Assembly: GCA_002307375.1 (NCBI GenBank)
Contig: NTJI01000005.1
Location: forward strand, 1 to 64,000
DNA from: Lysobacteraceae bacterium NML93-0399
GTDB taxonomy: Bacteria > Pseudomonadota > Gammaproteobacteria > Xanthomonadales > Xanthomonadaceae
Length of the DNA: 64,000 nt
Reading direction: 5' to 3'
The first letter of the stretch is position 1, and every line of letters starts with the position of its first letter. The notes under the pieces were generated by a model, which saw only the letters and a program-made list of their open reading frames with translations, was not told the DNA's origin and ran no database searches. Positions 1 through 64,000 of this stretch are shown piece by piece. A program made the position numbers and the translations under genes.

Positions 1-104
1 ATAGCTGTATGGAACCACCCGATCCCATTCCGAACTCGGAAGTGAAACGTACATGCGCCGATGGTAGTGTGCATCTAGCATGCGAGAGTAGGTCATCGCC
101 AGGG
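1..104 (+). rRNA. rrf: 5S ribosomal RNA, 3' part
   Basis: The window opens inside a 5S rRNA. The conserved loop with CCGAACTCGGAAGTGAAACG and the closing block GCGAGAGTAGGTCATCGCC are present. Roughly the first 10-15 nucleotides lie before the window, so the 5' strand of helix I is missing. A strong intrinsic terminator follows at once, which marks this as the last gene of an rRNA operon reading rightward. The 3' end is estimated from the helix I strand. Confidence 0.93.
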
Positions 105-113
105 TCTTTACCC

Positions 114-150
114 AAAACCCCCGCCGGTATCCCGGCGGGGGTTTTTCTTT
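114..150 (+). terminator. Intrinsic terminator of the rRNA operon
   Basis: A perfect 12-bp GC-rich stem (AACCCCCGCCGG paired with CCGGCGGGGGTT, 4-nt loop) is followed by a run of T. It sits about ten nucleotides after the 5S rRNA. Confidence 0.93.
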
Positions 151-263
151 GGGGAAAATCCGGCGTGCGAGTTGCGGATTACCGATTGCAGGCGCTTTCT
201 GGATGGCGGGACGCTCAGGTGCGATCACGCGTGACTGGAAAGTCGGGAGGTCGGTGAATATGC

Positions 264-290
264 GGTCGCGCGCGAGCGCGCGCCTACAGG
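264..290 (-). repeat. REP element, single arm
   Basis: Contains GCGCGCGAGCGCGCGCCTACAG, in parts of 20 or fewer matching the reverse of the family core GTAGGAGCGCGC. It is a single arm, diverged from the paired copies seen near dinB. Confidence 0.7.
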
Positions 291-417
291 GGCGGTTCGC
301 GTGGGTTTGGCTGCTTAATCGACTTCGACTGCCAACGGACCGACCGGCGGTGGCGGATGGCGGATCGAGGTGAGATGTGGCGCTTGGTTCGAGGGCCGCG
401 CGGCCTGTCGTAAGGGC

Positions 418-442
418 ATCGCGCGCAAGCGCGCTCCTACAG
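418..442 (-). repeat. REP element, single arm
   Basis: ATCGCGCGCAAGCGCGCTCC followed by TACAG matches the reverse complement of the family core closely. No partner arm lies within 100 bp. Confidence 0.75.
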
Positions 443-655
443 AGGATCTGCGCGCTTTGCGCGAGTGTTGGGTGCTTGTTTGTCTTGGGGCCCGGTGATG
501 GGGTCGCGAGTCGGCGCCTCGGAATTTGGCCGCCGTGCATGGGCGGCTTCACGCCGCGCAAGGCGGTGCCGGGCCGGGCCGGGCAGGACGGTGACAGCAG
601 AATGGCCGGGCGGTTTGATGCAGCATCTCGAGCGCCCGAGGCGCGTGAGACGTGA

Positions 656-1018
656 CTATGGAGTCTCTGGACGCGATGGTTTGGCGAGGCCGTGCAGCCG
701 GGCGAGGTCTTCGGCCATCGCGTTGGCGCATTGCTGCTGCATGCGGCGGTAAGTCGCCGCGATCTCTTCGCCGAGTGGCGTGAGCTCCGCGCCGCCGCCG
801 CCGCGTCCGCCTGTCAGGGTCGAGACGACGGGAGCGCCGAAGTACAGGTTCAACTGTTCGACGAGTTGCCAGGCGCGGCGATAGCTCATCGACATGCGGC
901 GGCCTGCGGCGGAAATCGAGCCGGTGTCGCGGATTCCCTCGAGCAACTCGGCCTTGCCGGGTCCCAGCATCACCTCGCCGAGGCGGATGCGCAGCTGGAA
1001 ATCGCGAAGATCGGCCAT
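656..1018 (-). CDS. ModE-type winged-helix regulator without molybdate domain
   Basis: A 120-aa DNA-binding protein of the ModE N-terminal family, which controls molybdate uptake and molybdoenzyme genes. The LysR-like helix-turn-helix runs from about residue 24 to 57 (TGSISAAGRRMSMSYRRAW), followed by the Gly-rich wing (GGRGGGGAELTPLG, about residues 70-83) typical of the family. There is no C-terminal Mop/TOBE domain, so molybdate sensing by this chain itself is unlikely; such single-domain forms are common. No molybdate transporter lies next to it in the window. The ATG at 1018 gives the expected MADLRDFQLRIRL beginning. Confidence 0.85.
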   Translation of the reverse strand: MADLRDFQLRIRLGEVMLGPGKAELLEGIRDTGSISAAGRRMSMSYRRAWQLVEQLNLYFGAPVVSTLTGGRGGGGAELTPLGEEIAATYRRMQQQCANAMAEDLARLHGLAKPSRPETP

Positions 1019-1261
1019 CGCCGCAGCTTAGACGAGGCGGAAGGCGGGTTGAAGCTGCGGTGCGGGACTTGCACGAGGTGCGAACTCGTACGCCCCGCTC
1101 ACTGCAATTCCATCTGCGCCGGCGGGCCGGCGAAAGTACGGCAATTCCCCGGGCGAAGAGGCTGGAGATACGCGACGACTGTCGCGCGGAGTCGCCGCGC
1201 TTTCAGTTCAGCTTGATCGGATCTGGCACACGCCCGGACGGGGTGCGTCCGCAGGACGCCA

Positions 1262-1318
1262 TGGCTGTCGCTGAACAGCGGCGGCAAGAAGTCCGGTTCG
1301 GGCCGCAAGGGCGACTGA
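1262..1318 (+). pseudogene. Remnant: 3' end of a second copy of the small basic gene
   Basis: In the frame ending with TGA at 1316-1318 this reads W-L-S-L-N-S-G-G-K-K-S-G-S-G-R-K-G-D. The intact gene at 4617-4796 ends W-A-T-V-N-K-Q-D-G-G-G-K-K-S-G-S-G-R-K-S-D. The last 11 codons are nearly identical. Upstream, codons have been lost and no start or N-terminal part can be found. Confidence 0.75.
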
Positions 1319-1390
1319 GTCAGTCGCTCGTTCCGGCGACCGGCAGGCGCACGATCGCTACCGTCGCATCGCCGGGGTCGGGCGTGATCG
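1286..1390 (+). repeat. Inverted repeat, left copy (3' junction duplicate)
   Basis: These 105 bp are the reverse complement of 4545-4649 with about 5 mismatches (near 95% identity, counted by eye). They cover the 3' ends of two convergent genes and the single nucleotide between their stop codons. Three of the changes are synonymous in the matching frames. Confidence 0.9.
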
Positions 1391-1403
1391 AGAACGCAAC
1401 TGT
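1320..1403 (-). pseudogene. Remnant: C-terminal end of a second acs/GNAT copy
   Basis: Read leftward, the frame ending at 1320 encodes F-S-I-T-P-D-P-G-D-A-T-V-A-I-V-R-L-P and then VAGTSD. The intact protein ends F-A-I-T-P-D-P-D-D-A-T-V-A-I-V-R-L-P and VAGTSD. Similarity stops about 25 codons from the end and the upstream frame is unrelated. It is convergent with the small-gene remnant at 1262-1318, with the same 1-nt gap as the intact pair. Confidence 0.75.
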
Positions 1404-1912
1404 GCGGCGCGGCGCTGTTGCCTGGTCATAAGGTTCGGCACGTGTACCTCGACTGCGACGCAGGCCGCAGCAGATACCGCGGAGTTCAATCGCCACTTCT
1501 GCCGCATCACGGAGCGCGGGCGCGCCTGGACGGCGCCGCTTGATGCCGCGTCGATTCGCCATCCTGCGTGACGGTCAGAGCAGATGTCCGCTCACACTCG
1601 CGTTGTCGCGTCGCGAGGCAGCTGCGCAAAAGGTGCCTTCGGAGCGACGGACGCCGCTTCGGCAGACCAGGTCGAAACACGTTCCTACAACATGCCAATC
1701 CGCGAGCAAAGCGCCACCCGTGCAGCGCCCGTCAGCAAACGATTTCCGGCACGAAGGGGCAACATCGAGCCGGTCTGCACGGGATGCCTCGCAAACCGCA
1801 TGTCGCACGGCTGTCGCATGCGTTCACGAGTCCTGACGCACACCACATGCGCCAGCCATGCGCAGTGCCTCGTGTATCGTCGTGCCCTCGTTCCGCACGG
1901 CCGTCTGTCGCG
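1391..1912. other. No intact gene seen; probable gene-decay region
   Basis: The frames open here are Arg/His/Ala-rich and have no recognisable domain. The long frame running into the next gene from 1568 is an upstream extension, not coding. Given the remnants to its left, decayed sequence is likely, but only those remnants can be demonstrated. Confidence 0.5.
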
Positions 1913-4615
1913 ATGAGCACTTACGCACTGCAGTCCGTCTTCCGGCCCGCATCGGTCGCGGTGGTCGGCGCGAGCCCGCGAGCGCGGTCGCTGGGGCGGC
2001 TGGTGCTGCGCCAGTTGTGCGACGGCGGCTTCGCCGGGCGCATCGGTCTGGTGAATCCACGACATGCGGCGATCGATGGCATCGAAGCGTCGCCGTCGAT
2101 GGAGGCGCTGCCGTTCGTGCCCGAACTGGTGGTGATCGCAGTGCCGCCAGCCGATGTCGCCGACGTCGCCGAGGCCGCGGCGCGGCGGGGTGCGAAGGCG
2201 GCCATCGTGCTCACGCGCGACATGGGCCAGGGCGAAGGCTCGCACAACGCAGCGCTCGCCGACGTCGCACGCGCCCACGGCCTACGCATCGTCGGGCCGA
2301 ACTGCCTCGGCGTGATCGCGCCGCACGCGAAGCTGTTCGCCAGTTTCGCCGCGCATGCGCCGCTGGCGGGCGATCTGGCGCTCATCTCGCAATCCGGCGC
2401 GGTCGCGGCCGGCATGATCGAATGGAGCCGGCCGCGAGGCATCGGATTCTCGGCCGTCGCTTCCCTGGGCGACGCGCTGGATGTCGATTTCGCCGACCTG
2501 CTCGATTACTTCGCCACCGATCGGCACACGCGCGCGATCCTGCTCTACGTCGAGCGGGTGCGCGATGCGCGCAAGTTCCTGTCGGCCGCGCGTGCCGCCG
2601 CGCGCGCCAAGCCGGTCGTCGTGGTCAAGCCCGGCCGACATGCGCGTCGCGACGGCGCCGCGACCACGCACGCCGCTGCGCTGGCTGCGCCGGATGCGGT
2701 CTACGACGCCGCGTTCCGGCGTGCCGGTCTGCTACGCGTGCATGCGCTGGACGAATTGTTCTCGGCGGCCGAAACGCTGTCGCACCTGGGCAGCCTGCCG
2801 GGCAAGCGTCTGGCGGTGATGACCAACGGCATCGGCGTGGGCATGCTCGCGCTCGACCGGCTGGTGGACCTTGGCGGAACGCGGGCGTCCCTGTCGGACA
2901 CGACGCTCGACAAACTCGATTCGGCGCTGGTGCGCGGCTGGTCGCGGCGCAACGCGGTCGACATGCTCGGCGACGCCGACGGTGCCCGCTACGCCACCAC
3001 GCTCGACGCATTGCTCGATGACCGCGACAACGATGCGGTGCTGGTGATGCAGGTGCCCACCGTGCTTTCTGACCCCGACGAAACCGCCGCGGCGGTTGTG
3101 CGCAGTCTGCAGGCGCGTCCGCGCATGGCGACGCGCAAACCGGTGTTCGCGGTGTGGCTGGGCGACCAGCCGCAGGCCCGCAAGACGCTGGGAGATGCCG
3201 GAATTCCGGTGTTCGACAGCGAGGCCGACGCCGTGCGCGGCTTCATGTATCTGGTGCGCCACCACGAAGCGCAGACCGCGCTGATGGAAACGCCGCCCAG
3301 CCTGCCGGACGATTTCGCCGTCGATATGGCGGCCGCGCGTGCGGTCGTGGATGCAGCGCTGCGCGAAGGCCGGACCCTGCTCGACCCGGTCGCGACCGCA
3401 GCTCTGCTCGGCGCCTACGGCATCCCGGTCGCCGACGTGACGCGCGCGCGCGATGCGGATGCGGCTGCGGCTGCGGCCGAACGGCTGTTCGCGCGCGGTA
3501 TGACCGTCGCGGTCAAGATCGACGCGGTCGACATCGCGCACAAGTCGGACATCGACGGTGTGCGCCTGAACCTCGGCAGCGCCCAGGCCGTGCGCGAGGC
3601 GGCCGCGGACATCCTGCAGCGGGCGCGAATCCTGCGGCCGGATGCACGCATCGATGGCGTGACCGTGCACGCGATGACGGTCCGGAGCAAGGCACGGGAA
3701 CTCATCGCCGGTATCGCCGACGACCCGACGTTCGGGCCGGTGGTCGTGTTCGGCCGGGGCGGCACCGCGGTCGACGTCATCGACGACAAGGCGCTGATGC
3801 TGCCGCCGCTCGATCTGCGCCTGGCCCACGAGATGATCGGCCGCACCCGGGTGTTGCGCATCCTCAAGGCCTATCGCGACGTGCCTGCGGCGGACGAACG
3901 CGCGGTGGCGCTGGTGCTGGTGAAGCTGGCACAGATGGCGGCTGACATTCCCGAACTGCGCGAACTCGACATCAACCCGCTGCTGGCCGACGCTGCCGGC
4001 GTGATCGCACTCGATGCGCGCGTGTTGCTGGCGCCGGTCACGCGGCTGCACAAGGGGCGTGGCCATCCGCGATTCGCGATCTTTCCGTATCCGGTGGAGT
4101 GGGAACGCACGATCACGCTGTCGAACGGCAGCACGGCGTTCGTGCGGCCCGTGCGGCCCGAGGACGAAACGATGTTCCGTCGTTTCTTCGAACGCGTCAG
4201 TCCCGAAGATCTGCGCCTGCGATTCTTCAGCGCAGTGCGGCATTTCAGCCACGAATTCATCGCGCGACTGACCCAGCTCGATTACGCGCGCTCGATCGCA
4301 CTGGCGGCCATCGACCCGGGCACCGGCGAGATGCTCGGTGCAGTGCGTCTGCTCGCCGATGCGAATTACGACACCGGCGAGTACGGCATCATGGTGCGCT
4401 CCGACCTCAAGGGCGCGGGGCTGGGCTGGCGCCTGATGGGCATCATGATCGAATACGCCCGCTGGCAGGGGCTGCGTGTCGTCGAGGGTCAGGTGTTGCG
4501 CGAGAACACCACGATGCTGGCGATGTGCCGGCAGCTCGGTTTCGCGATCACGCCCGACCCCGACGATGCGACGGTGGCGATCGTGCGCCTGCCGGTCGCC
4601 GGCACGAGCGACTGA
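1913..4615 (+). CDS. PatZ-like acyl-CoA synthetase (NDP-forming)/GNAT acetyltransferase
   Basis: A 900-aa protein with the layout of protein lysine acetyltransferase Pat/PatZ (E. coli YfiQ, about 886 aa). In order: a CoA-binding Rossmann domain (VAVVGASPRARSLG, about residues 14-27), succinyl-CoA-ligase-like domains to about 460, an ATP-grasp domain from about 490 to 700, and a C-terminal GNAT domain from about 725 to 895 with GIMVRSDLKGAGLGWRLMG as the acetyl-CoA loop. In relatives the GNAT part acetylates acetyl-CoA synthetase and other lysines while the ligase part senses acyl-CoA or NAD state. ATG at 1913 starts MSTYALQSVFRPASVAVVGA, the usual family start; no clear ribosome site precedes it. 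It is convergent with the small gene at 4617, one base apart. Confidence 0.9.
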   Translation: MSTYALQSVFRPASVAVVGASPRARSLGRLVLRQLCDGGFAGRIGLVNPRHAAIDGIEASPSMEALPFVPELVVIAVPPADVADVAEAAARRGAKAAIVLTRDMGQGEGSHNAALADVARAHGLRIVGPNCLGVIAPHAKLFASFAAHAPLAGDLALISQSGAVAAGMIEWSRPRGIGFSAVASLGDALDVDFADLLDYFATDRHTRAILLYVERVRDARKFLSAARAAARAKPVVVVKPGRHARRDGAATTHAAALAAPDAVYDAAFRRAGLLRVHALDELFSAAETLSHLGSLPGKRLAVMTNGIGVGMLALDRLVDLGGTRASLSDTTLDKLDSALVRGWSRRNAVDMLGDADGARYATTLDALLDDRDNDAVLVMQVPTVLSDPDETAAAVVRSLQARPRMATRKPVFAVWLGDQPQARKTLGDAGIPVFDSEADAVRGFMYLVRHHEAQTALMETPPSLPDDFAVDMAAARAVVDAALREGRTLLDPVATAALLGAYGIPVADVTRARDADAAAAAAERLFARGMTVAVKIDAVDIAHKSDIDGVRLNLGSAQAVREAAADILQRARILRPDARIDGVTVHAMTVRSKARELIAGIADDPTFGPVVVFGRGGTAVDVIDDKALMLPPLDLRLAHEMIGRTRVLRILKAYRDVPAADERAVALVLVKLAQMAADIPELRELDINPLLADAAGVIALDARVLLAPVTRLHKGRGHPRFAIFPYPVEWERTITLSNGSTAFVRPVRPEDETMFRRFFERVSPEDLRLRFFSAVRHFSHEFIARLTQLDYARSIALAAIDPGTGEMLGAVRLLADANYDTGEYGIMVRSDLKGAGLGWRLMGIMIEYARWQGLRVVEGQVLRENTTMLAMCRQLGFAITPDPDDATVAIVRLPVAGTSD

Positions 4616-4649
4616 CTCAATCGCTCTTGCGGCCCGAACCGGACTTCTT
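4545..4649 (+). repeat. Inverted repeat, right copy (intact 3' junction)
   Basis: The counterpart of 1286-1390. It spans the last 24 codons of the acs/GNAT gene and the last 11 of the convergent small gene. Both genes are intact on this side, so this copy is probably the source. Confidence 0.9.
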
Positions 4650-4796
4650 CCCACCGCCGTCCTGCTTGTTCACGGTTGCCCAGGCGATGCGCTCGGCGTC
4701 GTCCTTGGACCGGCCCTTGTCGCGCTCCGAGTCCTCGATGTGCTCGGCCTGGCGCTTCTGCTTGTCGGTATAGGACGACTTGTCTCCACGGCTCAT
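4617..4796 (-). CDS. Small basic protein, 59 aa (plasmid-stabilisation-like)
   Basis: A 59-aa highly charged protein beginning MSRGDKSSYTDKQKRQAEHI. The central E-R-D-K-G-R-S-K-D-D-A-E-R-I-A-W-A-T-V-N-K and Gly/Lys tail G-G-G-K-K-S-G-S-G-R resemble a small family found across proteobacteria, often labelled plasmid stabilisation protein without good evidence. It is probably soluble and partly disordered; function unknown. It ends one base from the acs/GNAT stop on the opposite strand. The decayed duplicate of its 3' end near 1.3 kb supports it being a real coding frame, because synonymous and conservative changes dominate between the copies. Confidence 0.8.
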   Translation of the reverse strand: MSRGDKSSYTDKQKRQAEHIEDSERDKGRSKDDAERIAWATVNKQDGGGKKSGSGRKSD

Positions 4797-4917
4797 GTCG
4801 ATGCTCCGCTACGGGGGAGTCACGAGCCTGCGCGCGCGACCGTGAGTACGAAGTCACTCGTGAATGAACACGGGTTGCGGGCGCGGCATCTGCGACCGGC
4901 GGCCGGATAATGGTCGC

Positions 4918-5982
4918 GTGCGCAAGATCCTCCACATCGACATGGATGCCTTCTACGCTTCCGTCGAACAGCGTGACGATCCATCGCTGCGCGGCAAACC
5001 GGTCGTCGTGGCCTGGCGCGGCGCGCGTTCGGTGGTGTGCGCGGCCTCGTACGAGGCGCGGCCCTTCGGCGTGCGTTCGGCGATGCCGGCGGTGACCGCG
5101 GAGCGCCTGTGTCCGGACGCGATCTTCGTGCCGCCGGATTTCGCGCGCTACAAGGCGGTGTCGAGGCAGGTGCGCGAGATCTTCCATGCGCACACCGATC
5201 TGGTGCAGCCGCTGTCGCTGGACGAGGCGTATCTGGATGTCACCGATCCGAAGATTCCCTCGCCGAGCGCGACCGCGACCGCGCAGGCGATCCGCGCGCA
5301 GATCCGCGAAGCCACCCAGCTCACCGCCTCGGCGGGTGTGGCACCGAACAAGTTCATCGCCAAGATCGCCTCCGACTGGAACAAGCCCGACGGCCTGTTC
5401 GTGGTGAAGCCGTCGCAGGTCGATGCCTTCCTGACGCCGCTCAAGGTCGGGCTGATTCCGGGCGTGGGCAAGGTCATGGAAAAGAAGCTCGCCGAGCTCG
5501 GCGTGGCCACGGTCGGCGACCTGCGCGCCTTGCCGCGGGAAGCGCTCGAAGCGCGCTTCGGCAGCTTCGGCGCAAGCCTCTACCGACGTGCGCGCGGCAT
5601 CGACGAGCGCGCGGTGGAGCCGGACCAGCCGGTGCAGTCGATCTCCTCGGAGGACACCTTCGAAAGCGATCTGCCGATCGAAGCGCTGGCCCCGATGATC
5701 GAGCGACTCGCAGAGAAGACCTGGGCGGCGACCCGCAAGACCACGCGGGTCGGGCGTACGGTGGTGCTCAAGCTCAAGACCGCGCAGTTCCGCATCCTCA
5801 CGCGCAGCTTCACACCTGATGCGCCGCCGGCCTCGCAGGCCGAGCTGACCCGCATCGCGCTGGCGCTGCGCGATCGCGTGGAATTGCCGGCCTCGACGCG
5901 GTATCGCCTCGTCGGCGTGGGCATCGGCGGATTCCGCGAACCCGAGGAACTGCCGATGCAGGCGGGATTGTTCGAGGGTTGA
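4918..5982 (+). CDS. dinB: DNA polymerase IV
   Basis: A 354-aa Y-family translesion polymerase. The N-terminus MRKILHIDMDAFYASVEQ carries the first catalytic Asp (D8), and SLDEAYLDVT carries the second acidic pair near residue 103. Palm, fingers, thumb and little-finger domains fill the usual length (E. coli 351 aa). I place the start at the GTG at 4918, which gives the canonical N-terminus; the upstream in-frame extension is not conserved-looking. The extreme C-terminus, L-P-M-Q-A-G-L-F-E-G, has the form of a beta-clamp binding motif (Q-x-x-L-F). The last 80 bp of the gene are repeated three more times downstream. Expected to be stress/SOS-linked, but no LexA box was recognised. Confidence 0.95.
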   Translation: MRKILHIDMDAFYASVEQRDDPSLRGKPVVVAWRGARSVVCAASYEARPFGVRSAMPAVTAERLCPDAIFVPPDFARYKAVSRQVREIFHAHTDLVQPLSLDEAYLDVTDPKIPSPSATATAQAIRAQIREATQLTASAGVAPNKFIAKIASDWNKPDGLFVVKPSQVDAFLTPLKVGLIPGVGKVMEKKLAELGVATVGDLRALPREALEARFGSFGASLYRRARGIDERAVEPDQPVQSISSEDTFESDLPIEALAPMIERLAEKTWAATRKTTRVGRTVVLKLKTAQFRILTRSFTPDAPPASQAELTRIALALRDRVELPASTRYRLVGVGIGGFREPEELPMQAGLFEG

Positions 5983-6037
5983 GTGCTGCGCGGCGGCGTG
6001 CGCGCCTAGCGCTCGTCACCGGCGCCCGCAATGTGTG

Positions 6038-6106
6038 TGTAGGAGCGCGCTTGCGCGCGATGGGGCTCTACCGGGACGGCGCCTCGCGCGCGAGCGCGCT
6101 CCTACA
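6038..6106 (+). repeat. REP pair 1 of the dinB array
   Basis: Left arm GTAGGAGCGCGCTTGCGCGC and inverted right arm GCGCGAGCGCGCTCCTAC can fold into one long hairpin or cruciform. The sequence between the arms also recurs. Confidence 0.9.
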
Positions 6107-6120
6107 CGAAGCAGCCTCGG

Positions 6121-6199
6121 ATCGCTCGTCGAGGCGGGCATCGGCGGATTCCGCGAACCCGACGAGCTGCCGGTGCGGGCGGGATTGTTCGAGGGGTGA
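6121..6199 (+). pseudogene. dinB 3'-tail copy 1
   Basis: Encodes G-I-G-G-F-R-E-P-D-E-L-P-V-R-A-G-L-F-E-G and then stop TGA, with the rest of dinB absent. Compared with dinB it has Q to R in the clamp-motif position and shares E-to-D and M-to-V changes with the other copies. Confidence 0.88.
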
Positions 6200-6254
6200 G
6201 CGCTGCGCGGCGGCGGGTGCGCCTCGCGCGCGTCATCGGCGCCCGCAATGTGTG

Positions 6255-6323
6255 TGTAGGAGCGCGCTTGCGCGCGATGGGGCTCTACCGGGACGGCGCC
6301 TCGCGCGCGAGCGCGCTCCTACA
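6255..6323 (+). repeat. REP pair 2 of the dinB array
   Basis: Same two inverted arms and same inter-arm sequence as the first pair, 217 bp downstream of it. Confidence 0.9.
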
Positions 6324-6337
6324 CGAAGCAGCCTCGG

Positions 6338-6417
6338 ATCGCCTCGTCGGGTTGGGCATCGGCGGATTCCGCGAACCCGACGAGCTGCCGGTGCAGGCGG
6401 AATTGTTCGAGGGTTGA
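6338..6417 (+). pseudogene. dinB 3'-tail copy 2
   Basis: Encodes G-L-G-I-G-G-F-R-E-P-D-E-L-P-V-Q-A-E-L-F-E-G and then TGA. The Q-x-x-L-F motif is kept. This copy lies in frame with an open frame that begins at GTG 6196, overlapping the stop codon of copy 1. Confidence 0.88.
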
Positions 6418-6470
6418 GTGCTGCGCGGCGTCGGGTGCGCCGTGCTCGTCACCGGCACCCGCAATGTGTG

Positions 6471-6539
6471 TGTAGGAGCGCGCTTGCGCGCGATGGTGCT
6501 TCACTTGGAAGGCGCCTCGCGCGCGAGCGCGCTCCTACA
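6471..6539 (+). repeat. REP pair 3 of the dinB array
   Basis: Both REP arms are intact. The sequence between the arms has diverged (ATGGTGCTTCACTTGGAAGG), unlike pairs 1 and 2. Confidence 0.9.
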
Positions 6540-6552
6540 CGAAGCAGTTCAG

Positions 6553-6627
6553 ATCGCCTTGTCGGGGGCATCGTTGGATTCCGAGAACCTGACGAATTGC
6601 CGGTGCAGGCGGGATTGTTCGAGGGAG
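6553..6627 (+). pseudogene. dinB 3'-tail copy 3 (most diverged)
   Basis: Still matches the dinB end (GGATTCCGAGAACCTGACGA, GCGGGATTGTTCGAGGGAG) but has small deletions, a broken frame and no TGA at the expected place. It looks like the oldest or least constrained copy. Confidence 0.85.
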
Positions 6628-6686
6628 AGTGCTGCGCGGCGGCGGCGGGCGCGCGGTGCGCTCGCCACCGGCGCTCGCGATGTGTG

Positions 6687-6756
6687 TGTAGGAGCGCGCT
6701 TGCGCGCGATGGGGCTCTACCGCTAACGCCCTTCGCGCGCGAGCGCGCGCCTACAG
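6687..6756 (+). repeat. REP pair 4 of the dinB array
   Basis: The left arm is identical to the others; the right arm ends GCGCGCGCCTACAG. It ends five bases before the dinG stop codon, so it lies at the 3' ends of two convergent genes. Confidence 0.9.
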
Positions 6757-6760
6757 GGCG

Positions 6761-8923
6761 TCAGCCGATTACGCGCTTGAACGGTGGCAGTGCGTCGATG
6801 ATGCGCTGGCCGTAGCGACGGTTGAGCAGGCGCGAGTCGAGGATCACCACGCGGCCGGTGTCGGTGGACGTGCGGATCAGGCGGCCGGCGAACTGGGTCA
6901 GCGTGCGCAGGGCGTGCGGCACCGCGATGAGGTTGAACGGGTTGAGGCCGCGTGCTTCGAGCCATTCGCCGAGCGTCGCTGTCTGCGGATCGGTCGGTAC
7001 CGCGAACGGCACCTGGGTGATCACGACCGTCGTGCAGGCTTCACCCGGCAGGTCGAGGCCTTCGCCGAACGAGTTCAGGCCGAACAGCACCGAGCCCTTG
7101 CCGGCCGCGACACGCTCGAGATGCGCGGCGACGACCTGTGACTTGTTGCCGCTGCTCTGCACCTGGATCGCACCACGCCGCGAAGCCGGCATGAGTTCGG
7201 CGACCTTCTCCATCTTCCAGCGCGAGGTGAACAGCACCATCGAGCCCTTGGTCCAGTCGAGCTCGCGCGCGAGCCATTCGGCGACGGCCTTCGGGTGACC
7301 TTCGCGATCGTCGGGCGCGACCGGGAAAGGCGGCACGATCAGCTGCGCCTGGTTGGGCAGGTCGAACGGCGACGGCAGCGAGGCCATTTCGGCGTGATCG
7401 GGCAGGCCGGTATCGATGGCGAAGGACTGGAAATCACCGCCGCCGGTCAGCGTCGCCGAGGTCATGACGACCGAATCGATCTCCTTCCACAGCAGCGTGC
7501 GCAGCACGTGCGCGGCCGACACCGGCGAGCAATGCAGGGCGAGATCGCCTTCGCGCGTCGCGGTGATCCAGCGCGCCATCGGTGGTGCGCCTTCGCGGTC
7601 CTCGCGGCGCCAGCCGGTCCACAGGTCGTGCTGCTGCTCGACCATCTCCAGCGCCAGCCCGAGGCTGCGCTGCAGCTTCTCGCGGGCGGGATCCTCCTGC
7701 TTGGCACGCGCTACCGCCTGCTGCGCGGCGTGCACCCAGTTGAGCAGCGCACGCGTGTCCTCGGCGATCGACTCGATCGTCGGCGCCCAGTCGTCGGGCA
7801 GCTTGCCGAGCGGCGCGCGCCACATCGGGTCGCGTTCGCCCGGCTCGGGCTGCCACACGCGGTCGACATCGAGCTGGAAGGCCTTGAGCGCCTTGGAGAC
7901 GCGCGCGGTCAGTTCGATCGCCTCGCTCGGCAGCAGCGTGCCGATCTTCTCCTTGTCGACCAGCCGATAGCTGCCGGCCACCAGGATCTGCATGCGCCCG
8001 GTGCGCTTGGCCATGTCGCTCAGCGGCAGGCGCGCGGCGCCCTGGTCGATGGCGACGTTGGCCACATGATGCCCCTCGTCGAGCACCAGCAGCATCTCGC
8101 CCGGCGGCGCCAGCAGCGGCTGGCCGTTCTCGATGTCGCCCATCGACAGCGAGGACAGCAACAGGGCGTGGTTGGTGACCACGATCTGCGCCTCGCGCAC
8201 GGTGTTGCGCGCCTTGAGCACCGGACACTGCTGGGCGAAGCTGCAGCGCCGCCCGGCGCAGCCGGATGCGGGTGTGGTGATGCGGCCGCGCAGGGCCGGC
8301 GAGATGGGCTCGGGCGCAGCGTCGATGTCGCCGTCCCACTGGCGGTCGGCATGGGCCTCGAGCAGACGGCGCGCGGCGTCGATCTCGTGCGGCGCCAGCG
8401 GACGGTCGTAGAGCTGCCGGTCGAAATCGCCGCCTTCATCCGGGCCCGCATCATCGAGCAGCATCGTGCCCTGGCTGTGTTCGGCATGCAGTTCGGCGGC
8501 ATTGCGCGTGCACAGATAGCGCGTTCGGCCCTTGGCCAGCGCGACGCGGGCTTCCAGACCGGTGGCAGCGAGAAACGCGGGAATGTCGCGCTCGACCAGC
8601 TGCGACTGCAGCGCGACGGTGCCGGTGCTCACGACCAGTTTCTTCTTCGTCGCCAGGGCGATCGGCACGCCGGCAGTCAGATAGGCCAGCGACTTGCCCA
8701 CGCCGGTCGGCGCCTCGGCCACGCCGATACCGCCCGAAGTCGCCAGTGCACGCGACACCAGCCCGATCATCGCGCTCTGCGAACGACGCGTGGTGAAGCC
8801 GGGCGTGTTCGCCTGCAGCTTTGCGTAGGCGGCGCGGATGTCGGCCTTCAGCGCCTCGGTGAGCACGCGCGGCGGCGCGTCGGCAGCCTCGGCGGCCGGC
8901 GAAGTGGAGGTGGTGTCGCCCAT
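6761..8923 (-). CDS. dinG: ATP-dependent DNA helicase DinG
   Basis: A 720-aa XPD/DinG-family superfamily 2 helicase, 5'-3', that unwinds R-loops, D-loops and forked DNA. The Walker A box is EAPTGVGKSLAYL (about residues 70-82) and the Walker B box is LDEGHHVAN (about 281-289). Four cysteines at about 138, 222, 227 and 233 (G-C-A-G-R-R-C-S-F-A-Q-Q-C-P) fit the 4Fe-4S cluster that marks this family. C-terminal helicase motifs include SATLTGG and FGLNSFGEGLDLPG. It is convergent with dinB, with the repeat array filling the space between them. ATG at 8923. Confidence 0.93.
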   Translation of the reverse strand: MGDTTSTSPAAEAADAPPRVLTEALKADIRAAYAKLQANTPGFTTRRSQSAMIGLVSRALATSGGIGVAEAPTGVGKSLAYLTAGVPIALATKKKLVVSTGTVALQSQLVERDIPAFLAATGLEARVALAKGRTRYLCTRNAAELHAEHSQGTMLLDDAGPDEGGDFDRQLYDRPLAPHEIDAARRLLEAHADRQWDGDIDAAPEPISPALRGRITTPASGCAGRRCSFAQQCPVLKARNTVREAQIVVTNHALLLSSLSMGDIENGQPLLAPPGEMLLVLDEGHHVANVAIDQGAARLPLSDMAKRTGRMQILVAGSYRLVDKEKIGTLLPSEAIELTARVSKALKAFQLDVDRVWQPEPGERDPMWRAPLGKLPDDWAPTIESIAEDTRALLNWVHAAQQAVARAKQEDPAREKLQRSLGLALEMVEQQHDLWTGWRREDREGAPPMARWITATREGDLALHCSPVSAAHVLRTLLWKEIDSVVMTSATLTGGGDFQSFAIDTGLPDHAEMASLPSPFDLPNQAQLIVPPFPVAPDDREGHPKAVAEWLARELDWTKGSMVLFTSRWKMEKVAELMPASRRGAIQVQSSGNKSQVVAAHLERVAAGKGSVLFGLNSFGEGLDLPGEACTTVVITQVPFAVPTDPQTATLGEWLEARGLNPFNLIAVPHALRTLTQFAGRLIRTSTDTGRVVILDSRLLNRRYGQRIIDALPPFKRVIG

Positions 8924-9055
8924 GTGCCCATTGTCCCACGCCGCGTCGCGGGGACCGAGACCGGAATGCTGAACCGCGCGCGCGTGTCGGCGTCAGACGG
9001 TTTCGCGCGGCGACTGGCCGCTGGAAGCGCGCACGCCCCAGTCCGGCCGACGCAA

Positions 9056-9820
9056 TCAATCGCCGGGCGGCGCGTCTTCCAGCATCACCAGGCGCTGGCC
9101 GTTGAAGCGGTAATCGAGCGCGGCCTGGATCGACTGCAGTTCGCGCACCTGCGTGCACAGCGAATCAGCCTGCGTTTCGAGCGCGGCGCTGCGGGCTTCG
9201 ATCTTGCGATCCAGCTCGGCCTCCAGGCGTTCGGCGCGCGCCTCCATGCGTCCCGCTCGGCCGGTGAACACCTGCCACATCACGCTGCGGCCGAGGCTGC
9301 CGGTCATCTGCTCGGCGGCCGCCTCGATGCGCGACTCGAAGCCTTCACCGAACACGTCCTGGTCCCAGCGGCCGGTGCCCAGCGTGGTGTCGATATAGGC
9401 CAGCGTGTCACTACGGTGGCGCTCGACCTGGCGCACCTTGCGCGCGCTGCCGGTCATCGACTCGACCACGCCGGCCAGCGCATCGAAGGCGACGCCGACG
9501 CTCTCGCGTGCAACCGTGGTCACCTGCGGCATCAGCACGCGCGCACCCGACTCGAGCTGGCGCAGGCGCGCGGCATCGGCAGTGCCCACTGTCTGCACCT
9601 CGCGGTCGACACTGAGCCGGCCATCGTGGAAGAAGATTTCCTTCGGCGCACCGCTGTCGCGGTAGAGCCAGACACCGCCGGTATCGACGAGCACGTTGTA
9701 GGGCGTGGATATCGCGCACTGGTCGGACGAGAACCGCGGCGTGGCGTCGTCGGCCTGCGTTGCCGCCGATACGGCCAGGCACACGAACGCCAGTGCGGCG
9801 CGGCGGAAGAGGACGGTCAT
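9056..9820 (-). CDS. DUF2884 (YggN-like) periplasmic protein
   Basis: A 254-aa exported protein. The start at ATG 9820 gives a clean signal peptide, MTVLFRRAALAFVCLAVSAA then TQA; an ATG 63 bases further upstream would bury it. The mature part begins with SSDQCAISTPYNVLVDTGG and VWLYRDSG, typical of the DUF2884/YggN family, followed by a long helical region with alternating charge (about residues 140-235). The molecular role of YggN is unknown. It reads in the same direction as dinG, 132 bp upstream of it. Confidence 0.75.
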   Translation of the reverse strand: MTVLFRRAALAFVCLAVSAATQADDATPRFSSDQCAISTPYNVLVDTGGVWLYRDSGAPKEIFFHDGRLSVDREVQTVGTADAARLRQLESGARVLMPQVTTVARESVGVAFDALAGVVESMTGSARKVRQVERHRSDTLAYIDTTLGTGRWDQDVFGEGFESRIEAAAEQMTGSLGRSVMWQVFTGRAGRMEARAERLEAELDRKIEARSAALETQADSLCTQVRELQSIQAALDYRFNGQRLVMLEDAPPGD

Positions 9821-9887
9821 GGCGGCATTCCGTGTCGCGGAGACGGCAGCTTCGCAGGACAGGCCCCCGCGATACGCGTGCATGAAG

Positions 9888-10352
9888 TCATTGCGCGGTG
9901 CGGCGTCTGCGGCCGGGGCGGCGTCCGCCGGCGGTCAGCCCGGCCTCGACGTCGGCAGCGATGTCGGCCAGCGTCACTGCAGCGAGCTGCGTGCGCAGCA
10001 GGGCTTCGGCCGCGTTCAGGGTGGAGGTCAGCCGTGTGTTGACGGCGCGTTCGACGAGGCAGTGCGGGTCATCGTTGGCCAGGCCGAGTGCGAACAGCGT
10101 CGGAGCGCCGAGTGCGTCGTGGATGTCGAGCAGGCGGATGTCGGTCAATGGCCGCGCCAATGACCAGCCGCCGCCATGGCCTTTCTCCGAACGCACGTAA
10201 CCGGCATCGCGCAGGCCCGCCATCGTGCGGCGAACCACGACCGGATTGGTGTCGAGCATCGTGGCGATGTCGTCGGAGGTCGCCGGCGCCGCGCGGTCGG
10301 CGAGATGGATCAGCACGTGGAGCATGCGGCTGAGTCTGCTGTCGCTGCGCAT
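9888..10352 (-). CDS. Rrf2-family transcriptional regulator
   Basis: A 154-aa winged-helix regulator. MRSDSRLSRMLHVLIHLADR begins the family fold; the recognition helix region is T-N-P-V-V-V-R-R-T-M-A-G-L (about residues 35-47), and the wing is GHGGGWSLARPL. Fe-S members such as IscR and NsrR bind the cluster with three cysteines around residues 90-105; here only one Cys is present (about residue 98), so it is probably a cluster-free, possibly thiol- or ligand-sensing member. The start is ATG 10352; the longer upstream frame is spurious. It is divergent from a thioredoxin-reductase-like gene, a frequent pairing, which suggests it controls that gene. Confidence 0.88.
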   Translation of the reverse strand: MRSDSRLSRMLHVLIHLADRAAPATSDDIATMLDTNPVVVRRTMAGLRDAGYVRSEKGHGGGWSLARPLTDIRLLDIHDALGAPTLFALGLANDDPHCLVERAVNTRLTSTLNAAEALLRTQLAAVTLADIAADVEAGLTAGGRRPGRRRRTAQ

Positions 10353-10378
10353 CGTGGAGGTCCGCCGGGAATCGCGGG

Positions 10379-10384
10379 ATTCTA
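10379..10384 (-). promoter_or_regulatory. Putative -10 box for the Rrf2 gene
   Basis: Reading leftward the sequence is TAGAAT, 26 bases from the ATG. No convincing -35 hexamer is seen 17 bp upstream; the area there is covered by the first GAAACAT repeat. Confidence 0.4.
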
Positions 10385-10402
10385 CCGTAGTCGGACAATT
10401 AG

Positions 10403-10458
10403 GAAACATTAGAAGTTGCATGAAAGGCAGGCGCGGCGCATCATGAAACATCACAAGT
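10403..10458 (+). promoter_or_regulatory. Direct-repeat operator candidate, 42-bp spacing
   Basis: GAAACATTAGAAGT (10403-10416) and GAAACATCACAAGT (10445-10458) match at 12 of 14 positions and start exactly 42 bp apart, four helical turns. They lie in the only AT-rich patch between the divergent Rrf2 and reductase genes. This is a plausible site for the Rrf2 protein. Confidence 0.5.
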
Positions 10459-10475
10459 GACGAGATGAGTGCGGC

Positions 10476-11381
10476 ATGCGCTACGACGCGATCATCGTGG
10501 GCGGCGGCAGTGCGGGTCTGTCGGCCGCGCAGGCACTGGCGCGTGCGCGTCGGCGGGTGCTGGTCGTGGATGCCGCGCGGCCACGCAACCGTTTCGCCAG
10601 TGCCATGCACAACGTGCTCGGCCGCGACGGCACATCGCCGCTGCAGTTGCTCATCGACGGTCGCGCCGAACTGGTGCGCTATCCCGACGCGTCGATCGTC
10701 GACGGCGAGGCTGTCGACGCGACACGTGCCGACGCCGGTTTCCACGTCCGTCTCGAAGATGGCCGCAAGTTCCATTCGCGCACCCTGGTGCTGGCGACCG
10801 GCGTGCGCGACGTGCTGCCCGAGATCGAGGGCTTGGCCGCGCGCTGGGGACGCAGCGTGCTGCACTGCCCCTACTGTCACGGCTTCGAGATCGACCGCCG
10901 CGCGATCGGCGTGCTCGTCGGCGATGCCATGGGTCTGCATCGCGCGCTGATGCTGCCCGACTGGGGCCCGACCACCTGCCTGCTCCAGGACGGCTTCGAG
11001 CCCGACGCCGACGCGCAGGCCCGGCTGCAGCGGCGCGGCGTCGTGCTCGAGCGCAGCCCGGTGGTCGCACTGCTGGGCACCGCGCCCGGGCTCGACGGCG
11101 TGCGTCTGGCCGACGGCCGCACGCTTGCGCTGTCGGCGCTGTTCGCCGGCGGACGCGTGCTGCCGGCCAGCCCTGTCGCCGAAGCCCTGGGGTGTGCGTT
11201 CGAAGATGGCCCGCAGGGGCCGTACCTGCGTGTCGATGCCACGAAGCAGACCTCGGTGCCGGGCGTGTTCGCCGCCGGCGATCTGGCCGCGCCGATGCAT
11301 ACCGTCACTGCCGCGGTCGCCGCGGGTGTGCTCGCAGGCGTCGGCGCGCACCAGGCGCTGATCGCCGCTGACTGCGGCTGA
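10476..11381 (+). CDS. Thioredoxin-reductase-like FAD/NAD(P) oxidoreductase
   Basis: A 301-aa two-dinucleotide-fold flavoprotein. The FAD-binding GGGSAG follows the first strand (residues 9-14). The redox-active pair is C-P-Y-C at residues 131-134, followed by HG. A second GDxxA-type FAD contact, FAAGDLAAPMHTVTAAVAAG, is near the C-terminus. It is slightly shorter than TrxB, as in the family often annotated NAD(P)/FAD-dependent oxidoreductase that pairs with Rrf2 regulators. The NAD(P)-site glycine motif is poorly conserved (VLVGDAMGLH), so the electron donor is uncertain. Cytosolic; likely thiol-disulfide or peroxide defence. Confidence 0.88.
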   Translation: MRYDAIIVGGGSAGLSAAQALARARRRVLVVDAARPRNRFASAMHNVLGRDGTSPLQLLIDGRAELVRYPDASIVDGEAVDATRADAGFHVRLEDGRKFHSRTLVLATGVRDVLPEIEGLAARWGRSVLHCPYCHGFEIDRRAIGVLVGDAMGLHRALMLPDWGPTTCLLQDGFEPDADAQARLQRRGVVLERSPVVALLGTAPGLDGVRLADGRTLALSALFAGGRVLPASPVAEALGCAFEDGPQGPYLRVDATKQTSVPGVFAAGDLAAPMHTVTAAVAAGVLAGVGAHQALIAADCG

Positions 11382-11485
11382 GCCGATACCGCAGATCCCG
11401 CCCACGTTGCGCCGCTGACCCGCGCTGCATGTGCCTGATACACGATGTTCATCGGCACGTGTCCGGTCACGGCGATACTGGGTCG

Positions 11486-12493
11486 ATGCACCGGATCTGC
11501 TGTCTGCTCCTGTCGCTGCTGCTCCTGGCATCGCTGCCGGCACGCGCGACCGCCCCGCCTGCGCTCGACGCGGTGCTCGACGATGCCGCGCGCCTGGCGC
11601 CGCTGCGCACGGTCCTGGTGGCACGCGATGGTGCCTTGCTCGCCGAACGCGGATATCACGGGGCATCGCCCGGTCGGCCGACCAACATCAAGTCGGCGTC
11701 CAAGTCAGTGATGTCGGCCCTGGTCGGCATCGCGATCGAACGCGGTCTGCTCGACGGCGTCGACCAGCCGGTCGCGCCGTTGCTGGCCGATCGCCTACCG
11801 ACCGATCCAGACCCGCGCCTGGCGCAGATCACCATCGGTCATCTGCTGTCGATGCAGGCCGGCCTGCAGTCGACGTCGGGCCGCGGCTACGGACGCTGGG
11901 TGTCGCAACGCGACTGGGTGCGCGCAGCACTGGCGCAGCCGTTCGTCAACGATCCGGGTGGCGGCATGATCTATTCGACCGGTTCCACACATTTGCTTTC
12001 GGCGGTGCTGGCGCACGTGGGCGGCAAACCGGTGCGCGCGTTGGCACGCGACTGGCTCGGGCCGCAGGCGGGATTCTCGATCGCGTCCTGGGACACCGAT
12101 CCGCAGGGTCTGCACTTCGGCGGCAACCAGATGGCGATGACGCCGCGCTCGCTGCTGGCCTTCGGCGAGCTCTACCGCAACCACGGCCGTGCGGCCTCGG
12201 GCGCGCAGGTGCTGCCAGCCACGTGGATCGCACAATCGTGGACGCCGCGCACGCGTTCGGTCTACACCGGCGACGGCTATGGCTACGGCTGGTTCGCCCG
12301 CCGCCTCGGCGGCCACGAAGTGCGCTTCGCGTGGGGGCATGGCGGGCAGATGCTCTACATCGTGCCGACGCTGGGCCTGACGGTCGTGATGACCTCGGAC
12401 GAATCGACAGGCGTCGCCGGCTCCGGCCATCTGGCCCACCTGCACGGGCTGATGACGCGGATCATCGAAGTGACCGACGGCGCCGCAGGTTGA
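11486..12493 (+). CDS. Exported class C beta-lactamase-like serine hydrolase
   Basis: A 335-aa periplasmic serine hydrolase of the beta-lactamase/penicillin-binding fold. ATG 11486 gives the signal peptide MHRICCLLLSLLLLASLPARA; the frame extends upstream but without a signal. The catalytic S-x-x-K is S70-A-S-K73. The Tyr motif is probably Y-S-T-G-S and the third motif is HGG within WGHGGQML. Family members include esterases, D-amino-acid peptidases and 6-aminohexanoate-dimer hydrolases, so beta-lactam hydrolysis should not be assumed. It lies 104 bp after the oxidoreductase, on the same strand. Confidence 0.82.
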   Translation: MHRICCLLLSLLLLASLPARATAPPALDAVLDDAARLAPLRTVLVARDGALLAERGYHGASPGRPTNIKSASKSVMSALVGIAIERGLLDGVDQPVAPLLADRLPTDPDPRLAQITIGHLLSMQAGLQSTSGRGYGRWVSQRDWVRAALAQPFVNDPGGGMIYSTGSTHLLSAVLAHVGGKPVRALARDWLGPQAGFSIASWDTDPQGLHFGGNQMAMTPRSLLAFGELYRNHGRAASGAQVLPATWIAQSWTPRTRSVYTGDGYGYGWFARRLGGHEVRFAWGHGGQMLYIVPTLGLTVVMTSDESTGVAGSGHLAHLHGLMTRIIEVTDGAAG

Positions 12494-12511
12494 GCGCGTC
12501 GCGGCTGCGGG

Positions 12512-12829
12512 TCATCGCGCGCGGCCACCTCGTACAGCGCCAGACGGTGGCCGTGGCGCGGCCGCCCGTGCCGCCGCCCAGGCGTTGCGGTCGTCATGGC
12601 GGGCGGCATAGCGCTCACGCAGGTGACGGCTGATGCAGGTCGACAGGCCGCGCCCGGCGCGGGCCGCGGCGCAGGCGGCGTCGAACTTCCGCGGACCCAC
12701 ATCACGCCGCCGGTAGTCGTAGACCGCGCCGTCGACGAACTCCACCGACAGCGTGTCGCCCGACAACGCCCAGGCGCGCACGCCGCTTTCGCCATGACGG
12801 TTGCCGTAGCGCTGCAGGCGCGGCGTCAT
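12512..12829 (-). CDS. Small KTSC-like protein
   Basis: A 105-aa protein. Residues 15-85 fit the pattern of KTSC-type domains: V-R-A-W-A-L-S-G-D-T-L-S-V-E-F, G-A-V-Y-D-Y, then a small helical part ending with S-R-H-L-R-E-R-Y-A. KTSC domains are RNA-synthetase or phage associated in some proteins, and their role is unclear. The last 25 residues are Ala/Arg/Pro-rich and probably disordered. Its ATG overlaps the TGA of the esterase gene (ATGA), so it is likely translated by coupling. Confidence 0.55.
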   Translation of the reverse strand: MTPRLQRYGNRHGESGVRAWALSGDTLSVEFVDGAVYDYRRRDVGPRKFDAACAAARAGRGLSTCISRHLRERYAARHDDRNAWAAARAAAPRPPSGAVRGGRAR

Positions 12830-13602
12830 GGCGCGAGCGCGAAACGCAGGGCGTCGGGCAGGGCGGCGGCCAGCATCGCGTGGTGGCCCACGTCGGGCAG
12901 CACATCGTGGTCGCAGGCGATCCCGCGCGCTTCGAGCACCTGCGCGAAGGCCTGCAGATTGGCGACCATGTGCCGTGCGCCGAGCATCGCCGCTTCACTG
13001 GGACCGTCGACCTCGGCCGGCTTCTCCGGCCCTGCGGTCTGCTCGCCCAGGCCCGCGCGCAGATGGACACGCGTTGCGTGGTGGGACCGCAGATCGGCGC
13101 TGCGCACGCGCGCGAGCAGCGCGGCATCGTCCCACCACAGCGACGGGCTCAAGGTTACGTAGCGGTCGAAGGCGTCGGGCTGCGCGAGCCAGGTGTCGAG
13201 GACGAACAGGCCGCTGAGTGAATGGCCGAACAGGCAGTGGCGGGTGGCGTCACTAGGCAGGCGCGCCGCGAGCGCAGGGCGCAGCTCGTCGATCAGAAAG
13301 GCGCGGAATGCGGCAGCGCCGCCGGCATCGGCCGCATCGGGATCGGCGTCGGGCTGCTGCGGCGGCGGGGTGAAATCGCGGAACCGCAGGCGGCGGTCTA
13401 CAGGCCCGTCGCCGTGCCAGTCGATCGCGACCACCGTCGCCGCGCTTGCACAGGCGTCGAGCGCTTCGTGCATCGGCGGCCAGATCGTGGGCGCGTCGAG
13501 CAGCCAGATCACCGGCGCCGGCGTCGTCTGCGCCTCGCCGGCCTCGTGGATGCGGATGTCGTAGCGTTGCCCGTCAGGGCCGGTGAACGTGTCGGCATGC
13601 AT
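12826..13602 (-). CDS. Alpha/beta-hydrolase esterase (Fes/IroE-like)
   Basis: A 258-aa alpha/beta hydrolase of the Pfam esterase group that includes enterobactin esterases. The nucleophile elbow is G-H-S-L-S-G in CLFGHSLSGLFVLDTW, the PVIWLLDAP strand comes earlier, and a C-terminal His lies in DVGHHAMLAAALPDALRF. No signal peptide, so probably cytoplasmic. I chose ATG 13602 (MHADTFTGPDGQRYDIRIHE); an ATG seven codons upstream is possible. No siderophore genes are nearby, so the substrate is unknown. Confidence 0.78.
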   Translation of the reverse strand: MHADTFTGPDGQRYDIRIHEAGEAQTTPAPVIWLLDAPTIWPPMHEALDACASAATVVAIDWHGDGPVDRRLRFRDFTPPPQQPDADPDAADAGGAAAFRAFLIDELRPALAARLPSDATRHCLFGHSLSGLFVLDTWLAQPDAFDRYVTLSPSLWWDDAALLARVRSADLRSHHATRVHLRAGLGEQTAGPEKPAEVDGPSEAAMLGARHMVANLQAFAQVLEARGIACDHDVLPDVGHHAMLAAALPDALRFALAP

Positions 13603-13641
13603 GCGCGCAGCCTGCGCGCGCACGCGTCGACACGGCGTGCG

Positions 13642-16449
13642 TCAGGCCGCGCTGTGCACCGTGGCGTTGGCCGCTTCCACGCTGGCCGCCAGTTCGTGCT
13701 GGCGGAAGGGCTTGTTGAGGATGGTCAGGCCCTGGTCGAAGTCGGCCATGCTGGTGTAGCCCGAGACGATGACGATCGCCGTGCCCGGCAGCCGTGCACG
13801 CACATTGCGGGCCAGTTCGGCGCCGGTCATGCCGGGCATCAGGTGGTCGGTGACGAGCACTGCCGGGGCCAGGCCATCGTCGAGTGCGCGCAGCGCTTCT
13901 TCGGCCGAACCGGCCTCGACGATGCGATAGCCCATGTCCTCGAGCGCATCGGCTGTGCACATGCGCACCGCGTCCTCGTCGTCGACGACCAGTGCGGTGC
14001 CGCGGGTGTCTGATGGGGTGTTCACTGCATTGTCCTCGTGTGCGTGGTCGGCGCCGGTGTGGGTTCCCACCGGCAGCCAGAAATGGATCGTCGTGCCCTG
14101 GCCGGGCGTACTGTCGATCGCGAGACGTCCGCCGAGCTGCGAAGCCAGGCCATGCGCCATCGACAGGCCCAGCCCGGTGCCGCGGCCGATGCCCTTGGTC
14201 GAAAAGAACGGTTCGATCGCACGCTCGCGCGTGCGTTCGTCCATGCCGGTGCCGGTATCGGTGATCGACAGCACCAGGTAGCGGCCGGCTGCCAGGCGCT
14301 CATCGTCCGACACCCGCGCATTGCGTGCGCCGATCGTCAGCGTGCCGCCGTCGGGCATGGCGTCGCAGGCGTTGACGGCGAGGTTGAGGATCGCCATCTC
14401 GAGCTGGTTGGCATCGGCCACCGCAGGCAGCAGCCCGTCGGGCAGGTCGAGCACCAGCCGGATGCGCGGGCTGCTCGAACTCTCGATCAGCGCTGCCATG
14501 CCCCGCACCAGCGCGGCCACGTCGATGTCGGCCGCCTGCAGCGGCTGACGGCGCGCGAACGCCAGCAGGCGCTGCACCAGCGTGGCCGCGCGCTCGGCCG
14601 ACTGGCGGGCGACCCCGATCATGCGCGTGCGACGTTCCTCGCGCGCATGCGGATCGGCGGCCAGGTCGAGCGCGGTGACGATCGGCGTGAGCAGATTGTT
14701 GAAATCGTGGGCCACGCCGCCGGTCAGCTGGCCGATCGCCTCGAGCTTCTGCGACTGGCGCAGCGCGCCTTCCGCATTGCGGCGTTCGGTGGTGTCGATC
14801 GCTTCGGGCACGACGGCGATGATGCGGCCGCCGTCATCGTGGATCGGCCGCAGCGACAGGTCGTGACACCGCTGGCCGCCGGGCAGGTCGACCTGCATCT
14901 CGTCGCGCACGGTCTCGCCCTTGGCCGCGCGCGCGAACATCGCTTGGATGCGCGCCGGCAGATCCGGCGTGCCGGTGAACCATGGCGTGTCCCACAGATG
15001 CAGGCCGATCACGTCCTCGAAGCGCGCACCGATCGCCTTCAGCACGGCGCGGTTGGCATCGGTGACGATGCCCTCGGGCGTGCACATGCCCTGCAGCTGG
15101 TAGCTGGTTTCAAACAGTGTGCGCAGCTGCGCCTGCGAGCGCGCGAGCGCTTCGGATGCGGCATTGATGTCGGTGACGTCGCGCGCGCTGCAGTAGAAAC
15201 GCCCGCCCTCCGGGGTGGCGACCCACGACAGTGTGCGCAGCCCGCCGGCACGCGTGCGCCAGCGGTTCTCGAAATGCAGCACCGGCTTGCCGGCCTGCAG
15301 CGTGGCGAGCACGTTCTGCGTGACCATGCGGTCGTCCGGACTGACGTGGTCGAGCCAGCGTGTGCCGACCAGCTCCTCCGCGCGCCAGCCCAGCAACTGC
15401 TCCCAGGCCGGATTGACCGTCTCGATGCGGCCGTCGGGTGCCACCACCGCGAGCAGATCGGGCGTCACCTGCCAGGTCAGCGAGCGGTCGCGTGCGCGCT
15501 CGACGACCTGGCGTTCCAGATCGCTGTTGAGCGATTGCAGTTCGCTTTCGCGCGCGCGCAGGGCGAGATCGCCGAGCCGCCGCGCCGTCACGTCCACGCC
15601 CTGCACGAAGATGCCGATCACGCCCTGCGCATCGCTGATGGGCTGGTAGACGAAATCCAGATGGCGCTCGACGGCCGGCTCGCCGGGGCGGGCCTGCACC
15701 ACGAACCGCGCGCCATCGGCGATGAACGGCTCGCCGGTACGGTAGACCGTGTCGAGCAGGTCCAGATATCCCTGCTGCACCGCATCGGGCAGCGCCTCGG
15801 CCGCCGGCTTGCCGACCAGCTCGCGATCGCCGACCAGCCGCCGATACGCAGGGTTGGCGTAGCGGAACACGTGGTCGGGCCCGGTGAGCATCGCCATGAA
15901 GCTTGGCGCCTGTTTGAACATGCGGCCGAGCTGGTCGACGTCGGCCGACAGCCGCCGCTCGTTCTGGACCTTGCGGGTGACGTCGGTGGTGATGTTGAGG
16001 AAGCCGATGACGCTGCCCTGCTCGTCGCGCACCGGCGTGTAGGAGAACGTCCAGAACGTCTCCTCCGGATAGCCGTTGCGCAGCATGGTGAGCGGCATGT
16101 CCTCGTGCCAGGTCGAGGTGCCCGACATCGCGCTGTCGACCATCGGGCGGATGTCGTCCCACACATCCGACCAGATCTCCGCCAGCGGCCTGCCCAGCGC
16201 ATGCGGCTCCTTGGCGCCGAGCATGGGCGCGTAGGCGTCGTTGTAGAACAGGGTCAGCGACGGGCCCCAGCACAGACACATCGCGAAACGCGAATCGAGC
16301 ATCAGGCCCAGCGTGGTCCGCAGCGACTGCGGCCACGTCTCGATCGGCCCCAGCGGCGTCGACGCCCAGTCGAAGGACGCGATCCGGCCGGCCATGGCGC
16401 CGTGGCGGGGCAGGAAATCGGACAGGCCGGCGGACGAGCGGACAGACAC
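13642..16449 (-). CDS. Hybrid sensor histidine kinase with PAS repeats and receiver
   Basis: A 935-aa cytoplasmic hybrid kinase with no membrane segments. The first part holds about four PAS/PAC-type modules (for example G-Y-P-E-E-T-F-W-T-F-S-Y-T-P, D-P-A-W-like N-P-A-W-E-Q-L-L-G-W). The HisKA box is GGVAHDFNNLLTP with phospho-His near 581; the ATPase has N-box LNLAVNACDAM, D-T-G-T-G-M and G-R-G-T-G-L-G-L-S. A receiver domain fills residues 816-935 with phospho-Asp near 868 (V-T-D-H-L-M-P-G). The GTG at 16449 keeps the family opening S-D-F-L-P-R-H-G-A-M-A-G-R-I and F-D-W-A-S-T-P-L-G-P; an ATG 18 codons later is the alternative. Light, redox or small-molecule input is possible; nothing shows which. 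Confidence 0.9.
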   Translation of the reverse strand: MSVRSSAGLSDFLPRHGAMAGRIASFDWASTPLGPIETWPQSLRTTLGLMLDSRFAMCLCWGPSLTLFYNDAYAPMLGAKEPHALGRPLAEIWSDVWDDIRPMVDSAMSGTSTWHEDMPLTMLRNGYPEETFWTFSYTPVRDEQGSVIGFLNITTDVTRKVQNERRLSADVDQLGRMFKQAPSFMAMLTGPDHVFRYANPAYRRLVGDRELVGKPAAEALPDAVQQGYLDLLDTVYRTGEPFIADGARFVVQARPGEPAVERHLDFVYQPISDAQGVIGIFVQGVDVTARRLGDLALRARESELQSLNSDLERQVVERARDRSLTWQVTPDLLAVVAPDGRIETVNPAWEQLLGWRAEELVGTRWLDHVSPDDRMVTQNVLATLQAGKPVLHFENRWRTRAGGLRTLSWVATPEGGRFYCSARDVTDINAASEALARSQAQLRTLFETSYQLQGMCTPEGIVTDANRAVLKAIGARFEDVIGLHLWDTPWFTGTPDLPARIQAMFARAAKGETVRDEMQVDLPGGQRCHDLSLRPIHDDGGRIIAVVPEAIDTTERRNAEGALRQSQKLEAIGQLTGGVAHDFNNLLTPIVTALDLAADPHAREERRTRMIGVARQSAERAATLVQRLLAFARRQPLQAADIDVAALVRGMAALIESSSSPRIRLVLDLPDGLLPAVADANQLEMAILNLAVNACDAMPDGGTLTIGARNARVSDDERLAAGRYLVLSITDTGTGMDERTRERAIEPFFSTKGIGRGTGLGLSMAHGLASQLGGRLAIDSTPGQGTTIHFWLPVGTHTGADHAHEDNAVNTPSDTRGTALVVDDEDAVRMCTADALEDMGYRIVEAGSAEEALRALDDGLAPAVLVTDHLMPGMTGAELARNVRARLPGTAIVIVSGYTSMADFDQGLTILNKPFRQHELAASVEAANATVHSAA

Positions 16450-16517
16450 GGCGTCGAGGGTGGGGCGGAGGACGGCGCATCCTGCCACAGCGGCCCGTGC
16501 GGACGGGATGAGGATCG

Positions 16518-17228
16518 TCAGCGCAGGCGGGCCTGCAGCGCGGCCGCATCGGGCGTCGCGTGTCCGGCGGCGGTGTTGTCGAAGATCGCCCAGGCCTCCG
16601 AAGGACCGCGCTGCAGCGCGTGCGCCAGCGTGTCGAGCGCCGCCGGCGCATAGGCGCTGCGGTAGAGCTCGGGCGCGCCGTGCCAGCGCCAGTAGGTGAA
16701 CGTCTGCGTGCCGCCCGGCATGGCATCCACGGCGTGGCGAGGCGGATCGGCGGCCACACGCGCCACGCCGTGACGGACCAGCAGACGGTCGGCATCGGCC
16801 GTCAGCCAGCTGGCATGTCGCGGCTCGCAGGCCACTGCGCCCGGCCACCGGCGGACGAGCATCGCGAAGAACCGCGCGGCCACGCGCGCGTCGAATGCGA
16901 GGCTGGGCGGCAGTTGCACCAGCACGCAGCCCAGCCGGGCGCCAAGCGCGCCGGCGGCGTCGAAGAACGCGTCCAGGGCCGGTCCGCACCGTTGCAGGCG
17001 GGCGTCGTGGGTGATCGCGCGCGGCAGCTTCACCGAAAAGCGGAAGTCCGCCGGCACGCTCGCCGCCCAGCGCGCATAGGTCGTGGCGCGATGCGGGCGA
17101 TAGAACGAGGAGTTGATCTCGACCGCGCCAAAACGCGTCGCGTAGCGGGCCAGCATGCTCTCGCCGCCGTCGAACAGGCCGGCATGACGGCTGGCGATCG
17201 ACCAGCCCGCACAACCGACGCGGATCAC
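16518..17228 (-). CDS. DUF72 (YecE-like) protein
   Basis: A 236-aa TIM-barrel-like protein of the DUF72/YecE family. Family marks are R-V-G-C-A-G-W-S at the start, F-G-A-V-E-I-N-S-S-F-Y-R-P, F-R-F-S-V-K-L-P-R-A-I-T-H and A-I-F-D-N-T-A-A-G-H-A. The function is unknown; related proteins have been linked to Fe-S or nucleic-acid metabolism without proof. The GTG at 17228 overlaps the stop of the preceding flavodoxin-like gene in a GTGA, which supports this start over longer upstream extensions. Confidence 0.87.
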   Translation of the reverse strand: MIRVGCAGWSIASRHAGLFDGGESMLARYATRFGAVEINSSFYRPHRATTYARWAASVPADFRFSVKLPRAITHDARLQRCGPALDAFFDAAGALGARLGCVLVQLPPSLAFDARVAARFFAMLVRRWPGAVACEPRHASWLTADADRLLVRHGVARVAADPPRHAVDAMPGGTQTFTYWRWHGAPELYRSAYAPAALDTLAHALQRGPSEAWAIFDNTAAGHATPDAAALQARLR

Positions 17229-17845
17229 GCGTCGCCGCGCTTGGGTCTGGGATAGGGCTGGGCCTGCAGCACACGCGCCAGATGCACGGCGTTGCTGGCG
17301 ATGGTGCTGATCGAATCGGCGACGCCCTTCGGCATGTCGTCCAGGTCCTTGTAGTCGACGCTGCCCATCGCCTCTCCGACCCAGTACGGCGGCCCGCCCG
17401 CGGGAACGGTGAAGCCCACATCGACCAGACCCTGGTAGAGCTCGGCCGATGCGTGATGGGCGCCGTCCTCGTTGCCGACCACGGCCGCGACCGCCACTTT
17501 CCCGAAGGTGGGATAGCAGCCGTCGTCGTCGATTTCGCCCAGCACCGCGTCGAGCCGTTCGAGCACACGCTGGGCGATGCTCGAAGGGTGGCCGAGCCAG
17601 ATCGGCGTGGCGACGACCAGGATCTGCGCGTCCATGATGCGTTTGCGCAAGGTGGGCCACTGGTCGCCGTCGCCCTCGTCGGCCGTCACGCCCGGACGGA
17701 CATCGAAATCGACCACCCTTACGCTGTCGGTGCGCACGTCGTGGCGGGCGAGGGCGGCGAGCACCTGGTCGAGAAGCTTCTGGGTCGACGAGGTTTCGGT
17801 GCCGGCCTTGAGCGTGCAGTTCAGGCCGAAGGCGGTGAGCGTCAT
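17225..17845 (-). CDS. Flavodoxin-fold NAD(P)H-dependent FMN reductase
   Basis: A 206-aa protein of the NADPH-dependent FMN reductase / flavodoxin-like family. L-N-C-T-L-K-A-G-T-E-T-S-S-T-Q fits the FMN phosphate loop, and V-V-A-T-P-I-W-L-G-H-P-S-S contacts the isoalloxazine ring in this family. It would reduce FMN or quinones in the cytosol. Translationally coupled (GTGA) to the DUF72 gene. Divergent from an MFS transporter 193 bp away. Confidence 0.85.
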   Translation of the reverse strand: MTLTAFGLNCTLKAGTETSSTQKLLDQVLAALARHDVRTDSVRVVDFDVRPGVTADEGDGDQWPTLRKRIMDAQILVVATPIWLGHPSSIAQRVLERLDAVLGEIDDDGCYPTFGKVAVAAVVGNEDGAHHASAELYQGLVDVGFTVPAGGPPYWVGEAMGSVDYKDLDDMPKGVADSISTIASNAVHLARVLQAQPYPRPKRGDA

Positions 17846-17999
17846 GGCGAAGTTCCGGGGCGGAGAATCGCCGGACTCTCGGGCCCGCAGTGTCCAGCGT
17901 CCGTCATGGCGGCGCGTTCAGTGCGTTCAGCGCGACCGGGCCAACCGCGCGATGCCCGCGGCTGCAACGCTGCGGGCCGGTGCGCGGCGGCGACATCGA

Positions 18000-18016
18000 T
18001 GTTGCGATGCACAACA
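18000..18016. promoter_or_regulatory. Inverted repeat in a divergent promoter region
   Basis: TGTTG-N7-CAACA, spaced as a dimer site, lies 22 bp before the MFS start codon and between two divergent genes. It has the T-N11-A form of LysR-type sites, but no LysR gene is adjacent. Confidence 0.35.
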
Positions 18017-18037
18017 ATAGGCGGCCCCGTGTCCGAG

Positions 18038-19243
18038 ATGTGTCCGATGGCCCGCCCACCCGTGCTGCCGCCCCGCCGCACCCGCCTGCTGATCCTGTTC
18101 GCGCTGGCGATGGGCGGCTTTGCGATCGGCACCAGCGAATTCGCGATGATGGGCCTGATGCCGAATCTGGTGCGCGGTTTCGGTGTCGATGAACCGGCCG
18201 TCGGGCATCTGATCAGCAGTTACGCGATCGGCGTCGTCATCGGCGCGCCGCTGCTCGCGATCCTCGGCGCGCGGCTGTCGCGACGCTCGCTGCTGCTGGC
18301 GCTGATGACCTTCTATGCGCTGGGCAACCTCGCCAGCGCGCTGGCGCCCAACTACGCATCGATGCTCGTCGCACGCTTCGTCGCCGGCCTGCCGCACGGC
18401 GCGTACTTCGGCGTGGCGATGCTGGTCGCCGCGTCGATCAGCCCGCCCGCACAGCGCGGCACCGCGATGGCGCGCGTGCTGCTCGGCCTGTCGATCGCGA
18501 TCCTGGTCGGCAATCCGCTGGCGACCTGGCTTGGCCAGCAGTTGAGCTGGCGCTGGACCTTCGGTCTGGTCAGCGTGGTGGCGATGCTGACGGTGGTGCT
18601 GGTCGCCCGCTTCCTCGCGCCCGACCCCGACGAGCAGCCGCAGACGCCGATGCGCGAGCTGCGCGCGTTCAATACCTCCCAGGTCTGGTATGCGCTGCTG
18701 ATCGGCGCGATCGGCTTTGCCGGCATGTTCTGCGTCTTCAGCTATCTCGCCCCGACGCTGACCGAAGTGACGGGCGTGGCGGAGTCGTGGATTCCGGTCG
18801 CGCTGGCGGCCTTCGGCGTGGGCGCCATCGTCGGCAACATCGCCGGCGGCTGGCTCGTCGACCGCCTGCAGTTCGCCGCGGTCGCGGTCGTGCTGGGCTG
18901 GTCGCTGCTGGTGCTGCTACTGTTTCCGCTGGTCGCGCAAGCGACCTGGTCGATCCTGCCGGCGATCGTCGCGGTCGGCACCATGGGCGCGCTGGCGCCG
19001 GTACTGCAGACCCGTCTGATGGACGTGGCCGGCGACGCACAGACCCTGGCCGCGGCGTCCAACCACGCCGCGTTCAACACCGCCAATGCGCTGGGGCCGT
19101 GGCTGGGCGGCATCGCGATCAGCGCCGGCCTGGGTTGGACGTCTACCGGTTACGTGGGCGCGGCGACCGCAGCCGCGGGCCTGGCGGTCTATGCGTGGGC
19201 GCGTCATGCCGAGCGTCGCCGCGCGCTGCAGCACGCCGCCTGA
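18038..19243 (+). CDS. MFS transporter, DHA1 (AraJ/YdhP-like) exporter
   Basis: A 401-aa inner-membrane protein with about 12 predicted helices and the two-half layout of major facilitator exporters. F-A-I-G-T-S-E-F-A-M-M-G-L-M-P-N-L in helix 1 is typical of the AraJ/SotB/YdhP branch of the DHA1 group, which exports sugars, purines or drugs by proton antiport. G-A-R-L-S-R-R-S after helix 2 matches the A motif. ATG 18038 is taken as start; GTG 18029 and ATG 18047 are also possible. Substrate not predictable. Confidence 0.87.
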   Translation: MCPMARPPVLPPRRTRLLILFALAMGGFAIGTSEFAMMGLMPNLVRGFGVDEPAVGHLISSYAIGVVIGAPLLAILGARLSRRSLLLALMTFYALGNLASALAPNYASMLVARFVAGLPHGAYFGVAMLVAASISPPAQRGTAMARVLLGLSIAILVGNPLATWLGQQLSWRWTFGLVSVVAMLTVVLVARFLAPDPDEQPQTPMRELRAFNTSQVWYALLIGAIGFAGMFCVFSYLAPTLTEVTGVAESWIPVALAAFGVGAIVGNIAGGWLVDRLQFAAVAVVLGWSLLVLLLFPLVAQATWSILPAIVAVGTMGALAPVLQTRLMDVAGDAQTLAAASNHAAFNTANALGPWLGGIAISAGLGWTSTGYVGAATAAAGLAVYAWARHAERRRALQHAA

Positions 19244-19318
19244 GACGCGCGGCATCCTTCACGCCGATTGCTCGTATCGCTGCGGACACTGCCGGTCGAT
19301 TCCTCACTGGAGTGCGAC

Positions 19319-20086
19319 ATGGCAGCGCGAAACACCAAGGGCGCGAAGGACGCGCAGACGATCGCAAAACTGATCGAGGACATCGACATCACGATGTTCA
19401 CCACCGTCGGACCCGGCGGTGATCTCGTCAGCCGCCCGCTGTCCACGCAGAAGGCGCAGTTCGACGGAGAGCGCGTGTGGTTCTTCGTCGCCTCCGACAG
19501 CCCCAAGGTCGCCGAGATCGCGCGGCATCCCAAGGTCAACCTGGCCTATGCGTCCAAGGGCCGCAATACCTACGTCTCGATGGCGGGCGAGGCCTACGTC
19601 AACGACGACCCGGTGAAGATCGAAGCCTTCTGGGACGACGCGCTCAAGGCGTATTTCCCGCGCGGGATCAACGATCCCAAGCTCACCCTCATCGAGGTCG
19701 AAATCCGCACCGCCGAGTACTGGGACGGGCCGGGTTCGATGATCGGCAAGGCCATCGCCTTTGCCGTGGCGCGCGTGACCAAGCGCGAAGAAGTGATGGG
19801 CGAGAACCGCATCGTCGATCTGCGCGGCAAGCGCACCACCTCGCGCCTGCCGCCTTCGCATGCCGACGCACGCGGTCGCGGCAACAGTGGTGCGCGCAAG
19901 ACCGCCAAGGCGGCGAGCAGCACGTCTGCCTCGAAGAAGAGCGCGTCGGGCGCCGCCGCCTCGAAGAAGGCCGCTTCGAAGACGACTGCCTCGAAGACGG
20001 CTGCGGCGAAGAAGCCGGCGGCGAAGAAGACGACCGCCAGGAAGACGACCGCCAAGACCAGCAAAAAGGCCAGCGCGCGCAGCTGA
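19319..20086 (+). CDS. PNPOx-fold stress protein with histone H1-like tail
   Basis: A 255-aa protein in two parts. Residues 1-165 are a pyridoxamine-5'-phosphate-oxidase-like split barrel of the general stress protein 26 type (M-F-T-T-V-G-P-G-G-D-L-V-S-R-P-L near 28-43; V-W-F-F-V-A; Y-W-D-G-P-G-S). This family binds FMN or F420-like cofactors or pyridoxal phosphate. Residues 185-255 are a Lys/Ala/Ser/Thr tail with S-K-K-A, A-K-K and A-R-K repeats like histone H1 or AlgP, probably disordered and nucleic-acid binding. The start MAARNTKGAKDAQTIAKLIE at 19319 is supported by GGAG 10 bp upstream. Confidence 0.85.
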   Translation: MAARNTKGAKDAQTIAKLIEDIDITMFTTVGPGGDLVSRPLSTQKAQFDGERVWFFVASDSPKVAEIARHPKVNLAYASKGRNTYVSMAGEAYVNDDPVKIEAFWDDALKAYFPRGINDPKLTLIEVEIRTAEYWDGPGSMIGKAIAFAVARVTKREEVMGENRIVDLRGKRTTSRLPPSHADARGRGNSGARKTAKAASSTSASKKSASGAAASKKAASKTTASKTAAAKKPAAKKTTARKTTAKTSKKASARS

Positions 20087-20144
20087 GCGCGCCGTCCCGT
20101 CCGGGCCGCGGCACACTGTGCGGCCCCTTGACCGGAACACCGCC

Positions 20145-20705
20145 ATGGCCGCGCGCGACCACGACTTCGATCCTGACGACAATTTCGCCTCCGGCTTTGT
20201 CGAACACGACGACGGCGAAGGGCTCGACGAAGCCGACGGCGATGTCGAAGTGCTGGCCTGGCAATGGCTGCTGCGCATCAACCCCGGTGACGAAGAAGCC
20301 GCGGCGCAGCAGCTCCAGGCCTTTCGCGACACGCTCGGCGGCGACGATGCGCCCGAGGCGATCCGCGACGCGCTCGAAGCGGCGACCGACTGGCGCTCGA
20401 GTTTCCGGATCGCCGAGGACGCGCGGACCACGCTGATCGACGCCATCGACACGCTCGCCGAGCGCGTGCGCGCGGACATCGACTGGGACGTCGAGGATCC
20501 GACCGACGACGAAGCGCTTGAGGACACGCCGACGATGTCGCTGTTGCAGACCGCCTTCGACCAGTTGCGCGTGGCCGGCTACACCCTGTGGGTTTGGGAA
20601 ACCGGCGATGCGACGGTCGCCGGCGTGATGGCGCCGCGCGAGGACGACGAAGGCATGCGCGTGCTCGCTCACGCATTGGGCCTGGAGCTGCGCCCGGCCG
20701 GCTGA
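20145..20705 (+). CDS. Acidic protein of unknown function
   Basis: A 186-aa very acidic soluble protein. The first 35 residues are mostly Asp/Glu/Gly. The middle is helical (L-A-W-Q-W-L-L-R-I-N-P-G-D-E-E-A-A-A) and the end forms a compact unit (L-R-V-A-G-Y-T-L-W-V-W-E-T-G-D-A). No family was recognised with certainty. Its acidity opposite the basic tail of the preceding gene, 58 bp upstream in the same direction, is suggestive but unproven. ATG 20145 follows ACCGGAACACCGCC, without a strong ribosome site. Confidence 0.7.
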   Translation: MAARDHDFDPDDNFASGFVEHDDGEGLDEADGDVEVLAWQWLLRINPGDEEAAAQQLQAFRDTLGGDDAPEAIRDALEAATDWRSSFRIAEDARTTLIDAIDTLAERVRADIDWDVEDPTDDEALEDTPTMSLLQTAFDQLRVAGYTLWVWETGDATVAGVMAPREDDEGMRVLAHALGLELRPAG

Positions 20706-20781
20706 ACGCGCGCGCTGGACACCGCTTTCGCGAATCTCCTGCTACCGTGCCCGGCGTCCGTCACGGCAATGGGAGGGTGCG

Positions 20782-21159
20782 ATGGACGCTTCCAGATTCC
20801 AGACCGCAGGTCGAGGCCGGCCACTCGCGCTCGTCGCGCTGCTGATGATGACGATCGCCGGCACGGCGCATGCCGTGGGGCCGGACGCGGTCGCCGAGCC
20901 GCCGGCCGAGGTCGCGGCCGATCTGCAACGCGCGCCGTGGCTGACGCCGATCGACGACACGCGACCGATCCGGCGCGTGTCCGCGCTCAGGACCGAATAC
21001 CGCCGCATCCGCGAATTGCGGCGCGAGCAGATGCAGCCGGAGTTCGAACGTCGCGTCGCGCAATCGGGCGAAGAGGCCGCCGACGCCTGGCGCCGTGACA
21101 CGCTGCGCGAGATCGCCAAGCGCGACCTGCGCGATCTGCGCGAGCGTCTGGAGCGCTAG
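20782..21159 (+). CDS. Small exported protein of unknown function
   Basis: A 125-aa protein with an N-terminal signal-like segment (L-A-L-V-A-L-L-M-M-T-I-A-G-T-A-H-A, cleavage likely after AHA near residue 31). The mature part is short, basic and helical (R-T-E-Y-R-R-I-R-E-L-R-R-E-Q), probably periplasmic. GGGAGG lies 8 bp before ATG 20782, a good ribosome site. It ends 12 bp from the convergent endonuclease-like gene. No family recognised. Confidence 0.72.
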   Translation: MDASRFQTAGRGRPLALVALLMMTIAGTAHAVGPDAVAEPPAEVAADLQRAPWLTPIDDTRPIRRVSALRTEYRRIRELRREQMQPEFERRVAQSGEEAADAWRRDTLREIAKRDLRDLRERLER

Positions 21160-21171
21160 CGGCGCAGCGCC

Positions 21172-22248
21172 TCAGCCGCGTGCCGTCGCGTCCGCGCTGA
21201 ACGTCGCATCCTCGAGCGCTTCGCGCGCCTGCGCCTGGTCTGCGGCATCGGCATCGAGGCCGGCATCGGGATCGTTGCAGCCCGGCGACAGCGCCAGCTC
21301 GACGAGGATGGGGAAGTGGTCCGAGCCCACGTGTTCGAGCCGCTGCATGCCCACCAGGGTGAAATGGCGACTGTGGAACAGGTGGTCCAGCGGCCAGCGC
21401 AATCCGGGCAGGCGCGCGTGGAAGGTGTTGTACATGCCGCGGCCGATGCGCGGGTCGAGCAGTCCGCTGAGCTTGCGGAACAGGCGCGTGGTGCGCGACC
21501 AGGCGACGTCGTTGAGATCGCCGGCGACGATGACCGGCAGGTCAGAGGCCTGCGCGGCGCGCCCCGCCAGCACCAGTTCGGCGTCGCGTTCCTCCGAGCC
21601 GTCCGATTCGGTCGGACTGGGCGGACGCGGATGCAGCGCACGCAGGGCGACGCGGCGGCCGTCGTCGAGTTCCAGCGTGGCGTGGACGGACGGAATGTCG
21701 TCTTCGACCAGATAGCGGATCTGCGCATCGTGCAGCGGCAGGCGCGAATACACATGCATGCCGTAGAGATTGTCGAGCGGGCAGCGCACCGCGTGCGGCA
21801 GCAGGTCGGACAGCGTGTCGAGCCGCGCTTCCCACCACGCGTCGGTTTCCACGGCAATCAGCACGTCCGGACGGTGTGCACGGACCTGCTCGAGCAGCGG
21901 CGTCGCATCGCGATTGGTCATCAGCACGTTGCTGGCCAGCAGGCGGATGCGCGTGCGCGCATCGGCCGGCGCGTCGGCCACCTCGACCCGCGCGATCCGT
22001 GTGTAGGGCACGATCCACCAGGCCTGCCACAGCATGCAGGCGGCGTTGACGATGACAATGGCGGTCGTCCACGGGTCGTCGATCGGATGGAAGACCAGCT
22101 GCAGCGCCAGCACCAGCGCCGAGAGCAGCAGCAGCTGCAGGCGCGGAAAGTCGAAACCACGGATCCACCACGCGCCACTGCGCAGGACGGGCATCAGCGT
22201 CGCGGTGGCCAGCAGGGCGGTCACCGCGGCAAAGGCGAGGGTCAGCAT
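21172..22248 (-). CDS. Membrane-anchored endonuclease/exonuclease/phosphatase family protein
   Basis: A 358-aa protein. Three hydrophobic helices occupy residues 1-95 (M-L-T-L-A-F-A-A-V-T-A-L-L; L-Q-L-L-L-L-S-A-L-V-L-A-L; A-I-V-I-V-N-A-A-C-M-L-W), then a DNase I-like EEP domain with R-L-L-A-S-N-V-L, A-G-D-L-N-D and G-S-D-H-F-P-I. The Asn, Asp and His metal and catalytic residues are in place. Family members cut DNA or phosphoesters including lipids; a membrane anchor with an outward domain fits an extracytoplasmic phosphoesterase. Start ATG 22248 chosen because upstream residues are low-complexity. Confidence 0.82.
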   Translation of the reverse strand: MLTLAFAAVTALLATATLMPVLRSGAWWIRGFDFPRLQLLLLSALVLALQLVFHPIDDPWTTAIVIVNAACMLWQAWWIVPYTRIARVEVADAPADARTRIRLLASNVLMTNRDATPLLEQVRAHRPDVLIAVETDAWWEARLDTLSDLLPHAVRCPLDNLYGMHVYSRLPLHDAQIRYLVEDDIPSVHATLELDDGRRVALRALHPRPPSPTESDGSEERDAELVLAGRAAQASDLPVIVAGDLNDVAWSRTTRLFRKLSGLLDPRIGRGMYNTFHARLPGLRWPLDHLFHSRHFTLVGMQRLEHVGSDHFPILVELALSPGCNDPDAGLDADAADQAQAREALEDATFSADATARG

Positions 22249-22397
22249 CGGTGGCGTGGGTGTGCGGCCGGGGCCGGCACTATGGCGAGCGCAGCGCTGC
22301 CGTCCTGTGAATACGGGACGGCGCGTCCCACCGCGGCGCTGGCCCGAGCCGGCGGCGGCTGCGACCATGCGCGGTCTTCTTGCCGGAGCGCCCTTGC

Positions 22398-23372
22398 ATG
22401 TCCATCCGTTCGCGCGTCGACCCCTTCACGCTGCTGTTGCTGGCGACGGTCGGGCTGGCGTCGCTGCTGCCGGTGTCCGGGCGCGCGGCCTCGGCGATGG
22501 ACGTGGTGACGAATGTGGCCATCGCCGCGCTGTTCTTCCTGCACGGTGCACGCCTGTCGCGCGAGGCGATCGTCGCCGGCGCCCTGCACTGGCGCCTGCA
22601 TCTGACGATCCTGGGCTGCACCTTCGTGCTGTTTCCCCTGCTCGGTCTGCTGGGCCGGCCGCTGTCGGGCTGGCTGCTGACGCCTGAACTCTATGTCGGT
22701 CTGCTGTTTCTGTGCGCGCTGCCTTCGACGGTGCAGTCGTCGATTGCCTTCACCTCGATGGCCGGTGGCAACGTGCCGGCCGCGGTATGCAGTGCATCGC
22801 TGTCGAGCCTGGTCGGCGTGGCCCTGACGCCACTGCTGATGGCGTTGCTCGTCGGCGGCGAGGGCGCAATGGCGCATCCGTTCGAGGCGGTCGCCAAGAT
22901 TATGTTGTTGCTGCTGCTGCCGTTCGTGGCCGGCCATCTGTTGCGTCCGCGCGTCGGCGAATGGGTCGAGCGGCACCGGCCGGTGCTGCGCTGGACCGAT
23001 CAGGGCACGATTCTGCTGGTGGTCTATACGGCTTTCAGCGCATCGGTCGTCGAAGGTCTGTGGCGTGAAACGCCGGTGTGGACGCTGGTGGCGGTGAGCG
23101 TGGTCTGCGCGGTGCTGCTGGCGATTGCGATGCCGCTGATTGCCTGGATCGCCCGCCTGCTGGGATTCGATCGCGCCGACCGCATCGCCATCGTGTTCTG
23201 CGGCTCGAAGAAAAGCCTGGCCACCGGGTTGCCGATGGCCAAGCTGATGTTCGCGAGTGGCGGACTGGGGGCGATCGTGCTGCCGGTAATGATCTTCCAC
23301 CAGATCCAGCTGATCGTCTGCGCGGTCGTCGCGCGGCGTTACGCGCAGCAGGACGCCGCGCAGACGGGTTGA
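22398..23372 (+). CDS. SBF-like (bile acid:sodium symporter family) transporter
   Basis: A 324-aa membrane protein with about 9-10 helices, of the YfeH/SBF-like group distantly related to bile acid:Na+ symporters. Family marks are S-V-F-C-G-S-K-K-S-L-type (I-V-F-C-G-S-K-K-S-L-A-T-G-L-P-M-A), F-F-L-H-G-A-R-L-S and A-L-P-S-T-V-Q-S-S-I-A-F-T. Substrate unknown. The ATG at 22398 (MSIRSRVDPFTLLLLATVGL) is preferred over one six codons earlier. Divergent from the endonuclease-like gene. Confidence 0.87.
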   Translation: MSIRSRVDPFTLLLLATVGLASLLPVSGRAASAMDVVTNVAIAALFFLHGARLSREAIVAGALHWRLHLTILGCTFVLFPLLGLLGRPLSGWLLTPELYVGLLFLCALPSTVQSSIAFTSMAGGNVPAAVCSASLSSLVGVALTPLLMALLVGGEGAMAHPFEAVAKIMLLLLLPFVAGHLLRPRVGEWVERHRPVLRWTDQGTILLVVYTAFSASVVEGLWRETPVWTLVAVSVVCAVLLAIAMPLIAWIARLLGFDRADRIAIVFCGSKKSLATGLPMAKLMFASGGLGAIVLPVMIFHQIQLIVCAVVARRYAQQDAAQTG

Positions 23373-23411
23373 ACGCACGGACCCGGCAGCCGCCCGATCC
23401 GCGCGCGGTAC

Positions 23412-24617
23412 TCAGCGCTGCGCGTCATCGCTGCGCAGGCTGGTCTGGGCCGACGCGCCGGTCGACGCACCGGCGCTGCCTGCGGATGTGCCGGTGGATG
23501 CAGTTGATGCGCCCCCCGTGACACCGCTGCCGCCGGTCGCGCCGCTCGCCAGCGAGCCGGCACTGCCGCTCGATGCATCGCCGGTGCCGCTGCCTTGCGT
23601 CGAAGACGATCCGCGTCCGGCGCCCTCGCCCTGCCTGCCGCTCTGGCTGGCTGCGCCTGACGACTGGACACGCTGGGCGCCCGGTCCGCCGGCATGCTGC
23701 GCATGGTCCTGGACCCGGATGCGGTTCTCGACATCGCGCACGCCACCGCAGCCCTCGACGAGGTCCTCGATGCGGTGCTTGATCCAGCGCTGGTGCACGT
23801 AGCCTTCCAGCGTGACCACGCCATCGCGAACCTGCACCGATACCTCGCGCACGTCCACGCCGTCGTCGTCCATCAGTCGTTCGCAGACGTCCTCGGTGAT
23901 GCGGGCGTCGGAACGGGCATAGCCCTTGGGACCTACGCCGCGCCAGCCGCCTGCGCGCGCGCCGTGCTCGGCGCGACTGCGGCCGACACCTGCGCTGTAT
24001 CCGCCACGGAACGGGGCATCGTCGTGTTCGCCGGCGTGATCGCGACGTCCCCAGTCGGTCAGGTGATCGCTGCGCCCGCGACGACTGTCCTCGGCGCTGC
24101 CGTAGGCGCCGTACGCTCGACCATGCTCGCTGCGACCTTCGCGCTGCGCGTCCCACGGCGACGTCCGTCCCGCACGCGCATCGAAACCTGCGGCGGAATC
24201 GTCGTGCCCACGGCCGCCGGTCCCGCGGGGTTGCCAGCGCTGTTCATTGCGCCAGGCGTGCTCGCGACCGATCTCCGGATCGCCATAGTCGTGCATGGGG
24301 CCGCGGTCCCAGTCGGCCCGGTCGCGACCGTAGCCGCGTGCGCGGTCGTCGTGGTCGCGATCGGCGCGACTGCCAAGCCACGCGCTGCGCCCATGACCGT
24401 CATCGGCCGGGTGGTTCGGGTAGGGATCGGCGCTGCGCGACGACGGGCCGCGCCGCGCCGCTTCCTGGTCGTTGCGGGCTGTCATCTCGTCTCTCCGTTC
24501 GTTGAGCCAGCGCTTGCCGGCCTCGATATAGCGGTTGCCGGTTGCGAGCAGTTCCTCGCCGAAAGCCTTCATTTCCGATACGCCGGCAGTGTCGTCGTCG
24601 CGATTGCGCTGTCGCAT
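23412..24617 (-). CDS. BON-domain protein with long low-complexity flanks
   Basis: A 401-aa protein. A helical N-terminal part (residues 15-50) is followed by about 185 residues very rich in Arg, Asp, Gly, His and Tyr (for example D-R-G-P-M-H-D-Y-G-D-P-E-I-G-R-E). One BON domain lies at about 238-305 (I-T-E-D-V-C-E-R-L-M-D-D-D-G-V-D; V-T-L-E-G-Y-V). A Ser/Gly/Thr/Ala tail of about 90 residues ends the chain. BON domains bind phospholipid or interact with membranes in stress proteins. No signal peptide. The ribosome site CAGGAGA precedes ATG 24617 at good spacing, which fixes the start. Confidence 0.85.
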   Translation of the reverse strand: MRQRNRDDDTAGVSEMKAFGEELLATGNRYIEAGKRWLNERRDEMTARNDQEAARRGPSSRSADPYPNHPADDGHGRSAWLGSRADRDHDDRARGYGRDRADWDRGPMHDYGDPEIGREHAWRNEQRWQPRGTGGRGHDDSAAGFDARAGRTSPWDAQREGRSEHGRAYGAYGSAEDSRRGRSDHLTDWGRRDHAGEHDDAPFRGGYSAGVGRSRAEHGARAGGWRGVGPKGYARSDARITEDVCERLMDDDGVDVREVSVQVRDGVVTLEGYVHQRWIKHRIEDLVEGCGGVRDVENRIRVQDHAQHAGGPGAQRVQSSGAASQSGRQGEGAGRGSSSTQGSGTGDASSGSAGSLASGATGGSGVTGGASTASTGTSAGSAGASTGASAQTSLRSDDAQR

Positions 24618-24832
24618 GGCGTCTCCTGAGCAGGGCTGGCGGATACACCGCCGGGGGCGCCGCACCGTATGAACATCCGGCGTGGATGCGCCGTTCGCCC
24701 GAACGGCCGGCCGCGGCGCAGAAGCGGACCGGTCATCGGCCGCTCTGCGCAACGAGGCTGCGCGGCCAAGCGTTGCGCAGGCGTCAATGCATTGCGGCGA
24801 TTTCGTAGCCCCCCGCGCGGGCGTCGCGCGGA

Positions 24833-25828
<996 letters not shown>

Positions 25829-25855
25829 CGCGGTGCTCCGTCGTGAGTCAGGCGG

Positions 25856-27034
25856 TCACTGTGCAGGGCGCACCGGCAAGTCCGTGTCGAGGGGCTGGGC
25901 GGAGCTGTTCTCGCTCGAGGTTTCCGCGCCGGGCGAATGGGTGTCGGCATGCGCCACCGGTGCGACGGTGTGTGTGGACGCGCGCCGCGCATCGGCGTCG
26001 CTGACCTCGTTGCGCAGGCGCGGCAATGCTTCTGGGTGCCGCGCATCGAGGAAGGCGAGCATCGCCTCGCGCACCGCACAGCGCAGGTCGAACAACTCCC
26101 CCGAATTGCGCGCGCTGACCAGCAGGCGCACCTCGATGGTGTGCTTGTCGGTTTCGGTGACCTGGGTGACGCACACGCGCTTGTCCCAGCGCGGGTCGGC
26201 TTCGCAGATGCGCTGCAGTTCCTCGCGGATTGCGGGAATCGGCGCGCGGTGATCCAGCCACAGGAAGACCGTGCCGAGCAGCTGCGCGGTCTGCCGCGTC
26301 CAGTTCTGGAACGGGTTGGAAATGAACCACTGCAAAGGCACCACGAGCCGCCGCTCGTCCCAGACGCGCACCACGACGTAGGTCGAACTGATCTCCTCGA
26401 TACGGCCCCATTCGCCTTCGACGATCACCACGTCGTCGAGGCGGATCGGCTGGGCCAGCGCGATCTGCAGGCCGGCGATCAGGTTGCCGAAGACCGGCTG
26501 CGCGGCCACGCCGGCCACCAGACCGATGATGCCGGCCGAGGCCAGCAGCGCCGCGCCGACCTGGCGAACCTGCGGGAAGGTCATCAGCGCCAGCGACACA
26601 CCGACGAGCACCACACCGGCCTGGATCACCCGCGCGATCACGCGTGTCTGGGTCTGCACGCGACGTGCGGCGAGGTTGTCTTCGACATCGACCGGGTGCT
26701 CGCGCAGGATCCGGTCCTCGACCGCGCCCACTGCGCGCGCGAACAGCCAGGTCAGACACAACATGCCGCCGATGCCGATCCAGTGACGCAGTTGGCCGAG
26801 CAGATCGGGATCGATCGGCGTGGCATTGAGCGCGAGGGCCAGAAACAGCAGCGGCAGCGCAACGGCCGCCGGCACCGCGACGACCTGTGCGATGCGTGCG
26901 CGCAGGTGTTCCTGTGCATGCCGGCCGGCGGCGCGGGCGAGCGCGCGCAGGCTCCAGTGCACGACTAGGCCGAGGATCAGGGCAACGAGGACGGGCCACG
27001 CGATCGCGGCCAGGTGGGTCCATTCGGTGGACAT
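25856..27034 (-). CDS. MscS-family mechanosensitive channel
   Basis: A 392-aa inner-membrane protein with four to five helices and an MscS core. The pore helix region is A-A-L-L-A-S-A-G-I-I-G-L-V-A-G-V-A-A-Q (about 163-181), followed by F-G-N-L-I-A-G-L-Q-I-A. The beta domain has D-D-V-V-I-V-E-G-E-W-G-R-I-E-E-I. A cytoplasmic C-terminal region of about 60 Pro/Ser/Thr/Ala-rich residues ends the chain. It would open on osmotic downshock. Heads a probable two-gene unit with the aldo/keto reductase. Confidence 0.9.
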   Translation of the reverse strand: MSTEWTHLAAIAWPVLVALILGLVVHWSLRALARAAGRHAQEHLRARIAQVVAVPAAVALPLLFLALALNATPIDPDLLGQLRHWIGIGGMLCLTWLFARAVGAVEDRILREHPVDVEDNLAARRVQTQTRVIARVIQAGVVLVGVSLALMTFPQVRQVGAALLASAGIIGLVAGVAAQPVFGNLIAGLQIALAQPIRLDDVVIVEGEWGRIEEISSTYVVVRVWDERRLVVPLQWFISNPFQNWTRQTAQLLGTVFLWLDHRAPIPAIREELQRICEADPRWDKRVCVTQVTETDKHTIEVRLLVSARNSGELFDLRCAVREAMLAFLDARHPEALPRLRNEVSDADARRASTHTVAPVAHADTHSPGAETSSENSSAQPLDTDLPVRPAQ

Positions 27035-27135
27035 GATGATTCCGGCGACGGCGGGCCAGTCTGTGTTCGCTCAGGTCCACGCATCGTCAAACGCCTGCGA
27101 GCTGCGCGCGGCGCAACCTGCATGCAGCGTCGACC

Positions 27136-27222
27136 TCAGCGCAGCCAGGCCGCCGCGATCGCGACCAGTACCAGCACGATCGCGACGGTCGCGCCGGCGC
27201 GGCGCAGGTGGCGATGCATCAT
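27136..27222 (-). CDS. Possible 28-aa single-helix membrane peptide
   Basis: M-M-H-R-H-L-R-R-A-G then a hydrophobic stretch A-T-V-A-I-V-L-V-L-V-A-I-A-A-A-W-L-R: a basic N-terminus and one membrane helix, as in small inner-membrane proteins. GGAG lies 8 bp before the ATG, and the gene starts 19 bp after the ferric-reductase-like gene in the same direction. Too short for family assignment; it may be a partner of the reductase or not translated at all. Confidence 0.4.
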   Translation of the reverse strand: MMHRHLRRAGATVAIVLVLVAIAAAWLR

Positions 27223-27241
27223 GGCGTGGCTCCGTGCGTGC

Positions 27242-28561
27242 TCATACGAGATTGAACCGTTCGGAATACAGCCGGTCGGACGGCACCCCACGCGCAACCA
27301 GCTCGGGTTCGACCGCGTTGGCCATCGCATCGGGCCCGCACAGGTACACCGGCAGCGACGCCAGATTGCCGGGCAGGCAACGGTCGAGCAGGGCGCCGTC
27401 GATATGGCCCGATTCGCCGTCCCAGTCGTCCGGCGGATTGTCCAGAACGTGCACGACACGCAGCGGCAGTTCACGCGACAGCGCGGCGAGTTCGTCGCGG
27501 AACAGCACGTCGTCCCAGCCCGGGTTGCCGTACACCAGCCACAGCGGCACGCGCGAGCAGCGGTCGCGCGCGGTCCGCAGCATGCTCATGATCGGCGTGA
27601 TACCGACGCCGCCGGCGATGAACACCGCGCCTTCCGGGCATTGCCCGGCGTGATAGACGAACTCGCCGTAGGGCCCTTCGACGAATGCGCGCGTCCCGGG
27701 CGCGACGGTATCGATGCGGCCGGTGAAATCGCCCAGCGGCTTGATCGCGAATTCGAGCGCGCTGTCGTCGGCGCTGGAGCTGATCGAGAACGGATGCTGC
27801 TGCAGTCGCCACGGTGTGTCGCCGAGGGTGATCCACGCGTACTGGCCGGGCCGGAACGACAGGCCGTCATGACCGGCGGGCAACAGACGCAGCACGTGGC
27901 TGCCGTCACGCGCGGTGGTGACCGATTCGACCGTCCACGGCCGACGCGCGAGCCGGCGCGGCCGCAGCACGCGGTTCTCGACCACGGCGTACAGCGATGC
28001 GCCAACCCCCAGCGTCAGCAGCGTCTTCTTCCACAGCGGCGCGGTGTAGTGGTCGACCATCAATGCATGGCCCAGGCCGATGGCGACGACCAGCAGCGCA
28101 AGCACGCCGTGCAGCACGCGCCAGTGTTCGTACTGCAGGCCGAACGACAATCGCCACAGCGAGGTCGCGGTAAGCCACGTGACCGCGAGCAGCGCGATCC
28201 ACAGCGGGGTCGCCCGCATCCAGTCCTCGCGCGGGTCGAGGTAGTCGAGAAACCGTGCGTCGCCGAGCACCATCGTCAACGGATGCGCCAGCACCAGGCC
28301 CCAGCCGAGCAGGCCGGTCTGGCGATGGAACTGCAGCACATCGTCCTGCCCGAGCCCACGCGCGAACCAGCGCTGCCGACCGGAGGTGAGCGCCTGTGCC
28401 GACAGCACGCCCAGCCCGAGCAGGCCGAGCATCGCGCCGGTCTCGACGACGCGGTCGCGCACTGCCGGCGGATCGCCCGCCAGCGCGATCGCCAGCGGCA
28501 GCAGCGCGAGCGCCATCCACACCAGCAGCCACAACAGCAGCCGGCGCCAGCGGGTGTTCAT
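27242..28561 (-). CDS. Ferric reductase/NOX-like transmembrane flavocytochrome
   Basis: A 439-aa protein. Six or so helices fill residues 8-225 with two His pairs spaced by 14 (H79/H93 and H151/H165), the pattern that holds two b hemes in ferric reductases and NADPH oxidases. The C-terminal half has the FAD motif H-P-F-S-I-S-S, the NAD(P) loop G-G-V-G-I-T-P-I-M-S-M and a final Y-L-C-G-P. It would carry electrons from cytosolic NAD(P)H across the membrane to metal ions or oxygen. ATG 28561 overlaps the stop of the CtaG-like gene (ATGA). Confidence 0.88.
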   Translation of the reverse strand: MNTRWRRLLLWLLVWMALALLPLAIALAGDPPAVRDRVVETGAMLGLLGLGVLSAQALTSGRQRWFARGLGQDDVLQFHRQTGLLGWGLVLAHPLTMVLGDARFLDYLDPREDWMRATPLWIALLAVTWLTATSLWRLSFGLQYEHWRVLHGVLALLVVAIGLGHALMVDHYTAPLWKKTLLTLGVGASLYAVVENRVLRPRRLARRPWTVESVTTARDGSHVLRLLPAGHDGLSFRPGQYAWITLGDTPWRLQQHPFSISSSADDSALEFAIKPLGDFTGRIDTVAPGTRAFVEGPYGEFVYHAGQCPEGAVFIAGGVGITPIMSMLRTARDRCSRVPLWLVYGNPGWDDVLFRDELAALSRELPLRVVHVLDNPPDDWDGESGHIDGALLDRCLPGNLASLPVYLCGPDAMANAVEPELVARGVPSDRLYSERFNLV

Positions 28562-29433
28562 GCGGGGCGCCCGCTGCGTGGCAGTTCGCGCAGCAGCGCG
28601 ACCGCCAGCAGCAGGCAGACCGCGAGATAGGGCACGCCGGTCGGCACCCACATCAGCAGGCCGGCCAGCTGCTGGTCGCGCATCGGATCAATGCCGGCGA
28701 GCAGGGCGGTGTCGGTATAGACCGGATACAGCAGACGCGGGGAGAACGTCAGCAGCGCGCCGAGAAAGCCCATCAGCATCATCGCGGTGACCAGGGCCAC
28801 GCAGGCGCCTGCCGCGCTGCCGTCACGCGCACGCAGGCGGGCGAAGACCGCGCGCCAGAACCACAGACCGGCGAGCAGCACGTGTACGAGCATCAGCCGG
28901 TGCAATGCCTCGCTCTCCATCGTCGCCGCCACCGCGCCTGGCAGATGCCAGCACCACATCGTCAGCACGTGGACCAATGTCGCCACGCCCAGATGCCGGT
29001 CGGCGAACGCGGCCAGTTGCGCGCCGGTTGCGCCCGCGCGACCGGGCAGGGCCGCACGCACGCGCGCGCCGGTGCCTGCGGCCAGCAGCAGCGGCGGCAC
29101 CAGCGCGAGCAGCGTCATGTGCTGGGCGACATGTGCCGACAGCAGGTAGGGCACGTAGGCATCCAGGGGCCAGACCAGCGCGAGGATCACGGCCAGGACG
29201 GCCGCGCAGAACGCGATGTGTTCGCCGCGCCGCGCGTCGTTACGTGTGGCCCGCGCGCCGGCCACATACAGCACGACGAGCGCGACGAGCGGCGCCAGCG
29301 TCCAGACCGACAGCGACCACGCCAGGGCCAACGGCGGCGGCGGACCTTCGGGCATCGCCGCAGTCGCGGCGCCGGACCACGACACGAGGCCGGCGAATGC
29401 GGACAGAGCGGGCAGGCAAGGACGCGCAGACAT
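28558..29433 (-). CDS. CtaG-like cytochrome c oxidase assembly membrane protein
   Basis: A 291-aa membrane protein with about seven helices, of the caa3-type CtaG family. Family traits are H-V-A-Q-H-M-T-L-L-A-L-V-P-P-L-L (His residues thought to bind copper), V-L-T-M-W-C-W-H-L-P and M-L-M-G-F-L-G-A-L-L-T-F. An N-terminal signal-like helix precedes these. In other bacteria it helps insert copper into the oxidase. No oxidase subunit genes lie in the window. It is coupled to the ferric-reductase-like gene and divergent from the HemJ/CopD gene. Confidence 0.87.
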   Translation of the reverse strand: MSARPCLPALSAFAGLVSWSGAATAAMPEGPPPPLALAWSLSVWTLAPLVALVVLYVAGARATRNDARRGEHIAFCAAVLAVILALVWPLDAYVPYLLSAHVAQHMTLLALVPPLLLAAGTGARVRAALPGRAGATGAQLAAFADRHLGVATLVHVLTMWCWHLPGAVAATMESEALHRLMLVHVLLAGLWFWRAVFARLRARDGSAAGACVALVTAMMLMGFLGALLTFSPRLLYPVYTDTALLAGIDPMRDQQLAGLLMWVPTGVPYLAVCLLLAVALLRELPRSGRPA

Positions 29434-29534
29434 GCGGGCACGCTAACAAGCCACGCCGGGACATCGTGTGGACGCCACGCGGGCTTGACCCGCCACCGCG
29501 TAGGCTGCGCGCGTCCATTGCCCGCGGGGTTCCG

Positions 29535-30035
29535 GTGTATTTCTGGCTCAAAGTGCTGCACATCCTCGCGATGACCATCTGGTTCGCGGGCCTGTTCTTC
29601 CTGCCGCGTCTGTTCACCGCACGCCACGCGCAGGAGATGGACGCCGATCCGGCGTTCTGGAATCCCGTCACCAACATGCTGTTCTTCCGGGTGATGACAC
29701 CCGCGGCGCTGGTCACCATCACCGCTGGCGGCATTCTGATCGCCTGGAACCCCGACGGTGCCTGGCTGGTGCTCAAGCTGGTTGCCGTCGCGATGGCGGT
29801 GCTGCTGCACCTGTACTTCGGTCTGCTGCTCTACGAGCTGGGCCAGGATCGGGACCACCACGGCCCGACGTTCTATCGCGCGATCGGCTGGATCCCACTG
29901 GTGCTGCTGCTGGTGATCGCCGGACTGACCGGCGCCAAGCCCAGGACGCTGGGCGATCTGCCGGCGCCGCCTGCGCGGGCGGTGGATGTCGAGGACACGG
30001 TGCCGGGCATCGGGCGCGACGCGACGCGGACCTGA
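29535..30035 (+). CDS. HemJ/CopD-family membrane protein
   Basis: A 166-aa protein with four helices of the UPF0093/CopD group. V-Y-F-W-L-K-V-L-H-I-L-A-M-T-I-W-F-A-G-L-F-F-L-P-R-L-F at the start and F-Y-R-A-I-G-W-I-P-L near the end match HemJ, the membrane protoporphyrinogen IX oxidase; the early His and the lysine in the third helix (V-L-K-L-V-A-V) are kept. CopD-type copper uptake is the alternative, and the CtaG neighbour would suit that. The start is GTG 29535. Its C-terminal 25 residues are an acidic extension. Confidence 0.75.
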   Translation: MYFWLKVLHILAMTIWFAGLFFLPRLFTARHAQEMDADPAFWNPVTNMLFFRVMTPAALVTITAGGILIAWNPDGAWLVLKLVAVAMAVLLHLYFGLLLYELGQDRDHHGPTFYRAIGWIPLVLLLVIAGLTGAKPRTLGDLPAPPARAVDVEDTVPGIGRDATRT

Positions 30036-30131
30036 GGCCGCCCCTGCATGGCGGTGCGAAGCCGTGCGGTCCGGGCGTGAGCGGAAGAACAGCGGGTCGG
30101 CAGGCGCGGGACGCCGCCGACCCGGCCTGCA

Positions 30132-30362
30132 TCAGGACGCGCCGAAGCCGGGGCTGGAATGCGCGGCGGCGCGCGGCGCCGATGCCGTCTCCACGTCTTC
30201 GGCATCGAGCAGGGGATCGCCATGTGGCTTGGTGCGCCCGCCGTCGTCGGGCAGGGCATGGGCGCGGCTCGCGACAGGCCGCGCATCCTCGCGATTGCGC
30301 TGCCAGGCCCGCCAGGCGAAGTAGCTCAGCGCGCCGGCGGCAACGATCCTCAACATCTTCAT
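30132..30362 (-). CDS. Small protein with N-terminal membrane anchor
   Basis: A 76-aa protein beginning M-K-M-L-R-I-V-A-A-G-A-L-S-Y-F-A-W-R-A-W-Q-R, a short anchor, followed by a hydrophilic Asp/Ala/Pro-rich tail. GGAGGT lies 7 bp before the ATG, a strong ribosome site that supports it. Similar short anchored proteins occur in this family without assigned function. It is convergent with the HemJ/CopD gene 96 bp away. Confidence 0.65.
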   Translation of the reverse strand: MKMLRIVAAGALSYFAWRAWQRNREDARPVASRAHALPDDGGRTKPHGDPLLDAEDVETASAPRAAAHSSPGFGAS

Positions 30363-30632
30363 GGGTGACCTCCGCGGTCGGGTGGGGAAGGGCAGCGTGG
30401 CCGCGGCGCGGTGAGCCGGATGTGACTCTGCAGCCGCTGTGCCCGATGCGCCAGGGCGGCGCCTTGAGCGCGCGCGCATCACCGTGGTTGCTCGCGCGCG
30501 AGCGGCGGACCGGAGCGACCTTTGACTGCCGGCGCAATCGGCAAAGGCCCGGTCGACCGTGACCCCCGACCGTACGGGAAAGCGGGGCGGCGCCAGTACA
30601 CTGCGTCGCCGCTTCGCACTGGAACCGCCCGC

Positions 30633-30956
30633 ATGGATGTCCGCCCGCCCGGCCGTACCGGCCGCCTGTTTGCCGCTGCCGCCTTTTTCGAGGCGCTGAC
30701 ATGGGCCGGCTTGCTGGTGGGCATGCTGCTCAAGTACGGCACGCAGACGACCGACCTGGGTGTGTGGCTGTTCGGCCGGCTGCACGGTATTGCGTTCCTG
30801 GTCTACGTTGTCGCCGCCCTGTTCGCATGGGGGCGCCTGCGCTGGCCGTTGTGGGCGGTGCTCGTCGCGCTCGTTGCGGCGGTGCCGCCGCTGGCGACGG
30901 TGCCGGTGGAAATGTGGTTCCGTCGACGCGGGCTGCTGTCGGCGCCGGCAGAGTGA
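30633..30956 (+). CDS. DUF3817 membrane protein
   Basis: A 107-aa inner-membrane protein of the DUF3817 (YdzA-like) family with three helices. Residues 8-30 (G-R-L-F-A-A-A-A-F-F-E-A-L-T-W-A-G-L-L) include the family's Glu, and G-R-L-H-G-I-A-F-L-V-Y follows in helix 2. The function is unknown. ATG 30633 gives the compact family length; the frame upstream of it has no similarity to the family. Confidence 0.82.
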   Translation: MDVRPPGRTGRLFAAAAFFEALTWAGLLVGMLLKYGTQTTDLGVWLFGRLHGIAFLVYVVAALFAWGRLRWPLWAVLVALVAAVPPLATVPVEMWFRRRGLLSAPAE

Positions 30957-30971
30957 CCGCGCAGCGCGTGC

Positions 30972-31811
30972 TCAGCGTTTGACGGCCAGCACGCCGTCGA
31001 GCACGAGGTCCGTTTTCAGGCCGGCCTTCTCCAGCCGCCGCGCAACCTCGCGCGGCACGTCGCGGCCGCTGGTCAGACGGTTCGGTGCGCCGGTGTAGTG
31101 GAACAACCGGCCGCCCCGACGCAGCACGCGCGCAAGCTGGTCGTAGAACACCTGCGAATAGAGTTCTCCGGCGATGCCGAAGCGCGGCGGGTCGTGCAGC
31201 ACCGCATCCACACTCGCGTCATCGACATCGGCGATCGCCTGCGAGACATCCGCATGCGTCAGTTCCAGACGGTCTGCGGTTTCGGGCGCATCGGGGTCGG
31301 GCGACCACGGATTGAGCGTCCGCAACCACAGCACGTCTTCGTTCTTCTCGAACGAGCGGATGCGCGCCACGCCCGATTCCAGACAACACGCGGCGAAGTA
31401 ACCCAGGCCGCCGCAGGTGTCGAGCACCGTCTTGCCGCGGGGCGCGACCAGCGCGACCTTCTGCCGCGCGTCCTCGATCGGCGAGATGCGCGCCGAGACC
31501 AGCATCTTGATGCCGTCGATCTCGAAGGTGGGCGGCCCCCACGCTGTCGGCACCAGCTTGATCAGCGCACGTCCGTAGCGCGAGACAGGCGCCCACGCGC
31601 CGTTCTCGCAGACATAGATCGTGCGGTCCTTGAGCGTGCCCGGCCACGGCTGGGCGACGCCGCGCCAGGTCCAGTGATCGGGCGCGAGTGACACCGACTC
31701 GGTGCTGCGCCCCAGATCCAGCGAACCGTTCCAGCTGCCGTGTCCGCCATCGCGCGCAGCCTGCATCGCCAATGCGGTGTCACGTGTCAGCAACGGACGA
31801 TTCGAATCCAC
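30972..31811 (-). CDS. Class I SAM-dependent methyltransferase
   Basis: A Rossmann-fold methyltransferase. Motif I is V-L-D-T-C-G-G-L-G-Y-F-A, motif II has S-F-E-K-N-E, and the active-site-like motif is H-D-P-P-R-F-G-I. The DPPR form and the N-terminal domain (G-I-K-M-L-V-S) resemble RNA or small-molecule methyltransferases of the archaeal/bacterial MJ1233-like group. The substrate is unknown. I use GTG 31811 (V-D-S-N-R-P-L-L-T-R-D), 279 aa; a GTG at 31892 would add 27 poorly conserved residues. Convergent with the DUF3817 gene, 15 bp apart. Confidence 0.8.
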   Translation of the reverse strand: MDSNRPLLTRDTALAMQAARDGGHGSWNGSLDLGRSTESVSLAPDHWTWRGVAQPWPGTLKDRTIYVCENGAWAPVSRYGRALIKLVPTAWGPPTFEIDGIKMLVSARISPIEDARQKVALVAPRGKTVLDTCGGLGYFAACCLESGVARIRSFEKNEDVLWLRTLNPWSPDPDAPETADRLELTHADVSQAIADVDDASVDAVLHDPPRFGIAGELYSQVFYDQLARVLRRGGRLFHYTGAPNRLTSGRDVPREVARRLEKAGLKTDLVLDGVLAVKR

Positions 31812-32067
31812 AGGGTGATGCCGTTTGAACGGGCAGGCATCGTAAACCGCGCTGCCGCAGCGCGCATGGTGGTGTCGACACGAGTTCCTCACCCCCCTAA
31901 ACCTGCCTTGAACCTGAAGACCGGGATTTCGTGGAGGCGTCGTGAAGGTTTGCGTGCGCTTCAGGCGGGGCTGTCTCTACTGCGGCCCGTGGTGCATCGA
32001 GCGCCGCCAATATCCCCCGCAAACGCGTGCCGCTCTGGCGCGTTCAAGACCAAGAAGGATGCCCCCG

Positions 32068-32775
32068 ATGAACAAGATCCTCATTCCTGCCGCCGTTGCG
32101 GCCGCGCTGTGCGCACCGACCGCCTTCGCCCAGAGCATGGGCGACACCTATCGCCCCGACCTGCAGGTAGGTCAGGGCAATGCCTTCATCGCCGGCAACG
32201 TCGGCCGCACCGACGGCGGCACCGCCGGGCGCTTCGGCACCGGCGATTTCAACGTTTTCGAAAGCCGCGACGGTCGCAAGACCGGCTACGGCCTGGTTGC
32301 CGGCTACCGCTGGAAGGTCGCCCCGAGCTTCGGCATCGGCCTGGAAGGCGGCTACACGGACCTGGGCAACATCGAGGTGCGCAACATCACCAACAGCGAC
32401 GACATCAACCAGCGCCGCGACACCAACGCACTGCGCGGCTGGCAGGTCGGCGGCAACGCGCGCTGGCATGTGACGCCGGCCTGGTACGTCAGCGGCCGCG
32501 GTGGTTTCTTCCGCGCCTCGGACAACAACATCGACTACTACAACTCTGTCGGCCAGGACCTCGGCCTGGAAAGCGGTGGCAGCAGCGGGCGCAACAGCTG
32601 GTACGCCGGTGTCGGCACCGGCTGGAACGCGACCGAGAACTTCAGCATCGGCCTGCATTACGACTACTACCGCGCCAAGTCGGGCGACGTGCGTGATCCG
32701 GTGAGCGGCGTCGAATTCGACGGTCCCAAGCGCTCGACCGCACTGCTCGGCCTGACCGCCGAATACGCGTTCTGA
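32068..32775 (+). CDS. Outer-membrane beta-barrel protein (OmpW/OmpA-barrel type)
   Basis: A 235-aa exported protein. Signal peptide MNKILIPAAVAAALCAPTAF then AQS. The mature part alternates short strands with aromatic residues and closes with A-E-Y-A-F, the C-terminal Phe recognised by the BAM machinery; the length suits an eight-stranded barrel. It resembles the Ax21/OmpX-like surface barrels of xanthomonads, but I cannot say which. GAAGGAT lies upstream of ATG 32068. A clear terminator follows, so it is a single-gene unit. Confidence 0.82.
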   Translation: MNKILIPAAVAAALCAPTAFAQSMGDTYRPDLQVGQGNAFIAGNVGRTDGGTAGRFGTGDFNVFESRDGRKTGYGLVAGYRWKVAPSFGIGLEGGYTDLGNIEVRNITNSDDINQRRDTNALRGWQVGGNARWHVTPAWYVSGRGGFFRASDNNIDYYNSVGQDLGLESGGSSGRNSWYAGVGTGWNATENFSIGLHYDYYRAKSGDVRDPVSGVEFDGPKRSTALLGLTAEYAF

Positions 32776-32804
32776 TCGACGCACAGCGACACGAGACGCA
32801 CCGC

Positions 32805-32836
32805 GAACGGGCGCCCACGGCGCCCGTTCTTTTTCG
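32805..32836 (+). terminator. Terminator of the outer-membrane protein gene
   Basis: GAACGGGCGCC pairs with GGCGCCCGTTC around a 3-nt loop, followed by TTTTT, 30 bp after the stop codon. Confidence 0.92.
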
Positions 32837-32875
32837 TGTGGCGCGCGCTTGCGCACGCTCGACACTCTTGCCTCG

Positions 32876-32946
32876 TGTAGGAGCGCGCTTGCGCGCGATG
32901 GGGCTGTGTCGGGAACGCTTCATCGCGCGCGAGCGCGCTCCTACAG
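32876..32946 (+). repeat. REP pair after the outer-membrane protein gene
   Basis: The two inverted arms match those of the dinB array exactly in the core; the inter-arm sequence is related (GATGGGGCTGTGTCGGGAAC). Present as one copy only. Confidence 0.9.
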
Positions 32947-33043
32947 GTAGGTCGTGTGCATTGGGACAGCGTTATCCGGCTGCAGCCGTTATGTCCGTTC
33001 GGCGAAGCTCCTCCGCGCGCCGGACCGGCGGTTGTGTCCGCTC

Positions 33044-34693
33044 TCAGTCCGCCCTGGCCGGCTGCCGTGCGGCTGCCCGGGTCACGCGATCGGCATCGCG
33101 CTCGAGCGCGGGATAGCGTGCGAACAGCGACAGCACGACGCCGTTGGACCAGCCGAATCCGTCCTGCAGGGAATATTCGCCACCGCCGCCGCCTTGCAGC
33201 GCGCCGTCGCCGTCGTACTTCTCGACCAGCTTGTGTTCGCGTGCGAACAGCGTGGCGACGTTGCCGGTGAACCGCGCCGCAATTTCGCGTGCCAGCGCGT
33301 CTTCGCCGTGGCGCTGGAGGCCGTCGACCGCGACCCCTTGCAGTGGCGCCCAGACGTTGGGAGCGTCCCACTGCTGGCCGCTGTTGACGGGCGTGGTCAG
33401 CAGGCCACCGGGCGCAAGCAGTTCGCGTCGGGCGATGCGCGCGGTGGCCTGCGCGCGCTCCTGGGTCGCGATGCCGGCATACAGCGGGAACAGCGCCGCA
33501 GCAGTGATTCCCGCCCGCGGTGCGCGGCGTTCGAGGTCGTAATCGGTGTAATACCCATCCTGGTGCCAGAGGTGGGTTTCGAGCGCCCGGCGCCGCGCGT
33601 CGGCGAGGGCGGTGTAGTGCGACGCGCACGCCGCGTCACCCGATTCTCGACAGGCGGTGGCGATCGTCGCTTCGAGACGATGCAGCAGGCTGTTGAGATC
33701 GACCGGCACGATGGCCGTGGTGCGGATCGTCTCCAGGCGCATCGGATCGTCCAGCCAGCGGCTCGAATAATCCCAGCCGCTTTCGGCGCCGGCGCGCAGG
33801 TCGCGCCAGACCTGCGCATGTGGACGGCGCCCGGCCTCGGCGGTTTCGCGGTCCTGCATGAACGATTCGGGCCGGGGCACGTCGCGGTCGTCCCAGTAGC
33901 GGTTGAGCAGGCTGCCGTCGTGCAGCCGCACGGCGCGCCGGAATGCCTCACCGGGCGCGAGCGCGTCGGCGCCGTCCATCCAGAACGCGTGTTCGCGCCG
34001 CAACTGCGGCAGATAGCGCACCGCCACAGCAGGGTCGTCGCGCGCCTCGAGCATCACCATGTGCGAGAAGAACGGCGGCTGCGAGCGGCTGAGGTAGTAG
34101 CTGCGATTGCCGTTTGGAATGTGGCCCCAGGTGTCGATCAGGTGGGCGAAGTTGTCGAGCATCTGCCGCGACAGCTCGGCCTCACCGCTTTCGACCAGGC
34201 CGCGCATCGTGAAGTAGGAATCCCAGTAGTAGATCTCGCGGAAGCGCCCGCCCGGCACCACGTAAGGCTGCGGCAGCGGTAGCAGGCTGTCGTGCGCTGC
34301 AGGCGTGGGGCTGGTGCGCGTGAGCTGCGGCCACAGCGCGTCGATGTGGGCGCGTAGCGTGTCGTGCCGCTCGACCTGCGTCTGCGGTCCGGACGGCGGC
34401 ATCGCGAAATGCGCATCGACGAAGCGACGCAGGTCGAAGCCGGGCTGCGCTCGCTGCGCGGCGAACGCGGCTTCGATCGCCGCAGGCGGGCTGCGTGGGA
34501 CGGCATCGGCAAAGAGTTTCTGGTCTTCGAACAACCACGCGGCCTGCACGGCTTCGAAGGTCTGCGGCCAGGCCACGTCGGGTGTGGGCGGTGTCTGTGA
34601 ATCGGCGCCCTTCGTGACGGGCGTCGAGGCGCAGCTGGTGGCGAGCAGGACGGCCAGCAGGCCGCCGATGGCGGAACGCGGGAACGGTGACAT
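33044..34693 (-). CDS. treA: Periplasmic trehalase
   Basis: A 549-aa glycoside hydrolase family 37 trehalase, splitting trehalose into two glucose. Trehalase signature 1 is P-G-G-R-F-R-E-I-Y-Y-W-D-S-Y (147-160); signature 2 is Q-W-D-A-P-N-V-W-A-P; the C-terminal G-G-G-G-E-Y-S-L-Q-D-G-F-G-W-S-N-G is also typical. The N-terminus (A-V-L-L-A-T-S-C, Cys 21) could be a lipoprotein signal, so it may be anchored facing the periplasm. It follows the TonB receptor gene by 119 bp, with a strong hairpin between, as one likely transport-and-degradation unit. Confidence 0.93.
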   Translation of the reverse strand: MSPFPRSAIGGLLAVLLATSCASTPVTKGADSQTPPTPDVAWPQTFEAVQAAWLFEDQKLFADAVPRSPPAAIEAAFAAQRAQPGFDLRRFVDAHFAMPPSGPQTQVERHDTLRAHIDALWPQLTRTSPTPAAHDSLLPLPQPYVVPGGRFREIYYWDSYFTMRGLVESGEAELSRQMLDNFAHLIDTWGHIPNGNRSYYLSRSQPPFFSHMVMLEARDDPAVAVRYLPQLRREHAFWMDGADALAPGEAFRRAVRLHDGSLLNRYWDDRDVPRPESFMQDRETAEAGRRPHAQVWRDLRAGAESGWDYSSRWLDDPMRLETIRTTAIVPVDLNSLLHRLEATIATACRESGDAACASHYTALADARRRALETHLWHQDGYYTDYDLERRAPRAGITAAALFPLYAGIATQERAQATARIARRELLAPGGLLTTPVNSGQQWDAPNVWAPLQGVAVDGLQRHGEDALAREIAARFTGNVATLFAREHKLVEKYDGDGALQGGGGGEYSLQDGFGWSNGVVLSLFARYPALERDADRVTRAAARQPARAD

Positions 34694-34763
34694 CGGCTTC
34701 GACTCCCGACGGGACGGTCGGGCCGAGTCTGGCAGTGGCCGGTGAAGAGGCCGTCCGCAGGTG

Positions 34764-34796
34764 GCGCCGCGCGACCCGTGACGGGCCGCGCGGCGC
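34764..34796 (-). other. Strong hairpin between TonB receptor and trehalase genes
   Basis: Ten-bp arms GCGCCGCGCG and CGCGCGGCGC enclose a CCCG/CGGG inner stem with a 3-nt loop. In the leftward transcript the one odd pair is a G-U wobble, giving a 15-bp stem; in the other strand it would be A-C. No T-run follows, so it is more likely an RNA-stability or expression-ratio element than a terminator. Confidence 0.7.
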
Positions 34797-34812
34797 AGGA
34801 CGCTGCCGCCGG

Positions 34813-37509
34813 TCAGAGCCGGAAGCGGATGCCCAGCATCCAGGTGCGCTCGGGTGAGGCGCGGTCGCGCAGGAACTCGGGGCTGCCGAAGTAGTTGTGG
34901 GTCTTGCTGCCCAGCAGGTTGGTCGCCTCCATGAACACGGTGATGTTCTCGTCCATGGCGTAGTTGAGCGCGAGGTCGACGAATTCTTCCGGCCCGTGGA
35001 AGACCTCCGAGGGCTGGTCGCCCGAGGCACTGAAGCTCACCGCGTAGTCGTCGCGCCAGTTGTAGGCCAGGCGCGCGGAGAAGGCTTCGTACTCGTACAT
35101 CAGCACCGCATTCCAGGCGCGACGCGAGACGTTCGCCAGTGGCTGCATCACCCCGTCGGGCGATTCGGCCTCCGCATCGATCCACGTCGCGTTCAACTGC
35201 GTGCCCAGGCCCGACAGCGCGCCGGGCAGGAAGTCGTAGAACTGCGTATAGCCGACCTCCACCCCGCGCAGCGTGCCGCTGCCGGTATTGCGCGGCCGGG
35301 TGATCTGGTAGGTCGTGCCGTCGATGACTTCGTCTTCGGCGTAGATCTGCACGTAGCCGTCGACGTCGCGGTGGAAGGCGGCCAGCGACAGCAGCGCGTT
35401 GTCCTGGAAATACCACTCCAGCGATGCGTCGAAGTTCTTCGACTCCACCGGCGCCAGATCCGGATTGCCGCCGCTGCCGCGCGCGGGCAGGGTGTCGGTG
35501 GATTCGAACAGCGCCAGCTGCGGATTGAGGTCGGCGAAGTGCGGCAGGGTGACCGACTGGCTGTGCGACAAACGCAGCATCAGGTCTTCGCGCAGCGAGA
35601 TGTTCGCGCTGAAGCTCGGCAGCCATTCGTTGCGCGCGCGGGTGTTGCGCACCGGGGTCTCGACGCCGTCGATGATCGAGGTGCCGTTGAGTTCGCTGTC
35701 CAGCCGCACGTGTCGCACGCCCACGCGGCCGTCGACCGGAATCGCGCCGAGGGTGAAGCCGTAGTTGGCCTGCAGGTAGGCGGCGTCGTTGTCTTCGCGG
35801 TTGTCGAAGAACACCGCCGGGTTCGCCTCGGGGCGATCGGGCGAGTGCCCCATCGCCTGACGCAGCGCCGCGGTGTTGCCGAGCAGGAAGTCGCGGTTCG
35901 CACCGACCCAGCGGTGGACGCCGACGTCGCGGTCGCCGTCGAGGATGTTGCCGGGCGTGAGCCGCGACAGGCCGGGAATGTCCGACATCAAGATCGGCGC
36001 GCCACTGATGTTGTCGCGCGCGCCCGGATCGCCGCCGACGTTGGACGCCTGGCGGCGCGCCAGACGCACGCCGGCATCGAGCGAACTGACGATGCCGCTG
36101 TCGAAGGCGAAGTTCGCATCGGCCCGCCACGACCACTCGTCGCCTTCCTGCCGGCTCCAGCTGTCGTAGTACTGGCTCAGCCGGTAGGCCGACGGGTCGG
36201 TGACGTCATACGGCGTGCCGTCGGCGTTCGTCGCCGTGGTGCGCGGCACGCCGCTGCTGCTGTCGACGGTGAGCCGCGGCACGTTGGTCATGATGTCGAG
36301 CACCATCGAGCGGTTGTCCGATTCACTGTAGGTGTAGGCCAGTTCCGTCGACAGCTTCAGCCGCTCACCTTTCCAGCTGCCGCCGATGGCGGCCTGCCAG
36401 GTGTCGGAACTGTTGTCGTGGGCCTGGGTGCTCGACAGCACGTCGCTGCCCTGCAGTTCGATGCGCTGGAGGATGTCGTTGCCCGGCTGCGTGGACAGTG
36501 CATCGGTATTCTCCGGCGACAGCGATCCGGGGAAGGGCATCCAGTAGTTCACCCGAGGGCGGTTGCGGTAGCCGACGTAGAAGCCGTCGGCCCACAGTTC
36601 GGTGTTGTCGCTGGGCGCCCACTGGAAGGCGACATTGGCGGCCTTGCGCCGGCGAAACCCCTGCGCCTGCAGGTTGCCGGCGTTGTAGGGCACGAGGATC
36701 TGCCGCGACGGGTCGAGCGGGTCGTCGACGCGGTCGTAGGTGCCATGGAAGGTGTTGGATTCCAGATACGGGGTTTCCTGATACGACACCGCGCCCAGCA
36801 CGCCCATGCGGCCGACGCCTGTTTCCCACTGCGTGGCGCCGGTCAGGCTGCCGTTGGTCGCGGTTTCGCGGGCCTGGTCGGCGTACAGCGAGGACACGCT
36901 GCCGGCGACGGTCGTGTCGGCTTCGAAATCGAAGGGGCGGCGCAGGCGGATGTCGACCGCGCCGGCGATGCCGCCCTCGATCTGTTCGGCGCCACTGGTC
37001 TTGTAGACGTCGACCTGCTGCAGCTGGTCGGCGGGAATGTCGGCCAGCGCGACGCCGCGCCCCGTGGTGGTGAAGATGTTGCGGCCGTTGAGCGTGGTGA
37101 CCACGTTCGGCAGGCCACGCACCAGCACCGTGCCCACTTCCGCGCCGCCACGCGCGACCTGCACGCCGGTGATGCGCTGCATTGCCGCCGCGACGCTGTT
37201 GTCGGGCAGCTTGCCGATGTCCTCGGCAACGATCGAATCGGTGATCTGCGGCGATGCGCGCTTGGCGTCGAGTGCGCCGGCGACGCTGGCACGGACGCCG
37301 CGCACCTGCACCGAATCGAGCGTGCCCACGTCCGCATCGGCTGCGTCCGCGGTCGCAGGCGAGGGGGCCGGTGCGCAGTCTTCGGCCGGCGTGTCCGGGT
37401 CGCAGACCGGCGCGCGCTGCTGGGCGAAGACCGGAGTGGCAAGGATGGCGATGCTCAGCGTGGCGAGCGCCAGGCGTCGCGGACGCTGGATCGGAAATGC
37501 GGACGTCAT
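34813..37509 (-). CDS. TonB-dependent receptor, probably for trehalose
   Basis: An 898-aa outer-membrane receptor of the TIGR01782-like group common in Xanthomonas and Caulobacter. Signal peptide to about A-T-P-V-F-A-Q, TonB-box-like T-L-D-S-V-Q-V-R-G (about 63-71), plug with S-I-V-A-E-D-I-G-K-L-P-D-N-S-V-A and V-L-V-R-G-L-P-N-V-V-T-T-L-N-G-R, then a 22-stranded barrel closing with M-L-G-I-R-F-R-L. TIGR01782 receptors take up carbohydrates; the trehalase gene downstream suggests trehalose or a related disaccharide. This is an inference from context. Confidence 0.9.
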   Translation of the reverse strand: MTSAFPIQRPRRLALATLSIAILATPVFAQQRAPVCDPDTPAEDCAPAPSPATADAADADVGTLDSVQVRGVRASVAGALDAKRASPQITDSIVAEDIGKLPDNSVAAAMQRITGVQVARGGAEVGTVLVRGLPNVVTTLNGRNIFTTTGRGVALADIPADQLQQVDVYKTSGAEQIEGGIAGAVDIRLRRPFDFEADTTVAGSVSSLYADQARETATNGSLTGATQWETGVGRMGVLGAVSYQETPYLESNTFHGTYDRVDDPLDPSRQILVPYNAGNLQAQGFRRRKAANVAFQWAPSDNTELWADGFYVGYRNRPRVNYWMPFPGSLSPENTDALSTQPGNDILQRIELQGSDVLSSTQAHDNSSDTWQAAIGGSWKGERLKLSTELAYTYSESDNRSMVLDIMTNVPRLTVDSSSGVPRTTATNADGTPYDVTDPSAYRLSQYYDSWSRQEGDEWSWRADANFAFDSGIVSSLDAGVRLARRQASNVGGDPGARDNISGAPILMSDIPGLSRLTPGNILDGDRDVGVHRWVGANRDFLLGNTAALRQAMGHSPDRPEANPAVFFDNREDNDAAYLQANYGFTLGAIPVDGRVGVRHVRLDSELNGTSIIDGVETPVRNTRARNEWLPSFSANISLREDLMLRLSHSQSVTLPHFADLNPQLALFESTDTLPARGSGGNPDLAPVESKNFDASLEWYFQDNALLSLAAFHRDVDGYVQIYAEDEVIDGTTYQITRPRNTGSGTLRGVEVGYTQFYDFLPGALSGLGTQLNATWIDAEAESPDGVMQPLANVSRRAWNAVLMYEYEAFSARLAYNWRDDYAVSFSASGDQPSEVFHGPEEFVDLALNYAMDENITVFMEATNLLGSKTHNYFGSPEFLRDRASPERTWMLGIRFRL

Positions 37510-37854
37510 GGTGGGGCGTAATCCTTGTGTGGGGGAATGTCGACACGAAGCCGGGACATCCGCTCACAGGACTGCGCAGCATGCGCCGCGCATCGCGCAT
37601 CCGCCGACGTCCTGGCGGCGGAGCCACCTTGTCCTCGATCGCGCCCATTCAGGCGCGGCCGCGGATTAGAGCAGCGCAAACCTTAGCGTTGCGTTGTGAT
37701 GATGTAAGCGCGGTGTCGAAACCGGGGCGAATGCATGCGCTTTCACCCAATCATGCAAAGCGCGCTGTTCCAGGTGAGAGCAGCGGCCGGGATTCACGGG
37801 CGGGCGACGACATCCACGCGAGCGTGGCGGCCCCCCTTGAGCGATGGAGCAGTC
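37510..37854. other. Divergent intergenic region with possible operator
   Basis: 345 bp between the TonB receptor (leftward) and SDR (rightward) genes. It holds a possible leftward -10 (TCTAAT, 37665-37670) and a LacI-like palindrome at 37711-37724. The long distance to the receptor start leaves room for a leader of about 150 nt. No small gene was found. Confidence 0.5.
37711..37724. promoter_or_regulatory. LacI-like palindrome upstream of the trehalose locus
   Basis: CGGTGTCGAAACCG is a palindrome with a central CG and a single mismatched pair, the general form of LacI/GalR-family operators. No LacI-type gene lies in the window. Confidence 0.35.
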
Positions 37855-38694
37855 ATGAACCAGCCCGCACAGCAGCAGAAGGTCCCCGGCGTGGAGCGGA
37901 AGCTCGACCCGCCCGCCGACCACGGCGAGGACAGCTACCGCGGCAGCGGCAGACTCGAGGGCAAGGCGGCGATCATCACCGGCGGCGACAGCGGCATCGG
38001 CCGCGCCGTGGCACTGGCGTATGCGCGCGAGGGCGCCGATGTTCTGGTGAGCTATCTGAGCGAGGATGAGGATGCGCGCGAGACGCAGCGTCTGGTCGAG
38101 GACGCCGGCCGTCGCTGCGAACTCGTGCCCGGCGACATCGCCGATCCTGCGCATTGCCGCGCGATCGTGCAGAAGGCCGTCGACACGTTCGGCCGGCTCG
38201 ACATCCTCGTCAACAACGCCGCCTACCAGATGAGCTACGAATCGCTCGACGAAATTCCCGACGACAAGTGGGACTACACCTTCCAGGTCAATGTCACCGC
38301 GATGTTCCACCTGTGCAAGGCCGCCGTGCCGCACATGAAGCCGGGTGCTTCGATCATCAACACCAGTTCGATCAATTCCGACAAGCCCAACCCGACGCTG
38401 CTGCCGTATGCGACGACCAAGGGCGCGATCGCCAACTTCACCGCGGGCCTGGCGCAATTGCTCGGCGAGAAGGGCATCCGCGTCAACTCGGTCGCGCCCG
38501 GTCCGATCTGGACGCCGCTGATCCCGTCGACCCTGCCGCCGGACGCGGTCGAGTCGTTCGGTGACCAGACGCCGCTCAAGCGTCCGGGACAGCCGGCCGA
38601 ATGCGCGCCGATCTACGTGCTGCTCGCGTCCGACGAAGGCAGCTACATGACCGCAGGCCGTTACGCGGTCACGGGCGGCATGCCGATCCTGTAG
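37855..38694 (+). CDS. SDR-family oxidoreductase (YghA/general stress 39-like)
   Basis: A 279-aa short-chain dehydrogenase. The N-terminal 45 residues (P-G-V-E-R-K-L-D-P-P-A-D-H-G-E-D) are the extension typical of the YghA/YdaD stress group. The cofactor loop is T-G-G-D-S-G-I-G-R-A; N-N-A follows; the catalytic Ser-Tyr-Lys lies in N-T-S-S-I-N and Y-A-T-T-K-G. Probably NADP-dependent aldehyde or ketone reduction in stress. Start ATG 37855 (MNQPAQQQKVPGVERK) with GGAG upstream. A CsbD stress gene follows 96 bp on. Confidence 0.92.
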   Translation: MNQPAQQQKVPGVERKLDPPADHGEDSYRGSGRLEGKAAIITGGDSGIGRAVALAYAREGADVLVSYLSEDEDARETQRLVEDAGRRCELVPGDIADPAHCRAIVQKAVDTFGRLDILVNNAAYQMSYESLDEIPDDKWDYTFQVNVTAMFHLCKAAVPHMKPGASIINTSSINSDKPNPTLLPYATTKGAIANFTAGLAQLLGEKGIRVNSVAPGPIWTPLIPSTLPPDAVESFGDQTPLKRPGQPAECAPIYVLLASDEGSYMTAGRYAVTGGMPIL

Positions 38695-38790
38695 CGCTGG
38701 TGACCGCGCCCGGGTTTCTTCACCGCCCCGTGGCGCGGCACGGCGCATATCCCTGCTCACCCTGCAATCGGGCAGGCGGGAGTGACGACG

Positions 38791-38970
38791 ATGGTGGACA
38801 AGAACCGTAGCGAAGGCGCCAAGAACCAGGTCAAGGGCACCGCGAAGGAAGTCGCCGGCAAGTTGACCGGCAACACCTCCAAGGAAATGGCCGGCAAGGC
38901 GCAGAAGACCGCCGGCAAGGCGCAGAGTGCAGTCGGCAAGGCCAACGACGACGCCCGCAAGGGCCGTTGA
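38791..38970 (+). CDS. CsbD-family stress protein
   Basis: A 59-aa Lys/Ala-rich helical protein. M-V-D-K-N-R-S-E-G-A-K-N-Q-V-K-G and the repeated A-G-K-A-Q motif are the CsbD signature; family members are induced by the general stress response. GGCGGGAG stands 8 bp before ATG 38791, which favours it over the GTG nine bases earlier. A clean terminator follows. Co-location with the SDR suggests a shared stress regulon. Confidence 0.92.
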   Translation: MVDKNRSEGAKNQVKGTAKEVAGKLTGNTSKEMAGKAQKTAGKAQSAVGKANDDARKGR

Positions 38971-38984
38971 CCGGCACGAAATGC

Positions 38985-39012
38985 AAAAGGGCGGCTTCGG
39001 CCGCCCTTTTTC
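38985..39012 (+). terminator. Terminator of the CsbD gene
   Basis: AAAAGGGCGGC, loop TTCG, GCCGCCCTTTTT: an 11-bp stem with a UUCG tetraloop and T-run, 15 bp after the stop codon. The A-run before it could let it also end leftward transcripts. Confidence 0.93.
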
Positions 39013-39061
39013 GTTGCCGGGCATCGTGCGGTGCCGCCGCCGCAGGGGCAGCAATGGGGCA

Positions 39062-39322
39062 TCAGGGTGCGGTCAGGCGCTCCAGCATCTCGAGCCGGCC
39101 CAGCGCATCGAGACGCGAGCGGCCGCACATGTCGGGCGCGGGCGCCAGCGAAGCACAGAACGCCGGCCGTTCCGGACGGCCGAACAGCCGGCAGCGCAGA
39201 TGCTCGTCGAGTTGCACGCAGGCCACGCCCGCCGGCTTGCCGTGGGGCATGCCGGGAATGGCGGACGTGATCGACGGCGCGATGCAACAGGCCGCGCAGT
39301 GGTCGCGGCACGGGTGGCTCAT
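39062..39322 (-). CDS. YkgJ-family cysteine cluster protein
   Basis: An 86-aa protein of the YkgJ (CxxCxxCC zinc/iron cluster) family. Eight or more cysteines include C5, C9, C12 and C13 (C-R-D-H-C-A-A-C-C), C35, C44, C56 and C66 (C-V-Q-L; R-C-R-L-F-G-R-P-E-R-P; M-C-G). They likely hold a metal centre; the role is unknown. Its ATG overlaps the stop of the upstream membrane-protein gene (ATGA). Confidence 0.87.
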   Translation of the reverse strand: MSHPCRDHCAACCIAPSITSAIPGMPHGKPAGVACVQLDEHLRCRLFGRPERPAFCASLAPAPDMCGRSRLDALGRLEMLERLTAP

Positions 39323-39651
39323 CGGCGGCGCACGATCGCGACCGCCAGCAGGATCAACGCAGTGGCATGCAGCAGACCGAGCACCCCGCTGAGGACCGCC
39401 ATTGCCAGCCCCAGTGTTTCGAGGTCCATCCCCGCACTGCGCGCGGACACCTGCAGCAGCGGAAAGCCCACGACCGACAGCAGGATCGCGAGCAGGAACA
39501 CGCCGAACCCGCACAGGCCGAATATGCGCGATGCCCGCGGCACCTCGCGGCGCGTCGCCACCAGCAGCAGCGCCACCACGAGCGCGATCAGCACGGGCAC
39601 CGTGCCCAACAGCTGGCTTCCGATCAACGCCAGAACGTCTTGAGCGTGCAT
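39319..39651 (-). CDS. Small integral membrane protein
   Basis: A 110-aa protein with three clear hydrophobic helices (L-L-G-T-V-P-V-L-I-A-L-V-V-A-L-L-L-V; F-G-V-F-L-L-A-I-L-L-S-V-V-G; A-L-I-L-L-A-V-A-I-V). No family was recognised. ATG 39651 (MHAQDVLALIGSQLL) lies 8 bp after the aroE stop, and the gene overlaps the YkgJ gene, so aroE, this gene and YkgJ probably form one unit. Confidence 0.7.
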   Translation of the reverse strand: MHAQDVLALIGSQLLGTVPVLIALVVALLLVATRREVPRASRIFGLCGFGVFLLAILLSVVGFPLLQVSARSAGMDLETLGLAMAVLSGVLGLLHATALILLAVAIVRRR

Positions 39652-39659
39652 GTCGGTCC

Positions 39660-40505
39660 TCAGTCGGCGGTGAACAGGGAGGCATCGCGCGCGCGCAGTG
39701 CCTCGAAGACCGGCGCGGTCTGCGGCCGGACGTCGTGCCAGAGTTCGAAACTCTCGGCCGCCTGTTCGACCAGCATGCCCAGGCCGTCGATCGCGTCGCG
39801 ACATTCGTGCGCGCGCGCCCAGGCCAGGAACGGCACGGCGGCCTCGCCGTAGCTCAGGTCGACGGCGGCGGTGCGCATGCCCACCAGCGACCGCGGCAGC
39901 GACGGAAACGCGCCCCCGCGACCGGCCGAGGTCGAATTGACGATCAGTTCGAACTCGCCCAGTTCGCCGAGCTGTTCCAGATAGCGCGGATGCACGCGGC
40001 CCGGTTCGCCCAGGGCATCGGCGAGCGCATCGGCACGCGCGGGCGTGCGGTTGACGACGAACAGCTCGGTGATGCCGGCTTCCAGCAGTGCCGGCGCGAC
40101 ACCGCGCGCTGCGCCGCCCGCGCCGATCAGCAGCGTGCGGCGTCCGCGCAGGTCCAGGCCGTGGCGCTCGGTGAGATCGCGGACCAGGCCGGCGCCGTCG
40201 GTGTTGTCGCCGTGCCAGGCCTCGCCCTGTCGCACCAGCGTGTTCACCGCGCCGGCGCGCTCGGCGCGCGCGCTGCGTGTGGACGCGAGCGCGTGCGCCT
40301 GTTCCTTGAGCGGCAGGGTCACGTTCGCGCCCGTGCCGCCGGCATCGGCGAAGGCGGCCAGCGCATCGGCGAAGGTGTCGGGCGCCGCGTCGATGGCGGT
40401 GTAGTGCACGTCGATTCCGGTCTGCGCACCGAAGGCGGCATGGATACGCGGAGAGAGCGAATGCGCGACCGGGTGGCCGAACACGGCATGGAGGGTGGAC
40501 GACAT
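39660..40505 (-). CDS. aroE: Shikimate dehydrogenase (NADP+)
   Basis: A 281-aa enzyme that reduces 3-dehydroshikimate to shikimate in the aromatic pathway. Family marks: [16 protein letters not shown] with the catalytic Lys, G-D-N-T-D-G-A-G with the catalytic Asp, and the NADP loop G-A-G-G-A-A-R-G-V. Chorismate made by this route is the substrate of the XanB2-type enzyme encoded 5 kb downstream, though aroE itself is a housekeeping gene. Confidence 0.95.
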
Positions 40506-40737
40506 GGCACACCTGGGCGAAGCACGCCGGATCGGCGCGGCGCCAGTCTAGCGATGAATGCGCGCATGTCCGGTGCACGCCTGCACGCGGCACGCGCCAG
40601 ATCCGGCAAAACCGTATACAAGGGCAGAAGGCCGGCCGTGCGAGGGGGCGCCGCGCCGGTGGAGGACGTCGACGCGCTCGGCTGGCCGACCGCGTCGTCG
40701 GGATCTGGCCGGTTCCATCCACGAGGGAGACATCCGC

Positions 40738-43700
40738 ATGTCCCGTACACGCAAGATCGGCGCGGCCACCGCGCTGCTCGGGCTCGCCGTCGTCGCGGTC
40801 GCGAGCACCGCCCTTCCATCCCGCGTCCCCGCCGTGGGCGATGCGGTGGACTCCGCCCGACGCGGGGTCGGCGCCCTGCTCGGCGCCACGCCGCCGGCGC
40901 CGGTCACCGTCGCCGCCAGTTCGCGAGGCACGCCGCCGCCGGCGGTGCCGATGGCCGGTGATCGCGCGACCCCGCCCGAGCGCTACATCGTGATCTTCGA
41001 AGAACCTGCGCTGGCCGCGTACACCGGAGGGGTGTCCGGCATCGCCGCACCGGCCCGCCGCAGCGATGCACGCGGCAAGTCGCGCCTCGACGTGGGCAGC
41101 GCGAATGCGCGCAGCTACGTGCGCTATCTGCAGCAACGCCAGACCGATCTCGTCGGTGCGCTGGCGCTGCGCGTCGGGCGCCCGCTCGACGTCGAGCGCC
41201 GCATGCAGCATGCGATCAACGGCATCGTCGTCGAGCTGACATCCGACGAGGCCGCGCGCGTGGGCCAGCTGCCCGAGGTGCGCCTGGTCGAGGGCTATCG
41301 CGAGTACGTGCAGGACACCGACACCGGCCCGGCGCTGATCGGCGCCGGTGCGGTCTGGAACGGCACCTGGGCCGGTGCCACCGGCCAGTTCCAGGGCGAG
41401 GGCATCGTCTACGGCATCCTCGATTCGGGCATCAACTTCGGGGCGCCGTCGTTCGCCGCGGTCGACCCGGTCGACGGCTACGCGCATGTCAATCCGCTGG
41501 GCGAGGGCGTGTACCTGGGCACCTGCGCGCCCGGCGGTGTGGATGCGGGCCGCTGCAACGACAAGCTCATCGGCGGCTACAACTTCGTCTGCGCAGCGCC
41601 GGGCAACCAGTGCGGCGCGCCCAACGTGCGCGAGGAGCCGGGCTTCGGCGACAGCAACGGTCACGGCACCCATGTCGCCTCGACCGTCGCCGGCAATCGC
41701 CGCGAGGTGGTCTACCGCGGCAACACGCGGCTGATCTCGGGCGTGGCGCCGCGCGGCAACATCGTCGCCTACGACATCTGCTACACCAACACCGCAACCG
41801 GCCAGGGCCTGTGCCCGAACGTGTCGGCAGTCGCGGCGGTCAACCAGGCCGTGGCCGACGGCATCGTCGACGTGCTCAATTACTCGATCGGTGGCGGCGC
41901 GCAGCCGTGGACCGAAGCGGTGTCGCTGGCGTTCCTCAATGCCACCGATGCCGGTCTGTTCGTCGCGGCCTCGGCCGGCAACAGCGGTCCGGGGCCCAAC
42001 ACCATGGGCCACCTCGAACCGTGGGTGTCCTCGACCGCCGCCGCCCAGCACGGACGCGGCTCGTTCGCGCTCGCGCTCGAGGTCACCGGGCCGGGCGAGG
42101 TGCCCGAACCGCTGTCGCCGGTCCTCGTCGAGGAAGGCACCGGCGGCGTGGCATTCAACGCGACGATTCCCGCCGACACGCCACTGCGCGTCAGCGCCGG
42201 CATCGACGGGCCCGACGACGGCTGCGCGGCCTATCCGGCCGATGCGTTCGACGGCGCGATCGTGGTGATCCGCCGCGGCAGCTGCGCGTTCTCGATCAAG
42301 GCCAACAATGCCGCAGCCGCCGGCGCACGCGCGGTGGTGATCGCCAACAACGCCGCCGGCGGCATCATTCCCTCAGTGCCCGACACCACGATTCCGGTGT
42401 TCGGCATGCCGCAGGCCGACGCCGACCTGCTGCGTGATTTCGTTGCCGCCAACCCGACCGCCACCGCCGGCGTGCTGTATCCACCGATTCCGCTGCCCAA
42501 CACCGTCGATGCCCTCGGCGCCTTCAGTTCGCGTGGCCCGGCCGGCAGCTTCGATCTGGTCAAGCCCGATGTCACCGCGCCGGGTGTGAGCATCCTCGCC
42601 GCGTATGCCGGCCCGACGATCACCGGTTACGAGGCGCTGGTCGAGTCGATCAACGGCACCTCGATGGCCTCGCCGCACCAGGCCGGTGCCGCCGGCCTGA
42701 TCCGCCAGGCGCGCCCGAACTGGTCGGTGCCGGAAATCAAATCGGCACTGGCGATGACGGCCAAGACCGAGGTGTTCCGCGAAGACACGGTCACCCCGGG
42801 CACACCGTTCGACCGCGGCAGTGGCCGCATCCAGGTCGACCGCGCCATCGCCGCGGGACTGGTGATGCACGAGACCACCGCGCGCTACGCGGCGGCCGAT
42901 CCCGCGCAGGGCGGCGACGTGGCGGGTCTCAACCAGCCGAGCCTGGCCAACCGCAACTGCTACGGCAGCTGCAGTTTCGTGCGCACCTTCCGTAACCCGC
43001 ACGGCGCCGCGTCCACCTGGCGTGTCCGCTTCTCGGGCGTCAACGCCACCGCAACCCCGGCGACGCTGAAGGTGCCGGCCGGCGGAACCGCGACGGTGCG
43101 CATCACCGTCAACACCCGCGGCGTCGCGTCCGACGGGCAGTGGCACTTCGGCGAGATGCGGCTCGAGTCCAGCGGCCCGGTGCTGGGCACGCAGCGGGCG
43201 CCGTTGACCCTGCCGATCGCGGTTGCGATCCAGGCGCCGGTGATCCGCCTGCCCGAGTCGATCTCCCTGGCCCTGGCCGCAGGCCGCAGCGGTACGGCGG
43301 TGGGCTCGGTCGGCAACGACGGCGGCTCGCCGCTGGTCTATTCGGTCGACAACGGCGGCACGGGTGCACTCTCGGTGGTGGCGCGGTCGAACACCGGCGT
43401 GACCACCGGCTACCGCAGCACGCGCTACAGCGATCCGGCCACCGCCGGCCTGCAGGCCCAGTTCTCGGCGGACGATTTCGTCATCGACGCGCCGATGCAG
43501 CTGACGTCGCTGTCGGCTGCGGGTTTCGTGCCCAGCGGCGTGGCGCTGCCCACGGCGGCAAGCTCGCTGACCTGGTCGATCTATCCCGACGCGAACGGCG
43601 TTCCGGCAGGCAATCCGCTGACCGGTGCCGGCGCGGCAACCTGGAGCTACACGGCATCGCCGGCGGCAGCCGGCGTGAGCGTGGCGAACGCGACGATCTC

Positions 43701-44115
43701 GCTGAACCTGCCGGCCGCCGGCCAGAGCGCGACGCTGCAGCCGGGCCGTTACTGGCTGGTCGTGTCCACGGTGGGCACGCTCGCCAACCGCTGGGCCTGG
43801 TACGGCTCGAACGCGGGCAGCGGCGGATTCGCCTCGCTCAACGTGGCGACCGACAACGGCGGCGCATGGACGGCCAACACCGGCTCGCCCGGTCTGGCGA
43901 TGCACGTGCGTGGCCAGGTGCCCTGCGGTGCGCCGTGGCTGGGCGCGGTCACGCCTGCGGCCGGCACCGTGCAGCCGGGCGCGGCCCAGGCCAACCGCCT
44001 GTCCATCAATGCGGCCGGACTGGGCGCCGGACGCCGGGTCGGCTACTTCTGCGTCGCCAGCAACGATCCGGCCGTGCCGCGAGCTGCCGCACCGGTGGTG
44101 CTGACGGTCAACTGA
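40738..44115 (+). CDS. Large secreted S8 (subtilisin-like) serine protease
   Basis: A 1125-aa exported protease. Signal helix at about 6-26 (A-A-T-A-L-L-G-L-A-V-V-A-V-A-S), I9-type propeptide (R-Y-I-V-I-F-E-E-P-A-L-A, about 82-190), then the S8 domain with D229 (G-I-L-D-S-G-I), H309 (G-H-G-T-H-V-A) and S642 (G-T-S-M-A-S-P-H). A PA domain is inserted near 480-575 (F-D-G-A-I-V-V-I-R-R-G-S-C-A-F). After the catalytic domain come an Fn3-like domain (about 740-850) and a further 270 residues of beta-rich sequence. AGGGAG precedes ATG 40738 at good spacing. Probably type II secreted, degrading environmental protein. Confidence 0.93.
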   Translation: MSRTRKIGAATALLGLAVVAVASTALPSRVPAVGDAVDSARRGVGALLGATPPAPVTVAASSRGTPPPAVPMAGDRATPPERYIVIFEEPALAAYTGGVSGIAAPARRSDARGKSRLDVGSANARSYVRYLQQRQTDLVGALALRVGRPLDVERRMQHAINGIVVELTSDEAARVGQLPEVRLVEGYREYVQDTDTGPALIGAGAVWNGTWAGATGQFQGEGIVYGILDSGINFGAPSFAAVDPVDGYAHVNPLGEGVYLGTCAPGGVDAGRCNDKLIGGYNFVCAAPGNQCGAPNVREEPGFGDSNGHGTHVASTVAGNRREVVYRGNTRLISGVAPRGNIVAYDICYTNTATGQGLCPNVSAVAAVNQAVADGIVDVLNYSIGGGAQPWTEAVSLAFLNATDAGLFVAASAGNSGPGPNTMGHLEPWVSSTAAAQHGRGSFALALEVTGPGEVPEPLSPVLVEEGTGGVAFNATIPADTPLRVSAGIDGPDDGCAAYPADAFDGAIVVIRRGSCAFSIKANNAAAAGARAVVIANNAAGGIIPSVPDTTIPVFGMPQADADLLRDFVAANPTATAGVLYPPIPLPNTVDALGAFSSRGPAGSFDLVKPDVTAPGVSILAAYAGPTITGYEALVESINGTSMASPHQAGAAGLIRQARPNWSVPEIKSALAMTAKTEVFREDTVTPGTPFDRGSGRIQVDRAIAAGLVMHETTARYAAADPAQGGDVAGLNQPSLANRNCYGSCSFVRTFRNPHGAASTWRVRFSGVNATATPATLKVPAGGTATVRITVNTRGVASDGQWHFGEMRLESSGPVLGTQRAPLTLPIAVAIQAPVIRLPESISLALAAGRSGTAVGSVGNDGGSPLVYSVDNGGTGALSVVARSNTGVTTGYRSTRYSDPATAGLQAQFSADDFVIDAPMQLTSLSAAGFVPSGVALPTAASSLTWSIYPDANGVPAGNPLTGAGAATWSYTASPAAAGVSVANATISLNLPAAGQSATLQPGRYWLVVSTVGTLANRWAWYGSNAGSGGFASLNVATDNGGAWTANTGSPGLAMHVRGQVPCGAPWLGAVTPAAGTVQPGAAQANRLSINAAGLGAGRRVGYFCVASNDPAVPRAAAPVVLTVN

Positions 44116-44136
44116 TCCGACGCATCATGCGATTCG

Positions 44137-44166
44137 GAAACGCCCGGGCATGCCCGGGCGTTTTCC
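44137..44166 (+). terminator. Terminator of the S8 protease gene
   Basis: A perfect palindrome, CGCCCGGGCA followed by TGCCCGGGCG, flanked by GGAAA on the left and TTTTCC on the right, 25 bp after the stop. It could act in both directions, also for hemB antisense read-through. Confidence 0.9.
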
Positions 44167-44278
44167 TGGGTGCGATCCGCGCGCCATGTGCTGGCCGCGC
44201 GTGCTGCAGGCGCGGCGCATGGCCGCGACGGGAACGTGACCGCTGAAGCCGCTCGCGTGCGCGCGCCTGCAGGGACGG

Positions 44279-45654
<1,376 letters not shown>

Positions 45655-46686
45655 TCAACCGGCGTCGTGGACGCCGTCGATTTCCAGCGCCAGCTCGCGC
45701 CGGCAGATCACCGCGTGCAGCAGCACGCGCGGCAGGCGATCACCGTAGCGCGCATCGAAGGTCTCGGCCACCAGCGGCAGATCGGCGGCGTCGCGCACGT
45801 AGACCTTCAGCCGCGAGCCGGGGCCGAATTCCACCGGCAGGTCCGGACGATGACGGCGGGCCGCACTGATCAGGGCATCGAAGTTGGCGAAGGTTTCGTC
45901 GAGCTGGGCGAGCAGTTCGCCCTCGTGCTGCGAGGCGTGTCCGACCACGCTGGCCGTGCCCGAGAGCATCAGCGGCATGGTGCTGCCGGCCGGCGGCAGC
46001 ATCGCGCGCGCGAAGCTCGGCGCCTGCGGGCCGTACTGGCGTGGGTACTGGTAGGCGCTGACCTGGCGCGGGTTTTCGATCGGCGTGCCCGGCACGCGCG
46101 CGGCCAGCCAGTAGACCTGGATGCGCCGGTCATCGTCGCAACGGCCGATCGCCGTTGCCGCGGGCAGGCGCGAGGTGTCGAAGCTGCCCAGCCCGCGCGC
46201 CCGGCCCACACAGAACTGGCGGTAGCGCTCGGCATCGCCGTCGCCATGGGTGATGGCGTCGAGGTAGTTCCAGATCCGCAGCAGGTGCGGGAACTCGCTC
46301 TCGCCGATAAAGCGGCTGAGCGTGCGGTAGGCCTGCTCGGCGGCGAGCAGGATGCCGGTGTGGTCGCCTTCACCGGTGTGGCCCTCGGGCTCGTCGACCT
46401 CGATCGCGCCGAACAACAGATGGCCGTCGGTCGACCAGGCGATGTCGCCTTCGCGTCCCGAGCGCACCGGTGCGCGGCCGCGCCAGACCTCGAGCGGCGC
46501 GGCGCCGAACGGCTGCAGCGGCACGCGCAGCCAGCGCGGGTCGTCGATCATCGGGGCGCCATCGCCGAAGCCCAGCACCGCCAGCACGTCGGGTTCGGCC
46601 AGCAGCGCCGAGGGCGCGATGCCTTCGACGTAGTCCACGTGCAGGTGTGGCAGGGAATGCGGATGCAAGGGTGCGGCTCGGCTCAT
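45655..46686 (-). CDS. xanB2: XanB2-like chorismatase / hydroxybenzoate synthase
   Basis: A 343-aa chorismatase-family enzyme. In Xanthomonas XanB2 converts chorismate to 3- and 4-hydroxybenzoate, feeding xanthomonadin and ubiquinone synthesis and the DF signal. The sequence has the family body (for example L-R-I-W-N-Y-L-D-A-I-T-H-G-D-G-D-A-E-R-Y, Y-Q-Y-P-R-Q-Y-G-P-Q-A-P-S-F-A-R-A, and R-L-K-V-Y-V-R-D) at normal length, cytosolic. Its ATG overlaps the stop of the halogenase-like gene (ATGA). It supplies the aryl starter for the cluster that follows. Confidence 0.9.
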   Translation of the reverse strand: MSRAAPLHPHSLPHLHVDYVEGIAPSALLAEPDVLAVLGFGDGAPMIDDPRWLRVPLQPFGAAPLEVWRGRAPVRSGREGDIAWSTDGHLLFGAIEVDEPEGHTGEGDHTGILLAAEQAYRTLSRFIGESEFPHLLRIWNYLDAITHGDGDAERYRQFCVGRARGLGSFDTSRLPAATAIGRCDDDRRIQVYWLAARVPGTPIENPRQVSAYQYPRQYGPQAPSFARAMLPPAGSTMPLMLSGTASVVGHASQHEGELLAQLDETFANFDALISAARRHRPDLPVEFGPGSRLKVYVRDAADLPLVAETFDARYGDRLPRVLLHAVICRRELALEIDGVHDAG

Positions 46687-48050
46687 GGATTGCCCTCGTG
46701 CAGGGTGTCGCCGCGGAAGCTGCCGGCCGCCTGGCGGCGGCGTGCCAGCCAGCCGCGCAGCGCCTGCGGCGCGATGGCGATGGCGTTGACGGCGTAGATC
46801 AGGCGGAAGACGTACAGGCGCCAGCGCACGCGCGCGTTGTCGAACACGTCGCCGGCGAGCATGGAGATCACCGCCTGTTCGATCTGCAGATCGTTGCGGG
46901 GCGCCGAGAACAGGCGCCGCATCACCGGCGTGTTGAAGCGGTGGATGAACCAGGTGAAGTGGCGCAGGCCGCGTTCGAGCCGCGCCTGCATCGCGCGCTG
47001 CAGCGCGGCTTCGCGCCCGGGCGTGCGCAACGCCGCATCGACCAGCGCCGCGCCCCGGCGCGCGCTGTCCATCGCCAGGAACACCCCAGAGGAGAAGATC
47101 GGATCGACGAAGGCGTAGGCGTCGCCGACCAGCAGCCAGCCCGGGCCGGACATGCGGGTGGCGCCATAGGAATAGTTGCCGGTCGCATGCACGGGCGCGA
47201 TGCGCTCGGCGCCTTCCATGCGCGCCCACACCGCCGGATTGGCCTGCAGGGTGCGCATCAGCAGCGCTTCGTTGTCGATGCGCACGCCGTCGACGGTGCG
47301 TTGCTTGAGGTAATCGGGCGCGCAGACCGCGCCGACGCTCATGACATCGTCGGGCAGCGGGATGAGCCAGAACCAGCCGTGGTCGAATCGCGCGATGGTG
47401 ATGTTGCCCGCGTCCGCGCCCGGCTGGCGGCGCACGCCACGGAAATGGCTGAACAATGCGGCCGACTGGTGCCGGCGGCTCTTGCGCTTGAAGCCGAGCT
47501 TCGAGGACAGGAAGGTGTCGCGACCGCTGGCGTCGACGACGTAGCGCGGCGCGAACCGCAGGCGGCTGCCGTCGGCGGCCTGCGCCTCGACGCGGGCCGG
47601 ACGGCCACCGTCGCCGAACGCCACCTCGACCACGCGCGTGCGCTCGCGTGCGTCGACGCCGTGGGCGCGCGCATGCGCAAACAGCAACTGGTCGAACTCG
47701 TCGCGGCGCACGTGCACGGCGTAATCGGCGGCCGGATCGAGCGCGCGGGTGAAATGGAACACATGACTGCCCGCGCCTGCGGGCAGCGGGAAGTCGGCGC
47801 CGGCCTTGTGCACGCCGATCGCACGGACCTGCTCGAGCACGCCCAGCTCTTCGAGGATCGGCATGTTCATCGGCAGCAGCGACTCGCCGATGTGGAAGCG
47901 CGGATGCGCATCCTTCTCCAGCAGCACCACCGAGTGTCCGGCGCGCGCGAGCAGGGTCGCCGCGGTGCTGCCGGCCGGGCCGCCGCCGATCACCACCACG
48001 TCGACAGCGCGGGGTTCGGACTCAGGGGCGGGGACGTGCGGGACTGTCAT
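46683..48050 (-). CDS. Halogenase-like FAD-dependent oxidoreductase 1
   Basis: A 455-aa flavoprotein of the tryptophan-halogenase/PHBH superfamily. FAD loop G-G-G-P-A-G-S-T-A (about 22-30), R-F-H-I-G-E-S-L-L-P, the halogenase motif G-W-F-W-L-I-P (matching GWxWxIP) and G-D-A-Y-A-F-V-D-P-I-F-S-S-G near the second FAD site. Xanthomonadins are brominated aryl polyenes, so it may halogenate the aryl head; monooxygenase activity is the alternative. It heads a two-gene leftward unit with xanB2, divergent from the ACP gene. Confidence 0.85.
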   Translation of the reverse strand: MTVPHVPAPESEPRAVDVVVIGGGPAGSTAATLLARAGHSVVLLEKDAHPRFHIGESLLPMNMPILEELGVLEQVRAIGVHKAGADFPLPAGAGSHVFHFTRALDPAADYAVHVRRDEFDQLLFAHARAHGVDARERTRVVEVAFGDGGRPARVEAQAADGSRLRFAPRYVVDASGRDTFLSSKLGFKRKSRRHQSAALFSHFRGVRRQPGADAGNITIARFDHGWFWLIPLPDDVMSVGAVCAPDYLKQRTVDGVRIDNEALLMRTLQANPAVWARMEGAERIAPVHATGNYSYGATRMSGPGWLLVGDAYAFVDPIFSSGVFLAMDSARRGAALVDAALRTPGREAALQRAMQARLERGLRHFTWFIHRFNTPVMRRLFSAPRNDLQIEQAVISMLAGDVFDNARVRWRLYVFRLIYAVNAIAIAPQALRGWLARRRQAAGSFRGDTLHEGNP

Positions 48051-48121
48051 GCAGGTGCAACGGGCGGCGAGCAGGCGCGCATCATAACGGAAGCCTTCAC
48101 GCCGCCCCGCAGCGCTTGCGC

Positions 48122-48136
48122 GCATCGGTCCGATGC
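48122..48136. promoter_or_regulatory. Inverted repeat in the divergent pigment promoter
   Basis: GCATCG-GTC-CGATGC lies between a possible -35 (TTGCGC) and -10 (GATTGT) with exact 17-bp spacing, upstream of the ACP gene. A repressor bound here would block the promoter. The hexamers are weak matches. Confidence 0.35.
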
Positions 48137-48173
48137 CGGATTGTTGCAGCCCCGATCCGCCACGGAAGTCCCG

Positions 48174-48443
48174 ATGTCCGCCCAAACGCAAGCCGAACAC
48201 GCCCTCGCGCAACTGCTCGTCGAGAGCCTGAACCTGGAGGACGTGCAGGCGGCCGACATCGATCCCGAGGCGCCACTGTTCAATGCCGGTCTGGGTCTGG
48301 ATTCGATCGACGCGCTGGAACTGGCGCTGGCGATCAGCAAGCGCTACGGCTTCCAGCTGCGTTCGGACAACGACGAGAACCGCAAGATCTTCGCCTCGCT
48401 GCGTGCACTGTCGGCGCACGTCGAGCAGCACCGCACCACTTGA
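48174..48443 (+). CDS. Acyl carrier protein of the aryl polyene cluster
   Basis: An 89-aa acyl carrier protein. The phosphopantetheine site is S44 in G-L-D-S-I-D-A-L-E-L; four-helix acidic profile as expected. It would carry the growing polyene chain. First gene of the long rightward unit; the next gene overlaps its stop codon. ATG 48174; divergent from the halogenase-like gene with 123 bp between. Confidence 0.92.
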   Translation: MSAQTQAEHALAQLLVESLNLEDVQAADIDPEAPLFNAGLGLDSIDALELALAISKRYGFQLRSDNDENRKIFASLRALSAHVEQHRTT

Positions 48444-49126
48444 TCCTGCTGCTGCAACTGCTGCTGGGGCTCGGCTACACGGCCCTGGCACATCTGGCCA
48501 GCCTCTGGCACCACGACGGCCTCGCGCTCGGCGCGCTGGTCGCGCTGATCGCGATGCTCATCATCGAGCCGCTGCTGGCGCGGCGGCTCTGGGCATTCGT
48601 CGCCCTGCCGCTGCTGGCCTGGGGGGCGTGGGCGCTCTACGACGCCGGCCATGCCGCGCTGCCGCTGCTGCTGGTGCCGGTGGTGTTCGTGGTCGGCATC
48701 GCCTGGATCTTCGCCCGCACCCTGCGCGCGGGGCGGACGCCGCTGATCACCCGCATCGTCATCGGCATCGAGGGCGACGGCGATCCCGCCGCGCTCGCGC
48801 CCGATCTGCTGCGCTACACCCGCGGGCTGACCGCCGCCTGGGCCGGCGTGCTGCTCGGCATGGCCGGCGCCAACCTGACGCTGGCGATGCTGGCCAGCCC
48901 GGCCGGTCTGCTCGAGAGCGTCGGAGTGCCCTCGCCGCTGCCGATCAGCCAGCAGCAATGGTCGTGGTGGGCCAACCTGCTGAACTACAGCGTGATCGGC
49001 GGCTTCTTCATCATCGAGTTCGCGATCCGCAAGCGCCGCTTTCCCGGCCGCTACAAGGGCTTTGTGGATTTCCTGCGCAAGCTGGCGGGCCTGGGCCCGA
49101 CGTTCTGGCGCGATCTGTTGCGCTGA
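48440..49126 (+). CDS. COG4648-like membrane protein of the aryl polyene cluster
   Basis: A 228-aa integral membrane protein with about six helices (L-I-L-L-L-Q-L-L-L-G-L-G-Y; A-L-I-A-M-L-I-I-E-P-L-L; L-L-L-V-P-V-V-F-V-V-G-I). It matches in position and type the COG4648 protein present in aryl polyene clusters, whose role is not settled. The likely start is TTG 48440, overlapping the ACP stop (TTGA); no ATG lies near the N-terminus. The C-terminus is basic (R-K-R-R-F-P-G-R-Y-K-G-F). Confidence 0.8.
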   Translation: MILLLQLLLGLGYTALAHLASLWHHDGLALGALVALIAMLIIEPLLARRLWAFVALPLLAWGAWALYDAGHAALPLLLVPVVFVVGIAWIFARTLRAGRTPLITRIVIGIEGDGDPAALAPDLLRYTRGLTAAWAGVLLGMAGANLTLAMLASPAGLLESVGVPSPLPISQQQWSWWANLLNYSVIGGFFIIEFAIRKRRFPGRYKGFVDFLRKLAGLGPTFWRDLLR

Positions 49127-49198
49127 ACGACCCGGCGAGACGCGAAAATCGCATCCGGACGCGGGTTCAGCTGCCGCAGGCGGTATCCTTGTCGGGCG

Positions 49199-49978
49199 AT
49201 GGAACATAGAACGGCCCACGCAGACACCCGACTGCCGGCCATCGCCGGCCTGCTCTGGACACTGCTCAACTCGCTGCAGTTCGCCTTCACCCTGCTATGG
49301 ACGGCGGGCTGCATCAGCCTTGCCTTGCTGGTGCAGGGGGCGTCCGGCCGTCCGGATCTCGCCCTGCGCATGGCCGGGTGGCTGTGGGCTCCGGGCCTGA
49401 TGGCGTTCACCGGCGGCCGTTTCGAGGTCGAGGGCGACGAGGCCATCGACTGGTCGCGGCCGTATCTGGTCGTCGCCAACCACGAATCGGTGATCGACAT
49501 CTGCGCGCTGTTCCGCGCAGTGCCGGTGCCGATGCGTTTCCTGCTCAAGGAGGAAATGCGCCGGGTGCCGTTCGTGGGCTGGTATGCGCGCATGACCGGC
49601 ATGCTCTTCATCACCCGCGACAACCGGCGCTCCGGGCCGCAGCTGCGACGCGAGGCCGCCGCGATGCTCGCCCAGGGCCGCACGCTGTGCCTGTTCCCCG
49701 AGGGCACGCGCAGCCGCGACGGCTCGCTGGGCAGCTTCAAAGCCGGTTCGCTGCAGGCCGCGATCGACGCCGGCGTGGACGTGCTGCCGGTCGCGCTGCA
49801 CGGCACCGGCGAAGTGCTGCCGGCCGAGGGGTTCTTCCGCGTCCGTCCGGCCACCATCCGTGCCACGTTCGGCCGGCCGCTGCCGGTGCGCGACGAAGAG
49901 GGCGTCGCCGTCGCCCGGCAATACCTCGCCGCCCAGGCCCAGGCGCAGGTGGCCACGATGCTGGGACGCGCGCGCTGA
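49199..49978 (+). CDS. 1-acylglycerol-3-phosphate acyltransferase-like (PlsC family)
   Basis: A 259-aa membrane-bound acyltransferase. One or two N-terminal helices (L-L-N-S-L-Q-F-A-F-T-L-L-W), then the catalytic H-x4-D as N-H-E-S-V-I-D (H95, D100), and F-P-E-G-T-R-S for substrate binding. In the pigment pathway it would transfer the polyene or a fatty acyl chain to a glycerol-like acceptor. TATCCT stands 10 bp before ATG 49199, so a separate promoter is possible in the 72-bp gap. Confidence 0.9.
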   Translation: MEHRTAHADTRLPAIAGLLWTLLNSLQFAFTLLWTAGCISLALLVQGASGRPDLALRMAGWLWAPGLMAFTGGRFEVEGDEAIDWSRPYLVVANHESVIDICALFRAVPVPMRFLLKEEMRRVPFVGWYARMTGMLFITRDNRRSGPQLRREAAAMLAQGRTLCLFPEGTRSRDGSLGSFKAGSLQAAIDAGVDVLPVALHGTGEVLPAEGFFRVRPATIRATFGRPLPVRDEEGVAVARQYLAAQAQAQVATMLGRAR

Positions 49979-49980
49979 CC

Positions 49981-50289
49981 ATGGACGCGGTGGCGTTCGT
50001 CGTGCCGGGCACGCATCCGTGCCTGGCCGGGCATTTTCCGGACGATCCGCTGGTGCCGGGCGTGGTGATCGTCGACCACGTCATCGCCGCACTAGAAGCC
50101 CGGCACGGCCCGCTCGGCGCGCTGCAGCTGCCGCAGGTGAAGTTCGTCCAGCCGCTGCGTCCCGACGAGGCGGCGCAGATCGAGATCGAGTCCTTGCCGC
50201 GCGACACCGGTCGTCGCTGGCGCGCGCGCGTGAGTCGCGCGGGCGTGCTGCTGGCCAGCGTGGAGATCGTGGCCGGGGGCGCGCCATGA
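49981..50289 (+). CDS. Hot-dog 3-hydroxyacyl-ACP dehydratase (short)
   Basis: A 102-aa hot-dog-fold protein. H-F-P-D-D-P-L-V-P-G-V near residue 18 is the FabZ/FabA active-site form, and V-K-F-V-Q-P-L-R-P-D-E follows. It would dehydrate the beta-hydroxy intermediate so that double bonds accumulate in the polyene. It is shorter than FabZ (about 150 aa), as in the ApeI-like proteins of such clusters. ATG 49981, 2 bp after the acyltransferase stop; the next gene starts in its stop codon. Confidence 0.85.
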   Translation: MDAVAFVVPGTHPCLAGHFPDDPLVPGVVIVDHVIAALEARHGPLGALQLPQVKFVQPLRPDEAAQIEIESLPRDTGRRWRARVSRAGVLLASVEIVAGGAP

Positions 50290-51281
50290 GCAGCGCGTGG
50301 AAGCAGCGCCGCGAGGCCGGCGGGCAGACTGCGCTGCGCATGCTGCACGCCATCGCCACGCGGCTGGGACGGGCCCCGGCGCGCCTGCTGCTGTATCCGA
50401 TCACCGCGTACTTCCTGCTGCGGCGTCCGGTCGAACGCGGCGATTCGCGCGCCTATCTCTCACGCGTCTTTGGCCGGCCGGCGACGCTGGGCGAGGTCGC
50501 GCGCCACATCCACACCTTCGCGGCGACCATTCTCGACCGCCTGTTCCTGCTCAGCGAGAGCATCCGGCGCTTCGATGTGCGCGCCGAGGGGCTGGGGGCG
50601 CTGCATGCGCATCTCGATGCGGGCCGCGGCGTGCTGCTGTTCGGCTCCCACCTGGGCAGTTTCGAGGTGCTGCGGGTCCTGGCGCGGCAGCGTCCCGACT
50701 ACCCGATCCGCGTGGTGCTCGACCCCGCCCACGGGCGCGCGGTCACCGAACTGCTCGAGGCGGTGAATCCGGAAGTCGCGGCCACCGTCATCGATGCCGG
50801 CGAAGGCGGCCCGGCGGTCGCGCTGCAGATCCAGCAGGCCCTGGCCCAGGGAGCGATGGTGGCCCTGCTCGTCGACCGAAGCCAGGACGGCGGCGCCACG
50901 CGCGACGTCCCCTTCCTCGGTGCGCCGGCGCCGTTCCCCGTTGCACCCTGGCTGCTGGCCTCGGTGCTGAAGGTGCCGGTGATGCTGGCCTTCGGTCTCT
51001 ACCGTGGCGGCAACCGTTACGACCTGCTGTTCGAATCCTTCAGCGACGGGATCGACCTGCCCAGGCGCGAACGCCAGGCCGGAGTCGACGCGCTCATCCG
51101 GCGTTATGCGGCGCGTCTTGAACATCACGCCCGCAGCGCCCCCTACAACTGGTTCAACTTCTATGACTTCTGGACGAGCGCCGATGACAAGCGCCACCAC
51201 GATGCGTCGCAGCCCGAAGGCCTGTCTGCTGCTGGCGATGCTGCTCGCAGCGCCGGCGTGGGCGGCGGCCCAGGCCACTGA
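50286..51281 (+). CDS. LpxL/HtrB-like lipid acyltransferase
   Basis: A 331-aa protein of the lysophospholipid acyltransferase LpxL family. The H-x4-E motif is G-S-H-L-G-S-F-E (about residue 118-125); Y-R-G-G-N-R-Y-D-L-L-F-E and the C-terminal Y-N-W-F-N-F-Y-D-F-W are also typical. Likely inner-membrane, moving acyl or polyene groups onto a lipid carrier. The final 30 residues (from D-D-K-R-H-H-D) are unlike the family and overlap the next gene by up to 98 bp, which suggests a lost stop codon. ATG 50286 forms ATGA with the preceding stop. Confidence 0.88.
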   Translation: MSSAWKQRREAGGQTALRMLHAIATRLGRAPARLLLYPITAYFLLRRPVERGDSRAYLSRVFGRPATLGEVARHIHTFAATILDRLFLLSESIRRFDVRAEGLGALHAHLDAGRGVLLFGSHLGSFEVLRVLARQRPDYPIRVVLDPAHGRAVTELLEAVNPEVAATVIDAGEGGPAVALQIQQALAQGAMVALLVDRSQDGGATRDVPFLGAPAPFPVAPWLLASVLKVPVMLAFGLYRGGNRYDLLFESFSDGIDLPRRERQAGVDALIRRYAARLEHHARSAPYNWFNFYDFWTSADDKRHHDASQPEGLSAAGDAARSAGVGGGPGH

Positions 51282-51915
51282 CCCGTCTGCGCGCGCCGAC
51301 CAGGCGCGCGATCGCATCGCCCCGCCGGCCGCGGTTGCGCCGCGCAGTGTCGATGCCGACTGGATCCTGCAACGCCTGACGCAGCACGGCGCCACCGCCA
51401 CGCCCTTCGTCGAACTGCGCGTGTCGTCGATGCTCAAGCGGCCGCTGCTGCTGTCGGGCGAGTACCGGCGGCCCGATGCCGACACCCTGGTGCGCGAAGT
51501 GCGCGCGCCGTATGCCGAGACCACGACCATCCGCGGCAGCGAGGCGACCATCGCCCGTGAAGGCCGCAGCCCGCGCACCTTCTCGCTGGCACGCGTACCC
51601 GAACTCGCCGCGCTGCAGGGCAGCTTCGGCGCGTTGCTGGCCGGCGACCGCAAGGCGCTGGAAACGGTCTACGCACTCGAAGCTGACGGCGTGCCGGCGG
51701 ACTGGACGCTGACCCTGAGTCCGCGCGATGCGCGCCTCGCCAGCCGCGTCACCGCCATCGTGCTGCGCGGGCGCGACGCCGAGCTGCGCTGCATCGAGAC
51801 GCGCCCGAAACAGGGTGAATCGCAGCCGACACTGCTCGGCAGCGCCGCCACCGCCGCGGCCGATGTCGATTCGCTCGAAGCCGCGCAGCGGCTGTGCCAC
51901 GACGTCCCGCGTTGA
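51184..51915 (+). CDS. LolA-like outer-membrane lipoprotein carrier
   Basis: A 243-aa periplasmic LolA-related protein. A signal peptide (R-R-S-P-K-A-C-L-L-L-A-M-L-L-A-A-P-A-W-A) precedes a beta-barrel-like body with Q-L-F-like hydrophobic cavity strands (P-F-V-E-L-R-V-S-S-M-L; L-S-G-E-Y-R-R-P-D). Aryl polyene clusters carry such a gene, thought to shuttle the lipid-linked pigment. Start ATG 51184 or 51202; both lie inside the end of the acyltransferase gene in another frame, and 51202 gives the shorter signal. Confidence 0.82.
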   Translation: MTSATTMRRSPKACLLLAMLLAAPAWAAAQATDPSARADQARDRIAPPAAVAPRSVDADWILQRLTQHGATATPFVELRVSSMLKRPLLLSGEYRRPDADTLVREVRAPYAETTTIRGSEATIAREGRSPRTFSLARVPELAALQGSFGALLAGDRKALETVYALEADGVPADWTLTLSPRDARLASRVTAIVLRGRDAELRCIETRPKQGESQPTLLGSAATAAADVDSLEAAQRLCHDVPR

Positions 51916-54317
51916 GCGGGCGCGGCGGGTTTCGCGATCGCCTGCTGCAGCGCCCAGGCCTGCGGCTGACGCTGGCCGCCGCCTGGTTGCTGGCGCTGCT
52001 GGCGCTGGGTTGGCTCGCGGCGGCGAAGCTGGAATTCAGCGGCGACCTGCGCCGCTTCCTGCCCGATGCACGCACGCCCGAGCAGCGCCTGCTGATGGAG
52101 GAACTGGGCGACGGGCCGGGCTCGCGTCTGCTGATGCTGGCGATCTCGGGCGACACCCCCGAAGTTCTCGCCGAGCGCTCGCGAGATCTGCACGATGCGC
52201 TGGTCGACGATCCGCGTTTCACGCTCGTGACCAATGGTGGCGAAGCCGGGCTCGAGGCCTTTCCCGAACATCTGCTGCCGTATCGCTACCTGCTGACCGC
52301 GAGCTTCGACGACACGCCGCTGGATGCGGACGTCCTGCGCGACGCGCTCGATGCGCGCCTGCAGGATCTCGGTTCGCCGGCGGCGGGGCTGGTCGAGCCG
52401 CTGATTCCATCCGATCCCACGCTCGAAGTGCTCGCACTCGCCGAGGCCTGGCAGCCGGCCGGCGCGCCGCAGCGCCTGCATGACGTGTGGTTCGACAAGG
52501 CCGGCGCACAGGCGCTGCTGCTGGTCGAAACGCGTGCGGCCGGCTTCGATCCCACCGGCCAGTTGGATGCGGTCGGCACGATCCGCGACACCTTCGCGCA
52601 GCAGGCCGGCGCCAGTGGCGCGACGCTGGAAGTCGTAGGGCCCGGCGCCTTCTCGGTCGACATCGGTGGGCGCACCCAGACCGAGGCGCAGCGCATCGGC
52701 ATGGTCGACACCATCGGTCTGATCCTGCTGCTGCTGATCGCCTACCGCAGCTGGAAGATGCCGCTGCTCGGCGTGCTGCCGCTGGCGAGCGCCGGCATTG
52801 CCGGTCTCACCGCGGTTGCGCTGCTGTTTCCCGGCGGCGTGCACGGCATCACCATCGCCTTCGGCTTCACCCTGATCGGCGTGGTGCAGGATTACCCGAT
52901 CCACTTCTTCAGCCATCAGCGCGCCGGGCTGTCGCCGTGGCGCAACGTGCGCGGGTTGTGGCCGGCGCTGTCGACCGGCGTCATTTCGACCTGCATCGCC
53001 TACGCGACCTTCCTGTTTTCCGGCGTCGACGGCCTGCGCCAGCTCGCGGTGTTCACCGTCGCAGCGCTCGGCGTGGCCGCGCTCGCCACGCGGTACCTGC
53101 TGCCGGGCCTGGTCGATCCCGCGCCGCCGGATCTCGCCGATTCGCCGCGCCTGCAGCGGCTGTGGCATCGCATCGAGGCATTGCCGCGGCCGAAATGGTC
53201 GCTGGCGGTGCTGGCGCTGGCGGCGGTGCTGGCGATCGCGTTCGCACCGGGCGGCACCTGGCAGAACGATCTGTCGAAGCTGACGCCGGTCGATCCTGCC
53301 TCCATGCAGCGCGACACCGAACTGCGTGCCGAACTCGGCGCGCCGGACGTGCGCTACGTACTGGTCGCGCAGGCGCAGGGCAGCGACGCTGCGCTCGGCG
53401 CGACCGCCGCGTTGCAGCCCGCGCTCGACGCGCTGGTCGCGCAGGGGCGCCTCGACGGCTACGACATGGCCGCGCGCTACCTGCCCGCAGCCGAGGTGCA
53501 GCGCGCGCGTCAGGCCGCGTTGCCGGACGATGCATCGCTGCGCGCGATGCTCGCCGACGCGCTCGCAGGTTCGCCGTTCAATGAAGACGCCTTCGATCCC
53601 TTCATCGCCGACGTCGCACGCGCCAAGGCCGCCGCGCCGCTGACGCGTAGCGACCTCGAAGGTTCACCGCTGGCGACCGCAGTCTCGGGGCTGCTGCTCG
53701 AACACGAGGACCGCTCGACCGCGCTGGTCTCGCTCAGCGGTCTCGACGACCCGGCCGACGTCGACGCGCTCGCCGCGCAGGCTCGTGGTGGCGAGGTCGA
53801 CGTGCGCCTGCTCGACATGAAGGACGCGTCCGAATCGCTGGTCGTGGAATACCGTGGCCGCGTGCTGGCGGCGATGGCGGTCGCGCTGGTGCTGCTGGTC
53901 GCGACGGTGTGGATCGCGCTGCGCCAGCCGCGACGGGTCTGGCGGGTGCTGCTGCCGACCCTGCTGACCCTGCTGGTGGTGGTCGCGGTGCTGCGTCTGG
54001 CCGGCGTGGAGCTGACCCTGTTCCATCTTGTCGCGCTGATCCTCGCCGCCGGGCTCGGACTCGACTACGCGCTGTTCTTCGAGCACGCCGGCGACGACCG
54101 CAAGGATCAGATCCGCACCCTGCACGCCATCGTCGTCTGCAGTCTGATGACGCTGCTGGTCTTCAGTCTGCTGGCGCTGTCGTCGATTCCCGTGCTGCGC
54201 GCGATCGGCAGCACCGTCGCGCTCGGCGTGGTCTGCAACTTCGTGCTGTCGCTGCTGGTCGCGCGTCATCGCGCCGCGATCGATGCCGCACGCGCCGAAC
54301 CCGAGCCCAGCGCATGA
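51894..54317 (+). CDS. MMPL/RND-type exporter of the aryl polyene cluster
   Basis: An 807-aa RND-superfamily exporter with 12 helices in two halves and two large periplasmic loops (about 40-270 and 440-640). Helix groups with V-D-T-I-G-L-I-L-L-L-L-I-A-Y-R-S and I-L-A-A-G-L-G-L-D-Y-A-L-F-F-E carry the acidic proton-relay residue. It would extract the lipid-like polyene from the inner membrane for hand-over to the LolA-like protein. Start GTG 51894 is used; TTG 51912 would form a TTGA overlap with the LolA-like stop and is equally possible. Confidence 0.9.
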   Translation: MPRRPALSGRGGFRDRLLQRPGLRLTLAAAWLLALLALGWLAAAKLEFSGDLRRFLPDARTPEQRLLMEELGDGPGSRLLMLAISGDTPEVLAERSRDLHDALVDDPRFTLVTNGGEAGLEAFPEHLLPYRYLLTASFDDTPLDADVLRDALDARLQDLGSPAAGLVEPLIPSDPTLEVLALAEAWQPAGAPQRLHDVWFDKAGAQALLLVETRAAGFDPTGQLDAVGTIRDTFAQQAGASGATLEVVGPGAFSVDIGGRTQTEAQRIGMVDTIGLILLLLIAYRSWKMPLLGVLPLASAGIAGLTAVALLFPGGVHGITIAFGFTLIGVVQDYPIHFFSHQRAGLSPWRNVRGLWPALSTGVISTCIAYATFLFSGVDGLRQLAVFTVAALGVAALATRYLLPGLVDPAPPDLADSPRLQRLWHRIEALPRPKWSLAVLALAAVLAIAFAPGGTWQNDLSKLTPVDPASMQRDTELRAELGAPDVRYVLVAQAQGSDAALGATAALQPALDALVAQGRLDGYDMAARYLPAAEVQRARQAALPDDASLRAMLADALAGSPFNEDAFDPFIADVARAKAAAPLTRSDLEGSPLATAVSGLLLEHEDRSTALVSLSGLDDPADVDALAAQARGGEVDVRLLDMKDASESLVVEYRGRVLAAMAVALVLLVATVWIALRQPRRVWRVLLPTLLTLLVVVAVLRLAGVELTLFHLVALILAAGLGLDYALFFEHAGDDRKDQIRTLHAIVVCSLMTLLVFSLLALSSIPVLRAIGSTVALGVVCNFVLSLLVARHRAAIDAARAEPEPSA

Positions 54318-54754
54318 GCTGTATCGATCGCACGACGATCCTGTCGATGATTCCGCATCAGGGGGCGATGTGCCTGTGGGACGCGGTCATCGCCTGGGAC
54401 GACGCCCGGGTGACGTTGCGCAGCGACAGTCATCGCGATCCGGCCAATCCGCTGCGCAGCGACGACCAGCTGCGCGCACTGCACCTGTGCGAATACGGCG
54501 CCCAGGCGATGGCCGTGCACGGCGGCCTGCGCGGACGCGCCAGCGGTGCGCCGGTGCGTCCGGGCATGCTGGTCGCGCTGCGCGGTGTGCAGCTGCACGT
54601 GGCGCGGATCGACGACCTCGCCGGCGAGATCGAGTGCGAAGCGCAGGTGCTCGTCGAGTCCGAAGACAGCCAGCAGTACGCTTTCCGCATCACCTGCAAC
54701 GACACCCTGCTCGCCGAAGGGCGTGCGGCGGTGATGCTGGGCCCTGCGGGCTGA
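54314..54754 (+). CDS. ApeP-like hot-dog dehydratase
   Basis: A 146-aa hot-dog protein of the type called 3-hydroxylacyl-ACP dehydratase ApeP in aryl polyene clusters. I-P-H-Q-G-A-M-C-L-W-D near residues 13-23 and H-L-C-E-Y-G-A-Q-A-M-A-V-H-G near 56-70 are characteristic, the latter holding the catalytic Glu region. Likely the second dehydratase of the elongation cycle, pairing with the short one at 49981. ATGA overlap with the exporter stop. Confidence 0.87.
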   Translation: MSCIDRTTILSMIPHQGAMCLWDAVIAWDDARVTLRSDSHRDPANPLRSDDQLRALHLCEYGAQAMAVHGGLRGRASGAPVRPGMLVALRGVQLHVARIDDLAGEIECEAQVLVESEDSQQYAFRITCNDTLLAEGRAAVMLGPAG

Positions 54755-54829
54755 GCGCTGCACACGACGCGAGCCCATCGTCCGGTCGCGGTGCGAGGCG
54801 CGCCGTCCATCGAGCGGGCATGGCGCCTT

Positions 54830-54853
54830 TGTAGACGCGCGTTCGCGCGCGAG
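54830..54853 (+). repeat. Degenerate REP arm
   Basis: TGTAGACGCGCGTTCGCGCG then CGAG resembles the family core with several changes. It lies inside the otherwise continuous pigment operon, in the 171-bp gap before the ketoreductase gene. Confidence 0.5.
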
Positions 54854-54913
54854 GCGCGTCGCCGGCAGAGCGCGTCGCAGGCGCGCACCCGCAGGGTCCG
54901 TGACGCGGCCCGC

Positions 54914-54919
54914 TACAAT
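54914..54919 (+). promoter_or_regulatory. Possible -10 box directly before the ketoreductase gene
   Basis: TACAAT starts 12 bp before the ATG. If used, transcription would begin at or beside the start codon, giving a leaderless message. The -35 region is not convincing. Confidence 0.4.
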
Positions 54920-54925
54920 CGCCCG

Positions 54926-55672
54926 ATGAGCGAATCTCCGAGCAAAACCGTGGCACGCCGCGCCCTCGTCACCGGCGGCAGCGGCGACATCGGCGGCGCG
55001 GTCTGCCGCCGCCTCGCAGCCGACGGCCTGCACGTCATCGTCCATGCCAACGGCAACCGTGCGCGTGCCGAGGGCGTGGTCGCCGACATCGTCGCGACCG
55101 GCGGCAGCGCCGAGGCGGTCGTGTTCGATGTCGCCGATGGCGCCGCCGTGCGCCGCGCGCTGGAACCGCTGCTCGAGGCCGGTCCGATCCAGGTCGTCGT
55201 CAACAACGCCGGCATCCACGACGATGCGCCGATGGCCGGCATGTCCGAAGCGCAGTGGACGCGGGTCATCGACGTCTCGCTGCACGGCTTCTTCCACGTC
55301 ACCCAGCCGCTGCTGCTGCCGATGGCGCGCAAGCGCTGGGGGCGCATCGTCAACGTGTCCTCGGTGGCGGCGGTGACGGGCAACCGGGGCCAGACCAACT
55401 ACGCCGCGGCCAAGGCCGCGCTGCACGGCGCCTCGAAATCGTTGGCGCGCGAGATGGCCAGTCGCGGCATCACCGTCAATGTCGTGGCGCCCGGCGTGAT
55501 CGCCGGCAGCATGGCCGACGACGCGTTCCCCGAGGACATGGTCAAGCAGATCGTGCCGGCCGCGCGTGCCGGTACGCCGGACGAGGTCGCCGCCCTGGTC
55601 GGGTTCCTGTGCTCGGACGCGGCCGGCTACGTCAACGGCCAGGTGATCGGCGTCAATGGCGGCATGGGCTGA
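54926..55672 (+). CDS. 3-oxoacyl-ACP reductase (FabG-like) of the cluster
   Basis: A 248-aa short-chain dehydrogenase. NADP loop T-G-G-S-G-D-I-G-G-A (about 15-24), N-N-A-G, catalytic Ser in V-N-V-S-S-V and Tyr-Lys in Q-T-N-Y-A-A-A-K, and the closing G-Q-V-I-G-V-N-G-G-M. It would reduce the 3-oxo group after each condensation in polyene synthesis. Separated from the rest of the rightward unit by 171 bp, with its own possible promoter. Confidence 0.92.
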   Translation: MSESPSKTVARRALVTGGSGDIGGAVCRRLAADGLHVIVHANGNRARAEGVVADIVATGGSAEAVVFDVADGAAVRRALEPLLEAGPIQVVVNNAGIHDDAPMAGMSEAQWTRVIDVSLHGFFHVTQPLLLPMARKRWGRIVNVSSVAAVTGNRGQTNYAAAKAALHGASKSLAREMASRGITVNVVAPGVIAGSMADDAFPEDMVKQIVPAARAGTPDEVAALVGFLCSDAAGYVNGQVIGVNGGMG

Positions 55673-55757
55673 CCGGGCCACATCCACGCGGGCTTCAGCC
55701 GTGCGGCGGGATGATCGGTCGACGTCCACCCGGACAACTTCGCCACGAGGACCCGCC

Positions 55758-56240
55758 ATGCGCGCCTCCCGCACGATCCTGCTTTCCCTAGCGGCCCTGG
55801 CGCTTGCCGCCTGCGCCAGTTCCCATGTCCTGACCGGCACGCCGCGGGCGCCGATCGATCCGGCCCAGGTGCGCATCTACCACGGTCCGCCGCCGGGCCA
55901 GTACGAGGAAATCGCCATCCTCAACACCAGCAGCGGCGCCTTCACCTACGGCGAGCAGAACAAGGTCGATTCGGTGCTGCAGAAGCTGCGCCGGGAGGCC
56001 GCCAGCCTCGGCGCCAATGGCGTGCTGTTCCAGGGCACCGCCGACGGCTACCGCAGCGGCGGCGTGAGCGTTGGCGGTGGCCTGGGGCGCGGTGGCGGAC
56101 GCACGTTCTCGTCAGCAGGCGTGGGGGTCGACATCAGCCCGCAGCAGAAATACGCCAGCGGCATCGCGATCTGGGTGGCCAATCCGCCGCCCGAGAGCAT
56201 GGTGTCGCCACCGCCGGTGTTGCCACCCGAAGAGCGCTGA
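55758..56240 (+). CDS. Lipoprotein of unknown function
   Basis: A 160-aa lipoprotein. The signal R-T-I-L-L-S-L-A-A-L-A-L-A-A-C-A-S-S has a good lipobox (L-A-A-C, Cys about 20). The mature part contains V-R-I-Y-H-G-P-P-P-G-Q-Y-E-E-I-A-I-L-N, a fold seen in RcsF/DUF4156-like surface proteins, a Gly-rich stretch (G-G-L-G-R-G-G-G-R) and a Pro-rich end. GAGGA lies upstream of ATG 55758. Aryl polyene clusters often encode small lipoproteins, so it may belong to the pathway; not proven. Confidence 0.75.
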   Translation: MRASRTILLSLAALALAACASSHVLTGTPRAPIDPAQVRIYHGPPPGQYEEIAILNTSSGAFTYGEQNKVDSVLQKLRREAASLGANGVLFQGTADGYRSGGVSVGGGLGRGGGRTFSSAGVGVDISPQQKYASGIAIWVANPPPESMVSPPPVLPPEER

Positions 56241-56299
56241 GCGTCGGCGGTCCCCGCCGGGCCGCCATTCGCCGATAACCATGGGTGACCACGCGCGCG

Positions 56300-57949
56300 T
56301 CAGGCCGCGTGCGCGTACCAGATTGCGTCCAGCGAGCTGCCGGTCGCGTCGGCACCTGCCGACAGCGCCGCAAGACCGTGGTCGTCGATCGACGGATGCG
56401 CGGCCCGCGCGCGCTCGAGAAGTTCGGCCGCAAGCTTGCGCATGCGGGCGACGTTGTCGGCGATCCGCTGCACGAACGCTTCGGTGTCGAGCTCGTCGCC
56501 GAGCGCGCGGTTCATTTCCCGGAACCATTCGATCTGGAACTGGTCCAGCAAGCGGGATTCGGGGCTTCCGCCATTCTTGGCGTTGCGCTCGCCCCACTCG
56601 CGCAGCAGCGGCTGCACCGCAAGATTCAGGGCGCGCGCGTCGTTGAACGAGGGGCGCAGGCGGCCCAGTGTCGACAGGTCGGTCAGCCGGTTCGCGAAGA
56701 ACAGCGGCGCCAGCAATGCCCAATAGTAGGTGTAGTCCCAGATCACCTTGATCGGCATCACCTGCGGGTCGCCGAACAGCGCGTACTGGTCCTGGTAGAG
56801 CGTGAGCGTGTTCTCGTAGAACGAGAAGTACAGCTGCTGGTAGAGCTCGGCGTAAGGGGCGATGTCGGTGCCGGTCAGATCCTTGTCGATCAGGTCGCAG
56901 ATGTAGGTGTTGCTGATGGCGATGAAGTCGCTGCCCGGGGAATAGAACGGGTCGAGGAACACGCCCGCCTCGCCGGTCAGCGCCCAGCGCTCGCGCGAGA
57001 ACACCTGCTTTGCGCTGTAGGAGAAGTTGCGCAGGAACAGGAAGTCCTGCAGGCCGTGCGCCTCGCGATCGAGGGTCTGCGCCACCTGCGGCTGGTGCTC
57101 TCGCAGCCAGTCCATCGCCTTGGCGTGGGTATTCATCGTCTCGAGCGGGTGCTGCTTCGCATCGCAGACGATGCCCAACGAATGCGCGCCCGAGGACAGC
57201 GGGATCAGCCAGAACCAGTAGCCAGGGCCGCACATGTGGTTAGTGGAGCGCCAGCGGTCGGGCGGGTCGCAGCGCTGCAGCCACTGCGCATCGTGCGACC
57301 AGTCGTTGGGATCGACGATGCCGTCCACCCGCCACCACACCGCATTGACGTCGTGGGCGTTCGCCATCGCCAGGTCGAGCTTGCGCTTGAGCAGGCCCGC
57401 GCGGCCGCTGGCGTCGACGACCCAGCGGCAATGCAGGGTGCGGCTCTCGCCGGCGCGTTCGACGCGGATTGCGTGCATTGCATCGCCCGTCCCCAGCTCG
57501 ATGCCGCGCACGACGGCGCCGTCTTCGAAGCACACGCCGAGCGCGCGGGCGTGCGCGCCGAGGAAGTTCTCGAACCGGCCGCGGTCGATCTGCCATGACG
57601 GGGTGGGCATCAGCTGGCTGACACCCAGCTCGGTGCAGCGGTCAATGGCGTGGCTGCCTTCGGAGAAGAAGAACCGGAAACCGAACTTGCGGATCTGTTC
57701 GCTGTCCAGGTGCGCCTGCAGCCCCAGCACCTTGGCGAAGTAGTGCGCGCCGATCTCGACGCTCGATTCGCCGACCTTGTGCGCGGCCTCGCGCACCGGA
57801 TGCTGGCGCCGCTCGACGACGGTGACCGCGAGCCCGGGATGACGCTGACGCAGCTGGATCGCAAGCGTCAGGCCGGCCAGGCCGCCGCCGAGAATGGCGA
57901 CATCCGCGTGCAGGTCGCTGTCCGGAACGTGGGCCGTGTCGGACTTCAT
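56300..57949 (-). CDS. Halogenase-like FAD-dependent oxidoreductase 2
   Basis: A 549-aa flavoprotein. FAD loop G-G-G-L-A-G-L-T-L-A (about 21-30), A-H-K-V-G-E-S-S-V-E, and W-F-W-L-I-P (about 243-248), the WxWxIP part of the flavin-halogenase motif with Tyr before it. T-G-E-A-G-V-F-L-D-P-F-Y-S-P-G matches the second FAD site. It is about 95 residues longer than the first flavoprotein and only distantly alike. A role in bromination or ring hydroxylation of the aryl head is likely by context. Last gene of the leftward synthase unit; ATGA overlap with the GT2 gene. Confidence 0.85.
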   Translation of the reverse strand: MKSDTAHVPDSDLHADVAILGGGLAGLTLAIQLRQRHPGLAVTVVERRQHPVREAAHKVGESSVEIGAHYFAKVLGLQAHLDSEQIRKFGFRFFFSEGSHAIDRCTELGVSQLMPTPSWQIDRGRFENFLGAHARALGVCFEDGAVVRGIELGTGDAMHAIRVERAGESRTLHCRWVVDASGRAGLLKRKLDLAMANAHDVNAVWWRVDGIVDPNDWSHDAQWLQRCDPPDRWRSTNHMCGPGYWFWLIPLSSGAHSLGIVCDAKQHPLETMNTHAKAMDWLREHQPQVAQTLDREAHGLQDFLFLRNFSYSAKQVFSRERWALTGEAGVFLDPFYSPGSDFIAISNTYICDLIDKDLTGTDIAPYAELYQQLYFSFYENTLTLYQDQYALFGDPQVMPIKVIWDYTYYWALLAPLFFANRLTDLSTLGRLRPSFNDARALNLAVQPLLREWGERNAKNGGSPESRLLDQFQIEWFREMNRALGDELDTEAFVQRIADNVARMRKLAAELLERARAAHPSIDDHGLAALSAGADATGSSLDAIWYAHAA

Positions 57950-58773
57950 CGCACGCCCTGCATCGGTTCGGACGTCAGCTCGGGCACGGCGCGCGCCTCG
58001 GGATCGAAGATCACCGGCGGGCGAGCACGCGCGCTGCGATAGGCGCGCACGAGGCCGCCCTGCGAGACGACCTGGACCACGACGTGCGAGGTGATCTGGT
58101 AGAGATCACGGAACAGCCGGAAATGGCTCTTGCGGAACTGTTCGTCGGAGTCCGCGCAGCGATAGCGCGTCTCCACCGGCACCGACACCACGCAGCAGCC
58201 GAGCTGACGCGCGGCGCTGATGAGGATCTGCGCTTCGAACACGAAGCCTTCGCCGGGCACGTCGTCGAGTGCGAACACCGCTGCCGGGTACAGGCGCTGG
58301 CCGCTCTGGGTGTCGACCATGCGGTAGCCGCAGCCCCAGGCGATGCCCCAGTCGCCGAAATCGTTGCCGATGCGCCGGTACCAGGGCTGGGTGCCGCGCT
58401 TCTTCAGACGCGCGCCGTTGACGATGCAGTTCGGATGCCGGTTGGCGGCTTCGATGAGGCGGGGAATGTCGCTGGCGCGATGCTGACCGTCGCCGTCCAT
58501 CGTCACCACGGCGGCAAATCCCCGGCGGCGTGCCTCGGCGAATCCGTCGCGCAACGCCTGGCCCTTGCCCATGCGCGCCGGATGCCGCAGCAGGGTGACC
58601 GGCAGCGCGGCGACGATGTCCGGGGTGGCATCGTCGGAGCCGTCGTCGACGACGATCACGTGGTCGCTGTACTGCAGCGCCTCCGACACGACCTCGTCGA
58701 TGCGCAGCGCTTCGTTGAGCGCCGGAATCAGCACCGCCACGTTGCCGCGGTGCAGGGTCGGCTGGTCAGCCAT
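57946..58773 (-). CDS. Family 2 glycosyltransferase
   Basis: A 275-aa GT-A fold transferase. V-A-V-L-I-P-A-L-N-E at the start, V-V-D-D-G-S-D-D-A-T for the nucleotide, and M-D-G-D-G-Q-H-R as the metal-binding acidic motif, followed by G-Y-R-M-V-D-T-Q-S-G-Q-R. It resembles dolichol-phosphate-mannose-synthase-like enzymes and lacks C-terminal membrane helices. Aryl polyene clusters commonly encode a GT2 protein, thought to build the head or anchor. The start at 58773 lies 8 bp inside the preceding gene. Confidence 0.9.
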   Translation of the reverse strand: MADQPTLHRGNVAVLIPALNEALRIDEVVSEALQYSDHVIVVDDGSDDATPDIVAALPVTLLRHPARMGKGQALRDGFAEARRRGFAAVVTMDGDGQHRASDIPRLIEAANRHPNCIVNGARLKKRGTQPWYRRIGNDFGDWGIAWGCGYRMVDTQSGQRLYPAAVFALDDVPGEGFVFEAQILISAARQLGCCVVSVPVETRYRCADSDEQFRKSHFRLFRDLYQITSHVVVQVVSQGGLVRAYRSARARPPVIFDPEARAVPELTSEPMQGVR

Positions 58774-59575
58774 GGGTGTGCTCCGGAGCGGTGATGTCGA
58801 GCGACAGACTGCCATGCGGGCCCGCGCGCAGCACCGCGCGCGGGGCGCCCGTGGCCACTGCATCGAACAGCGGCAGCATCTGCGCCATCGCATTGCGTTC
58901 GGCAAGCCGGCCGAGCGGGCCGGGGAGGTCGAGATCGGCGCCCGCGCGCAGCGTCGCCTGCAGACGCGGGCCCGCACCGTTGCGGGTCAGCACCAGGGCC
59001 GCGCCGAGCAGGCCTTCGCTGTGCGAGACGGTGCCGAGCAGGCCGACGGAAGCGGTGTCGTAAGCCACCAGCAGCACCGCACGTGCGCCTGCGGCCAGCT
59101 GCATCATCGCCTCGAGCAGACCTTGCGCGAAGGTTGCATCGAAGGCACTGATCGCGGTCGTCGCTTCGGTGCAGCCGGTGCCGATGGTCCAGTACCCGGC
59201 TGCGGCGTTGTGCACGGAGTTGTGGAATTTCGTCGGCGAGATCGCGGTGGGATCGGTCGCCAGCGTCTCGCACATGTAATCGGTGATGCCCAGATCGCCG
59301 TGGGTCGAGGCGAACACCGACGGCAGGGTTTCGGGCGCAATGTCCGCATCGCGGCAGGCCGCGAGCGCGACTTCGAGCGCGACCGCGACCGAGCCGGGTG
59401 CGCGTCGACGCTCGTTCGGCGCGAGCAGCTGTGGCGAGGGGCGCGCAGGCGCACCGTCGACACGCGTGCCGTCGGCCGCGAACGCACGCGCAGCGGCCCA
59501 GTCGGGCAGGCCCTCGGTCCAGAAGCCGATCCCGGCGATGTGGGCTGTCAGCGCATCCGACGTCGACGTGCTCAT
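58766..59575 (-). CDS. Ketosynthase-like chain-length factor
   Basis: A 269-aa protein of the ketosynthase chain-length-factor family (N-terminal half of a thiolase fold). K-F-H-N-S-V-H-N-A-A-A-G-Y-W and L-L-V-A-Y-D-T-A-S are family marks. I-G-T-G-C-T-E-A-T aligns with the active-site A-C-S-S region of the partner ketosynthase and keeps a Cys, but the C-terminal half with the two His is absent, so it is probably a non-condensing partner. ATGA overlap with the ketosynthase stop. Confidence 0.88.
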   Translation of the reverse strand: MSTSTSDALTAHIAGIGFWTEGLPDWAAARAFAADGTRVDGAPARPSPQLLAPNERRRAPGSVAVALEVALAACRDADIAPETLPSVFASTHGDLGITDYMCETLATDPTAISPTKFHNSVHNAAAGYWTIGTGCTEATTAISAFDATFAQGLLEAMMQLAAGARAVLLVAYDTASVGLLGTVSHSEGLLGAALVLTRNGAGPRLQATLRAGADLDLPGPLGRLAERNAMAQMLPLFDAVATGAPRAVLRAGPHGSLSLDITAPEHTHG

Positions 59576-60771
59576 GCGGTCACCTTGCCGAACACCAGCG
59601 AGCAGTTGTTGCCGCCGAAGCCGAAGGAATTGTTCATCGCGTAACGGATGTCGGCCTGCGCGTTGTCGAAGCGGATCTGCGGCCCGCATGCCGGGTCGCG
59701 CACCGTGCTGTCGAGAATGCCCGGCAGCAGGCCGTGTTCGAGCGCCAGCAGCGCCACCACCGACTCGACAATGCCCGCCGCGCCCAGCGTGTGCCCGGTC
59801 CAGCCCTTGGTGGAACTGGCGTGCAACGTGGCCGGGAACAACGCATCGACCGCGCGGGCCTCGACCGAATCGTTGGCCGGCGTCGAGGTGCCGTGCAGGT
59901 TGAGATAGCCCACGTCGGCAGCGTCGATGCCGGCGCGATCGAGGGCGCCGCGCATCGCGAGCGTCGCACCGAGGCCCTCGGGATGCGGCGCGGACATGTG
60001 GTGGGCGTCGCTGGACTCGCCATAACCGCGCAGCTGCAGGCCGTCGTCTCCCGATGCGGCGCGCTCGAGCAGCGCGAAGCCGCCCGCTTCGCCCAGCGAC
60101 AGCCCGTCGCGCGCGGCATCGAACGGCCGGCAGCGTTCGCTCGACACCAGGCCGAGCGCGTTGAAGCCGAACAGCACGCTGCCGCACAGGGTGTCCACGC
60201 CCCCGACCAGCGCCGCGTCGACCAGCCCGGCGTCGATCATCCGCGCCGCCTGCGCGAACACCTTCGCGCTCGACGAGCAGGCGGTGGCCACGGTGATGCA
60301 GGGACCGCGCAGGCCGGTGGCGTGCTGGAGGAAATCGCCGAGCGAATGCGGGGTGTGCACGATCGGCCGGGCCAGATCGTCGGGAAACCGGCGCACGCCG
60401 GCCGCGTCGGTCTGGGCGCGCGCATAGCCTTCCTCACCCGCACCGATGCTCGAGGTGGAGGTGCCGACGACGATGGCGATGCGGTCCGCGCCATGACGGG
60501 CGACGAGCGCTTCGAGTGCGGCCTGCACGCCGTCGTGCTGCAGCGCGAGCCAGGCCAGGCGGTTGTTGCGGCATTCCCAGCGCGACAGTGCGGACGGCAG
60601 CGGCGCGTCCTCGATGCCATCGACACGACCGATCCAGGTCGGCAACGGCGAGGCACCGAAGCCGTTTCGGCGCAGGCCGCCCCTGCGGGCGCGCAGCGCC
60701 TCGAACTGTGCCGTGTTGCCGCGTCCCAGCGCGGTGGTGGCGGTGAAGGCGCGAATCGCCAGCGGCGACAT
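59572..60771 (-). CDS. 3-oxoacyl-ACP synthase (FabF/FabB-like) of the cluster
   Basis: A 399-aa condensing enzyme. Active-site Cys in V-A-T-A-C-S-S-S-A-K (about 162-165), His in L-H-G-T-S-T-P-A-N-D and in K-G-W-T-G-H-T-L-G-A-A-G, and the closing N-N-S-F-G-F-G-G-N-N. It would extend the aryl starter with malonyl units, as a dimer with the chain-length factor. ATG 60771 is preferred; a GTG at 60792 adds seven residues. Heads the leftward unit KS, CLF, GT2, flavoprotein. Confidence 0.94.
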   Translation of the reverse strand: MSPLAIRAFTATTALGRGNTAQFEALRARRGGLRRNGFGASPLPTWIGRVDGIEDAPLPSALSRWECRNNRLAWLALQHDGVQAALEALVARHGADRIAIVVGTSTSSIGAGEEGYARAQTDAAGVRRFPDDLARPIVHTPHSLGDFLQHATGLRGPCITVATACSSSAKVFAQAARMIDAGLVDAALVGGVDTLCGSVLFGFNALGLVSSERCRPFDAARDGLSLGEAGGFALLERAASGDDGLQLRGYGESSDAHHMSAPHPEGLGATLAMRGALDRAGIDAADVGYLNLHGTSTPANDSVEARAVDALFPATLHASSTKGWTGHTLGAAGIVESVVALLALEHGLLPGILDSTVRDPACGPQIRFDNAQADIRYAMNNSFGFGGNNCSLVFGKVTA

Positions 60772-60819
60772 CGGGGACAGCGGTTCTGGCACGCGGTGGA
60801 TCCATGCAGGGAGCGCCCG

Positions 60820-60825
60820 AGTATA
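60820..60825 (-). promoter_or_regulatory. Putative -10 box of the ketosynthase unit
   Basis: Leftward TATACT with GC before it, about 28-49 bp before the possible start codons. A TTGAAG lies upstream but at 22-bp spacing, too wide for a standard -35. Confidence 0.5.
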
Positions 60826-60894
60826 GCCACAGGGTCGTGAGGCTAGACTTCAATATCCGCCCGAACGACGCGCGCGTGCGACCTGCGTTCCGCC

Positions 60895-61599
60895 ATGGCC
60901 AAAACCCGCTTCCTGCACCGTCTCCGGACACTCGCCGACCGCGATGCCCTGCACACGCTGGCGGTCGCGCTTTCGGCCTGCCTGTTGAGCCTGGGGCTGG
61001 TCTACATGGGCTATCTGGTGCACGTGCTGCGCGTGGCCCGCACTGCGCCCTGCGTGCCGGTCCGCGGTGAATGTGTGCTGGTATTCGGCAAGCATTCTCC
61101 GCATGGCCGGCTCGATGCCGACTTCCGCGCCCGGGTGTCGCGTGCGGCCGCGGTCTGGGGATCGCATACGCCGCGTCATGTGCTCCTACTCGGCGGCGGT
61201 CCGGCTGGCGCGCCGACCGAGGCGGCCATCGCGCGTGACGCCCTGCATGCGCTCGGCGTGCCGGTCGAGGCGCCACTGGTGCTCGAGGACGCCTCGCGCG
61301 ACACGCTGCAGAACCTGCGCAACGCGCGCAGCCTGCTCGCACTGGCTGCCGTCGACCCGGCTGCGTCGAGCCGGCAGGTGACCCTGCTCAGCAGCCGCTA
61401 CCACCTCGCGCGCTGCGCTTTGTTCGCGCGCGGCCTCGGCCTGCACTGGGAACTGTGCGCCGCCGAACCGGCGCTGTCCTGGCATCCGGGGACCTGGTGG
61501 CGCCTGGCCGGCGAAGCGGCCTACGTGTGCTGGCTCGACATCGGCTCGCGCTGGGCGCGCCTGATCGGGCACGAACGGATGCTCGCGCGGATCGGCTGA
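60895..61599 (+). CDS. DUF218 (SanA/YdcF-like) membrane protein
   Basis: A 234-aa protein with one N-terminal helix (L-A-V-A-L-S-A-C-L-L-S-L-G-L-V-Y-M-G-Y-L-V) and a periplasmic DUF218 domain. C-V-L-V-F-G-K, H-V-L-L-L-G-G-G-P, A-I-A-R-D-A-L and L-E-D-A-S-R-D-T-L-Q-N-L-R-N are the family pattern. SanA, ElyC and YdcF act in envelope integrity or vancomycin tolerance. Divergent from the ketosynthase unit and possibly linked to envelope attachment of the pigment. Confidence 0.85.
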   Translation: MAKTRFLHRLRTLADRDALHTLAVALSACLLSLGLVYMGYLVHVLRVARTAPCVPVRGECVLVFGKHSPHGRLDADFRARVSRAAAVWGSHTPRHVLLLGGGPAGAPTEAAIARDALHALGVPVEAPLVLEDASRDTLQNLRNARSLLALAAVDPAASSRQVTLLSSRYHLARCALFARGLGLHWELCAAEPALSWHPGTWWRLAGEAAYVCWLDIGSRWARLIGHERMLARIG

Positions 61600-61646
61600 T
61601 CGCGTAGTTGCAGGGCGCTCGCACACGAGGGTTTCAGCGGTAACGC

Positions 61647-62066
61647 CCATCGCGCGCGAGCGCGCTCCTACAGGGAGGGTCTCGGCGTTAGGACGTGCAC
61701 CTGAGGTTGCGCTTCGACGGGGGCACATTTCCCGTCTCGCCCGAGCCAGCGCCAAACGTAGAGACGATCCCCTGTAGGAGCGCGCTTGCGCGCGAGGGCT
61801 CTCCCGATAATGCGTCCCCGGGCGAAGACCTTCCCCGGCAAAGCCCATCGCGCGCGAGCGCGCTCCTACAGGGAGGGTCTCGGCGTTAGGGACGTGTACC
61901 TGAGGTTGCGCTTCGACGGGGGCACATTTCCCGCCTCGCCCGAGCCAACGTCGAACGTAGAGACGATCCCCTGTAGGAGCGCGCTTGCGCGCGAGGGCTT
62001 CCCCGACAATGCATGCCCGGCCGAACACTTCCCCGGCAAAGCCAATCGCGCGCGCGCTCCTACCAG
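61647..62066 (+). repeat. Second tandem REP array, 198-bp unit
   Basis: GGGAGGGTCTCGGCGTTAG recurs at 61673 and 61871, and the 198-bp unit between is repeated with about 90% identity. Each unit ends in two REP arms (61773-61870 and 61972-62066); an extra single arm stands at 61647-61673, and the last right arm is shortened (ATCGCGCGCGCGCTCCTACC). The spacer contains TAGAGACGATCCCC and GGGGGCACATTTCCCG. It fills the gap between two convergent genes. Confidence 0.9.
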
Positions 62067-62096
62067 GAACGGCGCGCACGCGTTGGCGTCTTGCGG

Positions 62097-63893
62097 TCAG
62101 CGTTTCAGTTGCGCCGGAATGAACTGCGTCTCCACGGCCTCGGCCAGCTGGTCGGGCGGCAGCAGGCCCTGGTCGAGCAGGAAGTTGTTGAACGCGCGGC
62201 GGTCGAACTTTTCACCCAGTGCCAGTTCGGTGCGCATGCGCAGTTCGAGGATGCGCGTGTAGCCGTAGAAGTAGCTCGTCGCCTGGCCCGGTGCGTTGAA
62301 GGTGTAGCGGTCGAGTTCCTGGCGCGCCATCGCCGGGGACAGCATCACCTCTTCGGTCAGCACGCGGCCGGCACGCTCGCGGTCGATCAGGCCGAGGTTG
62401 AGCATCGGGTCGAGCATCGCGCGGGCGGCGCGCAGCAGGCGGAACTGCAGGGCGATCAGCTGCCCGTCGAGCGGCTCGTAGGGCACGAGTTCCGCTTCCG
62501 CATACAGCGCCCAGCCTTCGACGTTGACCGAGTTGAAGGCGAACATCGAGCGCGCCAGCGATACGCCGCGTTCGACCATCGCGGTGAACTGCAGTTCGTG
62601 ACCCGGGCGGCCTTCGTGCGCCGACAGCGTCCAGCGCACGGCATCGAAGTTGAAGTCGTCGTAGGCATCGCCTTCGCCGTCACCGCCGGGGTTGCCGACC
62701 GGCAGCACGAAGGTGCCCTGCTGACCGGTGTTGCCGACCAGCGGTGCGGGCCGGAAGTGCGGAGCGGGCTGGGCGGCCGATTCGGCCTCCGAGCCCAGGC
62801 GCATCTGCATCTCGCGCTGCGGCACATCGACGATGTCCTCGCGTTCGATGATCGGGTCGATCGCGTCGATGACCTCGCGGTAGCTCGCCTCCAGACGGTT
62901 GTTGGGAATCGTGTCGCGCTTGAGCGCGGCAATCACGCCGCGATAGTCGGTCGCGGCGATGCCTTTCTCTTTCGCCACCAGCGGCGCGAGCTGCTGCATC
63001 TGTGCGCGGATTTCCATGAAAGCCAGCTGCGCGCGCTGCATCAGCAGCTGCGGATCGATATCGGTGCCGTACTGCTTGAGGCCGAAGGCATAGACCTCCG
63101 GCGGCAGGCGCGTGTCCTCGCGCGCCTTCGGCAGCACGGTGCGTCGCGTCCAGTCGGCGTAGGCGGTGATCTCCTTCGCAATGGCATCCAGTGCCGGCTC
63201 GGCACCCTCGATGTCGTATTCCTCGAACAGCGAGCGGATGCCGGCGATGTAGGTCTCGGCGCTGTCGAGTGCGCGTTCCACCTCGAGCTTGGTCGGCTGC
63301 AGCAGGTCGGGGTTGGACAACCGCTCTTCATAGCGCTGGCGGGCGAGCGTGGTGATCGGCGTGCTGCCTTCGGTCAGGCCGGCATAGCGCTGCAGACGGG
63401 CCAGGGCATGCGCGCGGCGCTCGGGCGGCGTCTGCGCGGACAGCAGCCCGTTGATGCCGCCGAATATCAGCTGCGGCGCGTCTGTCCACGGCAACAGATA
63501 GCGTTCGCTGAGCGTGCTGCCTTCGACGCTGTCGTCGATGCTCTTGAGCAGGATCTGCAGGTCCTGTCGCACGTTGGCGTCGCGCTCGAGTTCGAGCTGG
63601 GTCTGCAGCTTGGCGCGCGCGCCGGTCATCGCTTCGCGATAGCGGCGTGCGGTGTCGGGGCCGAAGTCGGCGACCTGGTCGTCGTAGCCGGGAATGCCGA
63701 AGAAGCCGGCCGATTCGGGCTGGAATGGCGCCTGCGCGTCGATCAGGATCTGCGCCAGTTCGTTGCTGCGGGCGACCCAGGCCGGCGCGGCCGCCTGCGT
63801 CGCCGCGACCGCGGCCTTCGCGTCGTCGGTGTGGGCATGGGCGGTGAACGGCAGGGCGAGCGACAGCGCGATCGCGAGGACGAGCGGTTTCAT
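62097..63893 (-). CDS. DUF885 zinc-peptidase-like exported protein
   Basis: A 598-aa protein of the DUF885 family. Signal peptide MKPLVLAIALSLALPFTAHA. The metal motif is H-E-G-R-P-G-H-E (about residue 428), the HExxxGH form of this family, followed by E-G-W-A-L-Y-A-E, a second conserved helix. Members are thought to be M32/M3-like metallopeptidases in the periplasm; substrates are unknown. ATG 63893. It ends next to the second REP array. Confidence 0.9.
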   Translation of the reverse strand: MKPLVLAIALSLALPFTAHAHTDDAKAAVAATQAAAPAWVARSNELAQILIDAQAPFQPESAGFFGIPGYDDQVADFGPDTARRYREAMTGARAKLQTQLELERDANVRQDLQILLKSIDDSVEGSTLSERYLLPWTDAPQLIFGGINGLLSAQTPPERRAHALARLQRYAGLTEGSTPITTLARQRYEERLSNPDLLQPTKLEVERALDSAETYIAGIRSLFEEYDIEGAEPALDAIAKEITAYADWTRRTVLPKAREDTRLPPEVYAFGLKQYGTDIDPQLLMQRAQLAFMEIRAQMQQLAPLVAKEKGIAATDYRGVIAALKRDTIPNNRLEASYREVIDAIDPIIEREDIVDVPQREMQMRLGSEAESAAQPAPHFRPAPLVGNTGQQGTFVLPVGNPGGDGEGDAYDDFNFDAVRWTLSAHEGRPGHELQFTAMVERGVSLARSMFAFNSVNVEGWALYAEAELVPYEPLDGQLIALQFRLLRAARAMLDPMLNLGLIDRERAGRVLTEEVMLSPAMARQELDRYTFNAPGQATSYFYGYTRILELRMRTELALGEKFDRRAFNNFLLDQGLLPPDQLAEAVETQFIPAQLKR

Positions 63894-64000
63894 GGCGGCT
63901 CCGGGCGGCAGGTCAGGCGCCGACCGTATGCGGTCACGCGCGTGCCGGCAATGGCCCGGACGTCACGGCACCGCGGCGGCCTGGTGCCCGACCGGTGTAT

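Follow-up and report, generated by a model that had tools for sequence, protein, structure and literature searches.

A tandem REP-pair array carrying copies of the dinB 3' end between dinB and dinG in Lysobacteraceae bacterium NML93-0399

Introduction

In Lysobacteraceae bacterium NML93-0399, the end of dinB (DNA polymerase IV) is present four times ahead of the convergent dinG (ATP-dependent helicase), once in the gene itself and three times beyond its stop codon, and each time it is followed by an inverted pair of REPs. The locus raises the question of how a gene end came to be amplified together with REPs and what, if anything, the copies mean for dinB. It lies in the window, the stretch of 64,000 nucleotides that was analysed as a whole and to which all unprefixed coordinates refer.

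Tandem REP arrays are known from other bacteria. In Pseudomonas fluorescens SBW25, 16 tandem clusters of REPINs were described that take in flanking sequence as well (Bertels and Rainey, 2011; PMC3116915). In Xanthomonas campestris, the REP GTAGGAGCGCGCTCGCGCGCGA is listed together with its RAYT, and the great majority of its copies stand in large regular clusters (Nunvar et al., 2010; PMC2817692); REP dimers of this species are described as tandemly repeated together with adjoining DNA, the length of which varies (Di Nocera et al., 2013; PMC3733652), and most of its REPs are found where the neighbouring genes converge or run in one direction (PMC2817692; PMC3733652). A weak literature search, which covered titles and the starts of abstracts and few subscription journals, recognised no paper on gene ends carried by REP arrays.

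Structure of the dinB–dinG array

The dinB reading frame extends from 4918 to 5982 on the forward strand (its start may alternatively lie at 4864) and dinG from 6761 to 8923 on the reverse strand, identified by NCBIfam NF002677 and NF008729, respectively, both above cut-off; with stops at 5982 (+) and 6761 (-), the two genes converge across 778 bp. Positions 5903–6755 of the window sequence are made up of four head-to-tail units of 211–218 bp each, for which Tandem Repeats Finder gave a period of 217, 3.9 copies, 88% matches, and a score of 1288. Four such units, each joining a dinB tail to an inverted REP pair, had been proposed in the initial annotation, and Tandem Repeats Finder, a repeat search, and alignment all confirmed them.

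Every unit has the same order: the last 76–80 nt of dinB, a spacer of approximately 54 nt, and an inverted GTAG-type REP pair with its feet outward, the REP core being GTAGGAGCGCGCTTGCGCGCGA; a short post-REP flank closes units 1–3 and is missing from unit 4. Unit 1 (5903–6120, +; Tandem Repeats Finder and alignment) begins with the last 80 nt of dinB itself (5903–5982) and has its REP pair, which like the others is assigned no strand, at 6037–6107 (repeat search and fold). Unit 2 (6121–6337, +; alignment) is composed of a tail copy at 6121–6199 and a REP pair at 6254–6324 that is identical to the first at 71 of 71 positions (repeat search and alignment), and unit 3 (6338–6552, +; alignment) of a tail copy at 6338–6417 and a REP pair at 6470–6540 (repeat search and fold). 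Unit 4 (6553–6755, +; Tandem Repeats Finder and alignment) has a tail copy at 6553–6628 and terminates at the foot of its REP pair, placed at 6686–6755 by fold. All REP pairs are thus located between dinB and dinG, and only the first tail lies inside dinB.

The repeat search recovered a 63-nt tail core four times, starting at 5916, 6133, 6351, and 6563, with an identity to dinB of 87–90% in the three copies, and a 117-nt block of spacer and REP pair, also four times, 84–96% alike. In the unit alignment, pairwise matches between units ranged from 65/75 to 74/80 for the tails, from 44/54 to 48/54 for the spacers, and from 59/71 to 71/71 for the REP pairs. In units 1 and 2, the arms of the REP pair are 24 nt long, 96% complementary, and separated by 23 nt; in unit 3, they are 33 nt long and 85% complementary. 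Folding gave a single long hairpin for each of the four REP pairs (-54.6 to -65.3 kcal/mol), for that of unit 4 in the same way as for those of units 1–3, and none of 200 shuffles was as stable for any of them.

With an inverted REP pair as its unit, head-to-tail repetition with flank, an extragenic position, and a high genomic copy number of its REP, the array is a tandem REP-pair (REPIN/BIME) cluster in which flanking DNA was copied too, one more cluster of the published kind. The REP sequence and internal motifs of Escherichia coli, whose BIME-2 is also defined by gyrase binding, probably differ from those of the window. The E. coli BIME-2, likened here by description, also has REPs in opposite orientation (PMC2817692). 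The ordered REPIN clusters of SBW25 are closer in that near-identical REP pairs stand in tandem including flank, with higher-order clusters also beside RAYT genes; unlike here, where 80 nt of dinB are involved and the copies are polarised by outgroups, the available text does not say that the flank is a gene end (PMC3116915). The GTAG REPs and BIMEs of X. campestris resemble the array in being RAYT-linked, in forming regular clusters, and in having tandem dimers with flank, and the window REP is one base from GTAGGAGCGCGCTCGCGCGCGA; they differ in belonging to another genus, and the carrying of gene ends is not described in the parts of those papers available to us (PMC2817692; PMC3733652).

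Two further REP loci occur in the window. A second tandem array at 61638–62064 (period of approximately 198–199, approximately 2.1 copies, 91–92% alike) carries no gene end under strict alignment, and a single REP pair without tandem copies lies at 32876–32945 between convergent predicted genes.

Relative age of the array and fate of the copied tails

The genus sample comprised 52 genomes, with dinB in 51. A search with the DinB protein as query (E <= 0.001) gave extra tail matches only in the genome under study, at its three copies, and none in the 50 other congeners with dinB. Copies of the tail away from dinB were found neither with this query nor in the listed part of the 221 matches of a second search; within this scope the copies stand only beside dinB, and dispersal of the tail to other loci was rejected as an account of the array. 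A plasmid origin was likewise dropped, with no match in the plasmid collection ('near' mode).

The dinB locus was oriented in 25 genomes, our own and 24 relatives, and dinG was within view in five of the relatives; the remaining 19 have no dinG inside the fetched stretch (one of these ends with its contig) and are uninformative about the interval. In the closest relative, G009 (97% DinB identity), dinG is approximately 150 bp away, and the interval contains one REP pair of the GTGG type and no tail copy. The distance is approximately 140–160 bp in G064, G020, and G048 and approximately 930 bp in G043, in each case without such REPs. Identical unit number and sequence in all relatives had been named at the outset as the outcome that would point to an old, fixed structure; the opposite was found, with tail copies in none of the five relatives that have both genes in view. 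In the distant congener G015 (L032:2577–2911, in the orientation of dinB), dinB ends on a TAG that belongs to a REP foot, and it is followed by a tandem REP array that is separate from this REP and has no dinB-tail copies.

To polarise the differences, the tails of the four units and the dinB ends from six congeners (G009, G064, G020, G047, G048, and G043) were aligned. All three copies depart from dinB by plain substitution at 5946 and 5956; because the base of dinB is absent from all six outgroups, the alignment indicates that dinB itself changed at these sites (Asp to Glu and Val to Met, respectively) and that the copies retain the earlier codons. The outgroup base at 5946 is T in four cases and the C of the copies in two, both of which code for Asp. 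At 5916, which lies in a gappy stretch, the change is on the side of the copies, two by substitution and one inside a gap, and the stop-codon region (5979–5982) is too variable to polarise. The initial annotation had offered a choice between amplification from a common copy and a later change in dinB; the latter fits 5946 and 5956, and at 5916 it was the copies that changed.

At 5940 and 5967 of the alignment, the bases common to dinB and its three copies are absent from all six outgroups. The duplications therefore postdate the split from G009, the closest relative in the sample, whose dinB differs from that of the window at 106 of 1062 nt.

The copied tails look like passengers, because they decay while the end of dinB itself is intact. 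In the tail of unit 2, Arg has replaced the Gln of the Q-x-x-L-F motif, presumably the sliding-clamp binding motif, although the motif is intact in two copies; the stop codon is lost in unit 4; indels have entered the heads of the copied tails; and the divergence of the tails from unit to unit is similar to that of the non-coding spacers. Units 1 and 2 form a patchwork in which identical REP pairs accompany tails that match at only 71 of 79 positions, and this combination of identical REP pairs with more diverged tails points to exchange or conversion between units.

Gene ends in other REP arrays

A census of REP arrays was made in 58 stretches of contig C1, these being the C1 regions among 100 listed places of GTAGGAGCGCGC matches, nearly all of which are on the forward strand of C1 and reach up to 1.79 of its 1.82 Mb. 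Tandem repeats holding a REP were counted, and ORFs were called by a codon-bias score that recovers both dinB and dinG; the stricter of two alignment scorings was used, the looser having given more tail overlaps, some of them from REP self-similarity. Tandem REP arrays with periods of approximately 100–260 bp were present in 36 of the 58 regions (37 cases). In at least five of the 37 (L057, L073, L086, L095, and L097), the repeated part is the REP pair alone, which two separate insertions may explain as well.

The 3' end of a flanking ORF lies inside the array over at least 20 nt in 8 of the 37 cases and over at least 60 nt in 4, namely, L061 (105 nt), L105 (80), L083 (68), and L093 (63), followed by L102 (40), L072 (31), L080 (22), and L103 (20); in L080, and probably in L102, part of the overlap belongs to a REP foot from which the stop codon comes. 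All gene overlaps found in the census are 3' ends. The genes beside the eight tail-carrying arrays comprise Lnb_N-domain, MFS, Sir2, RmlD, HAD hydrolase, sigma-70-like, and DUF4156 genes and the ORF of L105. Among the four longest cases, Pfam matches were obtained for the ORFs of L061, L083, and L093, and the short ORF of L105, with no Pfam or NCBIfam match, is the least sure. As other arrays carry the ends of unrelated genes, dinB is no special case of gene-end capture but a long example of a recurrent minority event.

Two suggestions of the initial annotation lose their ground here. REPs were supposed to expand alone, with the carried gene end as an exception; tandem REP pairs with flank are already described in print (PMC3116915; PMC3733652), and gene ends occur in other arrays. 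Polymerase IV and DinG were supposed to act on the hairpins; eight other tail-carrying arrays adjoin unrelated genes, and a functional link to the activity of the two proteins is unsupported.

Arrays with gene ends are also found in another species. In G047, a three-unit array (L197, 1330–1960) contains the ends of both neighbours, 52 nt of soxR on the left (NCBIfam match to residue 150 of 151) and 64 nt of a DUF2207 gene on the right. Among the stretches picked from relatives, tails were carried in one of four tandem cases of G047 and, in the six picked from G015, there was one tail of approximately 23 nt (L210); no tail-carrying array was seen in the single stretch picked from G053 or the two from G009.

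The frequency of tails was compared with shuffled array extents in a set of 41 arrays, consisting of the 37 together with two C2 arrays picked for length and the two arrays of the window, and with REP positions that are approximate. Tails were present on 8 of 74 gene-facing sides vs. 13.4 ± 2.1 in the shuffled extents, and 0.7% of shuffles were as low. The inclusion of tails is therefore rarer than it would be if array extents ignored gene ends and is not simply random extension; duplication that ignores gene ends was rejected on this count. Microhomology was set aside as a junction signature, since little of it was seen at the junctions of five other arrays (one stretch of approximately 6 nt with a mismatch in L093) and no mechanism could be read from it.

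The REP family and its RAYT

The genome under study (G000) contains 406 copies of GTAGGAGCGCGC vs. 6 of the reversed control. It has one RAYT gene, G000:C1:173535–174050 (NF047646, above cut-off), around which GTAGGAGCGCGC occurs at 173470 and then at 174185, 174304, and 174423. Judged by the GTAG foot and by the flanking of the RAYT gene with the same REP, the family is a predicted GTAG REP with its cognate RAYT. At the RAYT locus (L060:4733–5817, corresponding to G000:C1:173532–174616), a tandem REP-pair array with a period of 119 lies at the 5' end of the RAYT gene, and another array is found approximately 3 kb from it.

Counts of the 20-base REP core were 518 in G015, 378 in G000, and 275 in G053, at most 35 in the other 49 genomes, and zero in G009. 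The best-scoring relatives of our RAYT were those of G053 (67% identity) and G015 (56%), and G009 gave no match. A RAYT match was present in 29 of the 52 genomes, most of which have zero or very few REPs of this type and possibly house other REP families. G047 and G056 have 26 and 17 REP 20-mers, respectively, yet no RAYT match with our RAYT as query. In G001, which has 35 REP cores, the RAYT match (G001:C15:169356–169838) contains two in-frame stops, as if transposase and REPs were decaying together. REP number thus appears to follow one RAYT across the genus, if roughly, which on balance supports a lineage-specific REP expansion tied to its own RAYT.

Origin of the array

The array is a tandem REP-pair cluster that very likely arose by local duplication at REP hairpins, followed by exchange between units, with the dinB tail as a passenger. 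This reading takes in the observed structure of the units, the relative age of the array, the decay of its tail copies, the presence of gene ends in arrays beside other genes, and the rough co-occurrence of RAYT and REPs. A RAYT-associated GTAG REP pair would first have come to lie in the interval on which dinB and dinG converge. The dinB tail, spacer, and REP pair would then have been copied together by a local tandem duplication whose ends lay in dinB, approximately 135 bp ahead of the REP foot, and approximately 13 bp past the opposite foot. The likeliest trigger would be a replication fork that slips or switches template at the hairpin, as the GC-rich stem of approximately 25 bp and the purely local spread suggest. 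In enterobacteria, duplications can have their join-points at REPs. Unequal exchange between repeats would have amplified the first duplicate into further units, the REP segments would since have been homogenised, as the identical REP pairs of units 1 and 2 between more diverged tails suggest, and dinB would later have changed two codons whose older forms the copies preserve. Any function would be general to REP pairs between convergent genes, such as 3'-end hairpins in both transcripts with a presumed role in RNA, rather than specific to DinB or DinG.

Copying driven by the RAYT is the rival that survives best, and we give it a low probability. The HUH transposase would nick at the REP foot, and the free 3' end would prime synthesis or be transferred nearby, yielding a REP pair and one-sided flanking DNA in tandem. 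TnpA-REP proteins are reported to cut at C|T beside REPs, and according to the authors REPs might spread by either use of the 3'-OH, as a primer or in strand transfer (PMC8266576). A RAYT nick would also explain why, among 29 high-identity arrays, 20 have one edge 0–5 nt away from a REP foot. These edge distances are approximate, as fuzzy matching put the outermost REP in the wrong place in L061, L102, and L103 (suspected in L110) and, by misplacing a REP, produced negative distances in five further arrays. Conserved REPs beside decaying flanks, however, by themselves pull alignment edges to the REP foot. The rough tracking of REP number with this RAYT agrees with such copying, but tail and REP are nowhere dispersed together in the DinB protein search or among the matches listed, and the tail-carrying array of G047 stands in a genome in which our RAYT query found no RAYT. 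In a stronger form, rated a shade lower still, a one-ended RAYT-dependent reaction from the REP foot would copy REP pairs and one-sided flank side by side and would repeatedly capture gene ends, and the arrays would then be dated fossils of older gene ends.

Retention of the copied tails by selection, for instance as a store for replacing the DinB end or as an extended 3' UTR, is very improbable. The closeness of the tail cores to dinB and the motif kept in two copies could be cited in its favour, and tail carrying does depart from the shuffled extents, though downwards; against this, the broken motif, the lost stop, and the indels led us to set it aside, the tails diverge like non-coding spacers, and other arrays copy the ends of unrelated genes. 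An assembly artefact, which a repeat of approximately 850 bp in a window known from the assembly alone might suggest, is unlikely in the extreme because the units differ from one another at many positions, and the same architecture recurs at many loci and in other genomes.

Significance

For dinB itself, the array is unremarkable, apparently a passenger duplication without sign of function. The present analysis adds the outgroup polarisation of the copies, the age of the array, the capture of gene ends at unrelated genes, the decay of the tails, and the rough tracking of RAYT and REPs. The origin of tandem REP clusters is unsettled, Bertels and Rainey, in the text available, proposing only a second mechanism that they do not name (PMC3116915). 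A genome with dozens of such arrays, several of them holding a recognisable piece of a gene, offers breakpoints and outgroup-dated copies, which allow models of slippage, exchange, and RAYT activity to be compared.
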